Part shown: piece after piece, positions 1 to 64,000 of the stretch
Layout: every line of letters begins with the position of its first letter
Numbering within the stretch: the stretch's first letter is position 1
DNA from: Weissella diestrammenae
GTDB lineage: Bacteria; Bacillota; Bacilli; Lactobacillales; Lactobacillaceae
Length of the DNA stretch: 64,000 nucleotides
Direction: 5' to 3'
NCBI RefSeq assembly: GCF_014397255.1
Contig: NZ_CP060724.1
Span: forward strand, 1,595,382-1,659,381
The notes under the pieces: model-generated
Databases searched by the model: none
What the model was told of the DNA's origin: nothing
What the model saw: only the letters and a program-made list of their open reading frames with translations
Position numbers and translations under genes: made by a program

Positions 1-414
1 ACTTAAGTTGGGTAAAATTGACGTAATCGGTGTTGAAATACCAGTGTATATGATACCTGTAATTAAATAGGTAATTAATGCATATATGACCTTACTGCTA
101 GTACTGATGTCAGGAGTGATAAATGATAGAGCTAAAAAAATACCAAATGGAACCGCCAGCCATAGGAACCACGGACGACTTTTACCATATTTAGAATGCG
201 TATGATCAATAATCAAACCCCAGATAGGTGCATCAAACGAATCAATGATTCGCGCAACCAATAAGATCATACCTGCCATTCCAACCGAAATACCAAAAAC
301 ATCAGTATAAAAATATAATATAAAGCTAGTCAATGTGCAGTACAATAGATTCCCAGCAGTATCTGTGCTGGCATATGCCAATATGTTTTTTAAACGCAAT
401 TTTGATTGATTCAT
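1..414 (-). CDS. GPH-family sugar:cation symporter (N-terminal part, cut by window edge)
   Basis: This is the N-terminal 138 codons of a glycoside-pentoside-hexuronide type symporter, a 12-helix major-facilitator protein that imports glycosides or pentosides with Na+ or H+. The start is the ATG at 414, with a GGAG ribosome site about 8 bases before it. Visible family features are the opening TAGNLLYCTLTSFILYFYTD-like first helix and an IDxxHSKYGKSRPW loop between helices 2 and 3, which closely matches the complete GPH protein at 31973-33352. It lies 14 bases downstream of the AraC regulator and is the last visible gene of that operon. The reading frame is open to base 1. The substrate cannot be read from the sequence. 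Confidence 0.9.
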   Translation of the reverse strand, partial: MNQSKLRLKNILAYASTDTAGNLLYCTLTSFILYFYTDVFGISVGMAGMILLVARIIDSFDAPIWGLIIDHTHSKYGKSRPWFLWLAVPFGIFLALSFITPDISTSSKVIYALITYLITGIIYTGISTPITSILPNLS

Positions 415-428
415 TTTTTTCCGCTCCT

Positions 429-1298
429 TTAAACTTTCTCACGATAATGTTCTCTAAAATCGCGAGGTGATAATCCCGTAACTTTTTTAAAATGATTTGA
501 AAACGAAATATATGATTCATACCCAACAATAGTTGAAATGCTTTTTAACAATACATTACTTTTTACTAAATACTCTTTAGCGACTTCAATTCTTAAATCA
601 TCTAGCACTTCTAATGGTGTTTTTCCATAAATTTGTCTTGAAACACGGGCTAAATAATTGATATGCAAATGAAAATGACTCGAAATATCTTGATTAGTTA
701 AATGCCGACAAATATTTTTTTCTAAATATAAATGGATTTTTTCGGCCAAAATTGTAACACGATCTTTTGTAAAGCCTTCATTTTCTATATATTTTAAGAA
801 TTTCAAAAATAATTCTTCAGTATGCCAAATTGCATCTACGTCTGTTTTTTCAGTACTACTTTGAATTTGCAGTAATAATTCGAAAATCAATTCTTGGTCG
901 AGAATTTCAGCCTGTTTTGGTAAATGTAGCGTGTAGTTTCTCTGATGGAAATGTAAATCAGGAATTGGTAGCATCGAAGTAAAGTGTTTAGGCCGATTAC
1001 TTTCTTCCCACTGGGCAGTTGTATAAATATGAATCCAAAAAAATTCAGTTTTTTCTTCACACGCCTGCCATGAGTAATGATGTTGATCAGGTAATAGAAT
1101 GAACATCTCGTTTTGCTTGATTGTGTAATTTAATCCAGCTTCAGATATGAACAATTGTCCTTTTTTTACAAAAATTAAATCAAAGTACCCTAATTTGTTT
1201 CGATCAGGATGCATCTGTCCAGCTTGAAAAGAGGTTAGATTCCCTTCGATAAAGTTTGGGAACGGCGGTAAAGCAATCGAAATGATTTTTTGTTCCAT
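429..1298 (-). CDS. AraC-family transcriptional regulator
   Basis: A 289-residue regulator with an N-terminal cupin-like sensing domain (about residues 1-150) and a C-terminal double helix-turn-helix domain (about 185-285). The second HTH carries the AraC signature, ending in ISTIVGYESYISFSNHFKK and GLSPRDFRE. The frame could begin at a TTG four codons upstream, but that TTG sits inside the GGAGGG ribosome site, so the ATG at 1298 is the better start. It lies between the DUF5695-type gene and the GPH symporter in the same direction and probably activates them in response to an oligosaccharide. The ligand is not known. Confidence 0.92.
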   Translation of the reverse strand: MEQKIISIALPPFPNFIEGNLTSFQAGQMHPDRNKLGYFDLIFVKKGQLFISEAGLNYTIKQNEMFILLPDQHHYSWQACEEKTEFFWIHIYTTAQWEESNRPKHFTSMLPIPDLHFHQRNYTLHLPKQAEILDQELIFELLLQIQSSTEKTDVDAIWHTEELFLKFLKYIENEGFTKDRVTILAEKIHLYLEKNICRHLTNQDISSHFHLHINYLARVSRQIYGKTPLEVLDDLRIEVAKEYLVKSNVLLKSISTIVGYESYISFSNHFKKVTGLSPRDFREHYREKV

Positions 1299-1319
1299 AA
1301 AGCCCTCCAAATGAACAAC

Positions 1320-3688
1320 CTATTTCAGCTCATCTTCATTAATTTTAATTTGATGATTATTATCTGTGATTCCAATTTTCTTTAGCATCGATGATTTTAT
1401 TAAATAAACTTCTGCTTGGTATGGCGTAAAGCTAGTTATAATAATTTGATTATTCTGATAAGAATAAGTTCCATTAATCACCTGAAGGTCATTATCTTCA
1501 TAAATAACAAAAGTTTTTTGACCGATGCCGTCAAGATATGCAACAAGTTCTTCCCCATATCCCAATCAGATGTTTTCTCATTTCCAGTAAAGAGTCTTTT
1601 GAATATGCCACCATCTTGGTGGAAGGTAGCTTGTCCAAATCGCGCACGAGACAAATCTGGCCGATTTATATGTGGGCCAGCAACTGAATATGTCGAAGCG
1701 GCCATTCCAGTCGAAATGGGTGTCGTTGCGGTTGCGTTATTGTCATAACAATACAAAATACCTGGTAGTGAGCGATAGCTTGCTTTTAAATATTCAATGT
1801 TATTATTCAACTCAAAGACCTTATACGCCGAGGCTGACGTAATTCCACCCCATAACGAATGAATCATATAGCTTAATGCTTCCCACCAGCGATCCGGATT
1901 TTGTGCTCTAAAGTCATTCGAAATACCGATGTTTGCTAGCAATAATTCGCCATACAATTCAGCGCTTTCTTTTTGTTTAGCTGAACTCATTGCGCCAGCA
2001 GTTGGGCCAAATCCAGCATTGTCATAGAAATGCTCGGTAATTGCAGCGTTATATGTTTTACTTTGACTAGCAATTCTTCGCGTTGTTTTTGTCCAAAGTT
2101 CATTTATCTTATGATATTCATCGGTTAAATGGTGCGCCTTTAATTTATTTAAAAGTGAATCAATATATAAAAAGTACACACCTAGCATTTGCGCTTCTTC
2201 TTTACCTCTGTCTGTTTCATGTAAGTCGGGATCAACACGCAATTCAAAAACGTCTGCTGCCCATTTTAAATACGTATTAGGTTGATTGATTTGTAATACG
2301 TCTTCATCAAATTCTGACAAAAGATAGAAAAGGTGTCCAATATACTCAAAATCCATACATCGGTAAAAGCTACCATATAGGAATGCAGGTGTTCTTAAAT
2401 CACCATCTTGAAACCATTTCTGTTTAACATAGTGAACAGCACTTGCTTCGACTTGTTGGACTTGTTGTATATTTAATTGACCTAATAAATTCTTTTTAAG
2501 AATTAAATTTAATTTTCCTAATGACTCCCCTTGATTGGAAACTGGCGTAAACGCATATGGTACTTCACCATCTGGCCCTAAATAAGAATGAGTTGATAGA
2601 TAATCAACCCTAGTTTCAAGTAGTTGATCCAATGGTGGCATTACATTCAATACAATAAAGTCTGAAGTACCATCGTCAAAAGTAAATTCGATTTTATGCT
2701 CGCCTAACTGATCTGAGACAAATGTCAACTCAAAATTGTCAGTGCCTTTTTTGACCAAATTTTGATTGAGCAGTCTTTTTGTTTGACCGTTTCTACCAGA
2801 AATACTTTTAACGGTAATTACCCGACGCTCGGCACTATCAATTTTGATATGAATTTCCTGGCCGATTATACTCAACGGATCAAACACAATGACTGGGTGA
2901 TGTGCAGCTTTTGCGTTCTTGTAAAATTCATTAGTATTATCATTAACATTCATAACATACTGCCATACTTGACATTCATCAGGACCAAGGGTGATATCAC
3001 TTTGGCTATATATCCAGTCGTTCGGATTATTATTTTCATCATAACCACCTGCCAATATCAATTGATGAAATAACATGCCGTCTAAGGAAGGCGATACATT
3101 CTCGAAAAATTTATTGTCATAATCACAATAAGTACCAATAGATTTTGTTTCACCTTTGATTTGATATAGTCCCAAACTCATTCCAGCATTATCACGTCTG
3201 ACAAGATTAAGTTTTGTAAAGTTAGTTGAAATCGATGGGAAAACAGCTGTTGATTGATGCATATTACGTGCAACATTTTTGTCACGGAACATGATATAAG
3301 CAAACGAAATCCACACGCCAAAATAATTGACAGTCAAGGCACTGCTTGTCAGATTGATTAGCTTAATGGTCCACACTAACTGCCCTTCTTGATCCAAAAA
3401 ATAATCGAATTCAACTTTTACAAGTTTTTCAATCGTGTAAATCACACTGATATTTTGATTGTTTTGCAAAATTTGAGGGCCCATTTGATAACTTTCAAAC
3501 GTATTTCCATCAATCGTCAACTTAAACTGGCCGAATAATTTATTTGAATCATTGTAATCATTTTGTTTCAGATATTGATTGTCAATGACCCAATTCATAT
3601 GATATTGGTCTTCTTTCATGATTAATGATTTAATGTACCCTGCTTTAGCAACTTCTAATTGTATCTTATCATTTTCAATCACTGTCAT
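1320..3688 (-). pseudogene. DUF5695-type carbohydrate-locus protein, broken by one frameshift
   Basis: The gene would encode about 789 residues but its frame breaks near the 3' end. The first 700 or so residues read from ATG 3688 (GGAGG site just upstream), and the tail reads in another frame from about 1565 to the stop at 1320. Adding one G to the three-base run at 1561-1563 joins the two parts as SDWGYGEELVAYL. The N-terminal half is beta-rich. The C-terminal half is helical, with a conserved stretch around FGPTAGAMSSAKQKESAELYGE, then RWWEALSYMIHSLWGGITSASAY and NATATTPISTG, which looks like an alpha-barrel glycoside-hydrolase or lyase fold. The DUF5695 label is from memory. No signal peptide is seen, so a cytoplasmic role on imported oligosaccharide is inferred. 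It is first in an operon with AraC and GPH genes and follows a cre site. Confidence 0.7.
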
Positions 3689-3730
3689 ACCTCCATATTG
3701 ATGACTATGAAATATATTCTAGCATTATTT

Positions 3731-3744
3731 TGATAGCGCTTACA
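3731..3744 (-). promoter_or_regulatory. Candidate cre (CcpA) site
   Basis: TGATAGCGCTTACA matches the catabolite-responsive consensus TGWAANCGNTNWCA with one mismatch. It lies 43 bases upstream of the DUF5695-type gene, suggesting that this sugar operon is repressed by CcpA/HPr-Ser-P when preferred sugar is present. A similar, perfect site precedes the other GPH operon (33404-33417). Confidence 0.7.
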
Positions 3745-3860
3745 TTGGTAATGACAAACAAAAGTTATTCAAATTAACACAAAGTAATTTATTCGTATCC
3801 TGCGTTTAATATTTGCTTAACACCTAAACCGCTTCTGTGACTAGTCGTTTATGTGCTACA

Positions 3861-3893
3861 AAAAGGCCATTGTGTAGTCCACAATGACCTCTT
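3861..3893 (-). terminator. Rho-independent terminator after the Rrf2 operon
   Basis: Arms AGGTCATTGTG and CACAATGGCCT (minus strand, one mismatch, short loop) are followed by TTTTTG. It lies 35 bases after the stop codon of the Rrf2 gene. Confidence 0.85.
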
Positions 3894-3927
3894 ATTATTT
3901 ACATGAGTCTAGTGTTGTATTAAGCCA

Positions 3928-4383
3928 TTAGTGCCACTCAACTTTACCAGCTTGAAAGGCATCCGCTTCCAATAATTCTGATAAGAATACGTTACCTAAA
4001 GTTTGGATATAATTTTTTTCTGCAGATAATAATACTTGTGAAATGAATTTTTTGCTCTCATTGATGTGGTTTTGGTTCTGAAAGACCTTATTTGCTAGAT
4101 TTGATGGGGTAAATTGAATAACTGGGGTATCTTCAATTGCAAGTAGAATATCAGCGAGGGCTATTTCATCTGCACGTTTCAATAGTGTATAACCACCGTC
4201 TTTTGATGCATTTGACTCGATGAGCTTTGCCACGACCAATTTGCGTAACGTTTTTTTTAATGAAGAGTCAGATATGAGCAAAAGTTCGCTTAATCGAGTA
4301 CTTTTAATGCTCGTATGATTTATTTGCGTCGCCAAAACGATTAAAACAAATATGCTGATTTCAAAATCTTTTGGTAATTTCAT
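3928..4383 (-). CDS. Rrf2-family transcriptional regulator
   Basis: A 151-residue winged-helix regulator. The recognition region (about residues 25-60, LSELLLISDSSLKKTLRKLVVAKLIES) and the wing followed by GGYTLLKRADEIALADILLAIE are typical of Rrf2/IscR/NsrR-like proteins. It has no cysteines, so it is not an Fe-S sensor of the IscR type. Its start overlaps the stop of the NAD-binding protein gene by four bases (ATGA), so the two are translationally coupled. The near-perfect promoter and dyad at 4986-5025 are the likely site of autoregulation. Such regulator/SDR pairs often respond to oxidants or electrophiles, but the signal is not visible here. Confidence 0.88.
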   Translation of the reverse strand: MKLPKDFEISIFVLIVLATQINHTSIKSTRLSELLLISDSSLKKTLRKLVVAKLIESNASKDGGYTLLKRADEIALADILLAIEDTPVIQFTPSNLANKVFQNQNHINESKKFISQVLLSAEKNYIQTLGNVFLSELLEADAFQAGKVEWH

Positions 4384-4955
4384 GGCAATCTCACCAAGTC
4401 ATCTATTAATTGGTTAGCTAAAACTGACACCTTAATTGGTTTAAATTTTTTTGAAAATTTGCTCATGAATTTGAGAATTGGCACCATTTTAGTGATATTA
4501 TCTTTTCGACCACCGCCATAGACAATCGTTGGCTCTACAACACTTAAACGTATTTCTGATGCTTGCAGCATCTCAATGATTTCAGACTTAATGTCAGTGA
4601 ATGATTTAGGGCCTAATTTACCACCAATTATACCCATTGCAGATACCTGATAATGTCTGGCTAGTTGCAACATCATCTGAGCTGGCTTGACATTAATATC
4701 AATTAATTCTTTTTTATTTTTTTCGGGTCGCCCAATCAAATCAATAATATAATCAACTTTTTTTGGTAACTGTCCAATCATCTGCGCTGTATTACTCAAA
4801 TCTGCTTGAATGACTTGAATTTGACGGTTGTTGAAATTGTTTACGTTGTTTCGAGAAATGATAAAGAAACTAACCTGCGGATCACGCTTTAACCATGCTC
4901 GTGTTATTTCACGTCCAATATAGCCAGTACCACCTAATAGAACGACATTTGTCAT
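4380..4955 (-). CDS. NAD(P)-binding atypical SDR/NmrA-like protein
   Basis: A 191-residue Rossmann-fold protein. The N-terminal GGTGYIG is the dinucleotide-binding loop, followed by a basic SRNN after the second strand, which favours NADP. EPTIVYGGG near residue 145 resembles the extended-SDR substrate region. It lacks the C-terminal substrate domain of full-length extended SDRs (about 300 residues), so it belongs to the short atypical group used as redox sensors or reductases. It is first in an operon with the Rrf2 regulator, with an AAGGAAG ribosome site. The substrate is unknown. Confidence 0.82.
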   Translation of the reverse strand: MTNVVLLGGTGYIGREITRAWLKRDPQVSFFIISRNNVNNFNNRQIQVIQADLSNTAQMIGQLPKKVDYIIDLIGRPEKNKKELIDINVKPAQMMLQLARHYQVSAMGIIGGKLGPKSFTDIKSEIIEMLQASEIRLSVVEPTIVYGGGRKDNITKMVPILKFMSKFSKKFKPIKVSVLANQLIDDLVRLP

Positions 4956-4985
4956 ATTTAATTACTTCCTTATTTTAAATAATGC

Positions 4986-5025
4986 TATCCATAGAAATTA
5001 TAATTCCACGGATAACGAATGTCAA
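4986..5025 (-). promoter_or_regulatory. Consensus sigma-A promoter with overlapping operator (Rrf2 operon)
   Basis: On the minus strand, TTGACA (5020-5025) and TATAAT (4997-5002) are separated by exactly 17 bases. An inverted repeat, TATCCATAGAA/TTCCACGGATA (arms 4986-4996 and 5004-5014, 9 of 11 paired), is centred on the -10 box. Its position, length and symmetry fit an Rrf2 dimer that blocks RNA polymerase. The rest of the 4956-5263 gap shows no gene. Confidence 0.8.
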
Positions 5026-5263
5026 ATTCAAGTATATCTAAGTATGTTAATTGCCAAATCAATATATTATTAAGCATAAATGGAATCTCAACATTATTTT
5101 GTCATAAGTTGGCAGAATCCTTTTAAATTTGCTTTTCTAATCCACTTAAAGGTTTTATTTAATACGAAATATTATTTTTGTTCAATTGTCTTAAAAAGAA
5201 TTTGACTCAATCAAAAAATCCGACATAACGAATCCTAGCTACAGTCATAGTAATGAATACCAT

Positions 5264-5608
5264 TTATTTAATATTTTTCAGCGCATTCTTTGCAATTTTT
5301 TGTTGATCCGCCGTGCCTTCTTTTGCAAATCTTTCAATAATATGCCGTTTTTTTGAACGTTCCTGCATGACGCCCATACCATTGATATGGTTAATATGTT
5401 GATACGTATCGATACTATTAATTAATTCTACATAGTCATTTTTAACAATGTACAAATCAATCTGTTCGATTAGGATTTCATCAGTTGTATATTGTCGCAT
5501 TGCATGCAAATCATCATTACTCAAATCAGTAACTGTGAGAACGCGATCAACGCCAAATTGTGCTAGCATCATACCTCGTAATTGTTGGTTTAGTTCCTTT
5601 GTGTTCAT
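5264..5608 (-). CDS. Uncharacterised 114-residue protein under SAM riboswitch control
   Basis: Not recognised. The start is ATG 5608, preceded by GGGAG; the longer frame back to 5632 has no ribosome site. The protein is soluble, has no cysteine or signal peptide, and is rich in Asp, Gln and Ile, with a basic C-terminus (ERSKKRHIIERFAKEG and KIAKNALKNIK). Predicted structure is largely helical. It is the only gene between the SAM-I leader (5656-5798) and the next promoter, so its expression should rise when S-adenosylmethionine is low. That suggests a link to methionine, SAM or sulfur metabolism, but no catalytic motif supports a particular role. Confidence 0.8.
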   Translation of the reverse strand: MNTKELNQQLRGMMLAQFGVDRVLTVTDLSNDDLHAMRQYTTDEILIEQIDLYIVKNDYVELINSIDTYQHINHINGMGVMQERSKKRHIIERFAKEGTADQQKIAKNALKNIK

Positions 5609-5655
5609 GGCAAAACTCCCGTTTAACGTCACGTGGACAGAATTTTACCAATTAA

Positions 5656-5798
5656 AAACCGCATTCGGAAATACGAACGCGGTTTAACTCGATACGTATA
5701 TCCGTTTACAGTGGAGCACCTTGCCGAATCGGTAGGTTGCTGCTGGGTCAAAGTGTGTAACCACTCGCCAGCTCTTGATATTGCGATATTTAATTGAT
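5656..5798 (-). ncRNA. SAM-I (S-box) riboswitch with terminator and antiterminator
   Basis: Minus-strand leader. P1 is formed by ATATC (5777-5781) and GATAT (5698-5702). It is followed by AAGAG, then P2 with GCTGG (5768-5772) pairing CCAGC (5742-5746), the conserved GCAACC (5735-5740) and AAGGTGCTCC (5713-5722), all hallmarks of the S-box aptamer. Downstream, AAACCGCGTTCG/CGAATGCGGTTT (5656-5685) plus TTTTTAATT is a terminator. CGGATATACG (5695-5704) contains the P1 3' strand and can instead pair with CGTATTTCCG (5666-5675), disrupting the terminator. This is a classic transcriptional OFF switch. Assignment is by eye, without a covariance search. Confidence 0.82.
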
Positions 5799-5804
5799 AT
5801 GGGT

Positions 5805-5833
5805 AGTATAATTCCGCCCTGTTTTAAAGTCAA
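5805..5833 (-). promoter_or_regulatory. Promoter of the SAM riboswitch transcript
   Basis: TTGACT (5828-5833), a 17-base spacer and TATACT (5805-5810) on the minus strand. It places the transcript start near 5798, just ahead of the aptamer P1 helix, and separates this gene from the TetR gene ending at 5863. Confidence 0.8.
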
Positions 5834-5862
5834 TAGTGTATTGATTATATACAAAGCCTTAC

Positions 5863-6492
5863 TTAATCCGACAAACTGCGCAGAACACTTTGTGCAATTT
5901 TGTCAGCTGTCGTATTAATATCGTATGCTTCAGTTGGTGCGAGTCTTGTCATCCGAATAAACTCAAACACAAGTTGACCAGTCATTAATCTCAAAATATC
6001 GATTGTATCTAAGTCACTATGTGCCCCTAGTTGTTCGGCTATATTTAGCATGTTATCAACAATTGGTGCGAGTTTAGTCTTTAATTGCCCAAGTAATACA
6101 TCATTGACCATCAATTCGCTGACTAAAATTTTTAGTATATGACGATTGGTATAAACAAAGGCCAGACGATTGCGGATTGCTTCATTAATTGTTTGAGCGA
6201 ACGATCCATTTAATGGTAATTGATGGTTAATAAAATTATCTGCATACATAGGAATCAATTGATTAATTAATGGATCAAGAACGGCATCTAATAACAATCG
6301 CTTAGTTTTGAAATATTTGAAGATGGTTGCCTCGCTCATCCCGGACTCTTGAGCAATACTAGCTGTAGACGTACCATCATACCCATATTTAGCAAATAAC
6401 TTGATTGCCGCTAATAATACTTTCTGCTTGCCAGCGGGCATTTTATCATCAACCATCCACTTAGAATAATCATCTAAAATTTTTTCTGACAT
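5863..6492 (-). CDS. TetR/AcrR-family transcriptional regulator
   Basis: A 209-residue repressor with an N-terminal HTH at about residues 22-66 (KVLLAAIKLFAKYGYDGTSTASIAQESGMSEATIFKYFKTKRLLL), which is the TetR signature. The C-terminal ligand domain is all-helical and divergent. It is third in an operon after the ABC ATPase and permease genes, 27 bases downstream of the permease. It probably represses the operon through the perfect 18-base palindrome at 8353-8370, being induced by an exported compound. Confidence 0.93.
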   Translation of the reverse strand: MSEKILDDYSKWMVDDKMPAGKQKVLLAAIKLFAKYGYDGTSTASIAQESGMSEATIFKYFKTKRLLLDAVLDPLINQLIPMYADNFINHQLPLNGSFAQTINEAIRNRLAFVYTNRHILKILVSELMVNDVLLGQLKTKLAPIVDNMLNIAEQLGAHSDLDTIDILRLMTGQLVFEFIRMTRLAPTEAYDINTTADKIAQSVLRSLSD

Positions 6493-6519
6493 ATACGCCC
6501 CAATCTAAAATATAATAAT

Positions 6520-7608
6520 CTATACGCGGCGATACCGCTTTAGGCCCACAATATTAATAAAAGTTAAGCCTACTATAAATATTAGCAGAATTAACAAATC
6601 AAACCAAATGTTGGTCAATCCCTGTCCGGTCATAATTACTTGGTTTAAAGCATCACCAGCATATTTCATTGGCAAAATATTGGCAAACCACTGCAACCAA
6701 TTTGCCATGCCATCTAATGAAATCAGGCCTGAAAAGAAAATCTGGGGCACGACGATGATGGGAATGAATTGCATCATCTGAAATTCCGATTTAGCAAACG
6801 TTGACATTAGGATACCAAATGACAATGCAACCAGAGCTAACAGAATATTAATTAACATAACTAGGCCTAATGCCCCAGCTACTTCGACATTTAAAATAAA
6901 GATTGTGAATGTGACAATGACGAGTGTCTGTAAAATAGCTAAAATTCCGTAGCTTAACAGATAACCTAAGACAATTTCTGAGCGTTTAACAGGTGTCGCT
7001 AAGAGTCTGGTCAATGTGCCAGTTGTACGTTCTTTTAGAAGCGCCATCCCAGAAATAAGAAAAACAAACAGGAAGACAAAGAAGCCCATTAAAATTGGTA
7101 GTATTTTATCAAAGTATGTTGTCTTGGCATTGCCATATAAATAGATATTCTTAAAAACCTTTGTCTGCGAAACATTAGCTGAATTATTATTCTTCTGACC
7201 TGCAGGTAATTGCGCTTGTAAGTTATTCATCTGATTCATAATCATAGCGGATTTTAGAACATTCTTAATGGTAGCAGTTTTTGACGGATCAATGTTAGCG
7301 TATGTCACCGTAAATTTTTTCTTATTATTGACCATATACGCATCAATTTTTTCTTGATTGATCGCTTTCTTTGCATTTGATTGGTCAGAATATTTTTTTA
7401 CATGTACGCCTTTCCCCGAATTCAATTGATGAATCAATGTTTGTTCAACATTAACGGCACCGATTTGGACATTAACCTGTGAATTAGTATTAAAAACAAC
7501 TTTCATCAAAGTCAGTACAAGTAAAGGTGCTAAAAACATTAACGCTAGTGTCCGTTTGTCCCGCAAAAGTTCTTTAAGGACGCGAATTGTTATTGATAAA
7601 AATCTCAT
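6520..7608 (-). CDS. ABC-2 type exporter permease
   Basis: A 362-residue membrane protein with one N-terminal helix (about 20-40), a large extracytoplasmic region (about 45-165) and five C-terminal helices (about 170-355). The loop LLKERTTGTLTRLLATPVKRSEIVLGYLLSY is the ABC-2 coupling signature of YhgE/YhfI-like drug or polymer exporters. Its ATG overlaps the stop codon of the ATPase gene by one base, showing translational coupling. It forms an exporter with the ATPase at 7608-8330. The substrate is unknown; the TetR partner suggests toxic small molecules. Confidence 0.92.
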   Translation of the reverse strand: MRFLSITIRVLKELLRDKRTLALMFLAPLLVLTLMKVVFNTNSQVNVQIGAVNVEQTLIHQLNSGKGVHVKKYSDQSNAKKAINQEKIDAYMVNNKKKFTVTYANIDPSKTATIKNVLKSAMIMNQMNNLQAQLPAGQKNNNSANVSQTKVFKNIYLYGNAKTTYFDKILPILMGFFVFLFVFLISGMALLKERTTGTLTRLLATPVKRSEIVLGYLLSYGILAILQTLVIVTFTIFILNVEVAGALGLVMLINILLALVALSFGILMSTFAKSEFQMMQFIPIIVVPQIFFSGLISLDGMANWLQWFANILPMKYAGDALNQVIMTGQGLTNIWFDLLILLIFIVGLTFINIVGLKRYRRV

Positions 7609-8330
7609 CAGTTTGTCTCCTCTACTTTTAAGAATACTTCTTCGATGGAATTAACTTGATATTGTGTTTCCAGATGCTGTGGCGCATCATTTGCAATAAG
7701 GCGCCCGTCTAGTAGCAGTGCAACACGATCTGTCAATTCTGCTTCATCCATGACGTGAGTTGTCACTAGTATGGCGTGTCCTTTATCCCGCATCGATTGT
7801 AGTTCCGACCAAATTTGACGTCGAAGCGCCGGATCGATTCCCACAGTCGGTTCGTCAAGAATCAATATTTGTGGGTCACCCAGTAAGGCAATTGCAAGTG
7901 ACAATCGACGTTTCATACCGCCAGAAAACTGGCTCACCATTCGATCCAAATATGGTATTAGATTAACGACCTTTGCTACTCGTGTGACTTCCGCTTGACG
8001 ATTACCACGTGAAATACCCTTCATATCTGCAAAGAAGTTGAGATTCTCGCGAGCAGACAGGGTTTCATAAAGTGCATCTGACTGTGCCATATAGCCTAAA
8101 TCAGCCAATACTTTTCGATTTGGCATCAATTCTGCCATGACAGTCGCATGTCCCTCGTCGGCTTTAATCATCCCAAGTGCAATATTGATGATCGTGGATT
8201 TACCTGATCCACTTGGACCAATGAGGCCTACAATTTCACCTGAATTCAGGTGAAATGAAACATTATCAAGAATAATTTGATCACTATAATGTTTATGAAT
8301 ATTCGTTAATTCAATCATTTGTTTTGTCAT
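7608..8330 (-). CDS. ABC-2 exporter ATP-binding protein
   Basis: A 240-residue ATPase. Walker A GPSGSGKST is near residue 40, the ABC signature is FSGGMKRRLSLA, Walker B is ILILDEPTVGIDP, and the H-loop is TTH. The reading frame extends to 8369, but those upstream codons overlap the palindromic operator and the transcript start, so ATG 8330 is taken as the start. It is the first gene of the ATPase-permease-TetR operon. It powers the permease at 6520-7608. Confidence 0.93.
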   Translation of the reverse strand: MTKQMIELTNIHKHYSDQIILDNVSFHLNSGEIVGLIGPSGSGKSTIINIALGMIKADEGHATVMAELMPNRKVLADLGYMAQSDALYETLSARENLNFFADMKGISRGNRQAEVTRVAKVVNLIPYLDRMVSQFSGGMKRRLSLAIALLGDPQILILDEPTVGIDPALRRQIWSELQSMRDKGHAILVTTHVMDEAELTDRVALLLDGRLIANDAPQHLETQYQVNSIEEVFLKVEETN

Positions 8331-8352
8331 TATCAAACCCGTCTTTTTAGTG

Positions 8353-8378
8353 AGTGAGTAATTACTCACTAAATTGTA
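8353..8378 (-). promoter_or_regulatory. TetR operator and extended -10 promoter of the ABC-2 operon
   Basis: A perfect palindrome, AGTGAGTAATTACTCACT (8353-8370), lies directly downstream of an extended -10 box, TGCTACAAT (TACAAT at 8373-8378, minus strand). The transcript start would fall inside the palindrome, the position expected for TetR-type repression. No good -35 box is seen, as is usual for extended -10 promoters. Confidence 0.82.
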
Positions 8379-8408
8379 GCATGTTATTTGTTACATGGCC
8401 AGTAATTT

Positions 8409-8443
8409 GAAAAAAAATAAAAGCCATGACTTTTGTCATGGCT
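8409..8443 (-). terminator. Rho-independent terminator after the RelB-like gene
   Basis: AGCCATGAC/GTCATGGCT forms a perfect 9-bp stem (8422-8443), followed on the minus strand by TTTTATTTTTTTT. Confidence 0.88.
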
Positions 8444-8663
8444 AAATATATAAAATTGTCATCTTATCTTAAAGTAGACTCATTCAAAAGTTGATTGTTT
8501 GAGCGCTCACTTTGACATCTAACAAATGTCTCAAGTTACTCTCCCCCTGATACATAACTTGATTGTTACTTATTATGACATTTACTAAGTTTATCGGTCG
8601 ATAATCAGGATAGATGCGACTAATAGGCAATACGAAATCAATCTTTACACTTCAAATGCATCG

Positions 8664-8834
8664 TTATTTTGCATCAAAAAGATGCGAAAATGGACTATTT
8701 CCAGTATTTGCGATATCCGTTAAAAAAATTTTTGTTGCTAACTGGACGTTCAGCCCTTGTGTTTTTAATATGTCGTTTGCCTTTTCAGCAACATCGCTAT
8801 CCATTCTGAATTGAATTAATTTCTGGTCCATCAT
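8664..8834 (-). CDS. RelB/DinJ-family antitoxin, no recognisable partner
   Basis: A 56-residue protein starting at tandem ATG codons (8834/8831) after AGGGGAA. Residues QFRMDSDVAEKANDILKTQG, LNVQLATKIFL and then GNSPF match the ribbon-helix-helix region of RelB/DinJ antitoxins. It is shorter than usual (80-100 residues) and ends right after the DNA-binding domain, so the toxin-wrapping C-terminus is missing. Downstream, before the terminator at 8422, there is no RelE/YafQ-like toxin, only an open stretch of about 54 codons with no good start. It is divergent from the Rgg gene and may be a solitary remnant that still binds its own promoter. Confidence 0.7.
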   Translation of the reverse strand: MMDQKLIQFRMDSDVAEKANDILKTQGLNVQLATKIFLTDIANTGNSPFSHLFDAK

Positions 8835-8985
8835 GATTCCCCTAATAAATATTTTTCACACACGTGTATAATAGATTTTACATACAATATCGTTAATTAA
8901 AGATTTAGTACGATAAATAAGACCAATGAGTCTATGAATCAGAATTGCCCGTAGTTTCCTACGCATAAGAAATCGAGGTCGTTAT

Positions 8986-9858
8986 ATGAATCGTTATGGA
9001 AAAACAATTAGATCAATTAGAATTGGTAAGGGACTAAGTCAAAAGGATTTGTATACAGGTATCATCTCTAAATCCTACGCTATCGGTTTTGAGCAAGGTA
9101 AACATAATATAACTATCAATTTATTTGAAAAAATTATCCAACGGCTTAATATGAACCTAGATGAATTTTTCTTTCTTTATCGAGATACAAATTCATCATT
9201 AGAGACAGATTTATGGTATGAACATGAAAAATTTGGTCGCTCATATGATATAAAGCAATTGTCACATTTATTAGCTGTCCTACAAACGCAACAGACACCC
9301 ATTGGTCTAGTTCGAAGTGCTTTGGTTAAAGCTCGAATCAAAATCATTAACGCAACGTTATCAGATTCAAAGCTTATTCAACCGGCAAGGATTATTAATC
9401 CAGACGATTTGTTATTAATTCAGAGTTTTTTATTTACAGCTCAAACATGGACACTTGAGGAGATAAAAATTCTTGCAAATACGCTGTCGCTTTTTGAACC
9501 TGTTTTACAAGATCAATTTTTTTCTCAAGCACAGAAATCATTTACGCTTTATCAGTCTTATGATCGTGGAAGAAGTGTTTTTAGTTCCCTATTCATTCAT
9601 ATGATTGTTGAATTGATTAAAAGAAATGAATTAACGCGTGCAGAATCTTATTTGAATCAACTATCGGATTTGATTGACTACTATGAAGGTGCGGTTTATA
9701 AAATTCTTGTCGTCTATTTACGTGGCATATTACAAATCAAATCAGGTCAAAAAACAGCGGGTCATAAAAAAGCACGTCGAGCCGTCGATCTACTTGCAAG
9801 TTTAGACTATTCCGATTTATCCGCATTCTACGGTGCAATGTTAGACAGAATTGTCTAA
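8986..9858 (+). CDS. Rgg/GadR/MutR-family transcriptional regulator
   Basis: A 290-residue regulator with an N-terminal XRE-type HTH at about residues 5-60 (IRSIRIGKGLSQKDLYTGIISKSYAIGFEQGKHNITINLFEKIIQRLNMNLDEFFF, the Rgg pattern) and a C-terminal all-helical TPR-like repeat domain that binds pheromone peptides in this family. It stands alone, divergent from the RelB-like gene. A 20-codon ORF at 9965-10027 could encode a peptide partner but has no clear ribosome site. Target genes are unknown; neighbouring genes on the opposite strand are candidates. Confidence 0.88.
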   Translation: MNRYGKTIRSIRIGKGLSQKDLYTGIISKSYAIGFEQGKHNITINLFEKIIQRLNMNLDEFFFLYRDTNSSLETDLWYEHEKFGRSYDIKQLSHLLAVLQTQQTPIGLVRSALVKARIKIINATLSDSKLIQPARIINPDDLLLIQSFLFTAQTWTLEEIKILANTLSLFEPVLQDQFFSQAQKSFTLYQSYDRGRSVFSSLFIHMIVELIKRNELTRAESYLNQLSDLIDYYEGAVYKILVVYLRGILQIKSGQKTAGHKKARRAVDLLASLDYSDLSAFYGAMLDRIV

Positions 9859-10026
9859 AACCATTTGCGGTATCAACCTGAATACCTCAGAAAATGGACA
9901 AACCACCGATCACAGTGTGCCGGTGGATGTATATACATAGTAACATATTGATATTACAGATATCATGAAAGTGTTTTCATTATTAAATTCCGCTTTCGTT
10001 TATTATCATACAAATTACATCAAATA

Positions 10027-10057
10027 AAAAACGCACTAATTACCAAATTAGCACGTT
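10027..10057 (-). terminator. Rho-independent terminator of the GlsB/YeaQ-like gene
   Basis: GTGCTAATT and AATTAGTGC arms with a short loop are followed on the minus strand by TTTTTTATTT. It lies about 50 bases after the stop codon at 10108. Confidence 0.82.
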
Positions 10058-10107
10058 TCAACTGTTTTCATCCGTGATGTTCACAAAGACACCACATTCA
10101 CTAAATT

Positions 10108-10350
10108 CTACTTAGATTTTACGCCAAATATCGCTGACACAATCAACACCAAGATGACTGCCCCAATGATTGACGGCACAATCGCCATGCCTGCGAGGCT
10201 GGGGCCCCAGCTACCTAAAAGCCACTGACCAAGAGTAGAACCTATTAAGCCGGCTAAAATATTACTAATCCAGCCCATTGATTCACCCCGATTAGTAAGT
10301 GCACCAGCAATTACTCCAATCAGTGCACCAACAAGAATTGACCATAACAT
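10108..10350 (-). CDS. GlsB/YeaQ/YmgE-family stress-response membrane protein
   Basis: An 80-residue hydrophobic protein with three membrane segments and glycine-rich packing motifs (GALIGVIAGALTNRGESMGWISNILAGLIGSTLGQWLLG), the transglycosylase-associated/YeaQ pattern. ATG 10350 is chosen because the GGAGG site (about 10358-10362) fits it, whereas the longer frame would start before the ribosome site. The family is often induced by envelope or acid stress and its molecular role is unclear. A perfect cre sequence lies about 60 bases upstream. Confidence 0.9.
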   Translation of the reverse strand: MLWSILVGALIGVIAGALTNRGESMGWISNILAGLIGSTLGQWLLGSWGPSLAGMAIVPSIIGAVILVLIVSAIFGVKSK

Positions 10351-10411
10351 AATAATACCTCCATTCATATGTTAGCAATTATCATTTATTATCTATCATA
10401 TTACCATGATA

Positions 10412-10425
10412 TGTAAACGTTTTCA
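10412..10425 (-). promoter_or_regulatory. Candidate cre (CcpA) site
   Basis: TGTAAACGTTTTCA fits TGWAANCGNTNWCA at every position. It lies upstream of the GlsB/YeaQ-like gene and just after the flavodoxin-fold reductase gene, so carbon control of the small stress protein is plausible. Confidence 0.65.
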
Positions 10426-10456
10426 ACGTAACGCACAACGTACTTAACGTTTGTTC

Positions 10457-10924
10457 CTATTGGCGTAATTCACTTTTAATTTTTATTTGTAATTGCTCAG
10501 TCGTTTCTGGTATCACGGCGCCAATAAATTGCATGCCTGTCCGTTCAGCCCAATTAGCAACAACATTAGTAATCGGCGATATGACAGCTGCTGGATTATT
10601 ACCTTGGACTAATAATGTGACTTTAATTTGAGAAAACTGCTCTCGGTATTTATCAACAGTACGATCAATAAATGTTTTCAGAGTACCTGGCATATCTGAA
10701 CAGTACACCGGTGTTGTGATGACTAGGTTATTAATTGATTTAAATTGCATCACAATTTCATCTAACTGATCATCTTGAAAGCTTTGCCCAAGTGGATAGA
10801 CCCGGTAATCCACCAAATTAATTTGCGAAAATTCGATACCACTAAGTATTTGTTTTGCAAAGTCAGTTGAATGTCCTATACGATTTTGACTGGCATTCAA
10901 TACCACCGTTTGAAAATTTGTCAT
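10457..10924 (-). CDS. NAD(P)H-dependent FMN reductase-like flavodoxin-fold protein
   Basis: A 155-residue protein of the flavodoxin-like fold. The N-terminal VVLNASQNRIGHSTDFAKQI corresponds to the FMN phosphate-binding loop, and TTPVYCSDMPGTLKTFIDRT is the typical T/SPxYxxxxPGxLKxxIDR motif of NADPH-dependent FMN and quinone reductases. It is a single gene and probably a cytoplasmic quinone, azo or chromate-type reductase. The exact electron acceptor cannot be read. Confidence 0.88.
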   Translation of the reverse strand: MTNFQTVVLNASQNRIGHSTDFAKQILSGIEFSQINLVDYRVYPLGQSFQDDQLDEIVMQFKSINNLVITTPVYCSDMPGTLKTFIDRTVDKYREQFSQIKVTLLVQGNNPAAVISPITNVVANWAERTGMQFIGAVIPETTEQLQIKIKSELRQ

Positions 10925-11022
10925 TATTGTTCTCCCTATTTATAAATTACAATCTCAATGTTCTCATCTAATTATAACGTATTCTTTTTTATTTATTTAA
11001 TACCATAATATACCGTAAATAT

Positions 11023-12128
11023 TCAAAAATCTGGCGTAGGCGTTCCTGGCATTTCATCCAAGTAAAGCACCATTGAAATTTTCTTTTTAAGTACCGACTG
11101 TTTGCTCTTGAGGAGCGACCATTGATTTGATACAAACTTTTTCGGCTGGTAAATGAAAACTGATTTTGACTGAGCTGTGGTGCACGAAAATGGTTGATTT
11201 CAAGTAAATCCCGTCGCCATTTTGGATCAACGGATTGAATTAACACATCCAACCGTTGATGTGTTATATCATTTGCATTTGCATAATTAAAGCTTGCACC
11301 ATTCACAATTCCATTCACAGTATTATCATTCATCATAGTTAATTCATTTTGAAATTGACCGAAGCTATTTAAAATAAATTCACTATGAAAATCAATGACA
11401 ATTTTGTAGTTACCGTTAGCATAGCCATCCGGAAACTCACCATATCCAAAATTCGCTTTTTTCTGATGCAAACGATCTGATTCATCACTTGAATAATTGA
11501 TATGCTGGGTAATTAAATAGATTAATAATTTTTCTCGATCGCTGCGCATTGGTGAAGCAAAATTATGACGAACATATTCGGCTTGCTGTAAAGATATTAC
11601 ATAACGTAAATTATGCAATTTTTGTCCCAATTTATCCTGACTTAATGTGTTGGGCGCTGGATATGCAAGTTGAACTGTTTTTGCCAAATCATGCCAAAAT
11701 GAATGATGTGGTGCTAGTGTGGCAGAAAATCGACGTAAAAGGTTTTGCGTGGGAATCATTTCCGATGCTAATTCTAATGGCACTCGAATTATCTGACATA
11801 GTAATTCGATTTTTTGGCGTGCAGTTTGGCTTTTGTTTTGTAGCGGCCAGTTTTGCCAAAAAAGCATAAAATTGATCGATCCAACAAGATACAACTCGCT
11901 ATCAGTAATATTAAGTGTCTGGATTAACACATCAATTGACTTTAGCTTTCTAAATTGTAATTCTTTGAAGTAACGCCTTACTGAATCGAGATGCCATCCT
12001 TGCTTTAACCATTTAAGTGCATAACCTTGTAGCAAAATGCGTGTTCGCTGCTCTTTACTAAGTAAATCGATTATTTGTGCTAAGGAATTATCTATTTTTA
12101 CGCCTTGGCCTTCATCTGGATGAACCAT
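11023..12128 (-). pseudogene. DUF3114-like protein, broken by one frameshift near the C-terminus
   Basis: It reads from ATG 12128 with AGGA upstream. The uninterrupted frame runs to 10989 but has an odd Arg/Trp/Cys-rich tail. If the five-base A run (minus strand, 11138-11142) had one more A, the end would read RKKFVSNQWSLLKSKQ, then KKKISMVLYLDEMPGTPTPDF, with a stop at 11023, giving about 368 residues. FGYGEFPDGYANGNYKIVIDFHSEFILNSFGQF is the most conserved-looking block and reminds me of DUF3114 proteins of streptococci and lactobacilli. The domain name is from memory and its function is unknown. No signal peptide or membrane segment is present. Confidence 0.65.
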
Positions 12129-12204
12129 ATCTCATACATCCTATTTTTATTTTATATTGCTAGTATAACCAATTAAATTAATCTTAGCCCAATTAGTTGT
12201 GCCA

Positions 12205-12876
12205 TCATACACGTGATAGTTTTCCATCCACCAAATTATAAATCTTATCAGCATATTTCTTTAATCGTAAGTCGTGAGTCACAATAACAATGGCTTTATG
12301 CTCACGACTTGCAATTAAACCAAATAAAGCGCCAATTTCTTCAACCCGTTCACTATCCAGTGCTGAGGTTGGTTCGTCAGCCAAAATAATGGTTGGGTCG
12401 GCAAATAATGCTCGTGCGATGGCCACCCATTGCGCTTGGCCACCAGACAATTCACTGGGATATTTTTCCAAAAGATTAGTAATGCCTAATCGCTCAAGAT
12501 AATGGTTGAATGTTACATTGTCTAAGTTATGGTCCGGCTTCACTTTCGTCACTAACGAAAATTGTTCCTTCACTTGTAAAAATGGCACCAAATTATATTT
12601 CTGTAAAATAAATCCTATTTGAGATAAACGTAGATTTTCAAGTGACTTGACAGATAAATTACTAATGACATCACCATTAATCTTGATTTCGCCAGTAGTT
12701 GGTATCTGTAGGCCACCGAGTAATGTTAATAATGTACTCTTTCCAGAACCAGAGGGCCCGATAATCAGTGTCACTTCATCCAGTTCTGCTGTAAAATCAA
12801 CTTCCTTGATTGCCTCAACCCGATTGATACCTCGACCAAAAACTTTTGATACATGGTGTAATTCTAATACTGGCAT
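12205..12876 (-). CDS. ABC transporter ATP-binding protein (MacB/LolD type)
   Basis: A 223-residue ATPase with Walker A GPSGSGKST, signature LSGGQAQWVAIARAL, Walker B IILADEPTSALD and an H-loop in VTHD. The signature with Trp instead of the usual Arg/Arg (QAQWVA against QQQRVA) is unusual. ATG 12876 follows GGAGGATAGACAT and lies 4 bases after the permease stop. The frame could extend to 12909 into the permease gene, but that start has no ribosome site. It works with the FtsX-like permease and may export lipoproteins, peptides or antimicrobials. Confidence 0.92.
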   Translation of the reverse strand: MPVLELHHVSKVFGRGINRVEAIKEVDFTAELDEVTLIIGPSGSGKSTLLTLLGGLQIPTTGEIKINGDVISNLSVKSLENLRLSQIGFILQKYNLVPFLQVKEQFSLVTKVKPDHNLDNVTFNHYLERLGITNLLEKYPSELSGGQAQWVAIARALFADPTIILADEPTSALDSERVEEIGALFGLIASREHKAIVIVTHDLRLKKYADKIYNLVDGKLSRV

Positions 12877-12880
12877 ATGT

Positions 12881-13948
12881 CTATCCTCCAATGGCACTGA
12901 TTGGTTCAATTTTTGAAATAATTCGAATTGGGATTAAAGCCCCCATTGTTCCAGTGATGATAATGGCTAAACCAATACCAGTTAATAAAGGTGTATCAAA
13001 GTACATGGGCACGCTCTGAGGCAAGAATAATCCAGTTAGAGCAGCTAAACCACCGGCAATGCAAATTGAGACAATCATAATAAACAGTGTCTCAAACAGC
13101 GTATTACTAATTAAGTAACGAACAGGAATACCTTGTACCCGCAAAACAGCAAAATTTTGCTTCTTCTGCATTGTTAAAATATATAAGAATATTGTGACAA
13201 CAATCAATGAAATCACAACTAGAAATCCAATCATAAAAATAAACGTGGTCGTTTGCGCGACATAACCGGGCATTTTATTAATTAGCGTCTGCTTTGAAAT
13301 AATTGCCGTATTTTGTGGTTTTTCATTAACCGATAACACTTTTTTTGAAATGATCCCGCTTCCAACAAACTGTTGGCTAACACCTTTGATTAAATGCCAA
13401 TTTTCTAACTTGCCATAAATAATTGGCGCGATATTATATTCTGCATTTTTCACAAAACCGACAACCTCATAGATTTGATGCGATTGTCCAATATGCATTT
13501 GATGATGCAATTTGACACCATTATTTTTTAATTTATCTGAGACAATGACCTCATTGCTCTTTGACGGCCACTTACCAAATTCAAGCGTCAAATTACGAAA
13601 TATAAATTCCGAAAAATTTAGTCCAATGTAATTAACTGACAATCGTTTACTGTCGATAGTTGCAACAGCCGGTGCCGTAGCAACCAACGCAACGTTTTCA
13701 TTATCACTCTCTTGATAGTGAGCAACCTGTTTTTGATTTAACAATGATTGATTAAGATTGACATTCGCATCTTGGCTAATTACCACTGAGTTTGTCTGCC
13801 ATGCATCTACAGCAGCTGTGTTTTGATTAGCCAAACCTAATGCCAGTGCACTTAAAATAAAAATAAGATAGCTAATCAGCATTATAACGGTAATGACTAA
13901 CCCATATCTAAATTTATTATGTCGAATTTCTCGTATCGATAAAAACAT
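12881..13948 (-). CDS. FtsX-like ABC permease (MacB type)
   Basis: A 355-residue permease. One N-terminal helix (about 15-40) precedes an extracellular MacB_PCD-like domain (about 45-225, with VVGFVKNAEYN and IISKQTLINKMPGY), then three C-terminal helices (about 235-350) with the FtsX block LRVQGIPVRYLISNTLFETLF. ATG 13948 follows GGAGG. It is first in a two-gene operon with the ATPase. No sensor kinase/response regulator pair lies next to it, so a link to bacitracin-type resistance is not supported. Confidence 0.9.
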   Translation of the reverse strand: MFLSIREIRHNKFRYGLVITVIMLISYLIFILSALALGLANQNTAAVDAWQTNSVVISQDANVNLNQSLLNQKQVAHYQESDNENVALVATAPAVATIDSKRLSVNYIGLNFSEFIFRNLTLEFGKWPSKSNEVIVSDKLKNNGVKLHHQMHIGQSHQIYEVVGFVKNAEYNIAPIIYGKLENWHLIKGVSQQFVGSGIISKKVLSVNEKPQNTAIISKQTLINKMPGYVAQTTTFIFMIGFLVVISLIVVTIFLYILTMQKKQNFAVLRVQGIPVRYLISNTLFETLFIMIVSICIAGGLAALTGLFLPQSVPMYFDTPLLTGIGLAIIITGTMGALIPIRIISKIEPISAIGG

Positions 13949-14139
13949 GTGTGCCTCCATTCATTGATTAAAGAATTATTGCAGTGATCAATATATTTAT
14001 TGCAAAGACTTTACAAGTATATTATATGTTTTAAATATACAAAAAGATAGCGTTTACATTATTAAAGGCGCGTACTTCAAATATAGTGTGACATTAATGA
14101 ATGGCGATCAAAACGTAACCGTTTGATAGTAAAATAAAA

Positions 14140-14167
14140 CACTTAAAAACGAAAATGTTTTTAAGTG
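14140..14167 (-). terminator. Terminator after the Pr6Pr gene
   Basis: CACTTAAAAAC/GTTTTTAAGTG is a perfect 11-bp stem with a T-rich stretch on either side, so it can act in both directions. It follows the stop codon at 14197. Confidence 0.82.
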
Positions 14168-14196
14168 CATCTTTTTGACGGCATTAGAATTGACGT

Positions 14197-14859
14197 CTAG
14201 TTTTGCCGGTTTTGCATAAATTTTGTTTGCCCAATTTTGAGCCACTTTAACAAATAACCCATGAATAAAAAGACGATGAATATAACCAAAACATTTAATG
14301 CAACCTGTTTCAAACCATATTTCTGGATGTTGATGAAAAAATATGGATATGGGCTATTAGTTCCTGGGATGTTTCGATGTGTTCCCTCTGCGTAAACGAT
14401 GATGAAGGCAAGATAAATTAATGGAATTTCAGTCCACGTAATTGGCTTTAACTGGTATTTTGCTTGGTGCGCAACAAAAATTAACCAGTCAATAAATACT
14501 AATAATGGTGTCAACGTATGCACAAGAAAATTGGCAATGATATCTGGTGCATAGGTGTTTGCCTCAATTCGTCCAGCCAGTAGAATATTGAAAATCAAGC
14601 CGGTGATCATAATCATCAACATGAACGCCCCCATCTGATTTTCTCGCAAATTATAAATCTTGTTTTGAGACTTAATATTTTTAATGACTAAATATACAAA
14701 TTCACCAAAAATAATCGCGTTACTTAACACCGTGTAGTATAACAAGGCATCCCAATTAAAAATTCCCTTAAAAATTCCTATTTCGTACGCGACACCTACG
14801 CCACTTGAAATAACAATTAATATCCTGAATAATAGCATAAACTTTCGATAGTACTGCAT
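14197..14859 (-). CDS. Pr6Pr-family membrane protein
   Basis: A 220-residue protein with six predicted membrane helices. The block FLVHTLTPLLVFIDWLIF and the later YFFINIQKYG are the conserved core of the Pr6Pr/FAR-17a-related family, whose bacterial members are of unknown function. It is a single gene with a terminator directly downstream. Eukaryotic relatives hydrolyse fatty-acid esters, but nothing here shows that activity. Confidence 0.85.
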   Translation of the reverse strand: MQYYRKFMLLFRILIVISSGVGVAYEIGIFKGIFNWDALLYYTVLSNAIIFGEFVYLVIKNIKSQNKIYNLRENQMGAFMLMIMITGLIFNILLAGRIEANTYAPDIIANFLVHTLTPLLVFIDWLIFVAHQAKYQLKPITWTEIPLIYLAFIIVYAEGTHRNIPGTNSPYPYFFINIQKYGLKQVALNVLVIFIVFLFMGYLLKWLKIGQTKFMQNRQN

Positions 14860-14924
14860 TTAAATTCTCCTAATGAAATATAATTACAATGATATTGTAT
14901 ACCATTTGACTAATTAAATATATT

Positions 14925-14950
14925 AAAAAACAGATCATAAAGACCTGCTT
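14925..14950 (-). terminator. Probable terminator of the surface cluster
   Basis: AGCAGGTC/GATCTGTT is an imperfect stem on the minus strand followed by TTTTTTAATA, just after the adhesin stop codon at 14961. Confidence 0.6.
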
Positions 14951-14960
14951 TAAAATTCAT

Positions 14961-16406
14961 TTAGATATTTTTCTTTTTTAACCAGTAAACACCGTACCCA
15001 CTTGCTAAGATTAAGCCAGCAAATAGGCAAACAAATGCCAATACTTGAGCTGTAGATTTCAATGATTGACTAGCGGTTTGAGGCAATGCAATCGTTTTTG
15101 CAGGCGCTTGATGTACTGTGTTAATTGGCGTGTTTGGTTGAACTGGAGTAGTCGGTACAACATTTAATGTATTGATAAAATCTGTCCCAACTTGTTGACT
15201 TGAATAGTTAGAAACTTCTACCTCAGTCACTGTGTAGTTATATGGTAATCCATTTGTATCAAGTGCAACTAGATGTTCAAAACTATATTGCCAATTTGTC
15301 TGCTCTGAAACACGTTGCTGATCAATAACTTTCCCATTTTGATGTAATTCAACAGTTATAGCATCCGGCCTTAACTTGGCGGCATTGCCATTATCTCGCC
15401 AAATTTTTTTACCAGCAACTTTAGTATATGTTGAACCTTGACCACTACCACCGTATTCCGGACTATATACGTCAGTCACTTCAGTCGTGATATTATCACC
15501 AGATAATTCACCATAATTCTCGTAGCTGTTGGCTGCTCCGCCGTCTTGTATTTTAGTTTCATAGTCAACGACAATCGTATCATCGATTGATCCTAAATCA
15601 ATATGGAATTTAGATGAACTATCTTCAAAAATAGATTGATTCGGAATATTATTCATCACGGTGAAATCAACGCCATTTGCTGCATAAACCACATGGTAAG
15701 CATTGATTGATCCAGTAACTAGTTCTTGATTAGCACCAATCTGATCAGTATAAATAGCATTGTCAATTTGAACCTTTGCATAATTTAAACGGACGCGCCA
15801 GTGGATAATACTTGAATCCTTATCATCGTACCATCCCCACTTAGCAATTTTTTCGTCCGTGTCAGGTTTTGTATTGCCGGTATCGACATTTACATCAGTT
15901 GATCCAGCATTCCCCCAATCAAGATGAACGGTAGTTTCATGGCTTATTTCGGTCATATTCCAATTCACCCAGACTTTAAATGACCCAGTAATGCCTGATG
16001 TTTTAGCTTCCTGTGCCCCAAAATCAGTCAACGTAATGGTGACTTTACCAGTTGTATGATCTGCAACCGCATGCCCAATGACATTTCCTTTTGCATCCTT
16101 AATATCAAAATTAACATCATTTGAAAGCGTGAGTTCCTTTGGAATAGTAACCGTCATTGTGTCACCGGCACTAATATTTGTACCTGCGGGTAAGTTAAAT
16201 TGCCAATTTGCTTGCATCGAATCATATTGACTAAAATCGGTTTTGGGGTTGCCATTCTCATCTACTAATTCTGCTTTTGTGATATACGTGTCTCCATAAT
16301 CACTTGCAGCATGAGCAAGTTTTGGAATTTGGGTTATACTGCCAAATATCACAGTCAATATTGCCAACAACGTGACAGTATATCGATTAATTTTATGATT
16401 AAACAT
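14961..16406 (-). CDS. Sortase-anchored adhesin with collagen-binding-type and Cna-B domains
   Basis: A 481-residue surface protein. The signal peptide is residues 1-33, ending in AHA. Residues about 35-180 form an Ig-like adhesion domain (TKAELVDENGNPKTDFSQYDS), about 185-325 a collagen-binding-type domain, and about 333-410 one Cna-B repeat (VAGKKIWRDNGNAAKLRPDAITVELHQNG). The cell-wall sorting signal is LPQTA at about 441, then a hydrophobic helix and a KKKNI tail. The fifth residue is Ala rather than Gly, so the local sortase must accept LPQTA. It is last in the surface cluster, 30 bases after the lectin-like gene. The ligand is unproven. Confidence 0.9.
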   Translation of the reverse strand: MFNHKINRYTVTLLAILTVIFGSITQIPKLAHAASDYGDTYITKAELVDENGNPKTDFSQYDSMQANWQFNLPAGTNISAGDTMTVTIPKELTLSNDVNFDIKDAKGNVIGHAVADHTTGKVTITLTDFGAQEAKTSGITGSFKVWVNWNMTEISHETTVHLDWGNAGSTDVNVDTGNTKPDTDEKIAKWGWYDDKDSSIIHWRVRLNYAKVQIDNAIYTDQIGANQELVTGSINAYHVVYAANGVDFTVMNNIPNQSIFEDSSSKFHIDLGSIDDTIVVDYETKIQDGGAANSYENYGELSGDNITTEVTDVYSPEYGGSGQGSTYTKVAGKKIWRDNGNAAKLRPDAITVELHQNGKVIDQQRVSEQTNWQYSFEHLVALDTNGLPYNYTVTEVEVSNYSSQQVGTDFINTLNVVPTTPVQPNTPINTVHQAPAKTIALPQTASQSLKSTAQVLAFVCLFAGLILASGYGVYWLKKKNI

Positions 16407-16435
16407 GAGTTATTACTCCTTTTTAATAGTTTCAA

Positions 16436-17701
16436 CTAACGGGCAATTAAAATGTTTGAAGCTAATAAATATAATGTTCGTGCAAACTCACCATTATTAG
16501 CTGAAATATTCGGTGGATACACTGCACTTATTGGACTTTGGTTATTGGTAACATCACTACCTTTGTCTTGAACCATCAATTGATGGTTTGCTGTATTATC
16601 AGTTACTGCCTGTAAGCTTGATGTACGATACGGTTGCCATAAAACGATTTGTTGTTTTTGTTCCGGTGTATCAATTTTTTCTGGTGCTTGCTCAACTTTT
16701 TTTGGTTGTTCATCTTGCTTAGGTGCCAAAACAATAGGTGTTCTGGGCTTCTGTACCACTTCACTGACTTGTTTGCTATAATGCAGCGTTAATTCTTGAT
16801 CAGAATCCGTAAATTGCAAACCAGATGGTTGGCCACTCATTTCGTCATAGCCATCAACTTGTCTTGTCGGCATACTGAACTCATCACCAGGATATCCTCG
16901 ATAGGTTTCATCACTCTTAATTTTTAAGCCAGCATCATCGACAAAATGAACCGTTACTTGTGACGAAATGGTTTGATAGTCAAGTTCATCGACTGAAACA
17001 CGCTGTGTAGAATACTTCACACCCGTACCACCAGTTATACTAAAATATGCGCGGTTCTCTGGGAAATTAGGGACATCCAGTGACCATGATGCTTGGCCAA
17101 CATGAATGATAAATCGCTTTTGCTCGGCTTGATAATTGATTTCAACTGTTTGTTCATCTTCATGCGGCCACGTAAATGCTTGATCAGTACTGTGAACATT
17201 AGTGATGTAACCCGTTGAATCCACTTGATAGAATCCACCAAAAGATGAATGTTGAAAAATATCTGGATCTTTTTCATAGGAATCGCCGTCTACCCAATTA
17301 TAAAAAGTATCTAATTTAAAACCTACCCCAGATTGTTTGGGAATACCAAGACGTCCGCCCTCACCTCGACTTTGTGTGTAGTAGTCGCTTGGATGTTCAC
17401 CACTAAAGAAGAAAGAGATACCATCTCCAATCCAACGATGATTCAAGTCATCAATTGAAATACGGCCCTTAAAATGAAAATCAGACTGTGGATCGAAAGG
17501 ATATTTAAAACTAATTAACCCATGCTGATAAGGTTGACCAGGTGTCAAAAGATAATCATTTTCGCTCACTTGATTCGCAATGCCATATTGATCTGTTGTA
17601 CGTAAAGCTTGATTATTAATTTCAGCACTTATTGATTCATTTGAAACGGTAGCCATCAATATGCCACCAGCTAACATTGATGTTAATGGTTTATACTTCA
17701 T
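16436..17701 (-). CDS. Secreted L-type lectin/MucBP-domain protein
   Basis: A 421-residue protein. The signal peptide is about residues 1-26. Residues about 55-225 form a legume-lectin-like beta-sandwich (FHFKGRISIDDL, WIGDGISFFFSG, SGVGFKLDTFYNW, YFSITGGTG), and about 228-290 a MucBP-like domain (VTVHFVDDAGLKIKSDETYRGYPGDEF, YSK). Then follows a Pro/Glu/Gln-rich linker. The last 14 residues are weakly hydrophobic, ending IAR, but there is no LPxTG and no normal membrane helix, so anchoring is unclear. Its start overlaps the end of the Mga-type gene. It probably binds host or self glycans. Confidence 0.85.
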   Translation of the reverse strand: MKYKPLTSMLAGGILMATVSNESISAEINNQALRTTDQYGIANQVSENDYLLTPGQPYQHGLISFKYPFDPQSDFHFKGRISIDDLNHRWIGDGISFFFSGEHPSDYYTQSRGEGGRLGIPKQSGVGFKLDTFYNWVDGDSYEKDPDIFQHSSFGGFYQVDSTGYITNVHSTDQAFTWPHEDEQTVEINYQAEQKRFIIHVGQASWSLDVPNFPENRAYFSITGGTGVKYSTQRVSVDELDYQTISSQVTVHFVDDAGLKIKSDETYRGYPGDEFSMPTRQVDGYDEMSGQPSGLQFTDSDQELTLHYSKQVSEVVQKPRTPIVLAPKQDEQPKKVEQAPEKIDTPEQKQQIVLWQPYRTSSLQAVTDNTANHQLMVQDKGSDVTNNQSPISAVYPPNISANNGEFARTLYLLASNILIAR

Positions 17702-19129
17702 AATTTAACTCATTCTCTCGCATTTCTTGTAAGAACAATGTCATTTTATCCTTTTTAATCTCAATGACCTGTTCACCGAATAAATACCAATCTTCAGGAG
17801 TTGGTGGCTCTAACCAAATAATTGTACGTTTCTTAGTTTCGTCAGTAAACATATAATCAGACAAAATAATATCTGCTAAATTTGGATCATTAGTCACCTC
17901 AACATCCATCCACTGGAATGAACGAATTTGAGTCGCCAGCCACTCCGTCAATGCAGTACCGGCCGAAAAACTCAGGTAAACTGAAATGTTGTTTTTTTCT
18001 GGTAATAATTCATTTTGTTCGAGCAAAACGCACAAACGAATGAATGTTCGCATTGATACGGTACTCTGCGTTTCTATTTGAAAATGTTCACGTAACGAAT
18101 CGGCAATATAGAAAGCAACGGGTGAATTGTCAATAAAGTAGCGTTTACGAAGTTGGAACATATCGTACTCTACAAAATTTGGTCGGAGGTAGCCCGCTAA
18201 TAAGATTAAAAACAATTGTTTTTTAATCTTACCAACCGGCTGCGCTTCTTGTAGTTGGGTGCGTGCCATGTGTGAAAAAACGCGTTCAAACACATTAACT
18301 AAAGATGATGTCAGTTCAAGCTCATTCATCCGATCAATTTGTAAGAAATCTTCTGAGAGCAAGAAGAAAATAATGAATTGAATGCTGTTGGAATGCTCTA
18401 AGTGCTTTGCTACATCATGCCAAACACTGGATGCATCTAAATTTATTAAGAGTTCATCAACACCAATTTGTTGATATTGGCACAGATCAATGATCATCAA
18501 CATTGATTCAACTTGCCGTTCAAAATGTGCGTCGATGAGCTGATTTTGAATTAAATATGTCACAAAAGCACGAGATTTAATTTTTTGACTAGTTTTAATG
18601 TCGGCCCATGAATTTAAATTAAAATCATAAGATCGTAATATTTCATAAACAAAATAAACGTTACGTACCTTCTGTTCATTGGAAATATCATCACTAAAAT
18701 CAATTTGATTGACCTTCAAGAAATCTTTTAATTGTTTTTTAACTGTGAAGAAATAGCTTTCGCTCCACCCGTACTCCACTTGGAAGTTTACAGGCGTAAT
18801 TTTTTCTTCAGCAATGATTGATGTGAGGAAAAAATAGCATTCTCAGAGTGCTCAAAATACAGTTTTCGTAATTGTAAATTGATGAATCGTGATAAAAATG
18901 GTTTTTTAATAATTGTGCGTTTCTTAACCTCTAACAGTACAGGTAAATTTATACTGAGTGCATCCAGATTAATGTCTTTAACCGCCTGTTTAATCAAATA
19001 ATCAGATAAGAACATCTCAGTTGCAATGGTGTCAAATTCGATAATGCTTTCATTTATTTTAAGAAGAAACTCAATTAATTGAACTTTTTCGATGTCGCGA
19101 CTATTTAGAAAAAAATTGTCAATTTCCAT
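17691..19129 (-). pseudogene. Mga-type regulator, split by one frameshift
   Basis: Two frames (from 19129 and continuing from about 18825 to 17691) together make a protein of about 479 residues. With one more T in the six-base run at 18829-18834 (minus strand), the joint reads ENAIFFLTSIIAEEKITPVN and continues as FQVEYGWSESYFFTVKKQLKDFL, which is a normal Mga helix-turn-helix region. The N-terminus has a first HTH, the middle is helical (PRD-like), and the C-terminus has an EIIB-like fold (VYLSFSAGTALTEWLATQI). ATG 19129 follows GGAG. The gene sits between the PNAG operon and the two adhesin genes, so it is the probable regulator of the cluster. Confidence 0.75.
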
Positions 19130-19187
19130 AATTTCTCCATTCATTTTTGTTTAAGTATTTATTTTGCATACTGTTTCAATAGTATCA

Positions 19188-20063
19188 CTATTTATCATCA
19201 CTTATCCATTTTTCAAAATTTGGCCATGATTGATCGTTTACTAAAACCCGAGGTGGCATTTTAGGATTACTTCCTGAAATAACAATACCTGCATCTAATG
19301 TCACCATCGATACAATGCCATGATCCGCCATATAGTTAGACAAATACTGATTCGGTGCGCCATATGGATACGCAAAAATGTCAGCTTTACGCCCAAGATG
19401 TAATAACATGGCATCCTGGCTACGTTGATAATCAGTTCGCAAACGCTTATGTGAAATATCTGTTGATAAGACAGGTTTATTGTTTAACTGGTAATGTAGG
19501 TTGTTCGTGTGTACGCCAACAGTTGCTAAGGGATCCTTAGCCAATCTTTTGATGTCAGACCATGATGCCATCACTGAGCCGTCCATATCTTTATTTACTT
19601 TTCCAGTAATGACATAAAATGTGAATGGAAATTGATATTGTTTTAAAATCGGATAGGCATTCTCGGGCATTGTCCGATCAATGTCATCAAAAGTTAGTAC
19701 AACATATTGTCCTTTTATTGTGGGTTGTTTAGTCATTTCAAGCATTTTCTGATATGAAATCACCTGCACGTGATGCTGCTTTAAGAATTTCATCTGTTTT
19801 TTAAATTCAGAAAACGGCACATTATAAGTGTGAATCTGTTCATTATTGTTGACTGCCTTAATTCCCTTTACCACCCATGATTCATTCAGAATACGATGAT
19901 AATTTAAAATGATAATCCCGTCGTGATTAACAAATGACCCAGCATAAGTGTGGTTGACGGGTGGTTGACTTTGCACTTTCAAATACGAACCATAAATATC
20001 AAGAGATAATACCGATAGAACGATTAAAATAAAGGCGATTCGTGTTTTATACGTCTTGTGCAT
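19188..20063 (-). CDS. icaB: PNAG N-deacetylase (IcaB/PgaB-like)
   Basis: A 291-residue polysaccharide deacetylase with an N-terminal membrane anchor (about 8-26). NodB-domain motifs are visible: the Asp pair in VVLTFDDIDRT (about 118-125), the metal His pair in GVHTNNLHY, and IFAYPYG. It would remove some acetyl groups from poly-beta-1,6-N-acetylglucosamine outside the membrane, which makes the polymer stick to the surface. ATG 20063 follows GGAG and overlaps the 3' end of the small membrane gene by 17 bases. A longer frame to 20087 has no ribosome site. The ica name is by similarity of the whole operon. Confidence 0.88.
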   Translation of the reverse strand: MHKTYKTRIAFILIVLSVLSLDIYGSYLKVQSQPPVNHTYAGSFVNHDGIIILNYHRILNESWVVKGIKAVNNNEQIHTYNVPFSEFKKQMKFLKQHHVQVISYQKMLEMTKQPTIKGQYVVLTFDDIDRTMPENAYPILKQYQFPFTFYVITGKVNKDMDGSVMASWSDIKRLAKDPLATVGVHTNNLHYQLNNKPVLSTDISHKRLRTDYQRSQDAMLLHLGRKADIFAYPYGAPNQYLSNYMADHGIVSMVTLDAGIVISGSNPKMPPRVLVNDQSWPNFEKWISDDK

Positions 20064-20334
20064 CTTTATGCTCTCCAAGTTGAACAAAGGCGATTAGCGC
20101 TGGAATGAGCCAAATACTTAATGGCATTAGCATTAATGTCACAATACTTTTCAGGGTTGATTCATTAATACCTAAGAAAAGTTGCATGACACTGAGTGTG
20201 TCTGTGTAAACATGTAATAGGTTAAATAGTGTCATACCTAGCATAATGAGCACAAATCCCCAGCTAATAACGATGATGATTTGCTCAGTGAAACTGAAAT
20301 TTTCTTTTTTTCGAATAATTAATGTTTTTCCCAT
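20047..20334 (-). CDS. icaD: Small PNAG-synthase partner membrane protein (IcaD/PgaD-like)
   Basis: A 95-residue protein with two strong membrane helices (about 20-45 and 62-85) and a basic N-terminus. Sequence similarity to IcaD/PgaD is weak to the eye; the call rests on size, topology and position right after the GT2 synthase gene (3 bases apart) and before the deacetylase gene. IcaD/PgaD proteins are needed for full polymerase activity and chain export. Confidence 0.75.
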   Translation of the reverse strand: MGKTLIIRKKENFSFTEQIIIVISWGFVLIMLGMTLFNLLHVYTDTLSVMQLFLGINESTLKSIVTLMLMPLSIWLIPALIAFVQLGEHKDAQDV

Positions 20335-20337
20335 CGG

Positions 20338-21567
20338 TTATATTCCTCTATCTGGACTTGTCCATGTCCCGTTACCTTTTTGACCAAAAATTATAGCGAT
20401 TTCTGATGATATTGAAGCTATAAAATTACCACCCCAATAGAAAACATAGAATACAGGCCAAACCCTCAGATCACGTAAAGTAAATTGACTTGCATGTCTA
20501 TCTAGAACTAATCCAATCAAACTCACTACCATAGTTAAAATGATATAAATAAGTAAGACCGTAATTTTGGCAATCAGTTCGCCAGTTGCTAGATAGATAA
20601 AAATAAGTTTGACAAAACTAAATGCCAATGACCAAGCCCAAATATGGCCCATAATCATTTCGCCTAACAAAAATGTTTTAAATGTATCGGGATGCTTAAA
20701 GATGATACGTAAATTTTTAAGAAGTACTTCAACACCACCGATTGCCCAGCGTTTTCTTTGAGCCAGAAACCCCTTTATTGTTTCAGGCGCTAAAATATAT
20801 GAAATGGCATTCGGACTATATTTGACTGAATAACCATGTTGATAAAGTTTCCAAGTGACATCGATATCTTCAGTCATTGCATTCACATCAAAAAAATCAA
20901 TTGCTTCTAAGGCTTCGGTTCGATACATCACGAGAACACCTGAAACTGACATAATTGATTCAAATAAATATGACTCAGCGCGTTTGATGCCATCAATTGT
21001 TGTCATATATTCAAAAGATTGCAATGTGCCAAGAATGGTCGAACGATTCCGAACCACTGGCTTACCTGTTACTGCCCCGATTTGTGCTTGATCAAATTCA
21101 GCTAACAAATATTCAACAGCATTAGGATCAATAATCGAATCTGCATCAATCACTAAAACAAATTCGGCTTGATTCACATGTTTTAATGCATAGTTTAAAG
21201 CCCGAGCTTTACCACCATTCTGCGACATTTCAACTAACGTTAGGGCTCGCCAATCATATTCTGTTTGAAAGTTTTTAATTTTTTCAACCGTATTATCGGT
21301 ACTAAAATCGTCAACAATGACAAATGATACGTTCGGTAGTGATAATTGGTACAAAGCCGTTAATGTATCGTCAATAATAGCTTCTTCATTGAAAACAGAA
21401 ATCATAATATTGATCGTATTCGACGGCAGTGTTACTTCATCAGTGCTGTTTTGTACATGCTGCCTGAAAAATATTGCACCAATAGCCCATCCAATTGACA
21501 TAATCAAAGGATAGACGAGTGTGTATCCATCTAAAATGTTTGAAATTCCTTGAATTAATCCAGTCAT
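20338..21567 (-). CDS. icaA: Poly-N-acetylglucosamine synthase, GT2 (IcaA/PgaC-like)
   Basis: A 409-residue processive family 2 glycosyltransferase. One N-terminal helix comes first, then the catalytic domain with D1 in FVIVDDFSTDNT, DxD in VLVIDADSIID, the acceptor Asp in TEDIDVTW and QRKRW, then C-terminal helices (about 295-395). These residues define the hyaluronan/chitin/PNAG synthase group. It would polymerise UDP-GlcNAc and pass the chain through the membrane. ATG 21567 is one base after the stop of the acyltransferase gene, so the two are coupled. Downstream IcaD- and IcaB-like genes support PNAG over hyaluronan or cellulose. Confidence 0.9.
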   Translation of the reverse strand: MTGLIQGISNILDGYTLVYPLIMSIGWAIGAIFFRQHVQNSTDEVTLPSNTINIMISVFNEEAIIDDTLTALYQLSLPNVSFVIVDDFSTDNTVEKIKNFQTEYDWRALTLVEMSQNGGKARALNYALKHVNQAEFVLVIDADSIIDPNAVEYLLAEFDQAQIGAVTGKPVVRNRSTILGTLQSFEYMTTIDGIKRAESYLFESIMSVSGVLVMYRTEALEAIDFFDVNAMTEDIDVTWKLYQHGYSVKYSPNAISYILAPETIKGFLAQRKRWAIGGVEVLLKNLRIIFKHPDTFKTFLLGEMIMGHIWAWSLAFSFVKLIFIYLATGELIAKITVLLIYIILTMVVSLIGLVLDRHASQFTLRDLRVWPVFYVFYWGGNFIASISSEIAIIFGQKGNGTWTSPDRGI

Positions 21568-21568
21568 C

Positions 21569-22588
21569 TTACCGTTTCCTCTTAAAAGCTGCATTAACGA
21601 CCAATGTGACTGATATACCTATCAAACTAGCAAAGATGAAAGATATAATATAAGTTACACTTCCATATGTTAATCGATCATTTATGGCCGGGAGATAATG
21701 TTTTAACATTGGATATAAAATTTGATCGGTGATATCAGAGGCTAGATATATGCTGAGGGTTGCATTTGAAATTAATTTCAATCCTGGAATACGTAACCAT
21801 TGATCCGGTATCCTTAGCATCATAATCATCAATAAGACTGACATCACTAATACTTGATAACCAAAATAATCATTATAATCAGCCCATTTAAATATATGAT
21901 GGTCATTAATAAAGAAATTAATTGTCCCAAGTAAAACACTGGTCATCACAAAAATGGGTAATATTATACGCCAACGAATATGACGAATTTTCTCTCGGTA
22001 GGTATGAATATAGGCCCCGATGAAGTAATATCCGACGGGATATGCCGCTTGGAAAAAATCAGGTACAATCTTACCTGCCTGATTTAAAAGACTTGGTACA
22101 AAGAAAATCATAACCGAGAGGATAACAATATACCGATGAAACCAAACATCATTTTCATGGCGATGCCAAACAATATTGAATAATGGCATCATAAAGAATA
22201 ACGGTATATACATTTCAACATACCAAGCGTATGAATCAGTTGAGAAATCAAAAATACCACGAATGGCGTCATTTAAAGGCGTTGTATGCCCCAAGATTAA
22301 AATTTGAGCACCATAATCCAATAACGAGATAATAATGTATGTGATGATTACAGGGTATATCTTTTTTAACTGTTGTGCGGTTAACTGTTTTGTGTGCGAT
22401 AGATAGCCTGTGACCATAATGAACAATGGTACCGCAGTTATTAAGAATAATCGCATGAATAACCAAAAGTATTGGATGCCACTATTAAGTGGAACGTCAT
22501 AGAAACCACTATTGAGTAGGAAATGAACATTGACCACGAAAAATACAGCCACTGCTTTAATGAGATCAATTTGTGCTTCTCGTCGCAT
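21569..22588 (-). CDS. icaC: Membrane acyltransferase (IcaC-like)
   Basis: A 339-residue acyltransferase-3-type protein with about ten membrane helices. The N-terminal IDLIKAVAVFFVVNVHFLLNSG carries the conserved His of this family. In staphylococci IcaC is thought to O-succinylate or otherwise modify PNAG, or to help export it. It is the first gene of the cluster, with AAAGGAGG upstream. Here the acyltransferase gene leads the operon, unlike staphylococcal icaADBC where it is last. Confidence 0.85.
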   Translation of the reverse strand: MRREAQIDLIKAVAVFFVVNVHFLLNSGFYDVPLNSGIQYFWLFMRLFLITAVPLFIMVTGYLSHTKQLTAQQLKKIYPVIITYIIISLLDYGAQILILGHTTPLNDAIRGIFDFSTDSYAWYVEMYIPLFFMMPLFNIVWHRHENDVWFHRYIVILSVMIFFVPSLLNQAGKIVPDFFQAAYPVGYYFIGAYIHTYREKIRHIRWRIILPIFVMTSVLLGTINFFINDHHIFKWADYNDYFGYQVLVMSVLLMIMMLRIPDQWLRIPGLKLISNATLSIYLASDITDQILYPMLKHYLPAINDRLTYGSVTYIISFIFASLIGISVTLVVNAAFKRKR

Positions 22589-22834
22589 GGTACGATGTCC
22601 TCCTTTGACAATCCAACCGCTATAATCACTTTTTTCAATACAAATATCACTCCTTAATCATACGGTCATATGCATTAAAATAACTTTTCAGATTTTTCGT
22701 TTTCATAAAAAATGAAAAATTATTTCGTTTTGAAATTAATTTAATAACTACTCATACATTTTTGTAATCAAAATGTTACTTATGAATTTATTTAATATCT
22801 GCTACGCTATTAAATGGATAAAGGAGGGCATACA

Positions 22835-23296
22835 ATGCCAAATAATTTAAAAGAAGAACTTATTTTTACTGGACTAATGGCTGGGATGATGGTCTTTGGG
22901 ATGACGTTTTATAATGTGACTTTACAAAACGGTCTTAACGGTCACGCCGTCCTTACCACTGTCACAGGATTTCCCTTCGCATTAATTGTTGCTGCACTGA
23001 TTGATTTATTAATAATTGGTCCATTTGCGAAGCAACTATTTTTTTCAACTGTTAAGCGTTTCAATTTTGAACCAAAAGGAATTCACATTGGATTGGGTAT
23101 TTCAATTCTCATGGTTTTAGGAATGGTGACATGTATGTCATTATTTGGTCTCATCATGGGCAAAGGTATTGCCTCAGTTTCCATGTCCAATTATTGGCAC
23201 GCTTGGCAACTGAACGTCATTGTGGCGTTGCCGCTTCAATTAATAGTCGTTGGTCCATTTGCACGTGCTATTCTTAGCCGAATTCAAACCAACTAA
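22835..23296 (+). CDS. DUF2798 membrane protein
   Basis: A 153-residue protein with four membrane helices arranged as two similar halves. Each half contains a DUF2798-like pattern (GMMVFGMTFYN ... FALIVAALIDLLIIGPFAKQL, and GMVTCMSLFGLIMGKG ... VALPLQLIVVGPFARAIL). ATG 22835 follows AAAGGAGGG, so the longer frame from 22814 is not used. It is a single gene divergent from the PNAG operon. Function unknown. Confidence 0.88.
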   Translation: MPNNLKEELIFTGLMAGMMVFGMTFYNVTLQNGLNGHAVLTTVTGFPFALIVAALIDLLIIGPFAKQLFFSTVKRFNFEPKGIHIGLGISILMVLGMVTCMSLFGLIMGKGIASVSMSNYWHAWQLNVIVALPLQLIVVGPFARAILSRIQTN

Positions 23297-23331
23297 AAAG
23301 ATGCTTAACAGATAATCTGTTAAGCATCTTT
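23297..23331. terminator. Bidirectional terminator between convergent genes
   Basis: AAAGATGCTTAACAGA/TCTGTTAAGCATCTTT is a perfect 16-bp stem with a 3-base loop, with TTTTTTTATTT on the plus side. It serves the DUF2798 gene and probably the convergent gene at 23334. Confidence 0.93.
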
Positions 23332-23333
23332 TT

Positions 23334-23816
23334 TTATTTCGTTATTGTTTGACGGTCGGATTTGCTTTTTGTATTCTGTCCAACTGACGTGCCTTGATAA
23401 TTTCGTCCTTCTACGACGACGTCTATATTTGATCCAATCAGATTATTAAATGTCGTCAAAACAAACCCATGAATTGTTTCACTTGGCACCACACCGACAT
23501 ATGGTATGTTATCAATCATCATTTGAACTAAATCGCCAGTATGAAAAACACCTGCCACTCGAACTTGTTTGATTTGCGCAGAACTACCATCAATGTTGTC
23601 ATGATATGGTCCTACCATTTTGACCTGTGCCAATTGCTCATCAGGTATTGCATATTGAATTGCAGTAGTAACGGTATCAGCATGAATTGCCGGATGACTG
23701 ATTAAATTAAAGGTCCCAAAATTAAAATTAATCAGAATGGTTGCCACAGAACTAGCGACTAATACCCGCATACCTGTTGTCTGAGTTGCTTTTTTAATTC
23801 GTACTTTTTTAGTCAT
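23334..23816 (-). CDS. Uncharacterised exported or membrane-anchored protein
   Basis: Not recognised. The protein has 160 residues: a basic N-terminus, a hydrophobic stretch (about 17-36) and a possible signal-peptidase site near HADT, which gives an extracytoplasmic protein of about 110 residues. The mature part is beta-rich and ends in a Ser/Lys/Gln-rich tail. ATG 23816 follows AAAGAGG; a GTG one codon earlier is possible. It is a single gene with no lipobox or sorting signal. Confidence 0.7.
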   Translation of the reverse strand: MTKKVRIKKATQTTGMRVLVASSVATILINFNFGTFNLISHPAIHADTVTTAIQYAIPDEQLAQVKMVGPYHDNIDGSSAQIKQVRVAGVFHTGDLVQMMIDNIPYVGVVPSETIHGFVLTTFNNLIGSNIDVVVEGRNYQGTSVGQNTKSKSDRQTITK

Positions 23817-23938
23817 CACATTGCCTCTTTCCTAATCGATAAATTCATTATTGCAGAGGAAAACTAAATCAAGCTTTGTTTGAACTAAAAGTTAGCTTAA
23901 ATTGTATTTCTAAGACTTTCTTTAATTTGCCATTATCG

Positions 23939-24259
23939 CTAATGACCACTCGTAACCTTGATGCCTATAAGTCCAATAATCAACAAGGCGACAAAAAACC
24001 AAGTGCTGCCCGCAATGCGGTCTTGGAACAAGAAAACACCTAATACTAATGCCCCCACTGCGCCAATCCCGGTCCAAATTGGGTATGCAAGGCTCAATGG
24101 TAACTGTTTTAATGATATTGATAAGAACAGAAAACTTAGCACCATCCCTAAAATAGTAAAAATCGTATACCAGATTTCAGTAAACCCATTGCTTAATTTC
24201 ATTGTCGTTGCCCATACAACTTCAAAGATCCCCGCTAAAAATAAAAATAACCACGCCAT
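23939..24259 (-). CDS. SMR-family exporter (SugE/Gdx type)
   Basis: A 106-residue protein with four membrane helices. MAWLFLFLAGIFEVVWATTMKLSNGF holds the essential membrane Glu (residue 13) and the WATTMK motif of the SugE/Gdx group, and LAYPIWTGIGAVGA is the second hallmark. That group exports guanidinium or quaternary ammonium ions. ATG 24259 follows GGAGG, and the upstream extension of the frame runs into a leader hairpin. A structured leader with a terminator lies upstream (24272-24359), suggesting control by ligand or translation. Confidence 0.92.
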   Translation of the reverse strand: MAWLFLFLAGIFEVVWATTMKLSNGFTEIWYTIFTILGMVLSFLFLSISLKQLPLSLAYPIWTGIGAVGALVLGVFLFQDRIAGSTWFFVALLIIGLIGIKVTSGH

Positions 24260-24271
24260 TATTAAAACCTC

Positions 24272-24359
24272 CAAAATAAAAAGTAACGTTCCCAAACTTC
24301 TTCTAAGACCTACTGAAGTTTGTTGCGTTACTTTTACTCTAAAATCTCCCGGTGGAGAT
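24272..24359 (-). promoter_or_regulatory. Structured leader with attenuator before the SMR gene
   Basis: On the minus strand a small stem-loop, ATCTCC-ACCG-GGAGAT (24344-24359), is followed by a long hairpin whose arms are AGTAACG/CGTTACT and AAACTTC/GAAGTTT (24282-24332). A T-rich run, TTTTTATTTT, follows, then the GGAGG of the SMR gene. This is the form of a terminator-type attenuator. SMR genes are often under guanidine riboswitches, but the small loop is ACCG, not the ACGR of guanidine-II, and I cannot match guanidine-I. Confidence 0.6.
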
Positions 24360-24428
24360 CATTATTATAATTACATTAATTGTTGACTAACATCTATCTT
24401 TTAAAAATATGCTAGCCCGTCATGCTAA

Positions 24429-24674
24429 TTAATCTTGATGCTCGTGTTTCTCTTTCAGGTTGTCAACACTATCATTAAATTTTCCAGCAACATCCTCAAC
24501 TGCGTCTTCAACCTTGTCTTTGGCATCACCCAAGATATCTTTGGCTTTTCCTAGAATACCTTGCGCTTTGCCTTCTGCTTCAAGCTTTTCATCACCGGAA
24601 ACATCACCGATGACTTCTTTCGCTTTACCAACTGTTTGATCTTTTGCACTTGCAACTTTGTCTTCCAATGTCAT
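24429..24674 (-). CDS. CsbD-family stress protein
   Basis: An 81-residue hydrophilic, Asp/Lys/Gly-rich protein. The N-terminal EDKVASAKDQTVGKAKEVIGDVSGDEKLEAEGKAQ is the CsbD-like domain. The following repeats (GKAKDILGDAKDKVEDAVEDVAGKF) form amphipathic helices as in LEA-like proteins. In Bacillus csbD belongs to the general stress regulon. It is a single gene with a good ribosome site. Molecular role unknown. Confidence 0.93.
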   Translation of the reverse strand: MTLEDKVASAKDQTVGKAKEVIGDVSGDEKLEAEGKAQGILGKAKDILGDAKDKVEDAVEDVAGKFNDSVDNLKEKHEHQD

Positions 24675-25246
24675 AGTAGTCTTACCTCCCTTATTAGATT
24701 ACTCTCATTGTATCAAAAAAATGTCACATTTTCAAATTATTAATTTCATTTAAAGGCCTTACACATGTTTGTATATGAACAACATTTTATTGTGTTCGCT
24801 GTAGCTAAATCATATCCAATCAAAATTCAGACGTTTCCCACTCAAATACAAGTGTTTATCAAGCCTTTTTATTGCCTTTACACTTGAACTATAATAACAT
24901 CCTATACTTCGTAACTTTGACTCCCTCATTCCCAAAGATTTATCAGTTATCCTCGATTTTTTGAGGTACTTATACTTTATTCTCCGTTCACCTAGAATCA
25001 AAAAAATCAGATTCCCTCAGGTCCGCTGTGGACTGTCTGATTACTTATTTGTTACTGTTTTACTTGTAGTCATATAGAGATAGTAAAAGCTTGGAGTAGA
25101 ACGATGGGGAAATTTATAATTTATCAAAATGAAACAAAACAGTTCATTTTGACTTTATTAGGTTTACTTTATGATTTTAGCAAGTATAGGCATCGGAACT
25201 AAAACTCGTATGATATATATATTCAATTCTAAAAGGGGATTCCATA
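24675..25246. other. Gene-poor gap with one possible small ORF
   Basis: No established gene. On the plus strand an ATG at 25104 with GGAG eight bases before it opens a 32-codon frame (to 25202) whose middle is hydrophobic (FILTLLGLLYDF). It could be a small membrane peptide or chance. A 63-codon frame on the other strand (24810-25001) has no ribosome site or recognisable similarity. The terminator of the O-acetyltransferase gene lies at 24999-25042. Confidence 0.4.
24999..25042 (-). terminator. Terminator after the O-acetyltransferase gene
   Basis: AATCAGA/TCTGATT outer arms with an inner GTCC/GGAC pairing are followed on the minus strand by TTTTTTT. It lies about 200 bases after the stop codon at 25247. 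Confidence 0.75.
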
Positions 25247-25998
25247 TTATGAATTTGATAAAATATCTTCTAAAGTGAGTGGTGCTGGATACGCCGTGAT
25301 TTTCTCATTTTGAATTAAATTCTGTACTTTATCAATAAATGAGTGAATTTCTTCATCACCACGTACGTATTCAAAATTCTTAACCGGATAATTCCACCAT
25401 TTTAGATTGTTAAGCGCCGTAATTGTTTGTTCGTCATACCTATAACGGATAATTTTTGCCGGTACACCACCGACTATACTAAATGGCGGTACATTTTTGG
25501 TCACTACAGATCTTGATGCAATTATGGCACCATCACCTACCGTCACTCCGGATTTGAACAGTACATCCTGTCCCACCCACACATCATTTCCAATGATCAC
25601 ATTTTTCGAATAATACCCTTTGTCATCCCATGCGGTGTCCGCAAATACATCGTTCACGTCTCGATCAAAACTTAATCCAATTCTTTCAGGATAGTAAGTG
25701 ATGGGTGAGGTGGTAAATCTATCGGAAGGATGTTGTGAACTCATAATTTGAACGTTAGGTCCAATTGAAGAATAACTTCCAATTTTGCTACTAAATGACA
25801 GTTCACTGTTTGTCAAGGAATTAAATCCAATGCTTGGAATTTGTTTTGATTGATGATACAAAAAAAAGTCGAATGGCTACCTATTTTGATTGATTCATCA
25901 ACTCGAATTACTTCATTAATATTTAAATCACTTCGAAAATACACATTTTTATCGTTTAAATACTTTTTTATATTTTCCGTAATAACCAAATTATTCAT
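25247..25998 (-). pseudogene. Hexapeptide-repeat O-acetyltransferase, broken by one frameshift
   Basis: It begins at ATG 25998 (AAGGTGG upstream). The N-terminal frame runs only to about 25813, while the rest is read from about 25861 in another frame. With nine instead of eight T in the run at 25860-25867 (minus strand), the joint reads [15 protein letters not shown] and gives about 250 residues. The C-terminal part is a left-handed beta helix with [54 protein letters not shown], the CatB/Vat/NodL group that acetylates sugars or antibiotics. [14 protein letters not shown] is a typical catalytic His region. It follows the metalloprotease gene by 53 bases. Confidence 0.75.
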
Positions 25999-26051
25999 AT
26001 TTTACCACCTTAATTTTTAGAAATTATTGGGATTGATTGTTGTGTTTGCGA

Positions 26052-27199
26052 CTACTCGAAAGCATCATTGAAAATGTAATATATCTGATTATCAATATTT
26101 ACTTTATTTATAAAATATCCATCTGCAGACTCGTAAGTACGTTCAATCAGTACTAGTTCGTCAATAAGGTTCAAACTGCCCGTCGTACCAATAACATCTA
26201 TTTGATCTGATCGATAAAAATAATGTTTCGCAAAAACATCGTCAATATTAATCTTAGGATTATATACGTTGAAATTTTTTTTAACCTTTTTATAAAGTGG
26301 CTCATTATCTTGAATTGTATGACTTATTTGATCCACTGCATATCCCCACGGAATTGTGTTGGTTATTGAATCAATAGATAGATCATTACTGGTTACAGAA
26401 CTATCTTTATTTATTCCGGAAATTGCCCATTCAGCAACAGACCTTGGTTTTTCCCACCCATGTGCAACTAACGCTAGCACCGCTGCGTCAATTAAAGTAG
26501 AAGTCACACCGACTGGATTCATTTCAACAGTCCATGTGGACATAAATTCATGCCCGAAATATGGTGGTTCACTCTCGCCCGCGTTATTCCCAACTCGTCC
26601 ACCACCTAGATGTGCAATGCCAATTGCATGTCCCATTTCATGTGCAGCTAGTGCTACCAGTTGATTATTTCTATTAGACTCAGATAGATTTTCCAAGTGA
26701 AAATTATCTGGATAACAAACAATCCCCTCACCATTATATGTCTGTCCCATCAGTGTAGTGCTACCCTCTATAGAAGGTAAATCATGTATTATTTCATCAC
26801 TTAAAGCTGGATCTACTACATATTTAATAATCTCAGCGCCAGCAATTGTATTCCATAGATTGGCAGCAGCTCTAACTACTTCTTCTGTTATTATTCTTGA
26901 TTGAGTATGAATTTGAAGAATGCCATCTTCTCCAAGAAATGTTTGAATTGGTCCACGCCCCCCATTTGCGTCGATCTGAACTAAGACGTGATCTGTAGCC
27001 ACAAGATCATAAGATGTATTTCCACTAAATTTGTCACCGTGTGTAATAGCAACTAATGCATCTAAATCTCGTTGATGACGGGAATCAAAAACGATTTCAC
27101 CGTTATCTCTTGCAAATCCAGGCGTATTTTGAAATTCTCCAATCCCCCCTGTCCAAACATATTCTTAAATTTAAGATCTAAGCTCATTAGAGTTTTCAT
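26052..27199 (-). pseudogene. Matrixin-like (metzincin) metalloprotease, broken by one frameshift
   Basis: With one more G in the six-base run at 27154-27159 (minus strand), ATG 27199 (AGGAAG upstream) opens a frame of about 382 residues: MKTLMSLDLKFKNMFGQGG then IGEFQNTPGFARDNGEIVFD. As it stands the frame restarts inside at 27002. AAHEMGHAIGIAH is the HExxHxxGxxH zinc motif, and EFMSTWTVEMNP could give the Met-turn, so it is a metzincin of the matrixin/astacin-like type. No signal peptide, membrane helix or sorting signal is visible even in the repaired frame, which is unusual for this class. The C-terminal 130 residues are not recognised. The O-acetyltransferase gene follows. Confidence 0.75.
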
Positions 27200-28157
27200 G
27201 CCACATTCTTCCTCGCCTTATTTAAAATTAACTACTCAATGCATTTAATATCTCATATTCTGCGTATAATTACAAATTTCCTATGATTAATGTATATTTT
27301 TTATATTTCTGATTGTTCTCCGCTGATAGACTAATAAGTTTGTCAATGTCGCAGTCAATTACAATCTTTGTTTCATACTGGCTGCAATATCATTTACGGC
27401 TTATATTCAAGGTTAATTTCTAGGCTTGTTTATCCAATCACTTTTTATAGATTATCTCACTTATTTTTCGGTGAATTTACATTACTTCTTAAGTTTCAAA
27501 GTTAGTCACAAGATGACGAATCTTCCATTTCACGAAAGGTTAATAATTATTCACTTACAAAAAATGGACTTTTTCAATCCGCAAAATGTAAGTATGCCCG
27601 TGTTTCTATGTCAATATGTTATTCATAAAATTTCAAAGATTCACTAGACAAACTACGCAAATAATGGTTCTCATTTGAATCAGTTAGTAGAGAAATTAGA
27701 ATCATTGACGAAATATATTGACATTTTTGACCCTCTATCGTGATTAATAAGGCAGCTGTTTTTGAAATCTGGCGAACTGTTCATACTTCCTATTTTCGAA
27801 CAAAGCATGGCTGATTGAAAACAAACGATAAATCCTGTAATTAACAAAACATTATCAAAAATAAGTTGAGTTATCACAACATTTACATACTTAAAAATTG
27901 AATAAAATTCTACAATCCTATCTTCGTCATTTGCTGAGAAATACTTCAATATTTTTTTCACAACATTCTTTTCACCTACTCTACAGAATTGAAAAGCACT
28001 TATCCTTCCTGCTTTTTTTAATCTGGCATAGAGTCGATCTTAAATTTCAAAATATTTACTTTTGGAATATTCTGACTTGACTTATCTTCAGGTTATATAG
28101 TTCTTTTGTACTGAGCAATCCACTGAAGATCTAATATATATTCGTCGAACGAACTTA
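27200..28157. other. AT-rich gap without a supported gene
   Basis: About 1 kb with no recognisable gene. A 93-codon minus-strand frame at 27680-27961 starts with a GTG after AGGTG and has two hydrophobic stretches; it may be the remains of a small membrane protein. A 73-codon plus-strand frame (27426-27647) has no ribosome site. Base composition is low in GC compared with the genes on both sides, which suits decayed DNA. Confidence 0.5.
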
Positions 28158-28194
28158 AAAATCGCACTAAACAGATCACTATTCAGCGCGATTT
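28158..28194 (-). terminator. Probable terminator of the GPH-GH3-GH43 operon
   Basis: AAATCGC/GCGATTT arms enclose an imperfect inner stem, with TTTTTAAG after it on the minus strand. It lies just after the GH43 stop codon at 28228. Confidence 0.65.
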
Positions 28195-28227
28195 CATTAC
28201 GATGTATAAAGTCATAAAATTTAACAG

Positions 28228-29697
28228 TTAACGTATTTCAAAGCCTCTAAAATCAATGGACCCACTTCCTTCATATCGGAAAAACAGCGGAACTATACCG
28301 GTTAATTCAGTTGTAATTTCTGCTTTTACTGACGTCCAATCAACGCTTGGAGAAATTTCGATCTCAGCAAATTCAAACCTAGATTGCTCCTCCGTTTGTA
28401 CAATCATTTTCCCTTCTCCGGTACCACGTATTTCAATATTTATTTCTCTTGGTGATTTAAGTTCAAAATATTTAAATCCCGCTACTGAGCCACTACTCAT
28501 ATTCGCGATATATTGATCAGGATCCTTCTCCCGATCAATACCACTCTGCGTAATTTTTGGATGATTGTTTTGATTTTTTGATATCATTAAATCAAAAATT
28601 TTCATTGCACCACTTCTATTCCATAAATTACAAGCAATTCCGGCACTATAATATCCTGTTCCGACCAGTGGACCATCATTCAAGCCACAGCTAGTCATTT
28701 CAACCATATTAAAGGAGCCATCTGCATTACGCTCAATCTTCTCAGCAACCCCTTGTCGTGAATATTCCGTATATCCTGTCTGACGATGCCCAAAAATGTA
28801 ATAACTATCTTTAATTTTCACCAGCGATCCATGATTATTACCACCATATGCCTTTGCCACGTCGTTCCCATGATATCCAATATCCATATTAGAATGTAAT
28901 ACCCCACCAAAAACGAATCCATGATCTGGGTAATCACTTACAGCATATGCCAACTCATGATTCGAAGTAGTGGAATAGATTAAATAATATCGATTATCAA
29001 ACTTACGAATAGAACTAGCTTCAAAAAAATCATGTCCCTCAAAACTCGTTCCGCGACTATTTTCCCATCCTGGAATTAATTTTTTAGGTTTAGAAATAAT
29101 CGTCTTCATATCATTGCCCAATTCAACAACGTCACTTCCCATTCCGCTAAAAATAAATTTAATTTCTGAAAAATGCTCCGTGACGTAATTAATAAAATCA
29201 GCTTTTGGTGAAAATCCAGTATATAACCAAATCCTTTTATCATCATCAATAAAGATACCCGGATCAAATTGATATGCATCTCCCTTTTTTTTTCCTAATG
29301 GGACACCATCTGGATGAGAAACTGTACCATAATATTCATACTTTCCCGCTGGTGTATCACAAACTGCGATAGAAACCTGGCTAACGAATTCATCAAATCC
29401 GTAATATAGATAAAATCGCCCATCTTCACCTTGTATCACATCAGGAGCATACATTTTATATTTTCCGTCTTTATTTATTGGATCTTGCTCTTTGTGATAA
29501 ATATATCCTTCAAAATTCCATTCTGTCAGATCGTCAATTGGGGTCGAATAACAAACATAATCATTCCAGCAATATGCCTCACCATCAAATTTATCGTGAC
29601 TGCCAAATATATATAGACGATCCCCAAAAACACGTGGTTCTCCATCAGGTACGTACTCATATAGGGGTAAATAGGGATTAAAAACTTGTTTTTTCAA
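28228..29697 (-). CDS. Glycoside hydrolase family 43 enzyme
   Basis: A 489-residue enzyme, without a signal peptide, for short arabino- or xylo-oligosaccharides. The five-bladed propeller (about 8-330) begins NPYLPLYEYVPDGEPRVFGDRLYIFGSHD, with PDGEPR holding a catalytic-site Asp region. YKMYAPDVIQGEDGRFYLYY has the pKa-modulating Asp, and SSIRKFDNRYYLIYS follows the likely acid Glu (FFEASS). A C-terminal beta-sandwich (about 345-489) resembles a CBM6-like domain. A TTG at 29697 with GAGGAA about nine bases earlier is the best start; the frame goes back to 29718 without one. It is third in the operon after GPH and GH3. Confidence 0.9.
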   Translation of the reverse strand: MKKQVFNPYLPLYEYVPDGEPRVFGDRLYIFGSHDKFDGEAYCWNDYVCYSTPIDDLTEWNFEGYIYHKEQDPINKDGKYKMYAPDVIQGEDGRFYLYYGFDEFVSQVSIAVCDTPAGKYEYYGTVSHPDGVPLGKKKGDAYQFDPGIFIDDDKRIWLYTGFSPKADFINYVTEHFSEIKFIFSGMGSDVVELGNDMKTIISKPKKLIPGWENSRGTSFEGHDFFEASSIRKFDNRYYLIYSTTSNHELAYAVSDYPDHGFVFGGVLHSNMDIGYHGNDVAKAYGGNNHGSLVKIKDSYYIFGHRQTGYTEYSRQGVAEKIERNADGSFNMVEMTSCGLNDGPLVGTGYYSAGIACNLWNRSGAMKIFDLMISKNQNNHPKITQSGIDREKDPDQYIANMSSGSVAGFKYFELKSPREINIEIRGTGEGKMIVQTEEQSRFEFAEIEISPSVDWTSVKAEITTELTGIVPLFFRYEGSGSIDFRGFEIR

Positions 29698-29733
29698 AAA
29701 AATTTCCTCTTTCTTCAAAATATACTTTAATTT

Positions 29734-31829
29734 TTATCTTGTCTTTCGAAGAGTAAGTGGGGTTACTCCTGTTAAATATTGGCTACGTGCATCTGGTTGT
29801 GAAGTTGATACATAAAATTGATATTCTCCCAAAACTAATTTACGTTTACCATCAAAATCAACAAGAGTAAACGTATTCTTATCTAATTCCACATCAACAT
29901 CTTTAGATTCACCTTTATTCAAATGAACACGTGAGTAGCCTACTAAACGAGTATTCTTCACCTCTAATTCTGAGGACAAATGTTTAACATAAATTTGTAC
30001 AATATCATCTGTATCATATTCGCCAACATTTTCGATGCGAACTTTCATCAAATTATCAATCAATTCTGCATTCACAATTTCCATCTTTGAATATGTTAAC
30101 CCATATCCAAATGGAAATAGTGCGGACTTCTCGATGTATCGATACGTGCGATTTTTCATTGAGTAATCTGTGATCTCTGGCAACTCATCTGTTGTTTGAT
30201 AGAATGTTATTGGTAATTTTCCACTCGGACTTACTTTTCCGAATAAAATATCTGCAACAGCGTGCCCCCTTGAGCACCTGGATACCAATTCATCATAATA
30301 GCTTTTAAATTATCATTTTCTTCAGCGCCATTAAAAGTTAGGGCACTTCCTGCATTGATTAGCAGAATTGTTGGTTTGTTTAATTTCAATATCTCATCCA
30401 TCAGATGTTGCTGTAATCCTGGTAATTCCAACGTCTCTTTATCACCAGCACCGTATGCATTTCCTGCGTCTCCATTTTCGCCCTCAAGAGTGGCATCTAG
30501 TCCAAGTGATAGAATGACAACATCACTCATCGTCGCAATTTTTAATGCCTCACTTAATCTATCATCTTCTCTTGCCACCTCCTCAACTTTCATCTTATTC
30601 AAATGGCAGCCCTGAGCATAATATATCTTTACTGCTGATCCAACCTCATCTTGAATACCTTCTAAAATCGTTGTATAACGCGATGCCGTTCCCTGATAGT
30701 TTCCTTCCAATGCTACTCGACTATTAGCATTTGGTCCAATAACGGCGATTTTATTTATTGCTGATTTATCTAACGGTAATCCCTGTTCATTTTTTAATAA
30801 AACACAACTTTTGAGTGCAGCATCATAGGCGATTTTTTTATTCTTTAGACTCTCGACTTCCTCATAATCGATGTGGTCGAATTCGCAATCCGAAGAAAAC
30901 ATTCCAAGTTTATAGCGTGTTGTAAAAAGATTAACTGCTGCCCTTGTAATTGCATCTTCAGTAATTATTCCTCGTTCAAGAGACTGATACAAAGCTTTAA
31001 CCATCACACCATTCACTAAATCAACACCCATATTGACACCCGCTGCAATGCCTTCAGGTTGATCTTTAGTATAGTGTTGTTCCATAGTTAAATTTTCTAG
31101 TCCTAGGAAATCACTAGTAATGTGGCCTTTAAATTGCCATTGTTGACGTAAGATATTAAATAATTCTTCATTCAAGGTTGCTGGTACGCCGTTAACAAAA
31201 TTTAATGCGGTCATAACCGATTCAACATCAGCTTCAGTCACGCAGGCCTCGAATGCTGGTAGATATGTTTCTTGCAAATCTTTTTCATTTACGATTGCAT
31301 TTACCATCAATCGTCCATCTTCGGGACCAGAATGCACAGCGAAATGTTTAGCACAAGCAGCTGTCTTTAAATATTTTCCGTCACCTTGCATGGCCTTAAT
31401 CAAGGGTACTGCCGTACTCGCAGTTAAATAAGGATCCTCACCAAATGTTTCATGTCCCCGTCCCCATCGTGGATCTCGAAAAATATTAACATTTGGCGAC
31501 CACAACGTCAGTCCTTTATATACGTCGATGTCTCCAAACTCTTGCGCTGCATTGTACTTAGCACGCGCCTCTGTTGAAATGACTTCACCTATGTTTGACA
31601 TCATTTTTTTATCAAACATCGCTGCTAATCCAATTGCTTGAGGAAATACTGTTGCGACACCCCCACGAGCGACACCATGCAGTGCTTCACTCCAGTAAAC
31701 ATATTTTGGAACGTTTAGTCTATCTATCTCTGGTGCGACAACGCCTAATTGTAGGACCTTTTCCTCAAGAGTCATTTTCGCTACTAATTTTTGCGCTTGT
31801 TCCCTAGCATTTTTTTCTCTTACATTCAT
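29734..31829 (-). pseudogene. Glycoside hydrolase family 3 enzyme, split by one frameshift
   Basis: Two frames (31829 to about 30265, then to 29734) make one protein of about 698 residues if the five-base G run at 30265-30269 (minus strand) had six: the joint becomes [26 protein letters not shown]. The N-terminal TIM barrel has KHFAVHSGPEDGR and the nucleophile region GHITSDFLGLENL. The alpha/beta sandwich carries LSLGLDATLEGENGDAG, and a C-terminal fibronectin-like domain follows. These are typical of beta-xylosidases or beta-glucosidases. There is no signal peptide, so it acts on imported oligosaccharide. It lies between the GPH symporter and GH43 genes. Confidence 0.85.
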
Positions 31830-31972
31830 GTTAAACTTCCATTTCCTAATTTTTTGTCTAGATAAATTTTATCTGACTACCAAACTAATTACTTGAAATT
31901 TAAACCTGTACCTTCAATGACATTAATAACAGTTCAAATTGAGTGATTTCTAGAAACAAAATTTACTTGCAG

Positions 31973-33352
31973 TTAGTCCTTTTTTTCGTTACGCACCTCA
32001 AGATCATTCATTATTTGAGGATAAATCTTATCTAAATTGTAAAAGTATAGAATCACAATTTGCATCACACTAAATGCCATAGGAAGCCAAATATACAAAA
32101 ACTTAATTCCCTGTATTGCTCTGTCTGTCTGAACACTTGTTCCACTTTTGTATCCGAAATATGCAAGTCCCCATCCTACAATCGCCGTAGCTAATCCGGC
32201 ACCAACCTTCAATCCAAAGCTAGAGGCACTAAAAATCAATCCTTCAGTTCGAACTCCTGATTTCCATTCTCCATATTCTACCGTATCAGACAAAAATGCA
32301 AAGGACCCAGCGCCCAACATTCCACCACCAACTCCTAAGATAACGCTAGAAACAAGGATCACTATTGGGCTTGTCAGATCAATAAGCATCGTAAGTCGAC
32401 CGATAACTGCAATTGCGGATCCAGCCATAACTACATTACGTTTTCCAAAACGCTTTACAAGAGGTGCGCATACAACTGCAAGGACTAGAACACTTGGAAT
32501 TCGTGATGCAATCGAAATTGCACCAATAAATTCTGCATTTTTCATTACATAAGTTGTGAAGTATAGCGCGACACTTCCGCTGACCCCTAAGTTTAAGAAT
32601 GCAATAATAAGAAGGGTTGTGATTAGAATCCAATATTTATTTGAAAATAAAGCTTTAACTCCAACTTTAAGAGGTACTGCTTCCTTATTTTTAGTTGCTT
32701 CTGTAACTCTTTCAGTACTGGAAAAAAATGTCCAAAAATACAAAATCATTGCGATAATGCCAAAAATTGCAAAAGTAATCAGCCACCCATTTTTACCATT
32801 CCCAAATGCCTTAACCATTGGCAGAGTAATTGTCAATACAACCAAACTAGCAATCGTTGAAGCAATGGTTCCAATAATATTTAAAAGAGCACGTTCATAT
32901 TGACTTTTTGTTACTAAAGCAATCAACGTTGAAGACGGAATTGCGATTGCTGTGTACATCAAATTAACGAGCACATAAGTAATTGTTACATAAATGAACG
33001 TACCTGAGACACTTAAATCCGGAATTGCAAATAGCATGATAAAACTTAATCCAAACGGAATTGCCAACCACTTTATCCATGGCCTAGCCTTTCCATACTT
33101 AGTCTTAGTCTTATCGACTAAAATCCCCATCACAATATCTGCACCGCCATCTAATATTCGAACAAACAACATCATTGTTCCTAACGCTACAGCTTCCACA
33201 CCAATTACATCAGTATAAAAAAACAATATATAGGACGTTAAAGCTGTCCACAATAAGTTTCCACCGAACCCTGAGGCACTTAGACCTAAACGTTCTGTCC
33301 AGGATAAAGAAACTTCCAGGCTCGTTTTTTGTTGTTCACTGTTGTTCACCAT
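31973..33352 (-). CDS. GPH-family sugar:cation symporter
   Basis: A 459-residue MFS protein with 12 membrane helices. SWTERLGLSASGFGGNLLWTALTSYILFFYTDV and VDKTKTKYGKARPWIKW are GPH hallmarks (compare XylP/XynB). ATG 33352 is preceded by GAGGAA; a TTG three codons earlier sits too close to it. It is first in the operon with GH3 and GH43 and probably imports xylo- or arabino-oligosaccharides. There is no EIIA-like C-terminal domain. It is a relative of the partial symporter at 1-414. Confidence 0.92.
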   Translation of the reverse strand: MVNNSEQQKTSLEVSLSWTERLGLSASGFGGNLLWTALTSYILFFYTDVIGVEAVALGTMMLFVRILDGGADIVMGILVDKTKTKYGKARPWIKWLAIPFGLSFIMLFAIPDLSVSGTFIYVTITYVLVNLMYTAIAIPSSTLIALVTKSQYERALLNIIGTIASTIASLVVLTITLPMVKAFGNGKNGWLITFAIFGIIAMILYFWTFFSSTERVTEATKNKEAVPLKVGVKALFSNKYWILITTLLIIAFLNLGVSGSVALYFTTYVMKNAEFIGAISIASRIPSVLVLAVVCAPLVKRFGKRNVVMAGSAIAVIGRLTMLIDLTSPIVILVSSVILGVGGGMLGAGSFAFLSDTVEYGEWKSGVRTEGLIFSASSFGLKVGAGLATAIVGWGLAYFGYKSGTSVQTDRAIQGIKFLYIWLPMAFSVMQIVILYFYNLDKIYPQIMNDLEVRNEKKD

Positions 33353-33403
33353 AATACTCAATTCCTCATCTGTAAAATATTTTCAATGAAACGGCTCAAA
33401 ACC

Positions 33404-33422
33404 TGTAAGCGCTTTCATTGTA
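33404..33422 (-). promoter_or_regulatory. Perfect cre site downstream of a -10 box
   Basis: TGAAAGCGCTTACA (33404-33417, minus strand) fits the cre consensus fully and is almost palindromic. TACAAT (33417-33422) directly precedes it and could be the -10 box, so CcpA bound here would block transcription of the GPH-GH3-GH43 operon. Confidence 0.82.
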
Positions 33423-33930
33423 TTTATATTTTATCATTGATTTTCGAAAAAAAAATACCTTCATTAGGATAAAATAGTCCCTTAAAAACACAGTCTACTA
33501 CTATATCAATTTTTTAATTAGTTGATTTATGTACAGGTCAAATGCGACTCCATTAAATAGACTGAATTTTGAACAATAATAATCGACATCTCATTTTTGA
33601 TTGTCGTCATTTACGTCGAGTTTTTTGCTCACTATTTTTTACCTATCGCGCTACTTAATAAAAATGAGTTTAGGTCACTTGATTACCTCACTTCTATACG
33701 AAACAAAAGATTTTAAGTCAGTAGACATGTAAATACATTTTTATGGGGGATTTTACTTTTCAAAAAAATATAAACATTAATTATGCAGAATTTTGATTTG
33801 ATTACATTGATGTTGACCTGTATTAAAAGAATATCTTAAAGCAAGATATTCTCCACAACGTCGTATTCAAATCTCATAAGATTGTTGTTTTCAACTCTAT
33901 CAATTTCTGTGTAAATCATTGTAACAAAAA
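33423..33930. other. Gap without a gene
   Basis: No supported ORF or RNA gene. A perfect 10-bp hairpin, AGAATATCTT/AAGATATTCT (33828-33852), has no T run and no evident partner. The region is very AT-rich, which suits the promoter area of the GPH operon. Confidence 0.5.
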
Positions 33931-33955
33931 ACGACTAATTAATAATAATTAGCCG
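33931..33955 (-). terminator. Terminator of the GNAT gene
   Basis: CGGCTAATTATT/AATTAGTCG stem on the minus strand followed by TTTTTTG, just after the stop codon at 33984. Confidence 0.85.
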
Positions 33956-33983
33956 TGTTAGAGACATTTAGTTGTTATTCATT

Positions 33984-34571
33984 TTACTGTATTTGTCGCT
34001 GCATATGCGTATAGTGATGCACACCAATGTATAAGTCGCCGACGGGTTGAAAACCAACTCGCTCATATAACTTTTGGGCTTTTGGATTGGCATCGTCTAC
34101 ATTTAGGCCAACGACCGTTGCACCAGCTGCCTTGGCATATTGATCAACCGCAGCCAATAAGCGCGAACCAACGCCCATTCCCCGTGCAGCAGTGTTAACT
34201 GCAATTGAATCCAAATACCATTCGTTTGGATAAACTTCAGAATCGGGGAATACTAATTCATGATATTGATATTTTTCAGCCAATACTTTTTGGAATTCAG
34301 TATCTAATATTGGTTCTTCTGCTGCTAGATAGCCAAACAAAACGCCTAAAACTTGATTGTCGTTATCTTTTGCTACAATGCCTCTTGAATAGTGATATCG
34401 ACTTTTTGAATCAGTTAAAGTTGCTAAATACACCGCATCTAAAACTGCTTCAGGCGACAAGGTTTGATAAACCGTTAACGCCATATCCGAAAAGATAATT
34501 TGTTCTAGCTGTAACATATCAAGTTGATCTTCTGCTTGAGCCGCAACAATTCGAATGTCTGATTGTTTCAT
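33984..34571 (-). CDS. GNAT-family N-acetyltransferase
   Basis: A 195-residue acetyltransferase. WYLDSIAVNTAARGMGVGSRLLAAVDQYAKAAG contains the acetyl-CoA-binding R/Q-x-x-G-x-G/A motif A, and LNVDDANPKAQKLYERVGFQPVG is motif B. It is a single gene. The acceptor (amine, peptide or antibiotic) cannot be predicted. A structured RNA with its own terminator lies 78 bases upstream. Confidence 0.92.
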   Translation of the reverse strand: MKQSDIRIVAAQAEDQLDMLQLEQIIFSDMALTVYQTLSPEAVLDAVYLATLTDSKSRYHYSRGIVAKDNDNQVLGVLFGYLAAEEPILDTEFQKVLAEKYQYHELVFPDSEVYPNEWYLDSIAVNTAARGMGVGSRLLAAVDQYAKAAGATVVGLNVDDANPKAQKLYERVGFQPVGDLYIGVHHYTHMQRQIQ

Positions 34572-34635
34572 AATCTGCTCCCTTCATTAAATAAAAATTT
34601 CATTGTATTATTTTTACATATTATGTCATATAAAT

Positions 34636-34838
34636 TATAAAAAGAAAAGTGACTCAAGGTTCGCCGCCTTGAGTCACTTCGAGCCTTAACAATTACTTGC
34701 TAAGTCATCACTTTCGATGGTTGTCACCACCTACCAGATCATATCGCCCTTGTTTCCTATACAAGGGCGATACGATTGGTCAATTGATTTAATCTATCCA
34801 AAACGTATCACCCCCTTTCCTAGATTACTAACATTATA
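34636..34838 (-). ncRNA. Compact structured RNA; possible type I toxin-antitoxin locus
   Basis: On the minus strand a TATAAT box (34833-34838) is followed by the strong ribosome site AAAGGGGGTGAT and a TTG-started 14-codon frame (34757-34801), which ends inside a perfect hairpin, TCGCCCTTGT/ACAAGGGCGA (34744-34770). About 70 bases later an 11-bp terminator stem, GTGACTCAAGG/CCTTGAGTCAC (34649-34677), ends with TTTTCTTTTT. A very strong SD on a tiny frame, heavy folding and a terminator are typical of Fst/holin-like type I toxin loci of lactic acid bacteria. The peptide itself (LDRLNQLTNRIALV) is not clearly toxic, so the locus may be decayed or the RNA itself may be the product. Confidence 0.5.
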
Positions 34839-34906
34839 CCGCGAATATGAATTAATTCCTATTGCTTACTTCGCATATCATTATCGTGGCATCAAAACTA
34901 AATAAA

Positions 34907-35383
34907 TTATTTTGATTGCGCTTCTGATGCCATCAATCTTAATTTCCCATGACAAAGGCCACAACGATAGCGATTAACATTGATATAACGTTGCCGTCTA
35001 ATCGCATGCCCATTGATGCATGTATAAAGATGATAATTTCGCTGAGATTGTTGCTTTTGTAATCGATAAGATGTAGCTGGTGCATACCGTAAAGCACCAA
35101 CTCGTTTCAATTCCTTCTTAAATGCAATATCCCGGTGTTGATAGGGTAAGCCCGATATATGTTGATGATAATGAATCAATTCATGCTTAATAATACCGAT
35201 TAGTACTGCCTGTCCATGTTCTATTAACATCAACGGATTAATTTCAATATTATGAGAAGCTAAGACGTAACGACCACCTGTTGTTTTCAATCTGTGATTG
35301 AATAAGGCTTGATGCTCAAAAGAACGACTAAACCACTTTTGTGAGATTTGTCGTACTAATTGTTGTAATTCGTCATCAGTCAC
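34907..35383 (-). CDS. SprT-like zinc metalloprotein
   Basis: A 158-residue protein. IGIIKHELIHYHQH (about 60-73) is the HExxH zinc motif with a third His, and the C-terminus has a CxxG/CxxC zinc-ribbon-like region (YTCINGHAIRRQR ... YRCGLCHGKL). These define the SprT family related to SPRTN DNA-protein crosslink proteases. In lactic acid bacteria the SprT-like protein has no proven role. It is a single gene. Confidence 0.92.
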   Translation of the reverse strand: MTDDELQQLVRQISQKWFSRSFEHQALFNHRLKTTGGRYVLASHNIEINPLMLIEHGQAVLIGIIKHELIHYHQHISGLPYQHRDIAFKKELKRVGALRYAPATSYRLQKQQSQRNYHLYTCINGHAIRRQRYINVNRYRCGLCHGKLRLMASEAQSK

Positions 35384-35424
35384 TTCAATTCTCCTACAAT
35401 TTAAAACGATTCAAATAGCGCATT

Positions 35425-35958
35425 TTAATTAGTGTAAACTAACTGCTTAATTAATTTACCATTACTATCAACAATATTAATCGTCATTTTTGGATTATTT
35501 GTACCGGCATCGGCCATTGATGACACAATTTTCTTTGCCATTTGTTTGACCTGATCGCCATTTGCTGATAATAACATATTGACTGTTGTCGTATTCAATT
35601 TATCCGTTGCAATCGTATAAATAATGCCATTTTCACTAGTAGATGCTTCTGCAGACGAGATGCTTTGTTTAGAGCGAGCAACTAGCCCTGATTCATTCTC
35701 ATTTAAACGCGTTGCAATTTGTTCAGGCGTACTGGCTGCCAATTTCAATTTTGAAATTGTACCTGCAGTAGTCTTAGTTGTTGTTGCGGGTGCCATTGCC
35801 GAGACTAGCTTGGCCGCCTGTTGGTCCACTACATACCGTTCAAGCTGTAACGCACCAAAAGCCACAATGGCGATGGTTATCAGCACCCCGATAAACACTT
35901 TGACACGTCGCTTTCCTTTACTTTTAGGATTTGCGTGTCGTTCACTACGATTTTTCAT
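35425..35958 (-). CDS. Uncharacterised membrane-anchored protein
   Basis: Not recognised. The protein has 177 residues. A strongly basic N-terminus (MKNRSERHANPKSKGKRRVK) is followed by one membrane helix (about 22-41) and an extracytoplasmic Ala/Thr/Ser-rich domain, so it is a type II membrane protein. ATG 35958 follows GGGAG; the longer frame from 35991 lacks a site. The mature part might be a small lipoprotein-like sensor, but no motif supports a role. Confidence 0.75.
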   Translation of the reverse strand: MKNRSERHANPKSKGKRRVKVFIGVLITIAIVAFGALQLERYVVDQQAAKLVSAMAPATTTKTTAGTISKLKLAASTPEQIATRLNENESGLVARSKQSISSAEASTSENGIIYTIATDKLNTTTVNMLLSANGDQVKQMAKKIVSSMADAGTNNPKMTINIVDSNGKLIKQLVYTN

Positions 35959-36161
35959 CTGCTTAGAATCTCCCAATTTTGTAATAATCATTATATTTTT
36001 ATAGACTAATTATTCGCCGAATTAATGTCTAACCCTTCTTAATGCAGAATTAGCGGTGCCCTCATATTTGATGAGCAGTACTAATTATAACATGCACGAT
36101 TATTAGTCACCTTAAACGGATGATAAACCATGCGGCGTAACACGAACAATTGATAAAACAT

Positions 36162-36191
36162 TTGACAGGTCTTGTTTTGAATTGGTAAGAT
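36162..36191 (+). promoter_or_regulatory. Promoter of pyrD
   Basis: TTGACA (36162-36167), an 18-base spacer and TAAGAT (36186-36191), 33 bases before the pyrD ATG. No PyrR-binding anti-antiterminator is visible in the short leader. Confidence 0.65.
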
Positions 36192-36223
36192 AGTCAAAAT
36201 CTGTAAAAGAGGTTGCATACAAT

Positions 36224-37171
36224 ATGGCTAATTTATCGGTTAATTTTGGGAATTTTACCTTTAATAAAGTTTTGCTCAATGCTTCGGGCGTCTTATGTCA
36301 AGATGCGAATGATTTGGATCTGTTGCTTGCTAATACGCATACTGGTTCATTAGTGACAAAATCATCGACACCTACGGCTCGTGAGGGCAATCCCCTACCA
36401 AGGTACTTTGCGCTATCTGATCAAATGGGTACGATTAATTCATCTGGCCTTCCAAATCACGGTTTCCAATACTATCTTGACTATGTACTAGCCAATCAAT
36501 TCCAAACTGACAAACCACTCTTTTTTTCAATTGCTGGGATTGCCAAACAGGATAATCTTGATATGCTGCACAAAATCCAAGCCTCTGATTATATCGGCTT
36601 AACTGAATTGAATTTATCTTGTCCTAATGTACCTGGAAAACCCCAGATGGCCTACGATTTTCATGCTACTGCAACGCTTCTAGCTGAAATTTTCACCTTT
36701 TTCACAAAACCATTAGGCGTTAAGCTCCCCCCTTATTTTGACTTAGCTCATTTTGATGAAATTGCCAACATTCTCAATCAATATCCACTTCATTTCGTGA
36801 ATACGATTAATTCAATTGGTAATGGCTTAGTGATTGATCCAGAAACTGATACCGTTGTCATTAAACCAAAAGAAGGATTCGGTGGCATTGGTGGCAAATT
36901 AGTTAAAGCAACCGCACTAGCTAATGTTCGTGCCTTGCGTCAACGTTTGAAGCCAGAAATTAACATTATCGGTACTGGTGGTGTCACAACTGGGCGTGAT
37001 GTCTATGATCATATTTTATGTGGTGCTGATTTAGTTGCAATCGGTTCAACCTTGTCTGTCGAGGGTATTTCAGCATTTGAACGCATCGAAAATGAACTTG
37101 AACAGGTTATGACCGACAAAGGGTATGAAACACTTGATCAATGTCGAAATCAACTTAACATTATTGAATAA
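36224..37171 (+). CDS. pyrD: Dihydroorotate dehydrogenase, class 1A
   Basis: A 315-residue cytosolic enzyme that oxidises dihydroorotate to orotate, with fumarate as the usual acceptor in class 1A. ELNLSCPNVPGKPQ holds the catalytic Cys of class 1 enzymes, KSSTPTAREGNPLPRYF binds FMN and substrate, and IIGTGGVTTGRDVYDHILCGADLVAIGST is the FMN phosphate site. Class 1A is supported by the single-gene setting, with no pyrK beside it. No other pyrimidine gene is in the window. Confidence 0.95.
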   Translation: MANLSVNFGNFTFNKVLLNASGVLCQDANDLDLLLANTHTGSLVTKSSTPTAREGNPLPRYFALSDQMGTINSSGLPNHGFQYYLDYVLANQFQTDKPLFFSIAGIAKQDNLDMLHKIQASDYIGLTELNLSCPNVPGKPQMAYDFHATATLLAEIFTFFTKPLGVKLPPYFDLAHFDEIANILNQYPLHFVNTINSIGNGLVIDPETDTVVIKPKEGFGGIGGKLVKATALANVRALRQRLKPEINIIGTGGVTTGRDVYDHILCGADLVAIGSTLSVEGISAFERIENELEQVMTDKGYETLDQCRNQLNIIE

Positions 37172-37180
37172 TATTCTTTT

Positions 37181-37208
37181 AGCAATTCGTAACAGAATTG
37201 CTTTTTTA
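37181..37208 (+). terminator. Terminator of pyrD
   Basis: AGCAATTC/GAATTGCT stem with a six-base loop followed by TTTTTT. Confidence 0.9.
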
Positions 37209-37298
37209 TTGAGTTAATCGACGACAGTCACTAACTGACGCTACCGCAGACAATTATTTATGGCATACTATATAGTATTAACATTTTGGGAGAAAAAA

Positions 37299-38531
37299 AT
37301 GCTTGGCAAATTTAAAATTATATTATGTTGTGTCATTCTATTAAGTTGTTTAGTCACACCATCTTCAGTTCACGCTGCCCTATTCGCCCCTCAGATTAGT
37401 GCAAAATCCGCATTAATTGCCGATGCCAAAACGGGTCAAATAATTGCTGATCAAAACGGCAATGAAAAACTACCAATTGCCTCAATTTCAAAACTTATTG
37501 TTGTTTATTTAGTTGAACAAAAAATTGAAATGGGGACGCTAAAGCCTGAAACAACGGTGCACGTATCAAAAGAAGTTGCTGAATTTAGCCAAGATTTGTC
37601 AGTTGCCAACGTACCCATGTCTGAAAACCAGAATTATACCATTACCGATTTACTCAACGCCGCTTTACTGCCTTCATCAAATGCCGCCGCTACTGCGTTA
37701 GCTGAAATTGTATCCGGCTCTCAAAGCAAATTCTACCAAGCAGCCAATCAATTACTCATTCAATGGCAAATTGGTACAAATCAGATTGTATCGGCTTCTG
37801 GTTTACCTAACGGTGCACTTGGGCCGTTTAAAAACCATCAATTACCTGATGATGCTGAAAACTTACTCTCGGCACGGGATGTTGCTAAAATTGCTTATCA
37901 TTTAGTTAACGACTATCCTTCAATTGTCTCGCTTACCAATCAACAACAGGCAAATTTCCCAGGATTAAATGGCCAATCAACGCGTATTAAATCAACTAAT
38001 CTCCTCCTCAATCAATCAGATTATCATTTTCAAGGCTTAAAAACTGGCGCGACTGCTCATCACGGCCATTCATTCGTTGGTATTGCGACTTTTAAAAACC
38101 GTCCAATTATTACCGTTGTCTTAAATACTGACGAACACGCACCAAATGATACGATTTTTCATGAGACTGAGACGCTTTTGAAACAAGCAGAGACTCAAGT
38201 CAATGTCAAAACGTGGTCGCGAGAAAACATGTCGCACACCATATCAATTAAAAATGCTCAGCAGCAGACAACGAATCTTAAGGCAAAACAAGGGCTAGAA
38301 ATTTTCGTACCAACTGCGGCACATAAAGTCGAATTGAAATTTCAGCCAATACCCAAACGTACGGCTGCACCAATTGCAAAAAATGCGGCACTGGCTACCG
38401 TACAGCCTCGTTTTAAAAATAGTAATTATAATGATTATTTGACGGTAACACCGAAAATTAAACTCACAACAACAAAAACCATACAAAAAAAGCCAAGTTT
38501 ACTAACAAGTATTCTTGACTACTTTAAATAA
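37299..38531 (+). CDS. dacA: D-alanyl-D-alanine carboxypeptidase (PBP5/DacA type)
   Basis: A 410-residue exported serine peptidase that trims the last D-Ala from peptidoglycan stem peptides. The signal peptide is about residues 1-25 (ending VHAA). SxxK is in ASISKL (about 58-63), SxN in LPSSNAAAT, and KTG in GLKTGATAHHGHSF, the complete penicillin-binding triad. The C-terminal beta domain and basic amphipathic tail (TKTIQKKPSLLTSILDYFK) anchor it to the membrane. ATG 37299 follows GGGAG; the longer frame from 37260 has no site. Confidence 0.94.
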   Translation: MLGKFKIILCCVILLSCLVTPSSVHAALFAPQISAKSALIADAKTGQIIADQNGNEKLPIASISKLIVVYLVEQKIEMGTLKPETTVHVSKEVAEFSQDLSVANVPMSENQNYTITDLLNAALLPSSNAAATALAEIVSGSQSKFYQAANQLLIQWQIGTNQIVSASGLPNGALGPFKNHQLPDDAENLLSARDVAKIAYHLVNDYPSIVSLTNQQQANFPGLNGQSTRIKSTNLLLNQSDYHFQGLKTGATAHHGHSFVGIATFKNRPIITVVLNTDEHAPNDTIFHETETLLKQAETQVNVKTWSRENMSHTISIKNAQQQTTNLKAKQGLEIFVPTAAHKVELKFQPIPKRTAAPIAKNAALATVQPRFKNSNYNDYLTVTPKIKLTTTKTIQKKPSLLTSILDYFK

Positions 38532-38543
38532 TTTTTTTTACAA

Positions 38544-38578
38544 AGCCTGTGCTCATCATAATGAGTGCTGGCTTTTTT
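38544..38578. terminator. Terminator between dacA and queG
   Basis: AGCCTGTGCTCAT/ATGAGTGCTGGCT stem with TTTTTT on the plus strand, placed exactly between the convergent genes. Confidence 0.88.
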
Positions 38579-39719
38579 ATGATTCATATTGTGAGAAAAC
38601 GCGCTGAATCTCGTTTTGAACAAGCTCGGATGACTCATTAAGTTGTTTCAGAAAATCAAGTAACGCCTCACTTTGTTTCTTTTGCATAATTTGACCTAGG
38701 GCCCAAACGGCAGTTGCTCGAATATCTGGTCGTTCATCGGTCTGAATAAGCGTTTGAAGTCGCGGTATAGCCGTCCGATCATGCAGATTACCCAATGCAA
38801 TGATTGCATTTCTTTGCATCACTTTTTTACCACGCCAGCTACCCGCCATTTTACCGAATTTCGCCTTAAATTCTGCATTTGATTGGTCTAAAATTGGAAT
38901 TAATTCAGGTTTTGCTAACTCCGGATCTGGTAACATATCGCTATGTTGACGTGAATCAATCCCCTGATTATAAGGACAAACTAGCTGACAAATATCACAG
39001 CCATATAACTGTGTATGCATTTTACTCCGAAATTCCATTTCGACCATACCACGTTTTTGCGTTTGAAAACTCAAACAACGCTGGGCATTCATTCGTCCAC
39101 CACCCAGCAATGCATTCGTCGGACAGCCATCAATACAACGCGTACAGTCACCACAGCCATTCGCCATTGGTTGATCAGGCGCTAATTCAAGATTCGTAAT
39201 GATTTCACCTAGATAAACGAAACTACCAAATTCAGGCGTTACTAATAACCCATTTTTACCAACAAATCCCACACCAGCGCGCTGAGCCACAGCTACATCT
39301 AACAATTCACCCGTATCAACCATTGGTTTAAAGTGTGGATCTTCATCAACCGCGAATTGCTTGATTTGTGTAATCAGTGCGTCTAATTTTCGTTGCAGCA
39401 CAAAATGATAATCCTCACCCCAACTTGCTCGGGCAATGGTACCTCGCTTGTATTGGGTCCGTGCTGGCCGTTCTGTCAGAACTGATGGGTACGCTAAAGC
39501 AATGGAAATAATTGTGCGTGGCTCGTTAAAAATTTTGTCTGGATAGATACGTTCATCAATAATTTTATGCTCAAATCCGCTTGTATAACCTGCGTTTTCT
39601 TGTGCGACAATCCGGTCCTTCAAATTTGAAAAATCGCTTGCATCAGTAAAGCCAATTTTATCAATGCCTAGCTCTGTTGCGGTCTGAATAATTTTTTCTT
39701 TTAATGCGCCAGCTTTCAT
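38577..39719 (-). CDS. queG: Epoxyqueuosine reductase QueG
   Basis: A 380-residue iron-sulfur and cobalamin enzyme that makes queuosine in tRNA from epoxyqueuosine. The N-terminal B12-dependent domain contains YKRGTIARASWGEDYH and DTGELLDVAVAQRAGVGFVGKNGLL. Two 4Fe-4S motifs are CGDCTRCIDGCPTNAL and CDICQLVCPYNQGID. C-terminal HEAT-like repeats bind tRNA. ATG 39719 follows AAGGAG, 12 bases after the flippase stop. The frame also runs back to 39779, but that start lies inside the flippase gene. Confidence 0.95.
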   Translation of the reverse strand: MKAGALKEKIIQTATELGIDKIGFTDASDFSNLKDRIVAQENAGYTSGFEHKIIDERIYPDKIFNEPRTIISIALAYPSVLTERPARTQYKRGTIARASWGEDYHFVLQRKLDALITQIKQFAVDEDPHFKPMVDTGELLDVAVAQRAGVGFVGKNGLLVTPEFGSFVYLGEIITNLELAPDQPMANGCGDCTRCIDGCPTNALLGGGRMNAQRCLSFQTQKRGMVEMEFRSKMHTQLYGCDICQLVCPYNQGIDSRQHSDMLPDPELAKPELIPILDQSNAEFKAKFGKMAGSWRGKKVMQRNAIIALGNLHDRTAIPRLQTLIQTDERPDIRATAVWALGQIMQKKQSEALLDFLKQLNESSELVQNEIQRVFSQYES

Positions 39720-39730
39720 GAAGTCGCTCC

Positions 39731-41191
39731 TTAATGACGATGTATTAAAAATTTGATATATGTCAGCATGATTTGCCATATTCTAGTCAGCAATACGCTT
39801 CTCAATAAAAGAATCCCAATGATATAAACAACTACACCAATGACAAGTTGAAGTACAGTCGTTGAGGGATATGCTGGTAAGTGACTCGTCGAGACAACAA
39901 TCACTAAATACATGAATAAGCCATTAATAATATACTTTGACGTCAAGACAACGATACGGCCAAAGGCAATCACATCGCGTGCAAAAAAGAGTTGAAGTCC
40001 AAAAATAAACAATTCACTACCTAGCAAAGCAAAAACAGCACCAAAAGTACCAAATTGAGGAATCAATAGTAAATTCAAAAATAAGTTAATGCCTAAGCCT
40101 GCCAACATCGTTCCTGTTAGTACTTGATTCCGATACGCAAGACGTAAAAATTGCCCACCTAAAATGGTGTTCCAGCCCAGAAGTAAAATTAAAGGGGCCA
40201 TGAAGACCATTAGAATACCTGCTTCACGAAAATTTGGGCCTAAAAACCAGGTCGTAAAAGTTACAGCCGTCGCTGCTGTCCCAAACACTAAAGGTACGGC
40301 AAAAGCTGTCACCGATTCCACAGCGTTATCAATGTGTTGAATCAATTTATCATAATTATTCTGTCGATAAATATGGTAGAAACGCGGCATCGTACTCAGT
40401 CCAATTGTGCTAGTTAGCACAATTGCCACCTGATTCAACCGCAAAGCCACATCATAATAGCCAATCCAAATCTCAGCATTTGAGTTGAAAAAAGGTAATA
40501 GAAAACGCCCAATTAATGCAAATAATTCAATACCAAGAATCCCACTAAACATGGTCAAGACACCCTTCAAATAAGGCTGGGGTTGCAAATGAATCCGCGT
40601 AAAAATATGTTTTGGCAGTTGCGCCCACAGAATCAAGTTACTAACTAAACGCATGACACCATAAATCAGAATATAGGCGTTACTATCACCAACAGTTTTG
40701 ACACAAATTAAAATCAAAAGTAAGACCATAATTTTTGTGAATGATGCTTGTAAAATAGCCCTGAGATGGTGCCCAGTACCCACAAAAAACCATGAAATAT
40801 CAAATAAACTACCGACAATAATAATAATTGATATCAGCATCGCTGAACGATACACCTTAAACACTTGTACAGCCGTCCCAAAATGTAATAAACCGAGCAA
40901 ACTAAGTACAGCTAAAAGACTTAATAGCATTCGAATTAATAAAGTATTCCAAAAAATTGATGCATCGGCTATCGGGTTATCTCGATGATTCGTCAGCTGC
41001 CATTGACCATAAATACTTGTTGGTCGAATAAAAACAAGAATCAGCAGTTCTGCGGTTCCAATGGCCAGGGCCGAGATACCTAAGCCAATATTACCTAAAA
41101 CGTGCGCTAAATAGGCGAGCGGAATGAGCGGAATGAGCACATTCATTAATTCATAACTCACTTGATTAAAATAATCGCGTATCCCGCGCAT
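39731..41191 (-). CDS. Oligosaccharide flippase family protein (Wzx/MATE-like)
   Basis: A 486-residue membrane protein with 12-14 helices and no large loops. NPIADASIFWNTLLIRMLLSLLAVL and LGWNTILGGQFLRLAYRNQVLTGTMLAGLGINLFLNLLLIPQFGTFGAVFALL resemble the second half of polysaccharide transporters of the PST/MOP group. It may flip lipid-linked oligosaccharides for a surface polymer. Its usual glycosyltransferase neighbours are absent here. The start has a GGGGTGAAA ribosome site. Confidence 0.88.
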   Translation of the reverse strand: MRGIRDYFNQVSYELMNVLIPLIPLAYLAHVLGNIGLGISALAIGTAELLILVFIRPTSIYGQWQLTNHRDNPIADASIFWNTLLIRMLLSLLAVLSLLGLLHFGTAVQVFKVYRSAMLISIIIIVGSLFDISWFFVGTGHHLRAILQASFTKIMVLLLILICVKTVGDSNAYILIYGVMRLVSNLILWAQLPKHIFTRIHLQPQPYLKGVLTMFSGILGIELFALIGRFLLPFFNSNAEIWIGYYDVALRLNQVAIVLTSTIGLSTMPRFYHIYRQNNYDKLIQHIDNAVESVTAFAVPLVFGTAATAVTFTTWFLGPNFREAGILMVFMAPLILLLGWNTILGGQFLRLAYRNQVLTGTMLAGLGINLFLNLLLIPQFGTFGAVFALLGSELFIFGLQLFFARDVIAFGRIVVLTSKYIINGLFMYLVIVVSTSHLPAYPSTTVLQLVIGVVVYIIGILLLRSVLLTRIWQIMLTYIKFLIHRH

Positions 41192-41220
41192 ACTTGTTTC
41201 ACCCCACTATTGTTTTTAAA

Positions 41221-41553
41221 TTATACTGTTTCAAGAAATCGTTGCACATCTTTTGGATTTAAACGTTCACCGTCACCGATATGCTTGATTTGTTGCCCAT
41301 TTTCAAATAAAACAAATGCTGGGATACCCCTTAAATTTTGGGCTTTTGCAATCTCAATATTTTCATCGCGATCGACATCTACCCAGTCCATACCTTGCTC
41401 GATAATATAATTTTTAAAATTTTGAACAAATGGCTTGATTGCCTTACAATCGCCACACCAATCGGCAGTTAAAAACATGATTTGTTTGCCCGGACGTGCT
41501 AATTTTGTAGCAACTACATCATCTGATAAAACTTCTGGTTGATAAAAATCCAT
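41221..41553 (-). CDS. Thioredoxin-family protein
   Basis: A 110-residue thioredoxin fold with the WCGDC active site in MFLTADWCGDCKAIKPFVQNF and a cis-Pro in LRGIPAFVLFENGQ. WCGDC instead of WCGPC is common in firmicute thioredoxin-like proteins and raises the redox potential. It has no signal peptide. Its start overlaps the end of the SDR gene by one base, so they form an operon, and together they may serve an oxidative-stress or sugar-reduction function. Confidence 0.92.
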   Translation of the reverse strand: MDFYQPEVLSDDVVATKLARPGKQIMFLTADWCGDCKAIKPFVQNFKNYIIEQGMDWVDVDRDENIEIAKAQNLRGIPAFVLFENGQQIKHIGDGERLNPKDVQRFLETV

Positions 41554-42371
41554 TAGCCTCTACCTCCTTGAAATTCGTTATAAAGTGTCATACCACCATC
41601 GATATACAATGTTGTTCCCGTAATATAGGCCGCTTCAGAAGAAATCAGCCAAACAGCCGCATTTGCCACATCAATCGGATCACCAATACGCTTCATCGGA
41701 ATCATATTGGTTGTTTCTTGCCTAACTGCTGGATCAGCAAAGCGTTTAGCATTAATTGGAGTTTCCAATGCGCCAGGGGAAATAGCATTAATTCGAATAC
41801 CCTGATCAGCATATTCTAAAGCTGTCGTTTTTGTAAACATCAAAACACCCGCTTTGGCCGTTGCATATGAAGCATAGGTGGGCCATGGAATCACGTCATG
41901 AATTGATGACGTATTTAGAATATTGCCTGGTTTATGGTGTGTTAAAAAATGATTAATAGCGATTTTAGTGCCTAGAAATACACCATCCATGTCGACATGA
42001 ATGACACGTTGCCAATCGTCATATGTCACCTCATGTGTTGCAGATTGCATCTCAAAACCGGCATTATTCACACAAACATCTAAATCACCAAAAGTTTCAA
42101 TTGCTGTATCGTAAATTTTTTGTACGCCCTGTTCAGTTCCGACATCGGCTTTGATTGCTACTGCCTGACCGCCTGCTTGTTCAATGAGATAAATAATGCC
42201 CTCAATCGCATGGTCATCAGCTGTGAAATAATTAATGACGACGTTCATGCCTTCTGCGCCCATATGCCGTGCCATGGCTTCGCCAATGCCAGAAGAACTA
42301 CCTGTTACAACTGCCGTCTTTCCCATCAAATCCGGATAACGGGTTGAAAAATGATGCTGCATATCATTCAC
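41553..42371 (-). CDS. Short-chain dehydrogenase (glucose 1-dehydrogenase-like)
   Basis: A 272-residue classical SDR: TGSSSGIG is the dinucleotide loop, NNAG follows, and the catalytic triad is Ser in NTSSIHD with YASYATAKAG. It resembles glucose 1-dehydrogenases and other NAD(P) sugar or ribitol dehydrogenases. The GTG at 42371 follows AGGA by 7 bases, so I prefer it; the ATG at 42362 is possible. It forms an operon with the thioredoxin gene. Confidence 0.9.
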   Translation of the reverse strand: MNDMQHHFSTRYPDLMGKTAVVTGSSSGIGEAMARHMGAEGMNVVINYFTADDHAIEGIIYLIEQAGGQAVAIKADVGTEQGVQKIYDTAIETFGDLDVCVNNAGFEMQSATHEVTYDDWQRVIHVDMDGVFLGTKIAINHFLTHHKPGNILNTSSIHDVIPWPTYASYATAKAGVLMFTKTTALEYADQGIRINAISPGALETPINAKRFADPAVRQETTNMIPMKRIGDPIDVANAAVWLISSEAAYITGTTLYIDGGMTLYNEFQGGRG

Positions 42372-42566
42372 GCTCACTTCCTGTTGTGCCAAAACGATAA
42401 TCAAAATTATTCATGCTAACCTAATGTTATTATACTAAAATTCATTCGAATCAGAAACTGCAATCTATTCATTGAATTAAATGTATGTTGGATTCTAGTG
42501 CATGCACCTAATATATTATTCGCTCGGTCATTGATTCCACATCATTAACACCTAAGCACTATAAAA

Positions 42567-42607
42567 AGGTTCATAGCCTACCAACTAAACGGTATGACTA
42601 TGAACCT
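42567..42607 (-). terminator. Terminator of yidC
   Basis: AGGTTCATAG/CTATGAACCT is a perfect 10-bp stem with a longer inner loop, followed on the minus strand by TTTTTATAG. Confidence 0.85.
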
Positions 42608-42646
42608 CCAATGATGCAGTTATTTATAAGCATTAATCCCAATTGA

Positions 42647-43648
42647 TTAATCTTTTTTATTTTGTTGAATACCACGATTTCGTTCGCGATTTGACAACTT
42701 ATCTGCCGATGTTTGACCGTCTGGTGTCACGTCTTTCACCGTTGTCTGTTGCTTTGCTGCTTCTTGCTGTGCTTCAGCCATCTTAGCCATAAACCCAGTA
42801 GCCTCTGGGGCCTTAATCTTACCAGCGAGGGCATCATCAACGACATCTTTCACCGTAAATGATTCGCCAACTTGTTTACGAAGATACGGCCGCCAATAAT
42901 TAATAACCAATGTCTGCAAAATCATGATAATTGCACCACCAAAGAAGTAAAGTCCCACTCCAGCATTGGTGAAATACGTCATCGCAAACATCATAATAGG
43001 CATCATAAGTGACATCGTTTGCATTTGCTTCTTTTGTTCTTCAGGCATACCAATCATTGACAAGTATGATTGTGCCAGATACACAAGACCAGTGGCAATT
43101 GCTAAGCCCAAACTGTGCTGAGCTAATTGAATCCCAAAAAATGAAGCGTCTTTAATTTCGGCGGCTTGATTGACAGCCCAGTCCATATGCTTCCACCCAC
43201 CAATAATGTGCGGATTAATTGCGGCATACAAACCAGAGAAAATCGGCCACTGAATAATCAGGGTTGAAAAATTCATTCCCCCTAACATGGAAACACCATT
43301 TTCACGATAGATATGCATCATTGCCTGTGAGGCATTCATTTTATCTTCTTGGGTTTCAGCATTTTTTTGTGCTTCTTGCACTTTTGTCAATTGTGGTTGC
43401 AATAGACGCATTTTTTCTTGTTGAATTGTCATGTTGCGTGACTGATGTAATTGCATTGGTAATAAGACCAAACGGACAACAAAAGTCAAAATTAGAATCG
43501 ACCATCCAATGGCATTCGTATCTTTTAGCATATCACCAACTGCGTTCATAAAATGTGCTAGATATGGCGATAAGAAGTAAATATGTCCTGTAAAGAACAA
43601 GATAACCAAAATAATAAGTAAAATTGGCGTTAAGCCTTTAATTTTCAT
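42647..43648 (-). CDS. yidC: YidC/Oxa1-type membrane protein insertase
   Basis: A 333-residue insertase. WSILILTFVVRLVLLPMQLHQSRNM has the conserved Arg of the hydrophilic groove, and the core helices continue to about 255. The charged C-terminal tail (about 280-333, KKKD-rich) can bind ribosomes and is typical of YidC2-like paralogues. There is no lipobox Cys, so it is not lipid-anchored like YidC1/SpoIIIJ. The usual rnpA-rpmH neighbours are absent, which suits a second YidC. Confidence 0.93.
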   Translation of the reverse strand: MKIKGLTPILLIILVILFFTGHIYFLSPYLAHFMNAVGDMLKDTNAIGWSILILTFVVRLVLLPMQLHQSRNMTIQQEKMRLLQPQLTKVQEAQKNAETQEDKMNASQAMMHIYRENGVSMLGGMNFSTLIIQWPIFSGLYAAINPHIIGGWKHMDWAVNQAAEIKDASFFGIQLAQHSLGLAIATGLVYLAQSYLSMIGMPEEQKKQMQTMSLMMPIMMFAMTYFTNAGVGLYFFGGAIIMILQTLVINYWRPYLRKQVGESFTVKDVVDDALAGKIKAPEATGFMAKMAEAQQEAAKQQTTVKDVTPDGQTSADKLSNRERNRGIQQNKKD

Positions 43649-43708
43649 TGTATTAATTTCTCTCTATTTTTATAAATTTAATTCTAAAATTATACCACAA
43701 ATTAAATA

Positions 43709-45037
43709 TTAGTAGAACGATGAAAATTCACTGCCAAGAGATGGATAAGCATAAATATTAGCTTGTGTGTCCTCAAGGGTCCGTTTTTCATTAATTGCAG
43801 TTACAAAATAATTAATCAATTCTTCTGCTTCAGCAGCAAAAACACTGGCACCAACAATATGTCCTGATTGATTAATTGCCACTCGAATGCGTGCCTGATC
43901 ATGATAGCGATAAAAAGTAATCACTTGACCCATATCAATATCCAACACACGATACCCATTTCCCTCTGCCGTTACAATCGATACACCAGTTTGTGCAATT
44001 CTTGGTGTCCCAAATACAACTACTGGTAAGGTTGGATAAACGATTGGTGTCTTTGTCTGATGGACAATCTGGCGTACGACATAACGACCTTCAAAATTGC
44101 CGACTGGTACAATCTTTGGTACCGGACTATTGGCAACATCCCCAATTGCAAAAATATGAGGTTGTGTCGTCTGCAAGTGTTCATCAACGATAATTCCACT
44201 TGCTTCAAAATCAACATTAATTTTTTCGAGATTAAGTCGATCAGCATTTCCAACGCGGCCAGCAGTCACAAACACTTTATCTGTCATGAACGTCTCACCA
44301 TCCGTCAATGTCACCTGAAGTCGACCAGACTTAGAAATAACTTTTACCACTTCATTTTGTAAATGATATTCAACACCCGCTTTGCGCATTTGTGTCTGCA
44401 TTTGCGCGGTCAATTCTGGGTCGAATTCACGTAAAATATTTTGACCACGTGAAATCAGATGGACTTTTGCACCAGCGACTTGACTGATATTTGCAAATTC
44501 AATGCCAATATAGCCACCGCCAATAAATGTAACATCTGCCGGCATGTCAGATAAATTTAAAAAGGCTTCACTATCTTGTGTCAATTCAATTCCTGGAAAT
44601 GACAATTGTCTTGGCCTTTGTCCAACCGCAATAATCCAATCAGCTGCTTGAATCACATCTGAATTAACCGTAACGTGGTTACCATCAATAAACTGCGCTT
44701 GCCCATAATACCGATCAATCCCAGCTTGGTCGAGGCCAGCAAGCTTTCGAGGCTCGACTGCATCCACATATGCTTGTTTATAGGCCATTAATTCTGGCCA
44801 ATTAATTTGAAGGCGCCCTTCAAGTCCCCGACTATCCATAGCTTGTGCACGCCGAATACCCTCAACTGCGCTTAATAAAATTTTTTTAGGATCGCAGCCA
44901 TAGTTTGGGCAAGTGCCACCCCAACGATACATTTCAACAATGACCACTTTTTTTCCTAAACGTTTAGCTTCAAATGCAGCAGCCAATCCAGCCGGACCAG
45001 AACCGATAATGCCAATATCATACTGATACTCACCCAT
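43709..45037 (-). CDS. Disulfide-reductase-family flavoprotein (Gor/dihydrolipoamide dehydrogenase-like)
   Basis: A 442-residue class I pyridine nucleotide-disulfide oxidoreductase. GSGPAGLAAAFEAKRLG is the FAD loop, GGTCPNYGCDPKK has a redox motif CPNYGC (C-x4-C), FIGGGYIGIEFANI binds NAD(P), and AIGD is the second FAD contact. The C-terminal dimer domain ends YPSLGSEFSSFY, where true glutathione reductases have HPTxSE, so the active-site base His is missing. It is a glutathione/mercuric reductase-like enzyme with an uncertain substrate. A GGAGG site precedes ATG 45037. Confidence 0.88.
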   Translation of the reverse strand: MGEYQYDIGIIGSGPAGLAAAFEAKRLGKKVVIVEMYRWGGTCPNYGCDPKKILLSAVEGIRRAQAMDSRGLEGRLQINWPELMAYKQAYVDAVEPRKLAGLDQAGIDRYYGQAQFIDGNHVTVNSDVIQAADWIIAVGQRPRQLSFPGIELTQDSEAFLNLSDMPADVTFIGGGYIGIEFANISQVAGAKVHLISRGQNILREFDPELTAQMQTQMRKAGVEYHLQNEVVKVISKSGRLQVTLTDGETFMTDKVFVTAGRVGNADRLNLEKINVDFEASGIIVDEHLQTTQPHIFAIGDVANSPVPKIVPVGNFEGRYVVRQIVHQTKTPIVYPTLPVVVFGTPRIAQTGVSIVTAEGNGYRVLDIDMGQVITFYRYHDQARIRVAINQSGHIVGASVFAAEAEELINYFVTAINEKRTLEDTQANIYAYPSLGSEFSSFY

Positions 45038-45265
45038 GGTATACCTCCGAAATTTCTAAATCACTTCTATTCTTAATTGTACCAGAGCTGGCAAGTCGTA
45101 CCACACTCAAAAAAGAGGCGACTCGTGAGTGCAATTTTTTTCAGCCATCTAAACATGGTTTGAAAAATAAGCACGTATCCGTGAGGATACTCATTCAAAT
45201 GCCATGTCCCTTTAATTTTTAACGATCCACGACCTATTATATTAACCTATTGTATCGAAACTTAA

Positions 45266-45294
45266 TTGACTTTATTATTAAAAAGTTGGATAAT
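45266..45294 (+). promoter_or_regulatory. Promoter of the Spx-like gene
   Basis: TTGACT (45266-45271), a 17-base spacer and GATAAT (45289-45294), 36 bases before the ATG. Confidence 0.75.
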
Positions 45295-45330
45295 TGTATT
45301 ACAAAATATTGATTGAGAGGAGGAATCCTA

Positions 45331-45756
45331 ATGCCAATTACCATTTATTCATTCTCCCATCGTTCGTCTGCTCTTAATGCATTAAAGGCCGTCATTGATT
45401 TCTTTGAACGCAATCAACTACCTTATGAAGTTGTTCAGCTCAAAGATTCATCAGCCCTGCCAATAGAGGTCACAACGATGCGTCAAATCTGTGCTGCTGA
45501 AGATCCAGAAGCCACAATTTATAAGAATCCGCGTGGCATGTCAATTGATGATTGGACGATTCGTGATGTTATTGCTGCACCAAACAAGGCGTTAAAGTCA
45601 CCGTTAACCGTGGAATATGATGAAAATAATAACGTTAAACGTGTCATGGCGGGTATTAACGAGGACATGTTGGGGATGTTTATACTTCAAAAACAGCGAA
45701 AAATCGAACTCGAAAAATTAATTAGCGCAGAACATACGCTTAATTTAAATGAATAG
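45331..45756 (+). CDS. Spx/ArsC-like protein without the CxxC
   Basis: A 141-residue thioredoxin-fold protein of the ArsC/Spx type. Its start (ATG 45331) follows GAGGAGG. The N-terminal MPITIYSFSHRSSALNALKAV replaces the usual CxxC of Spx with SHRS, so redox sensing by a disulfide is lost. The later RGMSIDDWTIRDVIAAPNKALKSPLTVEY and AGINEDMLGMFILQKQRK match Spx regions that contact RNA polymerase alpha. It could be an RNA polymerase-binding regulator or an inactive paralogue. A truncated second copy lies at 46760-47050. Confidence 0.65.
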   Translation: MPITIYSFSHRSSALNALKAVIDFFERNQLPYEVVQLKDSSALPIEVTTMRQICAAEDPEATIYKNPRGMSIDDWTIRDVIAAPNKALKSPLTVEYDENNNVKRVMAGINEDMLGMFILQKQRKIELEKLISAEHTLNLNE

Positions 45757-45840
45757 TTACGTACTAAATTCCCTATCCCCTGTCTCTAATTTTTGAGTAG
45801 CGAATTTGTGACTTCAGTCTAAATTGCATATAAACAAAAA

Positions 45841-45882
45841 GGCTTAGTAATGTTTTTACAAATTACTAAGCCCTTTTATTTA
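45841..45882 (+). terminator. Terminator of the Spx-like gene
   Basis: GGCTTAGTAAT/ATTACTAAGCC is a perfect 11-bp stem followed by CTTTTATTT. Confidence 0.9.
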
Positions 45883-45934
45883 CAAATTTAGGGTCAAACA
45901 TAAACAATTCACACTCTACAAATTACAAAAATTT

Positions 45935-46100
45935 TTAAAGTTTAATATCTACGCCGAAACAATTTTCCTTGTTTATTTTAAATCTAACAACATTCTCAAA
46001 AAACTTGTCGCTGAGATGTTTGTATCTTGTTCAGTATAATTACTTTCATCATAGCCGACTATACCGAACTTCTTTCAAAAAAACCGATATATTGCATTAC
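45935..46100 (-). pseudogene. Degenerate remnant of the 116-residue gene
   Basis: Bases 45935-46090 resemble the 3' part of the gene at 47237-47587: TATCTAC...GAAACAAT near the stop codon, and a later TGA(T/G)ATGTT(C/T)G...TTGTTC block, with many mismatches and gaps. No open frame remains. The rest of 45883-46227 holds no gene. Its position between the Spx-like gene and the 73-residue gene mirrors the second copy of the duplication. Confidence 0.5.
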
Positions 46101-46227
46101 TAGTTCATTATTATTCAGAAATTTCCAATTTTTTCATCAGGTAATTTTTTAAACGAAAAATTTTTAATGTTATTTCGTATAACTTTTTACCGCTTCCTAT
46201 GGACTAGAGAGAAGTAGATTTGTTGAT

Positions 46228-46449
46228 TTAGCACTCCATTATTTGATTAACCTCATCTAACATTTGATCAATATACTTTACGAGTGGTTCATTTGTTAAA
46301 TCGTCATTTTTAAGGTGTAATAATGCATTTGACAATAGGTCTAGTGCATTTTCAAGCCTACGTTTCTCAATTCTTAAGTATTTCAATGATTTTGCTTGAT
46401 TTAAAAGTGTTTTTTCCGTACCAACCGGTATTGGTGATAAATTAGACAT
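46228..46449 (-). CDS. Uncharacterised 73-residue helical protein
   Basis: Not recognised. It is a small soluble protein with long amphipathic helices: KTLLNQAKSLKYLRIEKRRLENALDLLSNALLHLKND and a C-terminal VKYIDQMLDEVNQIMEC. Leu heptads suggest a coiled coil or a partner-binding protein. A decayed second copy exists at 48816-49170, which supports it as a real gene. It belongs to the duplicated block next to the ABC importer. Confidence 0.7.
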   Translation of the reverse strand: MSNLSPIPVGTEKTLLNQAKSLKYLRIEKRRLENALDLLSNALLHLKNDDLTNEPLVKYIDQMLDEVNQIMEC

Positions 46450-46684
46450 TTGATTAATACCTCACATAAAATTGTATCATAAAATACCATTTATTCTCAT
46501 GCAAAAGTATTAGGATAACAATGTTTACATGTTCATATATTCAAATTAGTGCGTACAAACGTATATTTTATTTAGTTTGAGTCTTCTCACTCCAATTCGC
46601 AACTCAGATACCTTCGTACAAAAATGATTGTATTTTATATCATAGACTCTCATTAACTATCAAGCACTGTTATTTTTGTGACAC

Positions 46685-46745
46685 ATGGCTGTACAATACT
46701 TTCAGAAGCATACGTACTTGTGTTCAATGAGAAAGCGGTGAATAA
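46685..46745 (-). pseudogene. Fragment of the amino-acid ABC permease gene
   Basis: About 60 bases match the permease gene at about 49838-49890, with roughly 80% identity and a one-base gap: both contain AATACTTTCAGAAGCATA and TTCAATGA. The rest of that permease copy is gone and the fragment is joined directly to the truncated Spx-like copy. It marks the junction of the tandem duplication. Confidence 0.75.
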
Positions 46746-46759
46746 ACGTAACCATCATA

Positions 46760-47050
46760 CCTTATGAAGTTGGTCAGCTCAAAAATTCATCAGCCCTACC
46801 AATAGAGACCACAACGATACGTCAAATCTGTGCTGCTGAAGATCCAGAAGCCACAATTTATAAGAATCCGCGTGGCATGCCAATTGATGATTGGACGATT
46901 CATGATGTTATTGCTGCACCCAATAAGGCATTAAAGTCATCGTTAAACGTGGAATGTGATGAAAATAGTAACGTTAAGCGTGTCATGGCAGGTTTTAACG
47001 AAGACATATTGGAGATTTTTTTCCTCGAAAATGGTGACACATTGAACTGA
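46760..47050 (+). pseudogene. Truncated second copy of the Spx-like gene
   Basis: About 290 bases with close to 90% identity to 45421-45711 of the Spx-like gene. The frame is open from PYEVGQLKNSSALPIE to a stop at 47050 (97 codons), but the first 31 codons, start and ribosome site are missing. Substitutions are numerous (for example RGMPIDDWTIHD), and the C-terminus diverges. It is a non-expressed remnant; no promoter is seen. Confidence 0.88.
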
Positions 47051-47236
47051 ATAAATTAATTTGATATAGAAAAGACACCAAATTCAAAAAAAATCAAACA
47101 ATAAATTATTACTGCGAACCGAATTTTAATATGGCACTGACTTTTTAAGTCAAATTCGAACAACACCAAGATATAAATATCAATGCCAAATATTGATAGT
47201 TCATCCATAAATTATGAAAATTTTAATTTCCATTAT

Positions 47237-47587
47237 CTACACTGAAACAATCTGACTTGAACATTTTAATGATGACAATATTTCTTTAATACCTGTGATT
47301 GATATGTTCGAAAATTGTTCTTCATTCATCGTAGTAGCTGCGATCAGAGTGACTACGGTAGATTTTTTTCCATGAATGCCAACAACTTTGTCATTTTGGA
47401 CAATGATATTAATATCACTATTCAAAATGTTCATCAATAATTCCAAATCATTAACTATTTTAGTCAATATGGTCAAATACATTACATCGATTTGATTAGC
47501 TATAGTAGAGATAATAAAGTGTTCAAAACTAATTGTTGGATTTTCTGAATATATATACAATCTATTACCCATGAAAGTTTCACTCAT
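47237..47587 (-). CDS. Uncharacterised 116-residue protein
   Basis: Not recognised. The start overlaps the stop of the 143-residue gene by four bases (ATGA), so they are translationally coupled. The protein is beta/alpha mixed: an N-terminal hydrophobic strand pair (GNRLYIYSENPTISFEHFIISTI), a central helix and a C-terminal STVVTLIAATTMNEEQFSNISITG. It has no signal peptide. A degenerate copy lies at 45935-46100. Confidence 0.6.
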   Translation of the reverse strand: MSETFMGNRLYIYSENPTISFEHFIISTIANQIDVMYLTILTKIVNDLELLMNILNSDINIIVQNDKVVGIHGKKSTVVTLIAATTMNEEQFSNISITGIKEILSSLKCSSQIVSV

Positions 47588-48015
47588 CGGGGGATATCAC
47601 CGTCTTTACAAAAAAACATTTGATTTGGTCCATTAGATCCTTCAGGCTTATTAACCCCAATTTTCAGTTCGTTTGACATTGAGACGTTGAAAAAATTATA
47701 CGCCATAAACCGTTCATTTTCATTAATTAATAAGTATGAGTTTCTGTCGCTATTTTCAATTCTATCAACCGTTTTTATGATTTCTCCACTATCGTTTACT
47801 ATATATAATTTATTATCCTTTATTATCCAACCTCTCTCATCAGGTAGAAAACCGATTCCCTTGAAAAAATCAAATTGTCCATTCGCATTAAATGTTATTC
47901 CATAAATGCCATTCTTATCTCCACTTTTCAGTGTGATATTTGTCCAGTAATCCGGTGCCGTTCTTTTTTGAAAAATCCAATATTTATCTTTTAGTAGATC
48001 ATCATAAATGCTCAT
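47584..48015 (-). CDS. Uncharacterised 143-residue beta-rich protein
   Basis: Not recognised. It is rich in beta strands with Trp/Tyr/Phe pairs (YWIFQKRTAPDYWTNITLKSGDKNGIYGITFNANGQFDFF, then GWIIKDNKLYIVNDSGEII), a pattern like lipocalin or other small sugar-binding barrels. It lies between a glycosyltransferase-like gene 20 bases upstream and the 116-residue gene, which it overlaps. That context suggests a part in making or sensing a glycan, by inference only. Confidence 0.6.
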   Translation of the reverse strand: MSIYDDLLKDKYWIFQKRTAPDYWTNITLKSGDKNGIYGITFNANGQFDFFKGIGFLPDERGWIIKDNKLYIVNDSGEIIKTVDRIENSDRNSYLLINENERFMAYNFFNVSMSNELKIGVNKPEGSNGPNQMFFCKDGDIPR

Positions 48016-48035
48016 CTGAAATCATCCTTGTTCGT

Positions 48036-48752
48036 TTATTTATGCATAAACCATGAAATAGTATTTTCGGCTTCGTGATGAAACAACGTACTCACTTGCC
48101 TACCATGAATTGCTCTACCGGAAAAAAAATTATAGATGATGTAATTAAACAAAGCCATTTCTAAATTACCGAATTTCTTATCATGTAGCGCGTCATTATA
48201 AATATAGCTGCACATGATTCCCAAAAATTCAATAATAACTTGATATTGCCCAATAACAACTCCGGGATTCAATAACTGTAAATATTCATACCGTTGAACA
48301 AATGTTTTTATTTCGACATTTGTCTTTTCATACTTCACGATATATGTTGATAAATCAGATTGTTCATCACCCACATAGATAACATTCTCGTCCATGTCAA
48401 AGAAAGGTGATTTTATCATCAACACGTCAGTCGCGTCAACGAGTGCAATTTTATCAAAATTTGAGTGAGTCATTAAATAACGAAAAGTAATTATCCACCT
48501 AATAAAATACAGACTGCACGTTGTTACCTCATTTGGTACTTCTTCAACAACTATTTCAAGGCCCGGAATATTAATATTTAAATTTTTATCATTTGTAATC
48601 AAGATGACTCTCGATCCTCGTGAAACAGATGAACGAACCAGTCGTTTTAGTCCATTTATTGCTTTTTCTGAGATTGTATCAGATGACTTATATTGTCGTT
48701 GTGCGTCTTCATAATTAACTATATATTGAGTTAATACCACATTGTTATTCAT
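48036..48752 (-). CDS. Putative GT-A-type glycosyltransferase-like protein
   Basis: A 238-residue protein. SRVILITNDKNLNI, then a long helical part, then FDKIALVDATDVLMIKSPFFDMDENVIYVGDE has the form of the nucleotide-sugar-binding core of GT-A enzymes, with VDATDVL at the place of the DxD metal motif (D-A-T-D, one residue longer). LLNPGVVIGQYQ resembles the acceptor-side N-x-G block of GT8/GT77-type proteins. It is first in a three-gene set with the 143- and 116-residue proteins. The family is not certain and no signal peptide is present. Confidence 0.55.
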   Translation of the reverse strand: MNNNVVLTQYIVNYEDAQRQYKSSDTISEKAINGLKRLVRSSVSRGSRVILITNDKNLNINIPGLEIVVEEVPNEVTTCSLYFIRWIITFRYLMTHSNFDKIALVDATDVLMIKSPFFDMDENVIYVGDEQSDLSTYIVKYEKTNVEIKTFVQRYEYLQLLNPGVVIGQYQVIIEFLGIMCSYIYNDALHDKKFGNLEMALFNYIIYNFFSGRAIHGRQVSTLFHHEAENTISWFMHK

Positions 48753-48815
48753 AAAGTTTCTATATGCTCATTTTCTTCGATTTTTATTTTTAAATCAGGT
48801 TAATCGTTTGTTGCT

Positions 48816-49170
48816 CTATTCAATTTTCGCGTACAACCTTTCACTATGTCTTATGTTCAAGCGAATAAGAGAATAACTATTAGTATTAACCTTGCATTTC
48901 ATCATTTGATCATCCTCATCCAACAAATTATCAATGTATCTTACTCGCAATTCAATTGTTGAATCTTCATTCTTTAAATACAATACTGTATTTGACAATA
49001 AAACTAGCGTATTTTCAAGCCTACATTTTTTTCAATTCTTAAGTATTCCAACGATTTCGCTTGATTTAAAAGTAGCTTTTCTGTACCAATGGGAGTCGGA
49101 GATAAATTTGATATTTGATTAGTACCGTCCAAAAAATATTTTATCATAGGATACTTAATAATTTTCAATG
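48816..49170 (-). pseudogene. Decayed second copy of the 73-residue gene
   Basis: About 75% identical to 46228-46449 and its upstream DNA over some 300 bases. Two frames carry the parts: SNLSPTPIGTEKLLLNQAKSLEYLRIEK, then RLENTLVLLSNTVLYLKNED and VRYIDNLLDEDDQMMKC. A net gain of two bases in the T run near 49025 breaks it. It lies downstream of the permease gene, the same relation as the first copy to the permease fragment. Confidence 0.82.
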
Positions 49171-49500
49171 AAATTATTAGCCTCACAATACTTACCTGTT
49201 TATTTATTCAAATCATAGTGTTCAAAGATATATTTATCTAACACATTTCCGTTAATTCTCAACTGGGTAGCTTCGCACAAAAATGATCATCTTTTACGTC
49301 CTATGTTTTCATTAGATACCAATTGTGACCAATAATTTAAAAAAACATTTATTTCATCCGTTCTCTATTTTTAGAAAATTTGCCTATACGAAGGCGTATA
49401 ACTGGTCTTTTTAAATGAACATTGCACAAAGTCATGAGTTCAACCTGTCACACAAAATTCAATCGCAAACGCAATTTCAGATAAAATTTCTCATTAGAAA
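49171..49500. other. Gap without a gene, duplicated DNA
   Basis: No ORF or RNA signal seen. Around 49245-49330 it resembles 46595-46665 (for example CTTCGNACAAAAATGAT), so it is the flank of the tandem duplication. The place where an ABC ATPase gene would be expected after the permease is empty. Confidence 0.55.
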
Positions 49501-50199
49501 TCAATTCAAGTAACGCGATGCATAGAGCTCTAAAAATTGTTGACCCATGGTTAGAATCGTTGTAATTGTTGCATAGATAAAAGCGACCAACAAATACATC
49601 GAAAGGATTCGATAATTTTGTGCCGCAATTTGCTGGCTAAGATAGAATGTTTCAACAATTGTTATAACACTCGCCAACGATGTATCTTTTACTAGTGAAA
49701 TTAATGAGTTACTCAACGGTGGTACTGCAATTCTTGCTGCCTGCGGTAAAATGATATGCCAGTACGCTTGTCGATTATTTAGTCCCATCGATAGAGCCGC
49801 TTCTTTTTGTCCGTGGTCAACTGACAAAATGGCTGCACGAATACTTTCAGAAGCATAAGCACCCGTATTCAATGAAAAAACAGTGATAGCACTAATCCAT
49901 GCGTTGGAGAAGAAATCGATTTTGGCATTTGGTAAGCCATAAAAAACGATGAATAACTGAACAATCATCGGTGTTGATCGGAATACCCAGACATAAAAAG
50001 CAGCAAACCATTGTAAAAAATTACATCCCCACTTGAGCATGATTGTTTGCGGTTGCTTCATAATTCGGATCATTGCGACCATTGTTGCAATAACCACACC
50101 AATCGAAAATGAAATGGCCGTTAAGGGTAACGTATATTTAAGCGCGGCTAAAAATAACTCCGGTAAATACTGACCTGCCAGTCGTAAAAATTCAATCAT
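49501..50199 (-). CDS. Amino-acid ABC importer permease (HisM/GlnP type)
   Basis: A 232-residue permease with five helices. LKYTLPLTAISFSIGVVIATMVAM starts the HisMQ domain, and EAALSMGLNNRQAYWHIILPQAARIAVPPLSNSLISLVKDTSL is the EAA loop that contacts the ATPase. It resembles cystine/polar amino acid permeases (TcyB). It lies 53 bases after the substrate-binding protein gene. No ATPase gene follows, so an ATPase encoded elsewhere must serve it. Confidence 0.92.
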   Translation of the reverse strand: MIEFLRLAGQYLPELFLAALKYTLPLTAISFSIGVVIATMVAMIRIMKQPQTIMLKWGCNFLQWFAAFYVWVFRSTPMIVQLFIVFYGLPNAKIDFFSNAWISAITVFSLNTGAYASESIRAAILSVDHGQKEAALSMGLNNRQAYWHIILPQAARIAVPPLSNSLISLVKDTSLASVITIVETFYLSQQIAAQNYRILSMYLLVAFIYATITTILTMGQQFLELYASRYLN

Positions 50200-50252
50200 C
50201 TATGCTTACCCCTTTAGTTAATATGTATAGCCAGCATCAGCCGACTAACGAC

Positions 50253-51029
50253 TTATTTTTTAGTTAAATCTGTTTTAAAGTATTTAATTGACAGCTTCTT
50301 TAGCGTACCATCTTCTTTCAAAGATTTCAAAGCTCGGTTAATTTGTTTTTGTAGTTTAACATTATTTTTATTTAATAACGGTGCTGCCGGAACATCAGGT
50401 GCTTCAGCCGTACTTAATTCCACTGCCTTCACCTTAGTTTTTGGATTCTCTTTTTTCCAAATGGCGTAGGCGCCTTTATCATTCAATTCGCCATCAGCCC
50501 GACCAGACTCAATGAGACTCATTGCCTCAACCATACCAGGTACTGCGACGATTTTGGCCCCATTATCTTTAGCCATTTGACCGAAATTTGATGTCGTCGA
50601 TTGTGCAAATTTTTTATCTTTAATATCAGATAGATGCTTCATTTGACCATCCTTACGTTGGATCAAAACAGTCTTTGAATACAAGTATGGTGTTGAAAAT
50701 AGATAATGCGCCTTTCTTTCATCAGTGATACCAACATTATTAAAGACAACATCATAGCGTTTTGAACCTAGCCCTGCAATCAGCGAATCCCACTTTGTCT
50801 GCGCAAATTTTGGCTTTAGTTTGAGCTTTTTTGCAACCTTATTAGCAACATCAACTTCATACCCGACTAATTTCCCCTTTTCTCGATAAGAAAACGGAGC
50901 ATACGTGCCTTCGAGCCCAATTGTTAAAGTGCCCTTTTGAATCGTTGATGCTTGAACTTGTTGTCCAATCAAGCCACTACTCAATAGGATAACCGTTGCT
51001 AATAATCCCTGCCATAATCTCTTTTTCAT
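50253..51029 (-). CDS. Amino-acid ABC importer substrate-binding protein (possibly cystine)
   Basis: A 258-residue family 3 solute-binding protein. The signal peptide is about residues 1-28 (ending VQAS), but without a lipobox Cys, so it may be released or held by an uncleaved helix. TLTIGLEGTYAPFSYREKGKLVGYEVDVANKVAKKLKLKPKFAQTKWDSLIAGLGSKRYDVV is the ligand-binding core of polar amino acid receptors and resembles cystine receptors such as TcyA. The Cys-containing leader peptide and attenuator upstream support cystine or cysteine as substrate. Confidence 0.9.
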   Translation of the reverse strand: MKKRLWQGLLATVILLSSGLIGQQVQASTIQKGTLTIGLEGTYAPFSYREKGKLVGYEVDVANKVAKKLKLKPKFAQTKWDSLIAGLGSKRYDVVFNNVGITDERKAHYLFSTPYLYSKTVLIQRKDGQMKHLSDIKDKKFAQSTTSNFGQMAKDNGAKIVAVPGMVEAMSLIESGRADGELNDKGAYAIWKKENPKTKVKAVELSTAEAPDVPAAPLLNKNNVKLQKQINRALKSLKEDGTLKKLSIKYFKTDLTKK

Positions 51030-51057
51030 ACTTTCCTACTCCTTTTCCAATATAAAA

Positions 51058-51084
51058 GGGCACCATTTCACAGAAATAGTGCCC
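51058..51084 (-). terminator. Attenuator terminator in the importer leader
   Basis: GGGCACTATTTC/GAAATGGTGCCC stem with a 3-base loop followed on the minus strand by TTTTATATT, 29 bases before the substrate-binding protein ATG. It would stop transcription before the genes unless the leader folds otherwise. Confidence 0.85.
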
Positions 51085-51129
51085 GTAGCGATTAATATTT
51101 TGATAAATGTTCGTCAAAATACCAGGTTG

Positions 51130-51183
51130 CTAACGAGCAAACTGGTGAGCACATCCTAAGTTATTGTGCACTGTTTTTAACAT
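51130..51183 (-). CDS. 17-residue leader peptide with a Cys codon
   Basis: ATG at 51183 is preceded by AAGGGAGA, and the frame encodes MLKTVHNNLGCAHQFAR. The single Cys codon (11th) lies in the half of the frame before a hairpin, ACCAG..GCT/AGC..CTGGT (51121-51145), that overlaps its last codons. A second hairpin (TATTTTGA/TCAAAATA, 51095-51122) and then the terminator follow. A stalled ribosome at the Cys codon would change which hairpins form. This is the layout of peptide-mediated attenuation. I know no described leader with this sequence. Confidence 0.65.
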   Translation of the reverse strand: MLKTVHNNLGCAHQFAR

Positions 51184-51206
51184 AACATTCTCCCTTACAA
51201 AATATA

Positions 51207-51235
51207 AGTTTAACGGTATCTCATCTCACTGTCAA
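51207..51235 (-). promoter_or_regulatory. Promoter of the importer leader
   Basis: TTGACA (51230-51235), a 17-base spacer and TAAACT (51207-51212) on the minus strand, directly after the stop of the nucleoid-associated gene. Confidence 0.8.
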
Positions 51236-51238
51236 CAA

Positions 51239-52240
51239 TTAGCCGTTGAATTTACTATTAATATCATCAATACCTTTAATCATTAAGGTCATTGTTCCAT
51301 CAGGTTGATTAATAAATTCAATCACGTCTTTATTTTGATATGCTTCAACCGGAATGAAAACTTCAATACCCGAATCCAACTTGAATTTTTGCGTGGCATA
51401 TTTCTTTTGGTATTTTAAAGGATTAGCCACCTCTATTTCATGATTAATTTCTCGTGATGATAAGGCATCGTCATACATTTCTTTTGCACTGATATTATCA
51501 CCGAAGACAGCATTGGCAATTTTTTCAGTTGAAATCGTCCCAAACTCACTGACGTTTTCAAAAATCGTTTCCTGCGTCGTTGCTAAGGCTTCATGCATTG
51601 GCACATCAAATTTGTCGGCTACATGTTTAACCGCCTGCTTGATGCCCTGTAATTCTTTTTTGACACTCGCTGCTGGCTCAATTTCCAAAAATCGTTCGGA
51701 AAAGTATTGAATACGTTGTCCTTCGTGCCGATAGGACTTTTCAATCAAACGATAGCTACCATCCATTAAATTAACGATAATGCCCTCGTCTGGCGTTGTA
51801 CCAGCGCCGGGTAGAACCGCTTGATTCAAAACCAATTGATTCACCATCACATCATCATCGTAATCAACAATATGTGAAAAACGCGGTGCAAAATTGACTT
51901 TGAATAGCGCAAAGTAATCATCATCATCATCTGTAAATTCAATGACCAAGAGATCACCCCCTGGCACTTCTGGCAAAGACTCGATTACTGCGAATAGCTT
52001 TTCTGCTAAGCGTGCGCTTTTATCACCGAAATTCATATTATTTGAATCATCTAACACTTGAGCCAAATAATCATTACCCATGAGCTGACCAGTTTTGAAA
52101 TCCCCATTATTGAACTTTTGAATTTGTTTTTCCAAGTAATCATGCAGATTAGGTCGGTTAATGTCCATCTCATTTTGTGATAGAAGTAAATTTTTAGCAT
52201 CTTTTTCTAAAATGTGTAGAATTGTGTGTTTAATAATCAT
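51239..52240 (-). CDS. Nucleoid-associated protein, NdpA/YejK family
   Basis: A 333-residue protein of the 37-kDa nucleoid-associated family. The N-terminal HTILHILEKDAKNLLLSQNEMD, LLVIEFTDDDDDYFALFKVNFAPRFSH and the C-terminal FKLDSGIEVFIPVEAYQNKDVIEFINQPDGTMTLMIKGI are the conserved ends of that family. It is cytoplasmic and probably DNA-binding; its role in firmicutes is not defined. It lies three bases downstream of the PDZ protease gene. Confidence 0.88.
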   Translation of the reverse strand: MIIKHTILHILEKDAKNLLLSQNEMDINRPNLHDYLEKQIQKFNNGDFKTGQLMGNDYLAQVLDDSNNMNFGDKSARLAEKLFAVIESLPEVPGGDLLVIEFTDDDDDYFALFKVNFAPRFSHIVDYDDDVMVNQLVLNQAVLPGAGTTPDEGIIVNLMDGSYRLIEKSYRHEGQRIQYFSERFLEIEPAASVKKELQGIKQAVKHVADKFDVPMHEALATTQETIFENVSEFGTISTEKIANAVFGDNISAKEMYDDALSSREINHEIEVANPLKYQKKYATQKFKLDSGIEVFIPVEAYQNKDVIEFINQPDGTMTLMIKGIDDINSKFNG

Positions 52241-52243
52241 CTG

Positions 52244-53317
52244 TTAACTTGCCTTTGTTGTATTTGGATGCGTTTTAAGGTAGTCGACTGCCTCTTGGAA
52301 TGTCTTCACTGGGACAACCTTCATCTGTGGTTCATATTTTTGGGCCGTTTTTTTAGCAAGTTGATAATTAGTCTGGCCTTTTTCTTCGTATTTCAAATAC
52401 TTTTTTGGTAAATCAATATAAGGGGCAAAGAAAATTTTTGCACCAGCTTTACCTGCTGCGATAACCTTCTTGTCGATACCCCCAATTTCTCCCACTTGAC
52501 CATTGTCATCAATTGTACCAGTGCCAGCTATTATTCGCCCATCTGCTAAATTATCCGAGCTTAGCGCATCATAGAGCTCCAACGAGAACATTAATCCACC
52601 TGATGGCCCACCAATATCACCCATATCTGCATCCACTTGCGTATCAGAAGTGATGGTAGAATTGTCAGTTAAACTAATGCCGACACCCGGAATCTTTTTC
52701 CCAGTTTGCGCAATGGCAACAGTTGGACGACTCACTGTTTTCACTTGTTTGCCATGTTGAAAAGTAATTGAAATTGGTTGCCCAATTGCGCTTTGACGAA
52801 TAGCAGACTGAAAACCAGCAGCACTATTTTTAACTTCCTCATTTACTTTTGTAATCGTATCACCAATATGCAAATCATTTTTAAATTTTGAATTATTCTG
52901 AATTGACATGACATAAATCCCGTTAAAATCATGTTTAAAAGGGACATTGGCCGCTTTAAAAGCCACCGCCTTCGCTGCATTCAATGAATTATTCATGTAA
53001 ATCTGATTGATCCGATTAGAATCCGCATTTGAAACCCCACCTGTGACCTCATCTTCGGTCAATAAATCAGCATGTGGATTCATTAATGCTAACAAGGCAC
53101 CAAGTCCTGTCACCCGATACATTGAAACGGCTGTGATATTGAAATCACCATCAACTTTAGGCTTTTTTTGATCTACCTTTATAAATTGTTTTAATCCAAC
53201 CGATAGACCTGGAACTTCGGAATAAATTGGTAATGGTATTAATAATCCGATGGCAATCAACCCGCCGAGTATCGACAATAGCCAAATTTTTGTTTTTTTT
53301 ACGTGCAATTTTTTCAA
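52244..53317 (-). CDS. SepM-like PDZ/Lon-fold serine protease (YlbL)
   Basis: A 357-residue membrane-anchored protease. One N-terminal helix (about 8-32) is followed by a PDZ domain (about 130-205, IYVMSIQNNSKF ... LHIGDTITKVNEEV). The C-terminal Lon-type domain has catalytic Ser in GGPSGGLMFSLELYD and Lys in GGIDKKVIAAGKAGAKIFFAP. In streptococci SepM trims the competence peptide; in Bacillus YlbL has a cell-division checkpoint role. It is downstream of coaD, which is the conserved order. Confidence 0.92.
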   Translation of the reverse strand: MKKLHVKKTKIWLLSILGGLIAIGLLIPLPIYSEVPGLSVGLKQFIKVDQKKPKVDGDFNITAVSMYRVTGLGALLALMNPHADLLTEDEVTGGVSNADSNRINQIYMNNSLNAAKAVAFKAANVPFKHDFNGIYVMSIQNNSKFKNDLHIGDTITKVNEEVKNSAAGFQSAIRQSAIGQPISITFQHGKQVKTVSRPTVAIAQTGKKIPGVGISLTDNSTITSDTQVDADMGDIGGPSGGLMFSLELYDALSSDNLADGRIIAGTGTIDDNGQVGEIGGIDKKVIAAGKAGAKIFFAPYIDLPKKYLKYEEKGQTNYQLAKKTAQKYEPQMKVVPVKTFQEAVDYLKTHPNTTKAS

Positions 53318-53328
53318 GATACTACCTC

Positions 53329-53811
53329 TTAATGCGCAAATTTTTGTTGAATGGCTTTGCTGACTACTTCAGGCACTAAAGTTGAAACATCCGCACCAAA
53401 ACTTGCAACTTCCTTTAGAATCGTACTAGAGATATTTTGATTCTCTGGGCGGGCCATTAAGAAGACCGTCTCTACCTGGCCTAGTTTACCGTTCATTTCG
53501 GCAATATCGCGTTCATAAAGGTAATCTGTTTCATTACGTAGTCCACGAACAATGGCTACCGCACCAATCTCTTTTACAAAATCGATTGTTAATCCCGATA
53601 ATGCCACCACTGATGCATTTTGAATGCCTGCAGCCTTAATTGACTGTTCAATTAGCGCCATCTTTTCCTCTGGCGTAAACAAGTACTTTTTTGAGCGATT
53701 TGTACCAACAGCGATAACTACTTGATCAAATAGTTTTGCAGCACGTTTAACAATATCTAGATGCCCATTTGTAAAAGGGTCAAAACTACCTGGAAAAAGG
53801 ACAGTGTTCAT
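53329..53811 (-). CDS. coaD: Phosphopantetheine adenylyltransferase
   Basis: A 160-residue enzyme that makes dephospho-CoA from pantetheine phosphate and ATP. LFPGSFDPFTNGHLDIV has the TxGH nucleotidyl-transfer motif (TNGH), VRGLRNETDYLYE lies at the substrate site, and ENQNISSTILKEVASF carries the ISSTxxR-like motif with Lys in place of Arg. The neighbours rsmD and the PDZ protease gene are in the usual order. Confidence 0.96.
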   Translation of the reverse strand: MNTVLFPGSFDPFTNGHLDIVKRAAKLFDQVVIAVGTNRSKKYLFTPEEKMALIEQSIKAAGIQNASVVALSGLTIDFVKEIGAVAIVRGLRNETDYLYERDIAEMNGKLGQVETVFLMARPENQNISSTILKEVASFGADVSTLVPEVVSKAIQQKFAH

Positions 53812-53813
53812 AA

Positions 53814-54368
53814 TTATTCTCCTTCATAGCTATAAATTGAAACAACTGTAATACCATAATCTTTACGTTTCCAAAGTTTAAATTGACTAAATTCATCAGG
53901 TAATTGTGCATTTTGATCTGTTTCAGCGACCAAAAGAGCTTCCGGTGCAATCAATTTTGTAGCCTGCAAGCGTTCAACATCAGCGGCAATTGTCTGCTTT
54001 GCGTATGGTGGATCAAAATAAAAAATATCGAATGGTGCTTCACCCTGTAAATGCGTAATAGCGGCATCAGCCGTCTGTTTTAACACAGTGAATTGATCGG
54101 CAGCTTTAGTGACTAGAATATTTGATTTAATCGTCTCAATGGCTAAGCGTTGTCGATCAACTAACACGGCCTGCGAAATACCACGTGAAACGCCCTCAAT
54201 ACTTAAACCACCTGATCCGGCATATAAATCTAACGAGCGCCCACCATCAAAATATGGACCAATCATACTAAAAATTGCTTCTTTTACCTTGTCAGTCGTG
54301 GGTCGAGTTGCATTTCCTGGGACTGCTTTCAACGGACGTCCACCAAATGTACCACTTACAATTCGCAT
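53814..54368 (-). CDS. rsmD: 16S rRNA (guanine966-N2)-methyltransferase
   Basis: A 184-residue SAM-dependent methyltransferase. MRIVSGTFGGRPLKAVPGNATRPTTDKVKEAIFSMI is the RsmD N-terminus, SLDLYAGSGGLSIEGVSRG is the SAM-binding motif, and DIFYFDPPYAKQ contains the DPPY base-flipping motif. It lies directly upstream of coaD, two bases apart. Confidence 0.96.
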   Translation of the reverse strand: MRIVSGTFGGRPLKAVPGNATRPTTDKVKEAIFSMIGPYFDGGRSLDLYAGSGGLSIEGVSRGISQAVLVDRQRLAIETIKSNILVTKAADQFTVLKQTADAAITHLQGEAPFDIFYFDPPYAKQTIAADVERLQATKLIAPEALLVAETDQNAQLPDEFSQFKLWKRKDYGITVVSIYSYEGE

Positions 54369-54370
54369 AA

Positions 54371-54679
54371 TTATACTTCCTCATCAACAATGACATCCTC
54401 TAAATCGGTATCATCTACAGCAAACTCAACCTCTTCATTGACGCCACCAACGGTCGAATCAACATCAGGCCAGTGCGAAATCTCAACGGATTTAACAAAT
54501 CCCAGACGTTCAATGAGTTGACGTTTTTGTTCAATATCGGCCTCATCCATATAAATAACCGCATATTTCATCCTTTGTGAAATGTAATCGACTATTCCAA
54601 AGCGCCGTAATTGTTTGGCTTGACGGACATTATTTAAATATACAATCAAACTTCGGCGTGCCTTAATCTGAAATGACAT
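54371..54679 (-). CDS. ylbG: YlbG-family protein (DUF2129)
   Basis: A 102-residue cytoplasmic protein of unknown function. RSLIVYLNNVRQAKQLRRFGIVDYISQRMKYAVIYMDEADIEQKRQLIERLGFVKSVEIS is the DUF2129 domain. The acidic tail (residues 83-102) is longer than in Bacillus. It is placed between ftsW and rsmD as in many firmicutes, with spacings of only 2-3 bases. Confidence 0.93.
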   Translation of the reverse strand: MSFQIKARRSLIVYLNNVRQAKQLRRFGIVDYISQRMKYAVIYMDEADIEQKRQLIERLGFVKSVEISHWPDVDSTVGGVNEEVEFAVDDTDLEDVIVDEEV

Positions 54680-54682
54680 ATT

Positions 54683-55840
54683 CTAACTCCTCTCCCGATT
54701 TTTAAATTCAGTTTCTTTTTTAATATGTGCAATCACGTTCAAAGCGATACCAAGAGCAATACCTAATGATAAAATTGACGATCCACCGACTGAAATTAGG
54801 GGGAAAGTCACTCCAGTAATCGGTAACGCGCCACCAACACCACCCAGATTAACAATAATCTGAAAGAACAGATACGCCGAAACACCAATTAATAATAAAC
54901 GATAGCGCAAATAATTAGTTTGGAAAGCATAATATACCATTCGCCAAATAACAACGAGGAGCGCAACAATAATCAGGCCAACGGAAATGGCACCCAATTC
55001 CTCACTGACGACAGCCATAATAAAATCTGTGTTTGGTTCTGGTAAATTACCTGACTTTTGAATGCTATTCCCGATGCCGCGACCGAAAAGGCCGCCATTA
55101 CTAATCGCATAGTAAGAATTAATCAATTGATTACCCGTTGTTTGTGCATATTTCCACGGGTTTAAATACGCCAAGAATCGTTGCAAACCATAATTGTTAG
55201 ATTGCGCAATGACAGGCTCAATTGCCCGCACACCTAATTGCCAAATGCCAAGGGACAGTGCCATTGTACTCACCGCCCAAATTGATCGGACACCTGAACT
55301 TAAGACCATCATAACGACGATCCCCATGGTAATAATAATGCCCCCATTGTCAGGATAAAGCGCTAGGATACCAGTTCCAGTCGCATAGATAATAAAAAAC
55401 GCTATCCAATGTTTTTTCAAGTTATTACTTGCTGTTCGGTTCCCACGCGTCAAAGCAAATGTAAACCACAGAATCAAACTAACTTTATAAAATTCGACTG
55501 GTTGAATGGAAATAGACCCTAGTGTAATCCACCCTTTCGCCCCATTAATTGGCGGAAAGAAAAAGGCTACTAGCATTAAAATGAAAGAAATCATCATCGC
55601 TATATACGAGACTATGCCTAACATTCTAATCCATTTCGAATTCAATTGATAAATGACTAGAATAATAGCTATGGCTAAAGCATAAAAAATAACCTGCTTC
55701 ATCAAGTACGTCGTCGGTGAGCCAGCCATACCAGCACTAGCTGAGAACACCATGACGCCACCAAAAGCCATTAAAGATAAAATAATTAGTGCAATCCACC
55801 AATCAAAATATTTCATTTTTTGTTGAATTGCTTTAAGCAT
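54683..55840 (-). CDS. ftsW: FtsW/RodA/SpoVE-family SEDS glycosyltransferase
   Basis: A 385-residue membrane enzyme with ten helices that polymerises lipid II into glycan strands. GAKGWITLGSISIQPVEFYKVSLILW, NYGLQRFLAYLNPWKYAQTTGNQLINSYYAISNGGLFGRGIGNSIQKSGNLPEPNTDFIMAVVSEELG and the ending LPITGVTFPLISVGGSSIL are SEDS hallmarks. FtsW rather than RodA is chosen because of the ylbG-rsmD-coaD context; a few sequence differences leave some doubt. Confidence 0.9.
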   Translation of the reverse strand: MLKAIQQKMKYFDWWIALIILSLMAFGGVMVFSASAGMAGSPTTYLMKQVIFYALAIAIILVIYQLNSKWIRMLGIVSYIAMMISFILMLVAFFFPPINGAKGWITLGSISIQPVEFYKVSLILWFTFALTRGNRTASNNLKKHWIAFFIIYATGTGILALYPDNGGIIITMGIVVMMVLSSGVRSIWAVSTMALSLGIWQLGVRAIEPVIAQSNNYGLQRFLAYLNPWKYAQTTGNQLINSYYAISNGGLFGRGIGNSIQKSGNLPEPNTDFIMAVVSEELGAISVGLIIVALLVVIWRMVYYAFQTNYLRYRLLLIGVSAYLFFQIIVNLGGVGGALPITGVTFPLISVGGSSILSLGIALGIALNVIAHIKKETEFKNRERS

Positions 55841-56047
55841 AATTTCAAATCCTTCACTTTTTCAATAATACTTCAATTTTAACATAATCCCACCCATGTT
55901 GGACATGCAACCAGTCGCGTTATCCTTTGATTTTTTGTTTGTTTACAATGTTGACTACCCGCTTTTTTAACGTATTTAGGCATACCGATACATACCCGAA
56001 TCACATGTCTTTGATTTGCTCTGTCTTCGCAAAAAATTTAAAAGAAA

Positions 56048-56074
56048 AAGGCTAGCAGATACACTGCTAGCCTT
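56048..56074 (-). terminator. Terminator of typA
   Basis: GGCTAGCAG/CTGCTAGCC is a perfect 9-bp stem followed on the minus strand by TTTTTCTTTT. Confidence 0.93.
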
Positions 56075-56086
56075 AAAATAAATCAA

Positions 56087-57928
56087 TTATTGTTGTGCCA
56101 TCTTACGACGCTTTGACGCCTTCTCACGTTCAGAAGTATTCAAAATTTCTTTACGAATACGAACGTTTTCAGGTGTTACTTCGACGTATTCATCATCATT
56201 CAAGAATTCCAAAGACGCTTCAAGGTTCATGACACGTGGTGTCTTAATTGAAGCTGTCTGATCCTTATTAGATGAACGAACGTTTGATTGTGGCTTCATC
56301 TTTGTCACATTGACAGAGATATCGTTATCACGAGAGTTCATTCCAACGACCATACCTTCATACACTTCAACACCGGCACCAACGAACATTTGCCCACGGT
56401 CTTCAACACCCATGATTGCATAGTTAGTTGTCGTTCCTTGTGTAATTGAAACCAAAGCCCCATTACGACGTCCAGGTTCCCAATTACGAACAATTGGCCG
56501 GTACTCTGCATACGTATGATTGAAAATACCATATCCACGGGTAGCAGACATGAATTCAGTGGCATACCCAATCAAGCCACGTGAAGGTGCCATGTATGTC
56601 AAACGTGTTTGTCCGTTACCAACAGACTCCATATTAATCATTTCACCCTTACGTTGGTTCAATGAATCAATAACTGTTGATGCATATTCATCAGGTGTAT
56701 CAATTTGAACTGATTCGTATGGTTCTGATTGCACGCCATCAATATCACGATAGATTACTTGTGGACGTGAAGCTTGCAATTCAAAGCCTTCACGACGCAT
56801 TGTTTCAATCAAGATTGACAAGTGCAATTCACCACGACCTGAAACGAGCCATGCACCAGCCTGATCAGTATCTTCAACACGCAATGAAACGTCAGTATGC
56901 AATTCGCGACGTAGACGATCTTCAATTTGACGAGCAGTGACAAACTTTCCTTCACGACCAGCAAATGGCGAGTCGTTCTGACGGAATGTCATTTGCAACG
57001 TTGGCTCGTCAATACGCAAAACTGGTAATGCCTCTGGATGTTCTGGATCAGTGACTGTTTCTCCAACTGAAATTTCTTCCATTCCAGCAATCGCAATCAA
57101 ATCACCCGCAACCGCTTCTTGAATTTCAACACGGTCTAATCCGATGAAACCAAACAACTTAGTGACACGGAAGTTTTGTGATGTGCCATCCAACTTCATG
57201 ACTTCAACTGAGTCACCAATCTTAATTGTGCCACGGAAAACACGTCCGATTCCGATACGGCCTAAGAAATCATTATAGTCAAGCAATGCCACTTGGAATT
57301 GCAATGGTTCAGATGAGTTATCTTCTGGTGCAGGAATTGTTTCAAATACAGTATTAAATACTGGTGTCATTGTGTGTTCTTGTGTTGCCAAATCAGGATC
57401 CAATGATGACGTACCATTCATTGCTGAAGCAAAGATAACAGGGAACTCTAATTGATCTTCATCAGCACCTAATTCAATAAACAAGTCAAGTACTTCATCC
57501 ACAACTTCTTGTGGACGTGCACCTGGGCGGTCAACTTTGTTAACCACAACGATTGGTGTCAAGTTTTGTTCGAAAGCTTTCTTCAAAACGAAACGTGTTT
57601 GAGGCATTGTTCCTTCAAAGGCATCAACAACCAACAAGACACCATCAACCATCTTCATGATACGTTCAACTTCACCACCGAAGTCAGCGTGGCCAGGTGT
57701 GTCAACAATGTTAATTTGCTTATCACCAACTTTAACCGCCGTGTTCTTCGCCAAGATGGTAATTCCACGTTCTTTTTCAATATCATTGGTATCCATCGCA
57801 CGATCCCCGATATTCTCACGGGCATCAAGTGTGTCAGATTGCTTCAAAAGTTCGTTCACCAATGTCGTCTTACCATGGTCGACGTGGGCAATGATTGCAA
57901 TATTGCGGATGTTTTCGCGCTTTGCCAA
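56087..57928 (-). CDS. typA: Translational GTPase TypA/BipA
   Basis: A 613-residue ribosome-associated GTPase needed for ribosome assembly and growth under stress. G1 is AHVDHGKTT, G2 RGITI, G3 DTPGHADFGGE, G4 NKVD, followed by domain II, domain III and the C-terminal TypA-specific domain (TRLTYMAPSRGLIGYATEFMSATRGYGIFNH, then GTTTNYAIMGVEDRGQMFVGAGVEVYEGMVVGMNSRDNDISVN). The frame is complete and agrees in length with the family. A terminator follows directly. Confidence 0.98.
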   Translation of the reverse strand: MAKRENIRNIAIIAHVDHGKTTLVNELLKQSDTLDARENIGDRAMDTNDIEKERGITILAKNTAVKVGDKQINIVDTPGHADFGGEVERIMKMVDGVLLVVDAFEGTMPQTRFVLKKAFEQNLTPIVVVNKVDRPGARPQEVVDEVLDLFIELGADEDQLEFPVIFASAMNGTSSLDPDLATQEHTMTPVFNTVFETIPAPEDNSSEPLQFQVALLDYNDFLGRIGIGRVFRGTIKIGDSVEVMKLDGTSQNFRVTKLFGFIGLDRVEIQEAVAGDLIAIAGMEEISVGETVTDPEHPEALPVLRIDEPTLQMTFRQNDSPFAGREGKFVTARQIEDRLRRELHTDVSLRVEDTDQAGAWLVSGRGELHLSILIETMRREGFELQASRPQVIYRDIDGVQSEPYESVQIDTPDEYASTVIDSLNQRKGEMINMESVGNGQTRLTYMAPSRGLIGYATEFMSATRGYGIFNHTYAEYRPIVRNWEPGRRNGALVSITQGTTTNYAIMGVEDRGQMFVGAGVEVYEGMVVGMNSRDNDISVNVTKMKPQSNVRSSNKDQTASIKTPRVMNLEASLEFLNDDEYVEVTPENVRIRKEILNTSEREKASKRRKMAQQ

Positions 57929-58025
57929 AATACTAATCTCCTTGACGTTTCGTCACTTATAATCTCTTTTACTATTCTACAACAACGGCATGCCAACTAA
58001 TTAAACCTAACCATGACGGTGTTTA

Positions 58026-58814
58026 TTATAATTTTGCCTCAAGTACCATGATGTCATCAAATGTACCTTGTGTCGCTGTTAGAATGACACTTGATAATAA
58101 CACATTCACAGGGGTACCGTCAATTGTTCCCACCTTCAAACCTATTGATTGGCTCAAAATCATCCCCGCTGCGTAATCCCATGGTTTCATATAACTTGCA
58201 TAGGCATTTGCTTGGCCTTTTAAAACGTGCATAAATGAAATACCGGCTGAGCCATACACGCGATAACCTAATGCTGATTTAGCAATTTCTGAAAAACCAT
58301 ACTCTTCATAAAGCAAACGCGCACCAGATAATATAACGAGTCCAGTCGCTAACTGACTATCAACTTGTTTAGACATCAATTGGCCATTTAAATAAACCCC
58401 GTAGTCGGGCCCGCCGTGAATGGTCTCATTTTGAGCGACATCCATAATCCAAGCCATCACGGGTTTACCATCTTCAAAATATGCTAACATCGTCGCAAAT
58501 TCTGACTTTTGCTTCACAAAATTCATTGTGCCGTCGATGGGATCAACCAACCAAACATGGCCTTTCATGTCTTTAACCTGATCTCCAAAGCCTTCTTCAC
58601 CAAGAATTTTAGCATGCGGATCAAACATACGAATGGCTGACACATAATACTGTTCGACTTCGCGATCAATGTTGGTCACTAAATCACGATAATTACTTTT
58701 AGTTTCAACCGTGACTTTTTGTTGAATCCGTTTCATCACAGTGGCTTGAACATCAGCTAACCATTTTAAAACGGTTTGATCTAATTTGGTTAAATGTGTT
58801 ATCCGGTCACCCAT
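58026..58814 (-). CDS. Inositol monophosphatase-family protein
   Basis: A 262-residue Mg2+-dependent phosphatase. LVTNIDREVEQYY, ILGEEGFGD (the acidic metal site) and VWLVDPIDGTMNFVKQ (DPxDGTxNF, metal and phosphate site), with the final MKPWDYAAGMILSQSIG (WDxAA/G), form the full IMPase set. Substrates may be inositol phosphate, fructose-1,6-bisphosphate or nucleotide pAp. It overlaps the UPF0223 gene by one base. Confidence 0.93.
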   Translation of the reverse strand: MGDRITHLTKLDQTVLKWLADVQATVMKRIQQKVTVETKSNYRDLVTNIDREVEQYYVSAIRMFDPHAKILGEEGFGDQVKDMKGHVWLVDPIDGTMNFVKQKSEFATMLAYFEDGKPVMAWIMDVAQNETIHGGPDYGVYLNGQLMSKQVDSQLATGLVILSGARLLYEEYGFSEIAKSALGYRVYGSAGISFMHVLKGQANAYASYMKPWDYAAGMILSQSIGLKVGTIDGTPVNVLLSSVILTATQGTFDDIMVLEAKL

Positions 58815-59101
58815 TATGCATCCCCCATCCGAACTCGACGCTGCTGACTCTTTTTTGCGACTTGCATCACTGCATAAATACTATAATGTGATTCGGCTTC
58901 AAATTGTCGTCCAAGTTGTTTTTCTTCGCTCTTTTGGGTCACAACGGTTTTAAAGGCACGATAAGCGGATAATAATTCGTCACGATCAATCCCACCTTCG
59001 TATGCTTTTGACACTGCCGAATACAATGCACTAACGATTACAATATCCGCCGTTTGCCAGCCTGGCAGCATTGGGTAATTAAAATTTGCATCACGTATCA
59101 T
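58814..59101 (-). CDS. yktA: UPF0223-family protein (YktA-like)
   Basis: A 95-residue helical protein with NFNYPMLPGWQTADIVIVSALYSAVSKAYEGGIDRDELLSAYRAFKTVVTQKSEEKQLGRQFEAESHYSIYAVMQ, the UPF0223 signature. In Bacillus and many lactobacilli it is next to the inositol phosphatase gene (YktA-YktC region). Function unknown. Confidence 0.93.
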   Translation of the reverse strand: MIRDANFNYPMLPGWQTADIVIVSALYSAVSKAYEGGIDRDELLSAYRAFKTVVTQKSEEKQLGRQFEAESHYSIYAVMQVAKKSQQRRVRMGDA

Positions 59102-59117
59102 TCAAAACTCCTTTTAA

Positions 59118-59717
59118 TTAGCCAATATATTTTGCATTATCAACAGTTTGCCAAGGCTCATTTTGATTAATGTGATCATAGTAAAGGGTTCCGTGTAAAT
59201 GATCAATCTCATGCTGGAAAACAATTGCTGGATACCCTTCTAACTTAATTTCATGTTTCTCACCTGTTTCATCTTGATATGAAACGGTAATTTTATTTGC
59301 TCGGTGAACGTAGCCAGCAATGTCCTCATCAACAGACAAACATCCTTCACCAGTTGATAAGGCACATTGCTTAACTGATTGACGGATAATGACTGGATTG
59401 ATAATAACGCCTTTAAACGTGTACAAATCAGATTCTGGTACTTGATCAAAATCGTCATCACTCAGTTCATCTAGGTCTTCATTTGGAATTAAAATGGCTG
59501 AAAATTGTTCAGATAGCCCCACTTGAGGCGCTGCCAAACCAACCCCAGGTCGTAACCCATATTTTTCGTTTTCTTCATCATCCTGACTAATTTCCAAATA
59601 CGCCATCATATTCGTCATGGCTGTCTTTTCATCCTCAGTCAATGGAAAATTGACCTTCTTGGCTTGTGTGCGTAAAACGTCAGCCGGATCTCGAACAATA
59701 TCTTTCATTAAATACAT
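59118..59717 (-). CDS. def: Peptide deformylase
   Basis: A 199-residue metal hydrolase that removes the N-formyl group from new proteins. Motif 1 is GVGLAAPQVG, motif 2 EGCLSVDE (Cys ligand) and motif 3 HEIDHLHG (two His ligands and catalytic Glu). The acidic insertion between motifs 1 and 2 and the family length fit type 2 deformylases of gram-positives. ATG 59717 has GGAGAAATAAA before it. Confidence 0.97.
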   Translation of the reverse strand: MYLMKDIVRDPADVLRTQAKKVNFPLTEDEKTAMTNMMAYLEISQDDEENEKYGLRPGVGLAAPQVGLSEQFSAILIPNEDLDELSDDDFDQVPESDLYTFKGVIINPVIIRQSVKQCALSTGEGCLSVDEDIAGYVHRANKITVSYQDETGEKHEIKLEGYPAIVFQHEIDHLHGTLYYDHINQNEPWQTVDNAKYIG

Positions 59718-59766
59718 TTTATTTCTCCAGTTCCAATTGTTTCTATCTTTACAGTATACCGCAGTT

Positions 59767-60270
59767 TCACGTTTGAAACGGTTGATTTAATTTTTGCAAA
59801 TCTCTTAAATACGCCGCAGTTTGCTCAGTTGCAACATGGGCCACATCAATATGTAACACTGGTTTGATTTGATCGAACCAGACATCGGTTACGACGATGG
59901 CCGAAAAATTATGATCAACTTGGGACAATTCATTTTGTTGGGCGTAGCGTTCAAATGCACGGTTCAGTTGTAATTTAATATCTGCTGCTTTGACTTCCTG
60001 CTCTGCTACAGGAAAAATGAATTCAAATGCCATAACATTATAACCCCAAATATTAGCCACCAGAGTTGATGAAACATGTACCGGCAATGCGACACCAAGT
60101 AGACTGCTTTCCTGCGTAATAACCGTTTTCATTGCTAGATTAATAATTTGTTGCGAGTGAATAATATTTTTTTCAGTTTCTCGTCGCCCAGCAATGCGAT
60201 TAATCCGAACAGCAATTATAATCACAACTAGCAACGCAGCTAACCAAAATACGATATGCCAGCGTGCCAT
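59767..60270 (-). CDS. Uncharacterised membrane-anchored protein
   Basis: A 167-residue protein with one N-terminal membrane helix (HIVFWLAALLVVIIIAVRI) and a soluble cytoplasmic domain. The domain resembles small mixed alpha/beta modules (SSTLVANIWGYNVMAFEFIFPVAEQEVKAADIKLQLNRAFERYA), but I cannot name it. ATG 60270 follows AAAGGAGG; the longer frame to 60303 lacks a site. It is between def and the divergent VanY-like gene. Confidence 0.75.
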   Translation of the reverse strand: MARWHIVFWLAALLVVIIIAVRINRIAGRRETEKNIIHSQQIINLAMKTVITQESSLLGVALPVHVSSTLVANIWGYNVMAFEFIFPVAEQEVKAADIKLQLNRAFERYAQQNELSQVDHNFSAIVVTDVWFDQIKPVLHIDVAHVATEQTAAYLRDLQKLNQPFQT

Positions 60271-60436
60271 ATTATCTACCTCCTTTTCAGGAATGTCACA
60301 CATTTTCCCAATCTCGATCTACTTCCTATTATGTTTTATTTTATCAAATATAGGCCTGACTTTCACGCCACATCGTTTGACATTTATGTCCCAAATTGCC
60401 ACTATAAACATTAAGAGTCAAATTAAGGAGCTAACT

Positions 60437-61240
60437 ATGCAACGACGCGGATTAAAACTGATTATTTTTCTAATACTGATTGTTTCAATTTTTATCGTTT
60501 GGCATGTTGTCAAACGTGAACCGGTTAAACAATCAACTCCCAACACAACATCATCGACTGAAAAAAAATCAGCCTCACATCAAAAAAATAATATTCAACC
60601 AGATACACAAGCTGCACAACTCCTATTAGCCGTAAATAAAAAGCACCCATTGCCTACCGACTATAACCCATATGGTGGTAGTTCAACGAGCAACAATGCG
60701 GATGGTGCTGGTTTGCGTCCTGAAGTAAAGACCGCCAAGGATGCGTTAATTTCTGCGATGCAACAGGCAGGCTTTCATATTTCAAACCATGTCTCAGGTT
60801 TCCGTTCATACGCATATCAGAGCCAACTTTATCAAAATTACGTCTCAGCTCAGGGGCAAGCTAAAGCGGACACGTTCTCAGCTCGTCCTGGCTACTCAGA
60901 GCATCAATCAGGTCTGGCATTTGATTTGTTAGGTAATGACGGACAATTGCCAACTGATGATCGAATGTATGCCTGGCTACAAGAGCATGCCCATAAATAT
61001 GGCTTTATTATTCGTTTCCCACGTGATTCAAGCGACGTAACCGGTTATCAAGGTGAAGAGTGGCATGTTCGCTATATTGGCGAGAAATTTGCCACAGAGA
61101 TGTACAACAAACACATCAAAACACTTGAGGCATTTACTGGTGTCACTGGCGGTAATTATAATGCTGATTCAAAACAAGATATTCCCGCATTGGCAGAATA
61201 CGACCAAAAAAATCAGCATGCCCTTAACCCACGGCCATAA
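60437..61240 (+). CDS. VanY-family D-alanyl-D-alanine carboxypeptidase (M15)
   Basis: A 267-residue exported zinc peptidase. An N-terminal signal anchor (about 5-25) is followed by a Ser/Thr/Lys-rich spacer and the M15B domain: SGFRSYAYQSQLYQNYV, SEHQSGLAFDL (first His and Asp zinc ligands) and EEWHVRYIG (catalytic Glu and last His ligand). It would remove D-Ala from peptidoglycan tails. ATG 60437 follows AAGGAG. The frame extends upstream to 60194 but overlaps the opposite gene without a site. Confidence 0.93.
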   Translation: MQRRGLKLIIFLILIVSIFIVWHVVKREPVKQSTPNTTSSTEKKSASHQKNNIQPDTQAAQLLLAVNKKHPLPTDYNPYGGSSTSNNADGAGLRPEVKTAKDALISAMQQAGFHISNHVSGFRSYAYQSQLYQNYVSAQGQAKADTFSARPGYSEHQSGLAFDLLGNDGQLPTDDRMYAWLQEHAHKYGFIIRFPRDSSDVTGYQGEEWHVRYIGEKFATEMYNKHIKTLEAFTGVTGGNYNADSKQDIPALAEYDQKNQHALNPRP

Positions 61241-61426
61241 TACCGGTCAGTCGATTGACGCGTGTGAACACAGTAACGTTTACCATTTAAACACTTTCTT
61301 TTGAATATCAATACCACGTTTAATTTCATGGTACAATAATAGTCAAGGAAATTTTTATCAGTACCTTTCGAGTGTGTTGATTAAATGAAACAAACTCAGA
61401 AAAATTATTAAAGGAGATCATTTTAC

Positions 61427-61645
61427 ATGATTTACAAAGTCTATTATCAACCTACTAAGAAACAAAACCCAAAGCGTGAAAATACGCTTTCACTCTATGT
61501 TGAAGCTGCTGATTTAGCAACCGCACGACATGCGGTTGAATCAAACACTGATTTCAATTTGGAGCATATCGAAGAATTGTCTGATGCTGCTCTCACATAC
61601 GAACAACAGAGTCTAGGCGATCGTTTCAAGCTAACGGAGTTCTAA
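61427..61645 (+). CDS. rpoY: RNA polymerase epsilon subunit
   Basis: A 72-residue small subunit of firmicute RNA polymerase. MIYKVYYQPTKKQNPKRENTLSLYVEAADLATARHAVESNTDFNLEHIEELSDAALTYEQ is the DUF1447/RpoY family. It precedes rnjA by two bases, the usual arrangement. AAAGGAGAT precedes the ATG. Confidence 0.95.
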   Translation: MIYKVYYQPTKKQNPKRENTLSLYVEAADLATARHAVESNTDFNLEHIEELSDAALTYEQQSLGDRFKLTEF

Positions 61646-61647
61646 AT

Positions 61648-63327
61648 ATGGCAATGGATATTAACATTCAGCCTGAAGAGACAGCAGTCTTTGCACTCGG
61701 CGGGCTTGGAGAAATTGGAAAAAACACGTATGCCATTCAATCAGGTGATGATATCGTCGTGATTGACGCTGGTGTTAAATTTCCTGAAGATGAACTACTT
61801 GGAATTGATTACGTTATTCCTGACTATACTTATTTAAAAGAAAATGAGAATAAAATTCGTGGCTTAGTTATTACTCACGGACACGAAGACCATATCGGTG
61901 CAATTCACTTCTTTCTAAATGCTGTCAATGTCCCTGTTTATGCTGGGCCGCTTGCTATAGCATTAATTAAGAATAAACTTGAAGAACATGGTATTCTTGG
62001 CCGAACAGAATTGCACGAAATTACTGAAGACGATGTTTTGCATTTCGGCGTTCTAACCGTTGAATTTTTCCGAACAACACACTCGATTCCTGATACATTC
62101 GGGGTGGCTGTGCATACACCAGTTGGTGTCATTGTTGAAACTGGTGACTTTAAATTTGACCTGACACCAACAACCCATCAGCCACCTAATCTTCAAAAGA
62201 TGGCCCGTATTGGTTCTGAGGGTGTCCTACTCTTGATGTCTGATTCGACCAATGCAGAACGTGCTGAATTTACGAAGTCTGAAAAATGGGTTGGTAAAAC
62301 CATTGATCGTCTTTTCGACGACATCACTGGTCGTATCATTTTTGCAACTTTTGCATCAAATATGTCACGTGTTCAAATGGCAACTGAAGCTGCACTTGCT
62401 CATGGACGTAAAATTGCTGTCTTTGGCCGTTCAATGGATTCAGCCGTAACAAATGGTCTGGAATTGGGATATTTAAATATTCCTGATGAAATGCTAATTG
62501 ACGCACACGAAGCTAACAAATTACCACCAAATGAGGTGTTAATTTTGTCAACGGGTTCACAAGGAGAACCCATGGCTGCGCTCGCTCGAATTGCCAATGG
62601 CACGCACAAACAAATTAAGATTCAGCCAGACGATACAGTCATCTTCTCTTCTTCTCCTATTCCTGGAAATACCCAATCGGTTAATCGTGTGATAAATGAA
62701 TTGGAAGAAGCTGGCGCTAACGTTATCCATGGCCGTGTCAATAATATCCACACTTCTGGACACGGTGGTCAAGAAGAACAAAAGTTGATGCTTTCGTTAA
62801 TGAAGCCAAAATACTTTATGCCCGTTCACGGTGAATACCGCATGCTTAAAGTCCACGCTGGTTTGGGTTATGAAATTGGCATTAAAGAAGAGAATACCTT
62901 CGTACTGGGTAACGGTGACGTACTTGCCTTAACAGCAGACTCTGCTCGTGTCGCAGATCACATTCCTGCGGATGACACCTATGTCGATGGTAATGGTATT
63001 GGTGATATTGGCACCGCCGTCCTACGGGATCGCCAAATGTTGTCACAAGATGGGCTTGTGGTTGTCGTTGCAACCATTGATTTAAAAAATCAAGAAATCA
63101 CAGCTGGACCCGATATTCTGTCGCGAGGATTCATCTATATGCGCGAATCAGAAGAATTGATTAATGAGGGACGTCGTGAAATTTTCAAAGCCATTTTAAC
63201 CGCAATGCGTGAACCAAATGCGAGTGAACATTCAATTCGAAATGTTGTTATCTCACAACTTCAACGGTTCTTATATGATCAAACAAAACGTCGGCCATTG
63301 ATTTTGCCAATGTTTATTATGATTTAA
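61648..63327 (+). CDS. rnjA: Ribonuclease J1
   Basis: A 559-residue metallo-beta-lactamase/beta-CASP exo- and endoribonuclease for mRNA decay and rRNA maturation. VITHGHEDHIGAIHF holds the HxHxDH zinc site, VETGDFKFDLTP another ligand Asp, and SDSTNAER then VIFSSSPIPGNTQSVNRVINEL, VNNIHTSGHGGQEEQKLML and KYFMPVHGEYRML the beta-CASP motifs. The C-terminal domain is complete. It is coupled with rpoY. Confidence 0.97.
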   Translation: MAMDINIQPEETAVFALGGLGEIGKNTYAIQSGDDIVVIDAGVKFPEDELLGIDYVIPDYTYLKENENKIRGLVITHGHEDHIGAIHFFLNAVNVPVYAGPLAIALIKNKLEEHGILGRTELHEITEDDVLHFGVLTVEFFRTTHSIPDTFGVAVHTPVGVIVETGDFKFDLTPTTHQPPNLQKMARIGSEGVLLLMSDSTNAERAEFTKSEKWVGKTIDRLFDDITGRIIFATFASNMSRVQMATEAALAHGRKIAVFGRSMDSAVTNGLELGYLNIPDEMLIDAHEANKLPPNEVLILSTGSQGEPMAALARIANGTHKQIKIQPDDTVIFSSSPIPGNTQSVNRVINELEEAGANVIHGRVNNIHTSGHGGQEEQKLMLSLMKPKYFMPVHGEYRMLKVHAGLGYEIGIKEENTFVLGNGDVLALTADSARVADHIPADDTYVDGNGIGDIGTAVLRDRQMLSQDGLVVVVATIDLKNQEITAGPDILSRGFIYMRESEELINEGRREIFKAILTAMREPNASEHSIRNVVISQLQRFLYDQTKRRPLILPMFIMI

Positions 63328-63332
63328 AACAA

Positions 63333-63372
63333 AAAGATTCACTGGCTATTATTAGTCAGTGAATCTTTTTTT
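63333..63372. terminator. Terminator of rnjA, also usable for the convergent gene
   Basis: AAAGATTCACTG/CAGTGAATCTTT is a perfect 12-bp stem followed by TTTTTT on the plus strand. Confidence 0.93.
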
Positions 63373-63385
63373 ATAGTCAACAAAA

Positions 63386-64000
63386 TTATAACCAAAATGG
63401 TTGTTTCTGGGTTGTGACACTTAAGTCAAACGTGTGTGTGCCTAATTCTTCACCATCTGCGTGCCCATATTCTAAACGACCGGTCTTCAAATCAAACTGT
63501 TCAGCAGTATAACGATGCACTTCGGGTAAACGATAATGTTTCCCGACTATCATCTGCTTTAGAATATATAATAATCGTAGCGTTGACCCAGTATTTTCAA
63601 TCACAATTAAATCGATTTTTGCGTCACGTGGATTCGCGTCAGCCATAATCTCAACCCCACCACCAATATATGGATGATTTGATAGCGTCATCAGATACGT
63701 GTGGGGCAAATATTCCGTTTGCTTTTGCCAAGTGACTTCTAAAGGAAATGTATCTTGAATCGATAATGCCTTAAAAATTGATATAAAGTAGGATAATTTA
63801 CCCCATCCAAGGCGATTTAACCTTTTTTTGAGGTACGAATGATTCGTTAAATTAACCGTTAACGCATCAAAACCAATACCAAGATTATTAACAAAATAAC
63901 GTTTTGTCTGATGTTGTCGGTCAATGTAAACCCCAGTATCCACGAATTCTGGTTCTAAGCTCGAATTTTGGGTGAGATTAATAATTTTCTTTAATCGATT
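63386..64000 (-). CDS. Diacylglycerol/lipid kinase-family protein (C-terminal part, cut by window edge)
   Basis: About 204 residues of the C-terminal half of a DagK/YegS/BmrU-type lipid kinase. FVNNLGIGFDALTVNLTNHS, KLSYFISIFKAL and LMTLSNHPYIGGGVEIMADANPRDAKIDLIVIEN are the conserved second-domain motifs, and EYGHADGEELG is the DGE-type ending. The N-terminal ATP-binding GGDGT part lies beyond base 64000. It is convergent with rnjA. Its lipid substrate is unknown, though DgkB-like recycling is most common. Confidence 0.92.
   Translation of the reverse strand, partial: NRLKKIINLTQNSSLEPEFVDTGVYIDRQHQTKRYFVNNLGIGFDALTVNLTNHSYLKKRLNRLGWGKLSYFISIFKALSIQDTFPLEVTWQKQTEYLPHTYLMTLSNHPYIGGGVEIMADANPRDAKIDLIVIENTGSTLRLLYILKQMIVGKHYRLPEVHRYTAEQFDLKTGRLEYGHADGEELGTHTFDLSVTTQKQPFWL

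Follow-up and report, generated by a model that had tools for sequence, protein, structure and literature searches.

S-boxes are established switches of methionine and SAM genes. In the described SAM-I riboswitch (RF00162), P1, a P2 helix with a kink-turn G-A signature, an L2-J3/4 pseudoknot and a P3 helix with GCAACC/GGUGC are combined with a terminator/antiterminator exchange that runs through the 3' strand of P1, and the P4 hairpin is peripheral, outside the SAM-contacting core. The nucleotides of that core, in T. tengcongensis numbering of the crystal structure, are U7, G11, C44, A45, U57, G58 and U88. Almost all Lactobacillus genomes have reportedly lost their S-boxes (PMC3766115). An S-box match was found in 66 of 301 Lactobacillaceae genomes, and metK lay behind 53 of the 84 S-boxes inspected in this family but not behind the other 31; the genome studied here carries a second S-box (L001) that precedes metK. 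The first-pass annotation had held an S-box in Lactobacillales to be notable in itself, which these counts contradict: the novelty lies in the gene behind the switch, not in the occurrence of the S-box.

We analysed a 64,000-nucleotide stretch of Weissella diestrammenae contig NZ_CP060724.1 (the window), in which sequence and covariation identify the minus-strand leader (5654-5833) as a true S-box of the SAM-I class, predicted to be an OFF switch, with SAM binding as a putative property (Table 1). It shares with RF00162 all of the helices, the kink-turn signature, the pseudoknot and the P1-mediated exchange listed above, but differs in having no P4, in scoring under the Rfam cut-off and in its target, which is not a methionine or SAM gene but an uncharacterised gene for a small protein that is mobile in part of its range. 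P1, the P2 pairing, GCAACC and AAGGTGCTCC, all named in the first-pass annotation, were found in the leader; the lack of P4, where only 3 nt separate the pseudoknot strand from P1, and the presence of the pseudoknot had been missed. The SAM-clan search that the annotation had suggested gave a full-length RF00162 match with an E value of 1.4e-6 (401-nt search) but with 35.8 bits, under the gathering score of 44.4 bits, so that a default Rfam scan of the window reports nothing. This low score is largely due to the absence of P4, and S-boxes of relatives scored 30-76 bits with the same model. The SAM-I/IV riboswitch (RF01725) belongs to the same clan and has the same core, but its model gave only 27.9 bits (cut-off 41.1), less than SAM-I. 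Because P4 is missing here and also from most metK S-boxes of Lactobacillaceae, we name the aptamer a P4-less SAM-I variant. Those metK S-boxes come from the same bacterial family and are expected to follow the same OFF logic, but they form another subtype (e.g. GATACAGCAC or GGGACTAGACCC in P2b/L2) that is kept with metK.

The aptamer structure was well supported by comparison among relatives. When 25 S-boxes from Lactobacillaceae and Vagococcus were aligned and the named structure was counted, 96.4% of cells were paired and 12 of 20 tested pairs had changed on both sides. The covariation score of 0.478 (shuffle mean 0.153) was reached by none of 500 shuffles, as was the pairing score, and sliding the partners lowered the covariation score to 0.026-0.094. 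Covariation extends to each of the five L2-J3/4 pseudoknot pairs, the strands being UUACA/UGUAA in the window, UACC/GGUA in Weissella confusa and CUAUG/CAUAG in L071. The letters that match the SAM-contacting nucleotides are present in the window and invariant in 25/25 aligned S-boxes. The leader also folded better than 200 of 200 shuffled sequences (z -3.75).

Table 1 Features of the leader and gene, in window coordinates.
Feature	Position	Strand	Basis
Sigma-A type promoter, TTGACT-17-TATACT	5805-5833	-	Sequence, pattern scan, relatives
SAM-I (S-box) aptamer without P4	5695-5784	-	Rfam RF00162, covariation in 25 S-boxes
Aptamer parts: P1, P2a, P2b, L2-J3/4 pseudoknot UUACA/UGUAA, P3 with GCAACC...GGUGC			
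Antiterminator, GGATATACG (5703-5695, P1 3' strand) with CGTATTTCC (5675-5667)	5667-5703	-	Sequence, relatives
Intrinsic terminator, CCGCGTTCG-TATTTC-CGAATGCGG followed by TTTTT (9-bp stem, T5)	5654-5682	-	Sequence, minimum-free-energy fold
Conserved block GTCC..GTGACGTTAAAC-GGGAG with ribosome-binding site, just 5' of the start	5616-5637	-	Alignment
114-aa all-helical protein, unnamed family (ATG at 5608, stop ending at 5264, GGGAG at 5620-5616)	5264-5608	-	Profile, dN/dS, AlphaFold

The expression platform described by the first-pass annotation was recovered in full, namely the sigma-A promoter with 17-bp spacing, the terminator and the antiterminator that reuses the 3' strand of P1. Taken by itself, the promoter pattern did not exceed the chance level (5 sites per 1 kb vs 5.3 in shuffles), and promoter-like sites occur at the matching place in the leaders of relatives. 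The two antiterminator strands of the window, GGATATACG and CGTATTTCC, pair at 8 of 9 positions with one T-T mismatch. The corresponding GATATACG/CGTATATC pairing is kept in relatives: in most of them the P1 strand GATATACG complements CGTATATC in the terminator loop, and in the window it complements CGTATTTC with one mismatch. From this anatomy and the covariation we infer both the steps of the switch and its OFF-with-SAM direction. The P4-less riboswitch would sense SAM; with SAM bound, P1 would hold GATATACG, the terminator would form and transcription would stop about 150 nt in, and with SAM absent GATATACG would instead pair with the terminator loop, allowing synthesis of the 114-aa protein. 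In relatives, GTGACGT is able to pair with an ACGTCAC that follows P1, and three of these relatives show compensated changes. This ACGTCAC/GTGACGT helix (leaders of L107, L121 and L127; window 5616-5700) encloses the terminator and ends just 5' of the ribosome-binding site; it has shrunk to 4 bp in the window copy and may possibly add a second, translational layer of control.

The gene behind the switch was as unrecognisable as the first-pass annotation had found it. No family in Pfam or NCBIfam matched the protein at the curated cut-off, and weak profile matches to YNG2, occludin and protein A were taken as chance. The AlphaFold model contains five helices (pLDDT 84, less confident at the N-terminus), and structure searches gave no informative fold match: Foldseek against PDB and viral models returned nothing below E 0.9, and VIA-align of the predicted structure gave only generic helical bundles (Z <= 8.1). 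A scan of the genome contigs with the single window protein likewise gave no matches, and a profile built from 14 members placed the family in 19 of 397 Lactobacillaceae genomes. The dN/dS ratio was about 0.14-0.45 for relative pairs with enough changes, the lowest values coming from a separate W. confusa family, and we therefore regard the ORF as a protein under purifying but loose selection.

We next considered how closely leader and gene are linked. In all intact full-length copies inspected, a class-2 S-box precedes the gene by about 150 nt, and decayed gene copies in two genomes (G268, G695) keep recognisable leaders. The sole profile match without an S-box is a C-terminal fragment (G204) fused to an apparent plasmid replication gene. 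In the other direction, searching independently with a DNA pattern built on the leader returned 32 loci, of which about 20 carry the window protein family by inspection and the remainder other small ORFs, with metK in one. The unit spans at least eight genera, and a literature search found no report of it.

Comparison of flanking DNA indicated that the unit is mobile in part of its range. Leader and gene form a discrete cassette of 0.4-0.7 kb with unrelated flanks in Leuconostoc, Fructobacillus, Lactobacillus and three mobilizable plasmids. By pairwise DNA comparison of Leuconostoc and Fructobacillus loci in different surroundings, the borders fall at about -223 and +490 from the start codon and the enclosed DNA is 93-97% identical; in Lactobacillus equicursoris and L. 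delbrueckii the common stretch reaches about +160 or +380. Four mobilizable plasmids, from Lactococcus, Leuconostoc and Latilactobacillus, carry the leader, and on three of them the gene is present, behind a SpaA pilus operon. These comparisons of DNA show leader and gene as one conserved unit and, in Leuconostoc, Fructobacillus, Lactobacillus and plasmids, as a horizontally spread cassette with its own predicted promoter. Terminal inverted repeats were sought at the cassette ends and not seen. A prophage origin is unsupported because no trace of the leader was found in the phage collection or viral contigs. Two loci, L115 and L092, retain remnants of a second gene copy immediately up- or downstream of the cassette, a pattern suggestive of tandem recombination between copies. 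L092 (JAEDAG010000001.1) is labelled Faecalicatena absiana, has Lactobacillus-like genes beside the cassette and is probably mislabelled or contaminated; it was left out as evidence for spread outside Lactobacillales.

Several chromosomal copies adjoin restriction genes: L106 has an HKD-Snf2 helicase, DUF4391 and a type III methylase as neighbours, L112 a type I HsdR and L119 a type II methylase. Three of these loci have a common upstream flank, whereas their downstream restriction modules differ. In a rough test using a list of non-housekeeping helicases made by hand from ORF lengths, 6 of 18 copies had a non-housekeeping ResIII gene no more than 10 kb away, against 0.53 expected. With the same hand-made list, merging loci with a common flank left 4 of 16 (P ~7e-4, few independent loci), and intact copies only gave 3 of 14 near a restriction-type helicase (P ~0.007). 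Since three plasmid copies adjoin the pilus operon, the restriction link may reflect only common variable regions. No restriction gene was seen near the window copy in the part of the window read, and the listed ResIII matches include none closer to it than about 69 kb. On one plasmid of Leuconostoc pseudomesenteroides (CP065973.1; L127:10021-10290), a class-2 S-box leader with terminator lies directly before PbeA/PbeC-like defence genes. The family gene is absent there and only a 16-codon ORF separates leader and defence genes, an arrangement that could be a SAM-controlled defence operon.

Taken as a whole, the P4-less SAM switch and its gene probably constitute an accessory cassette, partly mobile, that is induced at low SAM. 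When SAM falls, whether by methionine starvation or through a SAM-degrading phage enzyme, the accessory 114-aa protein would be produced. An accessory gene switched on at low SAM appears more likely than a step of sulfur metabolism because the cassette occurs in many lactic acid bacteria and several copies lie beside DNA-restriction systems. For the protein itself we tentatively favour a part in restriction or in conflict with phages, a guess prompted by the apparent enrichment of copies beside restriction-modification genes. A more specific form of this guess, in which the riboswitch of a mobile cassette senses SAM depletion by phage SAM-degrading enzymes or methionine starvation and turns on an anti-restriction or anti-phage protein, the same sensor being plugged into PbeA/PbeC defence on CP065973, seems rather unlikely as a whole. 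Inspection of the protein, which is not strongly acidic, led us to discount an acidic DNA mimic of the ArdA or Ocr type. SAM is the cofactor of restriction-modification. An S-box and an uncharacterised small protein form one unit across genera and on plasmids; if this is confirmed, a mobile cassette would be carrying a metabolite riboswitch that reports on cellular SAM. The uncharacterised family now has a predicted inducing condition, which makes its function directly testable.

The first-pass annotation had instead proposed the protein as a candidate member of SAM or sulfur metabolism, and in this vein it could be a homeostasis factor that, for example, restrains a SAM consumer or adjusts MetK. 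The established role of S-boxes and the S-box before metK in the same genome are in keeping with this, as is the position of the Weissella unit, which has a TetR/ABC-2 exporter locus on one side and a glycosidase/AraC locus on the other; the glycosidase/AraC flank is common to the window and W. paramesenteroides, so that the unit looks resident at a place shared by two species. Against it stand the sporadic, mobile and plasmid-borne distribution, the fast evolution of the protein (relatives are 19-29% identical to the window copy) and the neighbours of the copies examined, which were accessory genes with no methionine or SAM gene seen among them. With no Pfam or NCBIfam match to such proteins at the cut-off either, we consider a homeostasis factor doubtful.

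Selection might instead act on the RNA: the terminated leader, about 150 nt long, would work in trans, as the Listeria S-box RNAs SreA and SreB reportedly do, and the ORF would be secondary. Leaders are 80-94% identical between loci whose proteins are far less alike, conservation extends beyond the aptamer to the compensated helix around the terminator, and the leader persists without the ORF on CP065973. Nearly all copies, however, have an intact ORF, purifying selection acts on it, and the antiterminator and ribosome-binding site that are kept make sense mainly if the gene is read, which leaves a trans-acting leader improbable. An equally improbable reading is a toxin or abortive-infection protein induced by depletion of SAM through a phage SAM lyase or SAM hydrolase: a counter-defence role of phage SAMases is documented (PMC7877911) and the cassette is a mobile single gene near restriction genes, but a toxin-like fold or catalytic signature was not found.

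The switch-plus-small-gene arrangement extends beyond this family. Most of the 31 S-boxes in Lactobacillaceae that do not precede metK stand before small ORFs, encoding either the window family or other small proteins. Apparently unrelated small ORFs follow the S-boxes of L019-L024, L067, L068, L071, L072, L100 and L118, and such pairs occur in W. confusa/cibaria, Ligilactobacillus, Lapidilactobacillus/Lactiplantibacillus, Vagococcus and further genera. A motif G-h-[AG]-x-x-x-A-R that by eye seemed common to these other proteins was unsupported by a profile test against 3000 shuffles, except perhaps in L072. One genus (g33; L026-L031) has S-boxes in which the P4 hairpin is present, and the uncharacterised ORFs behind them, 52-54 aa long, start with MRL.EENFR.
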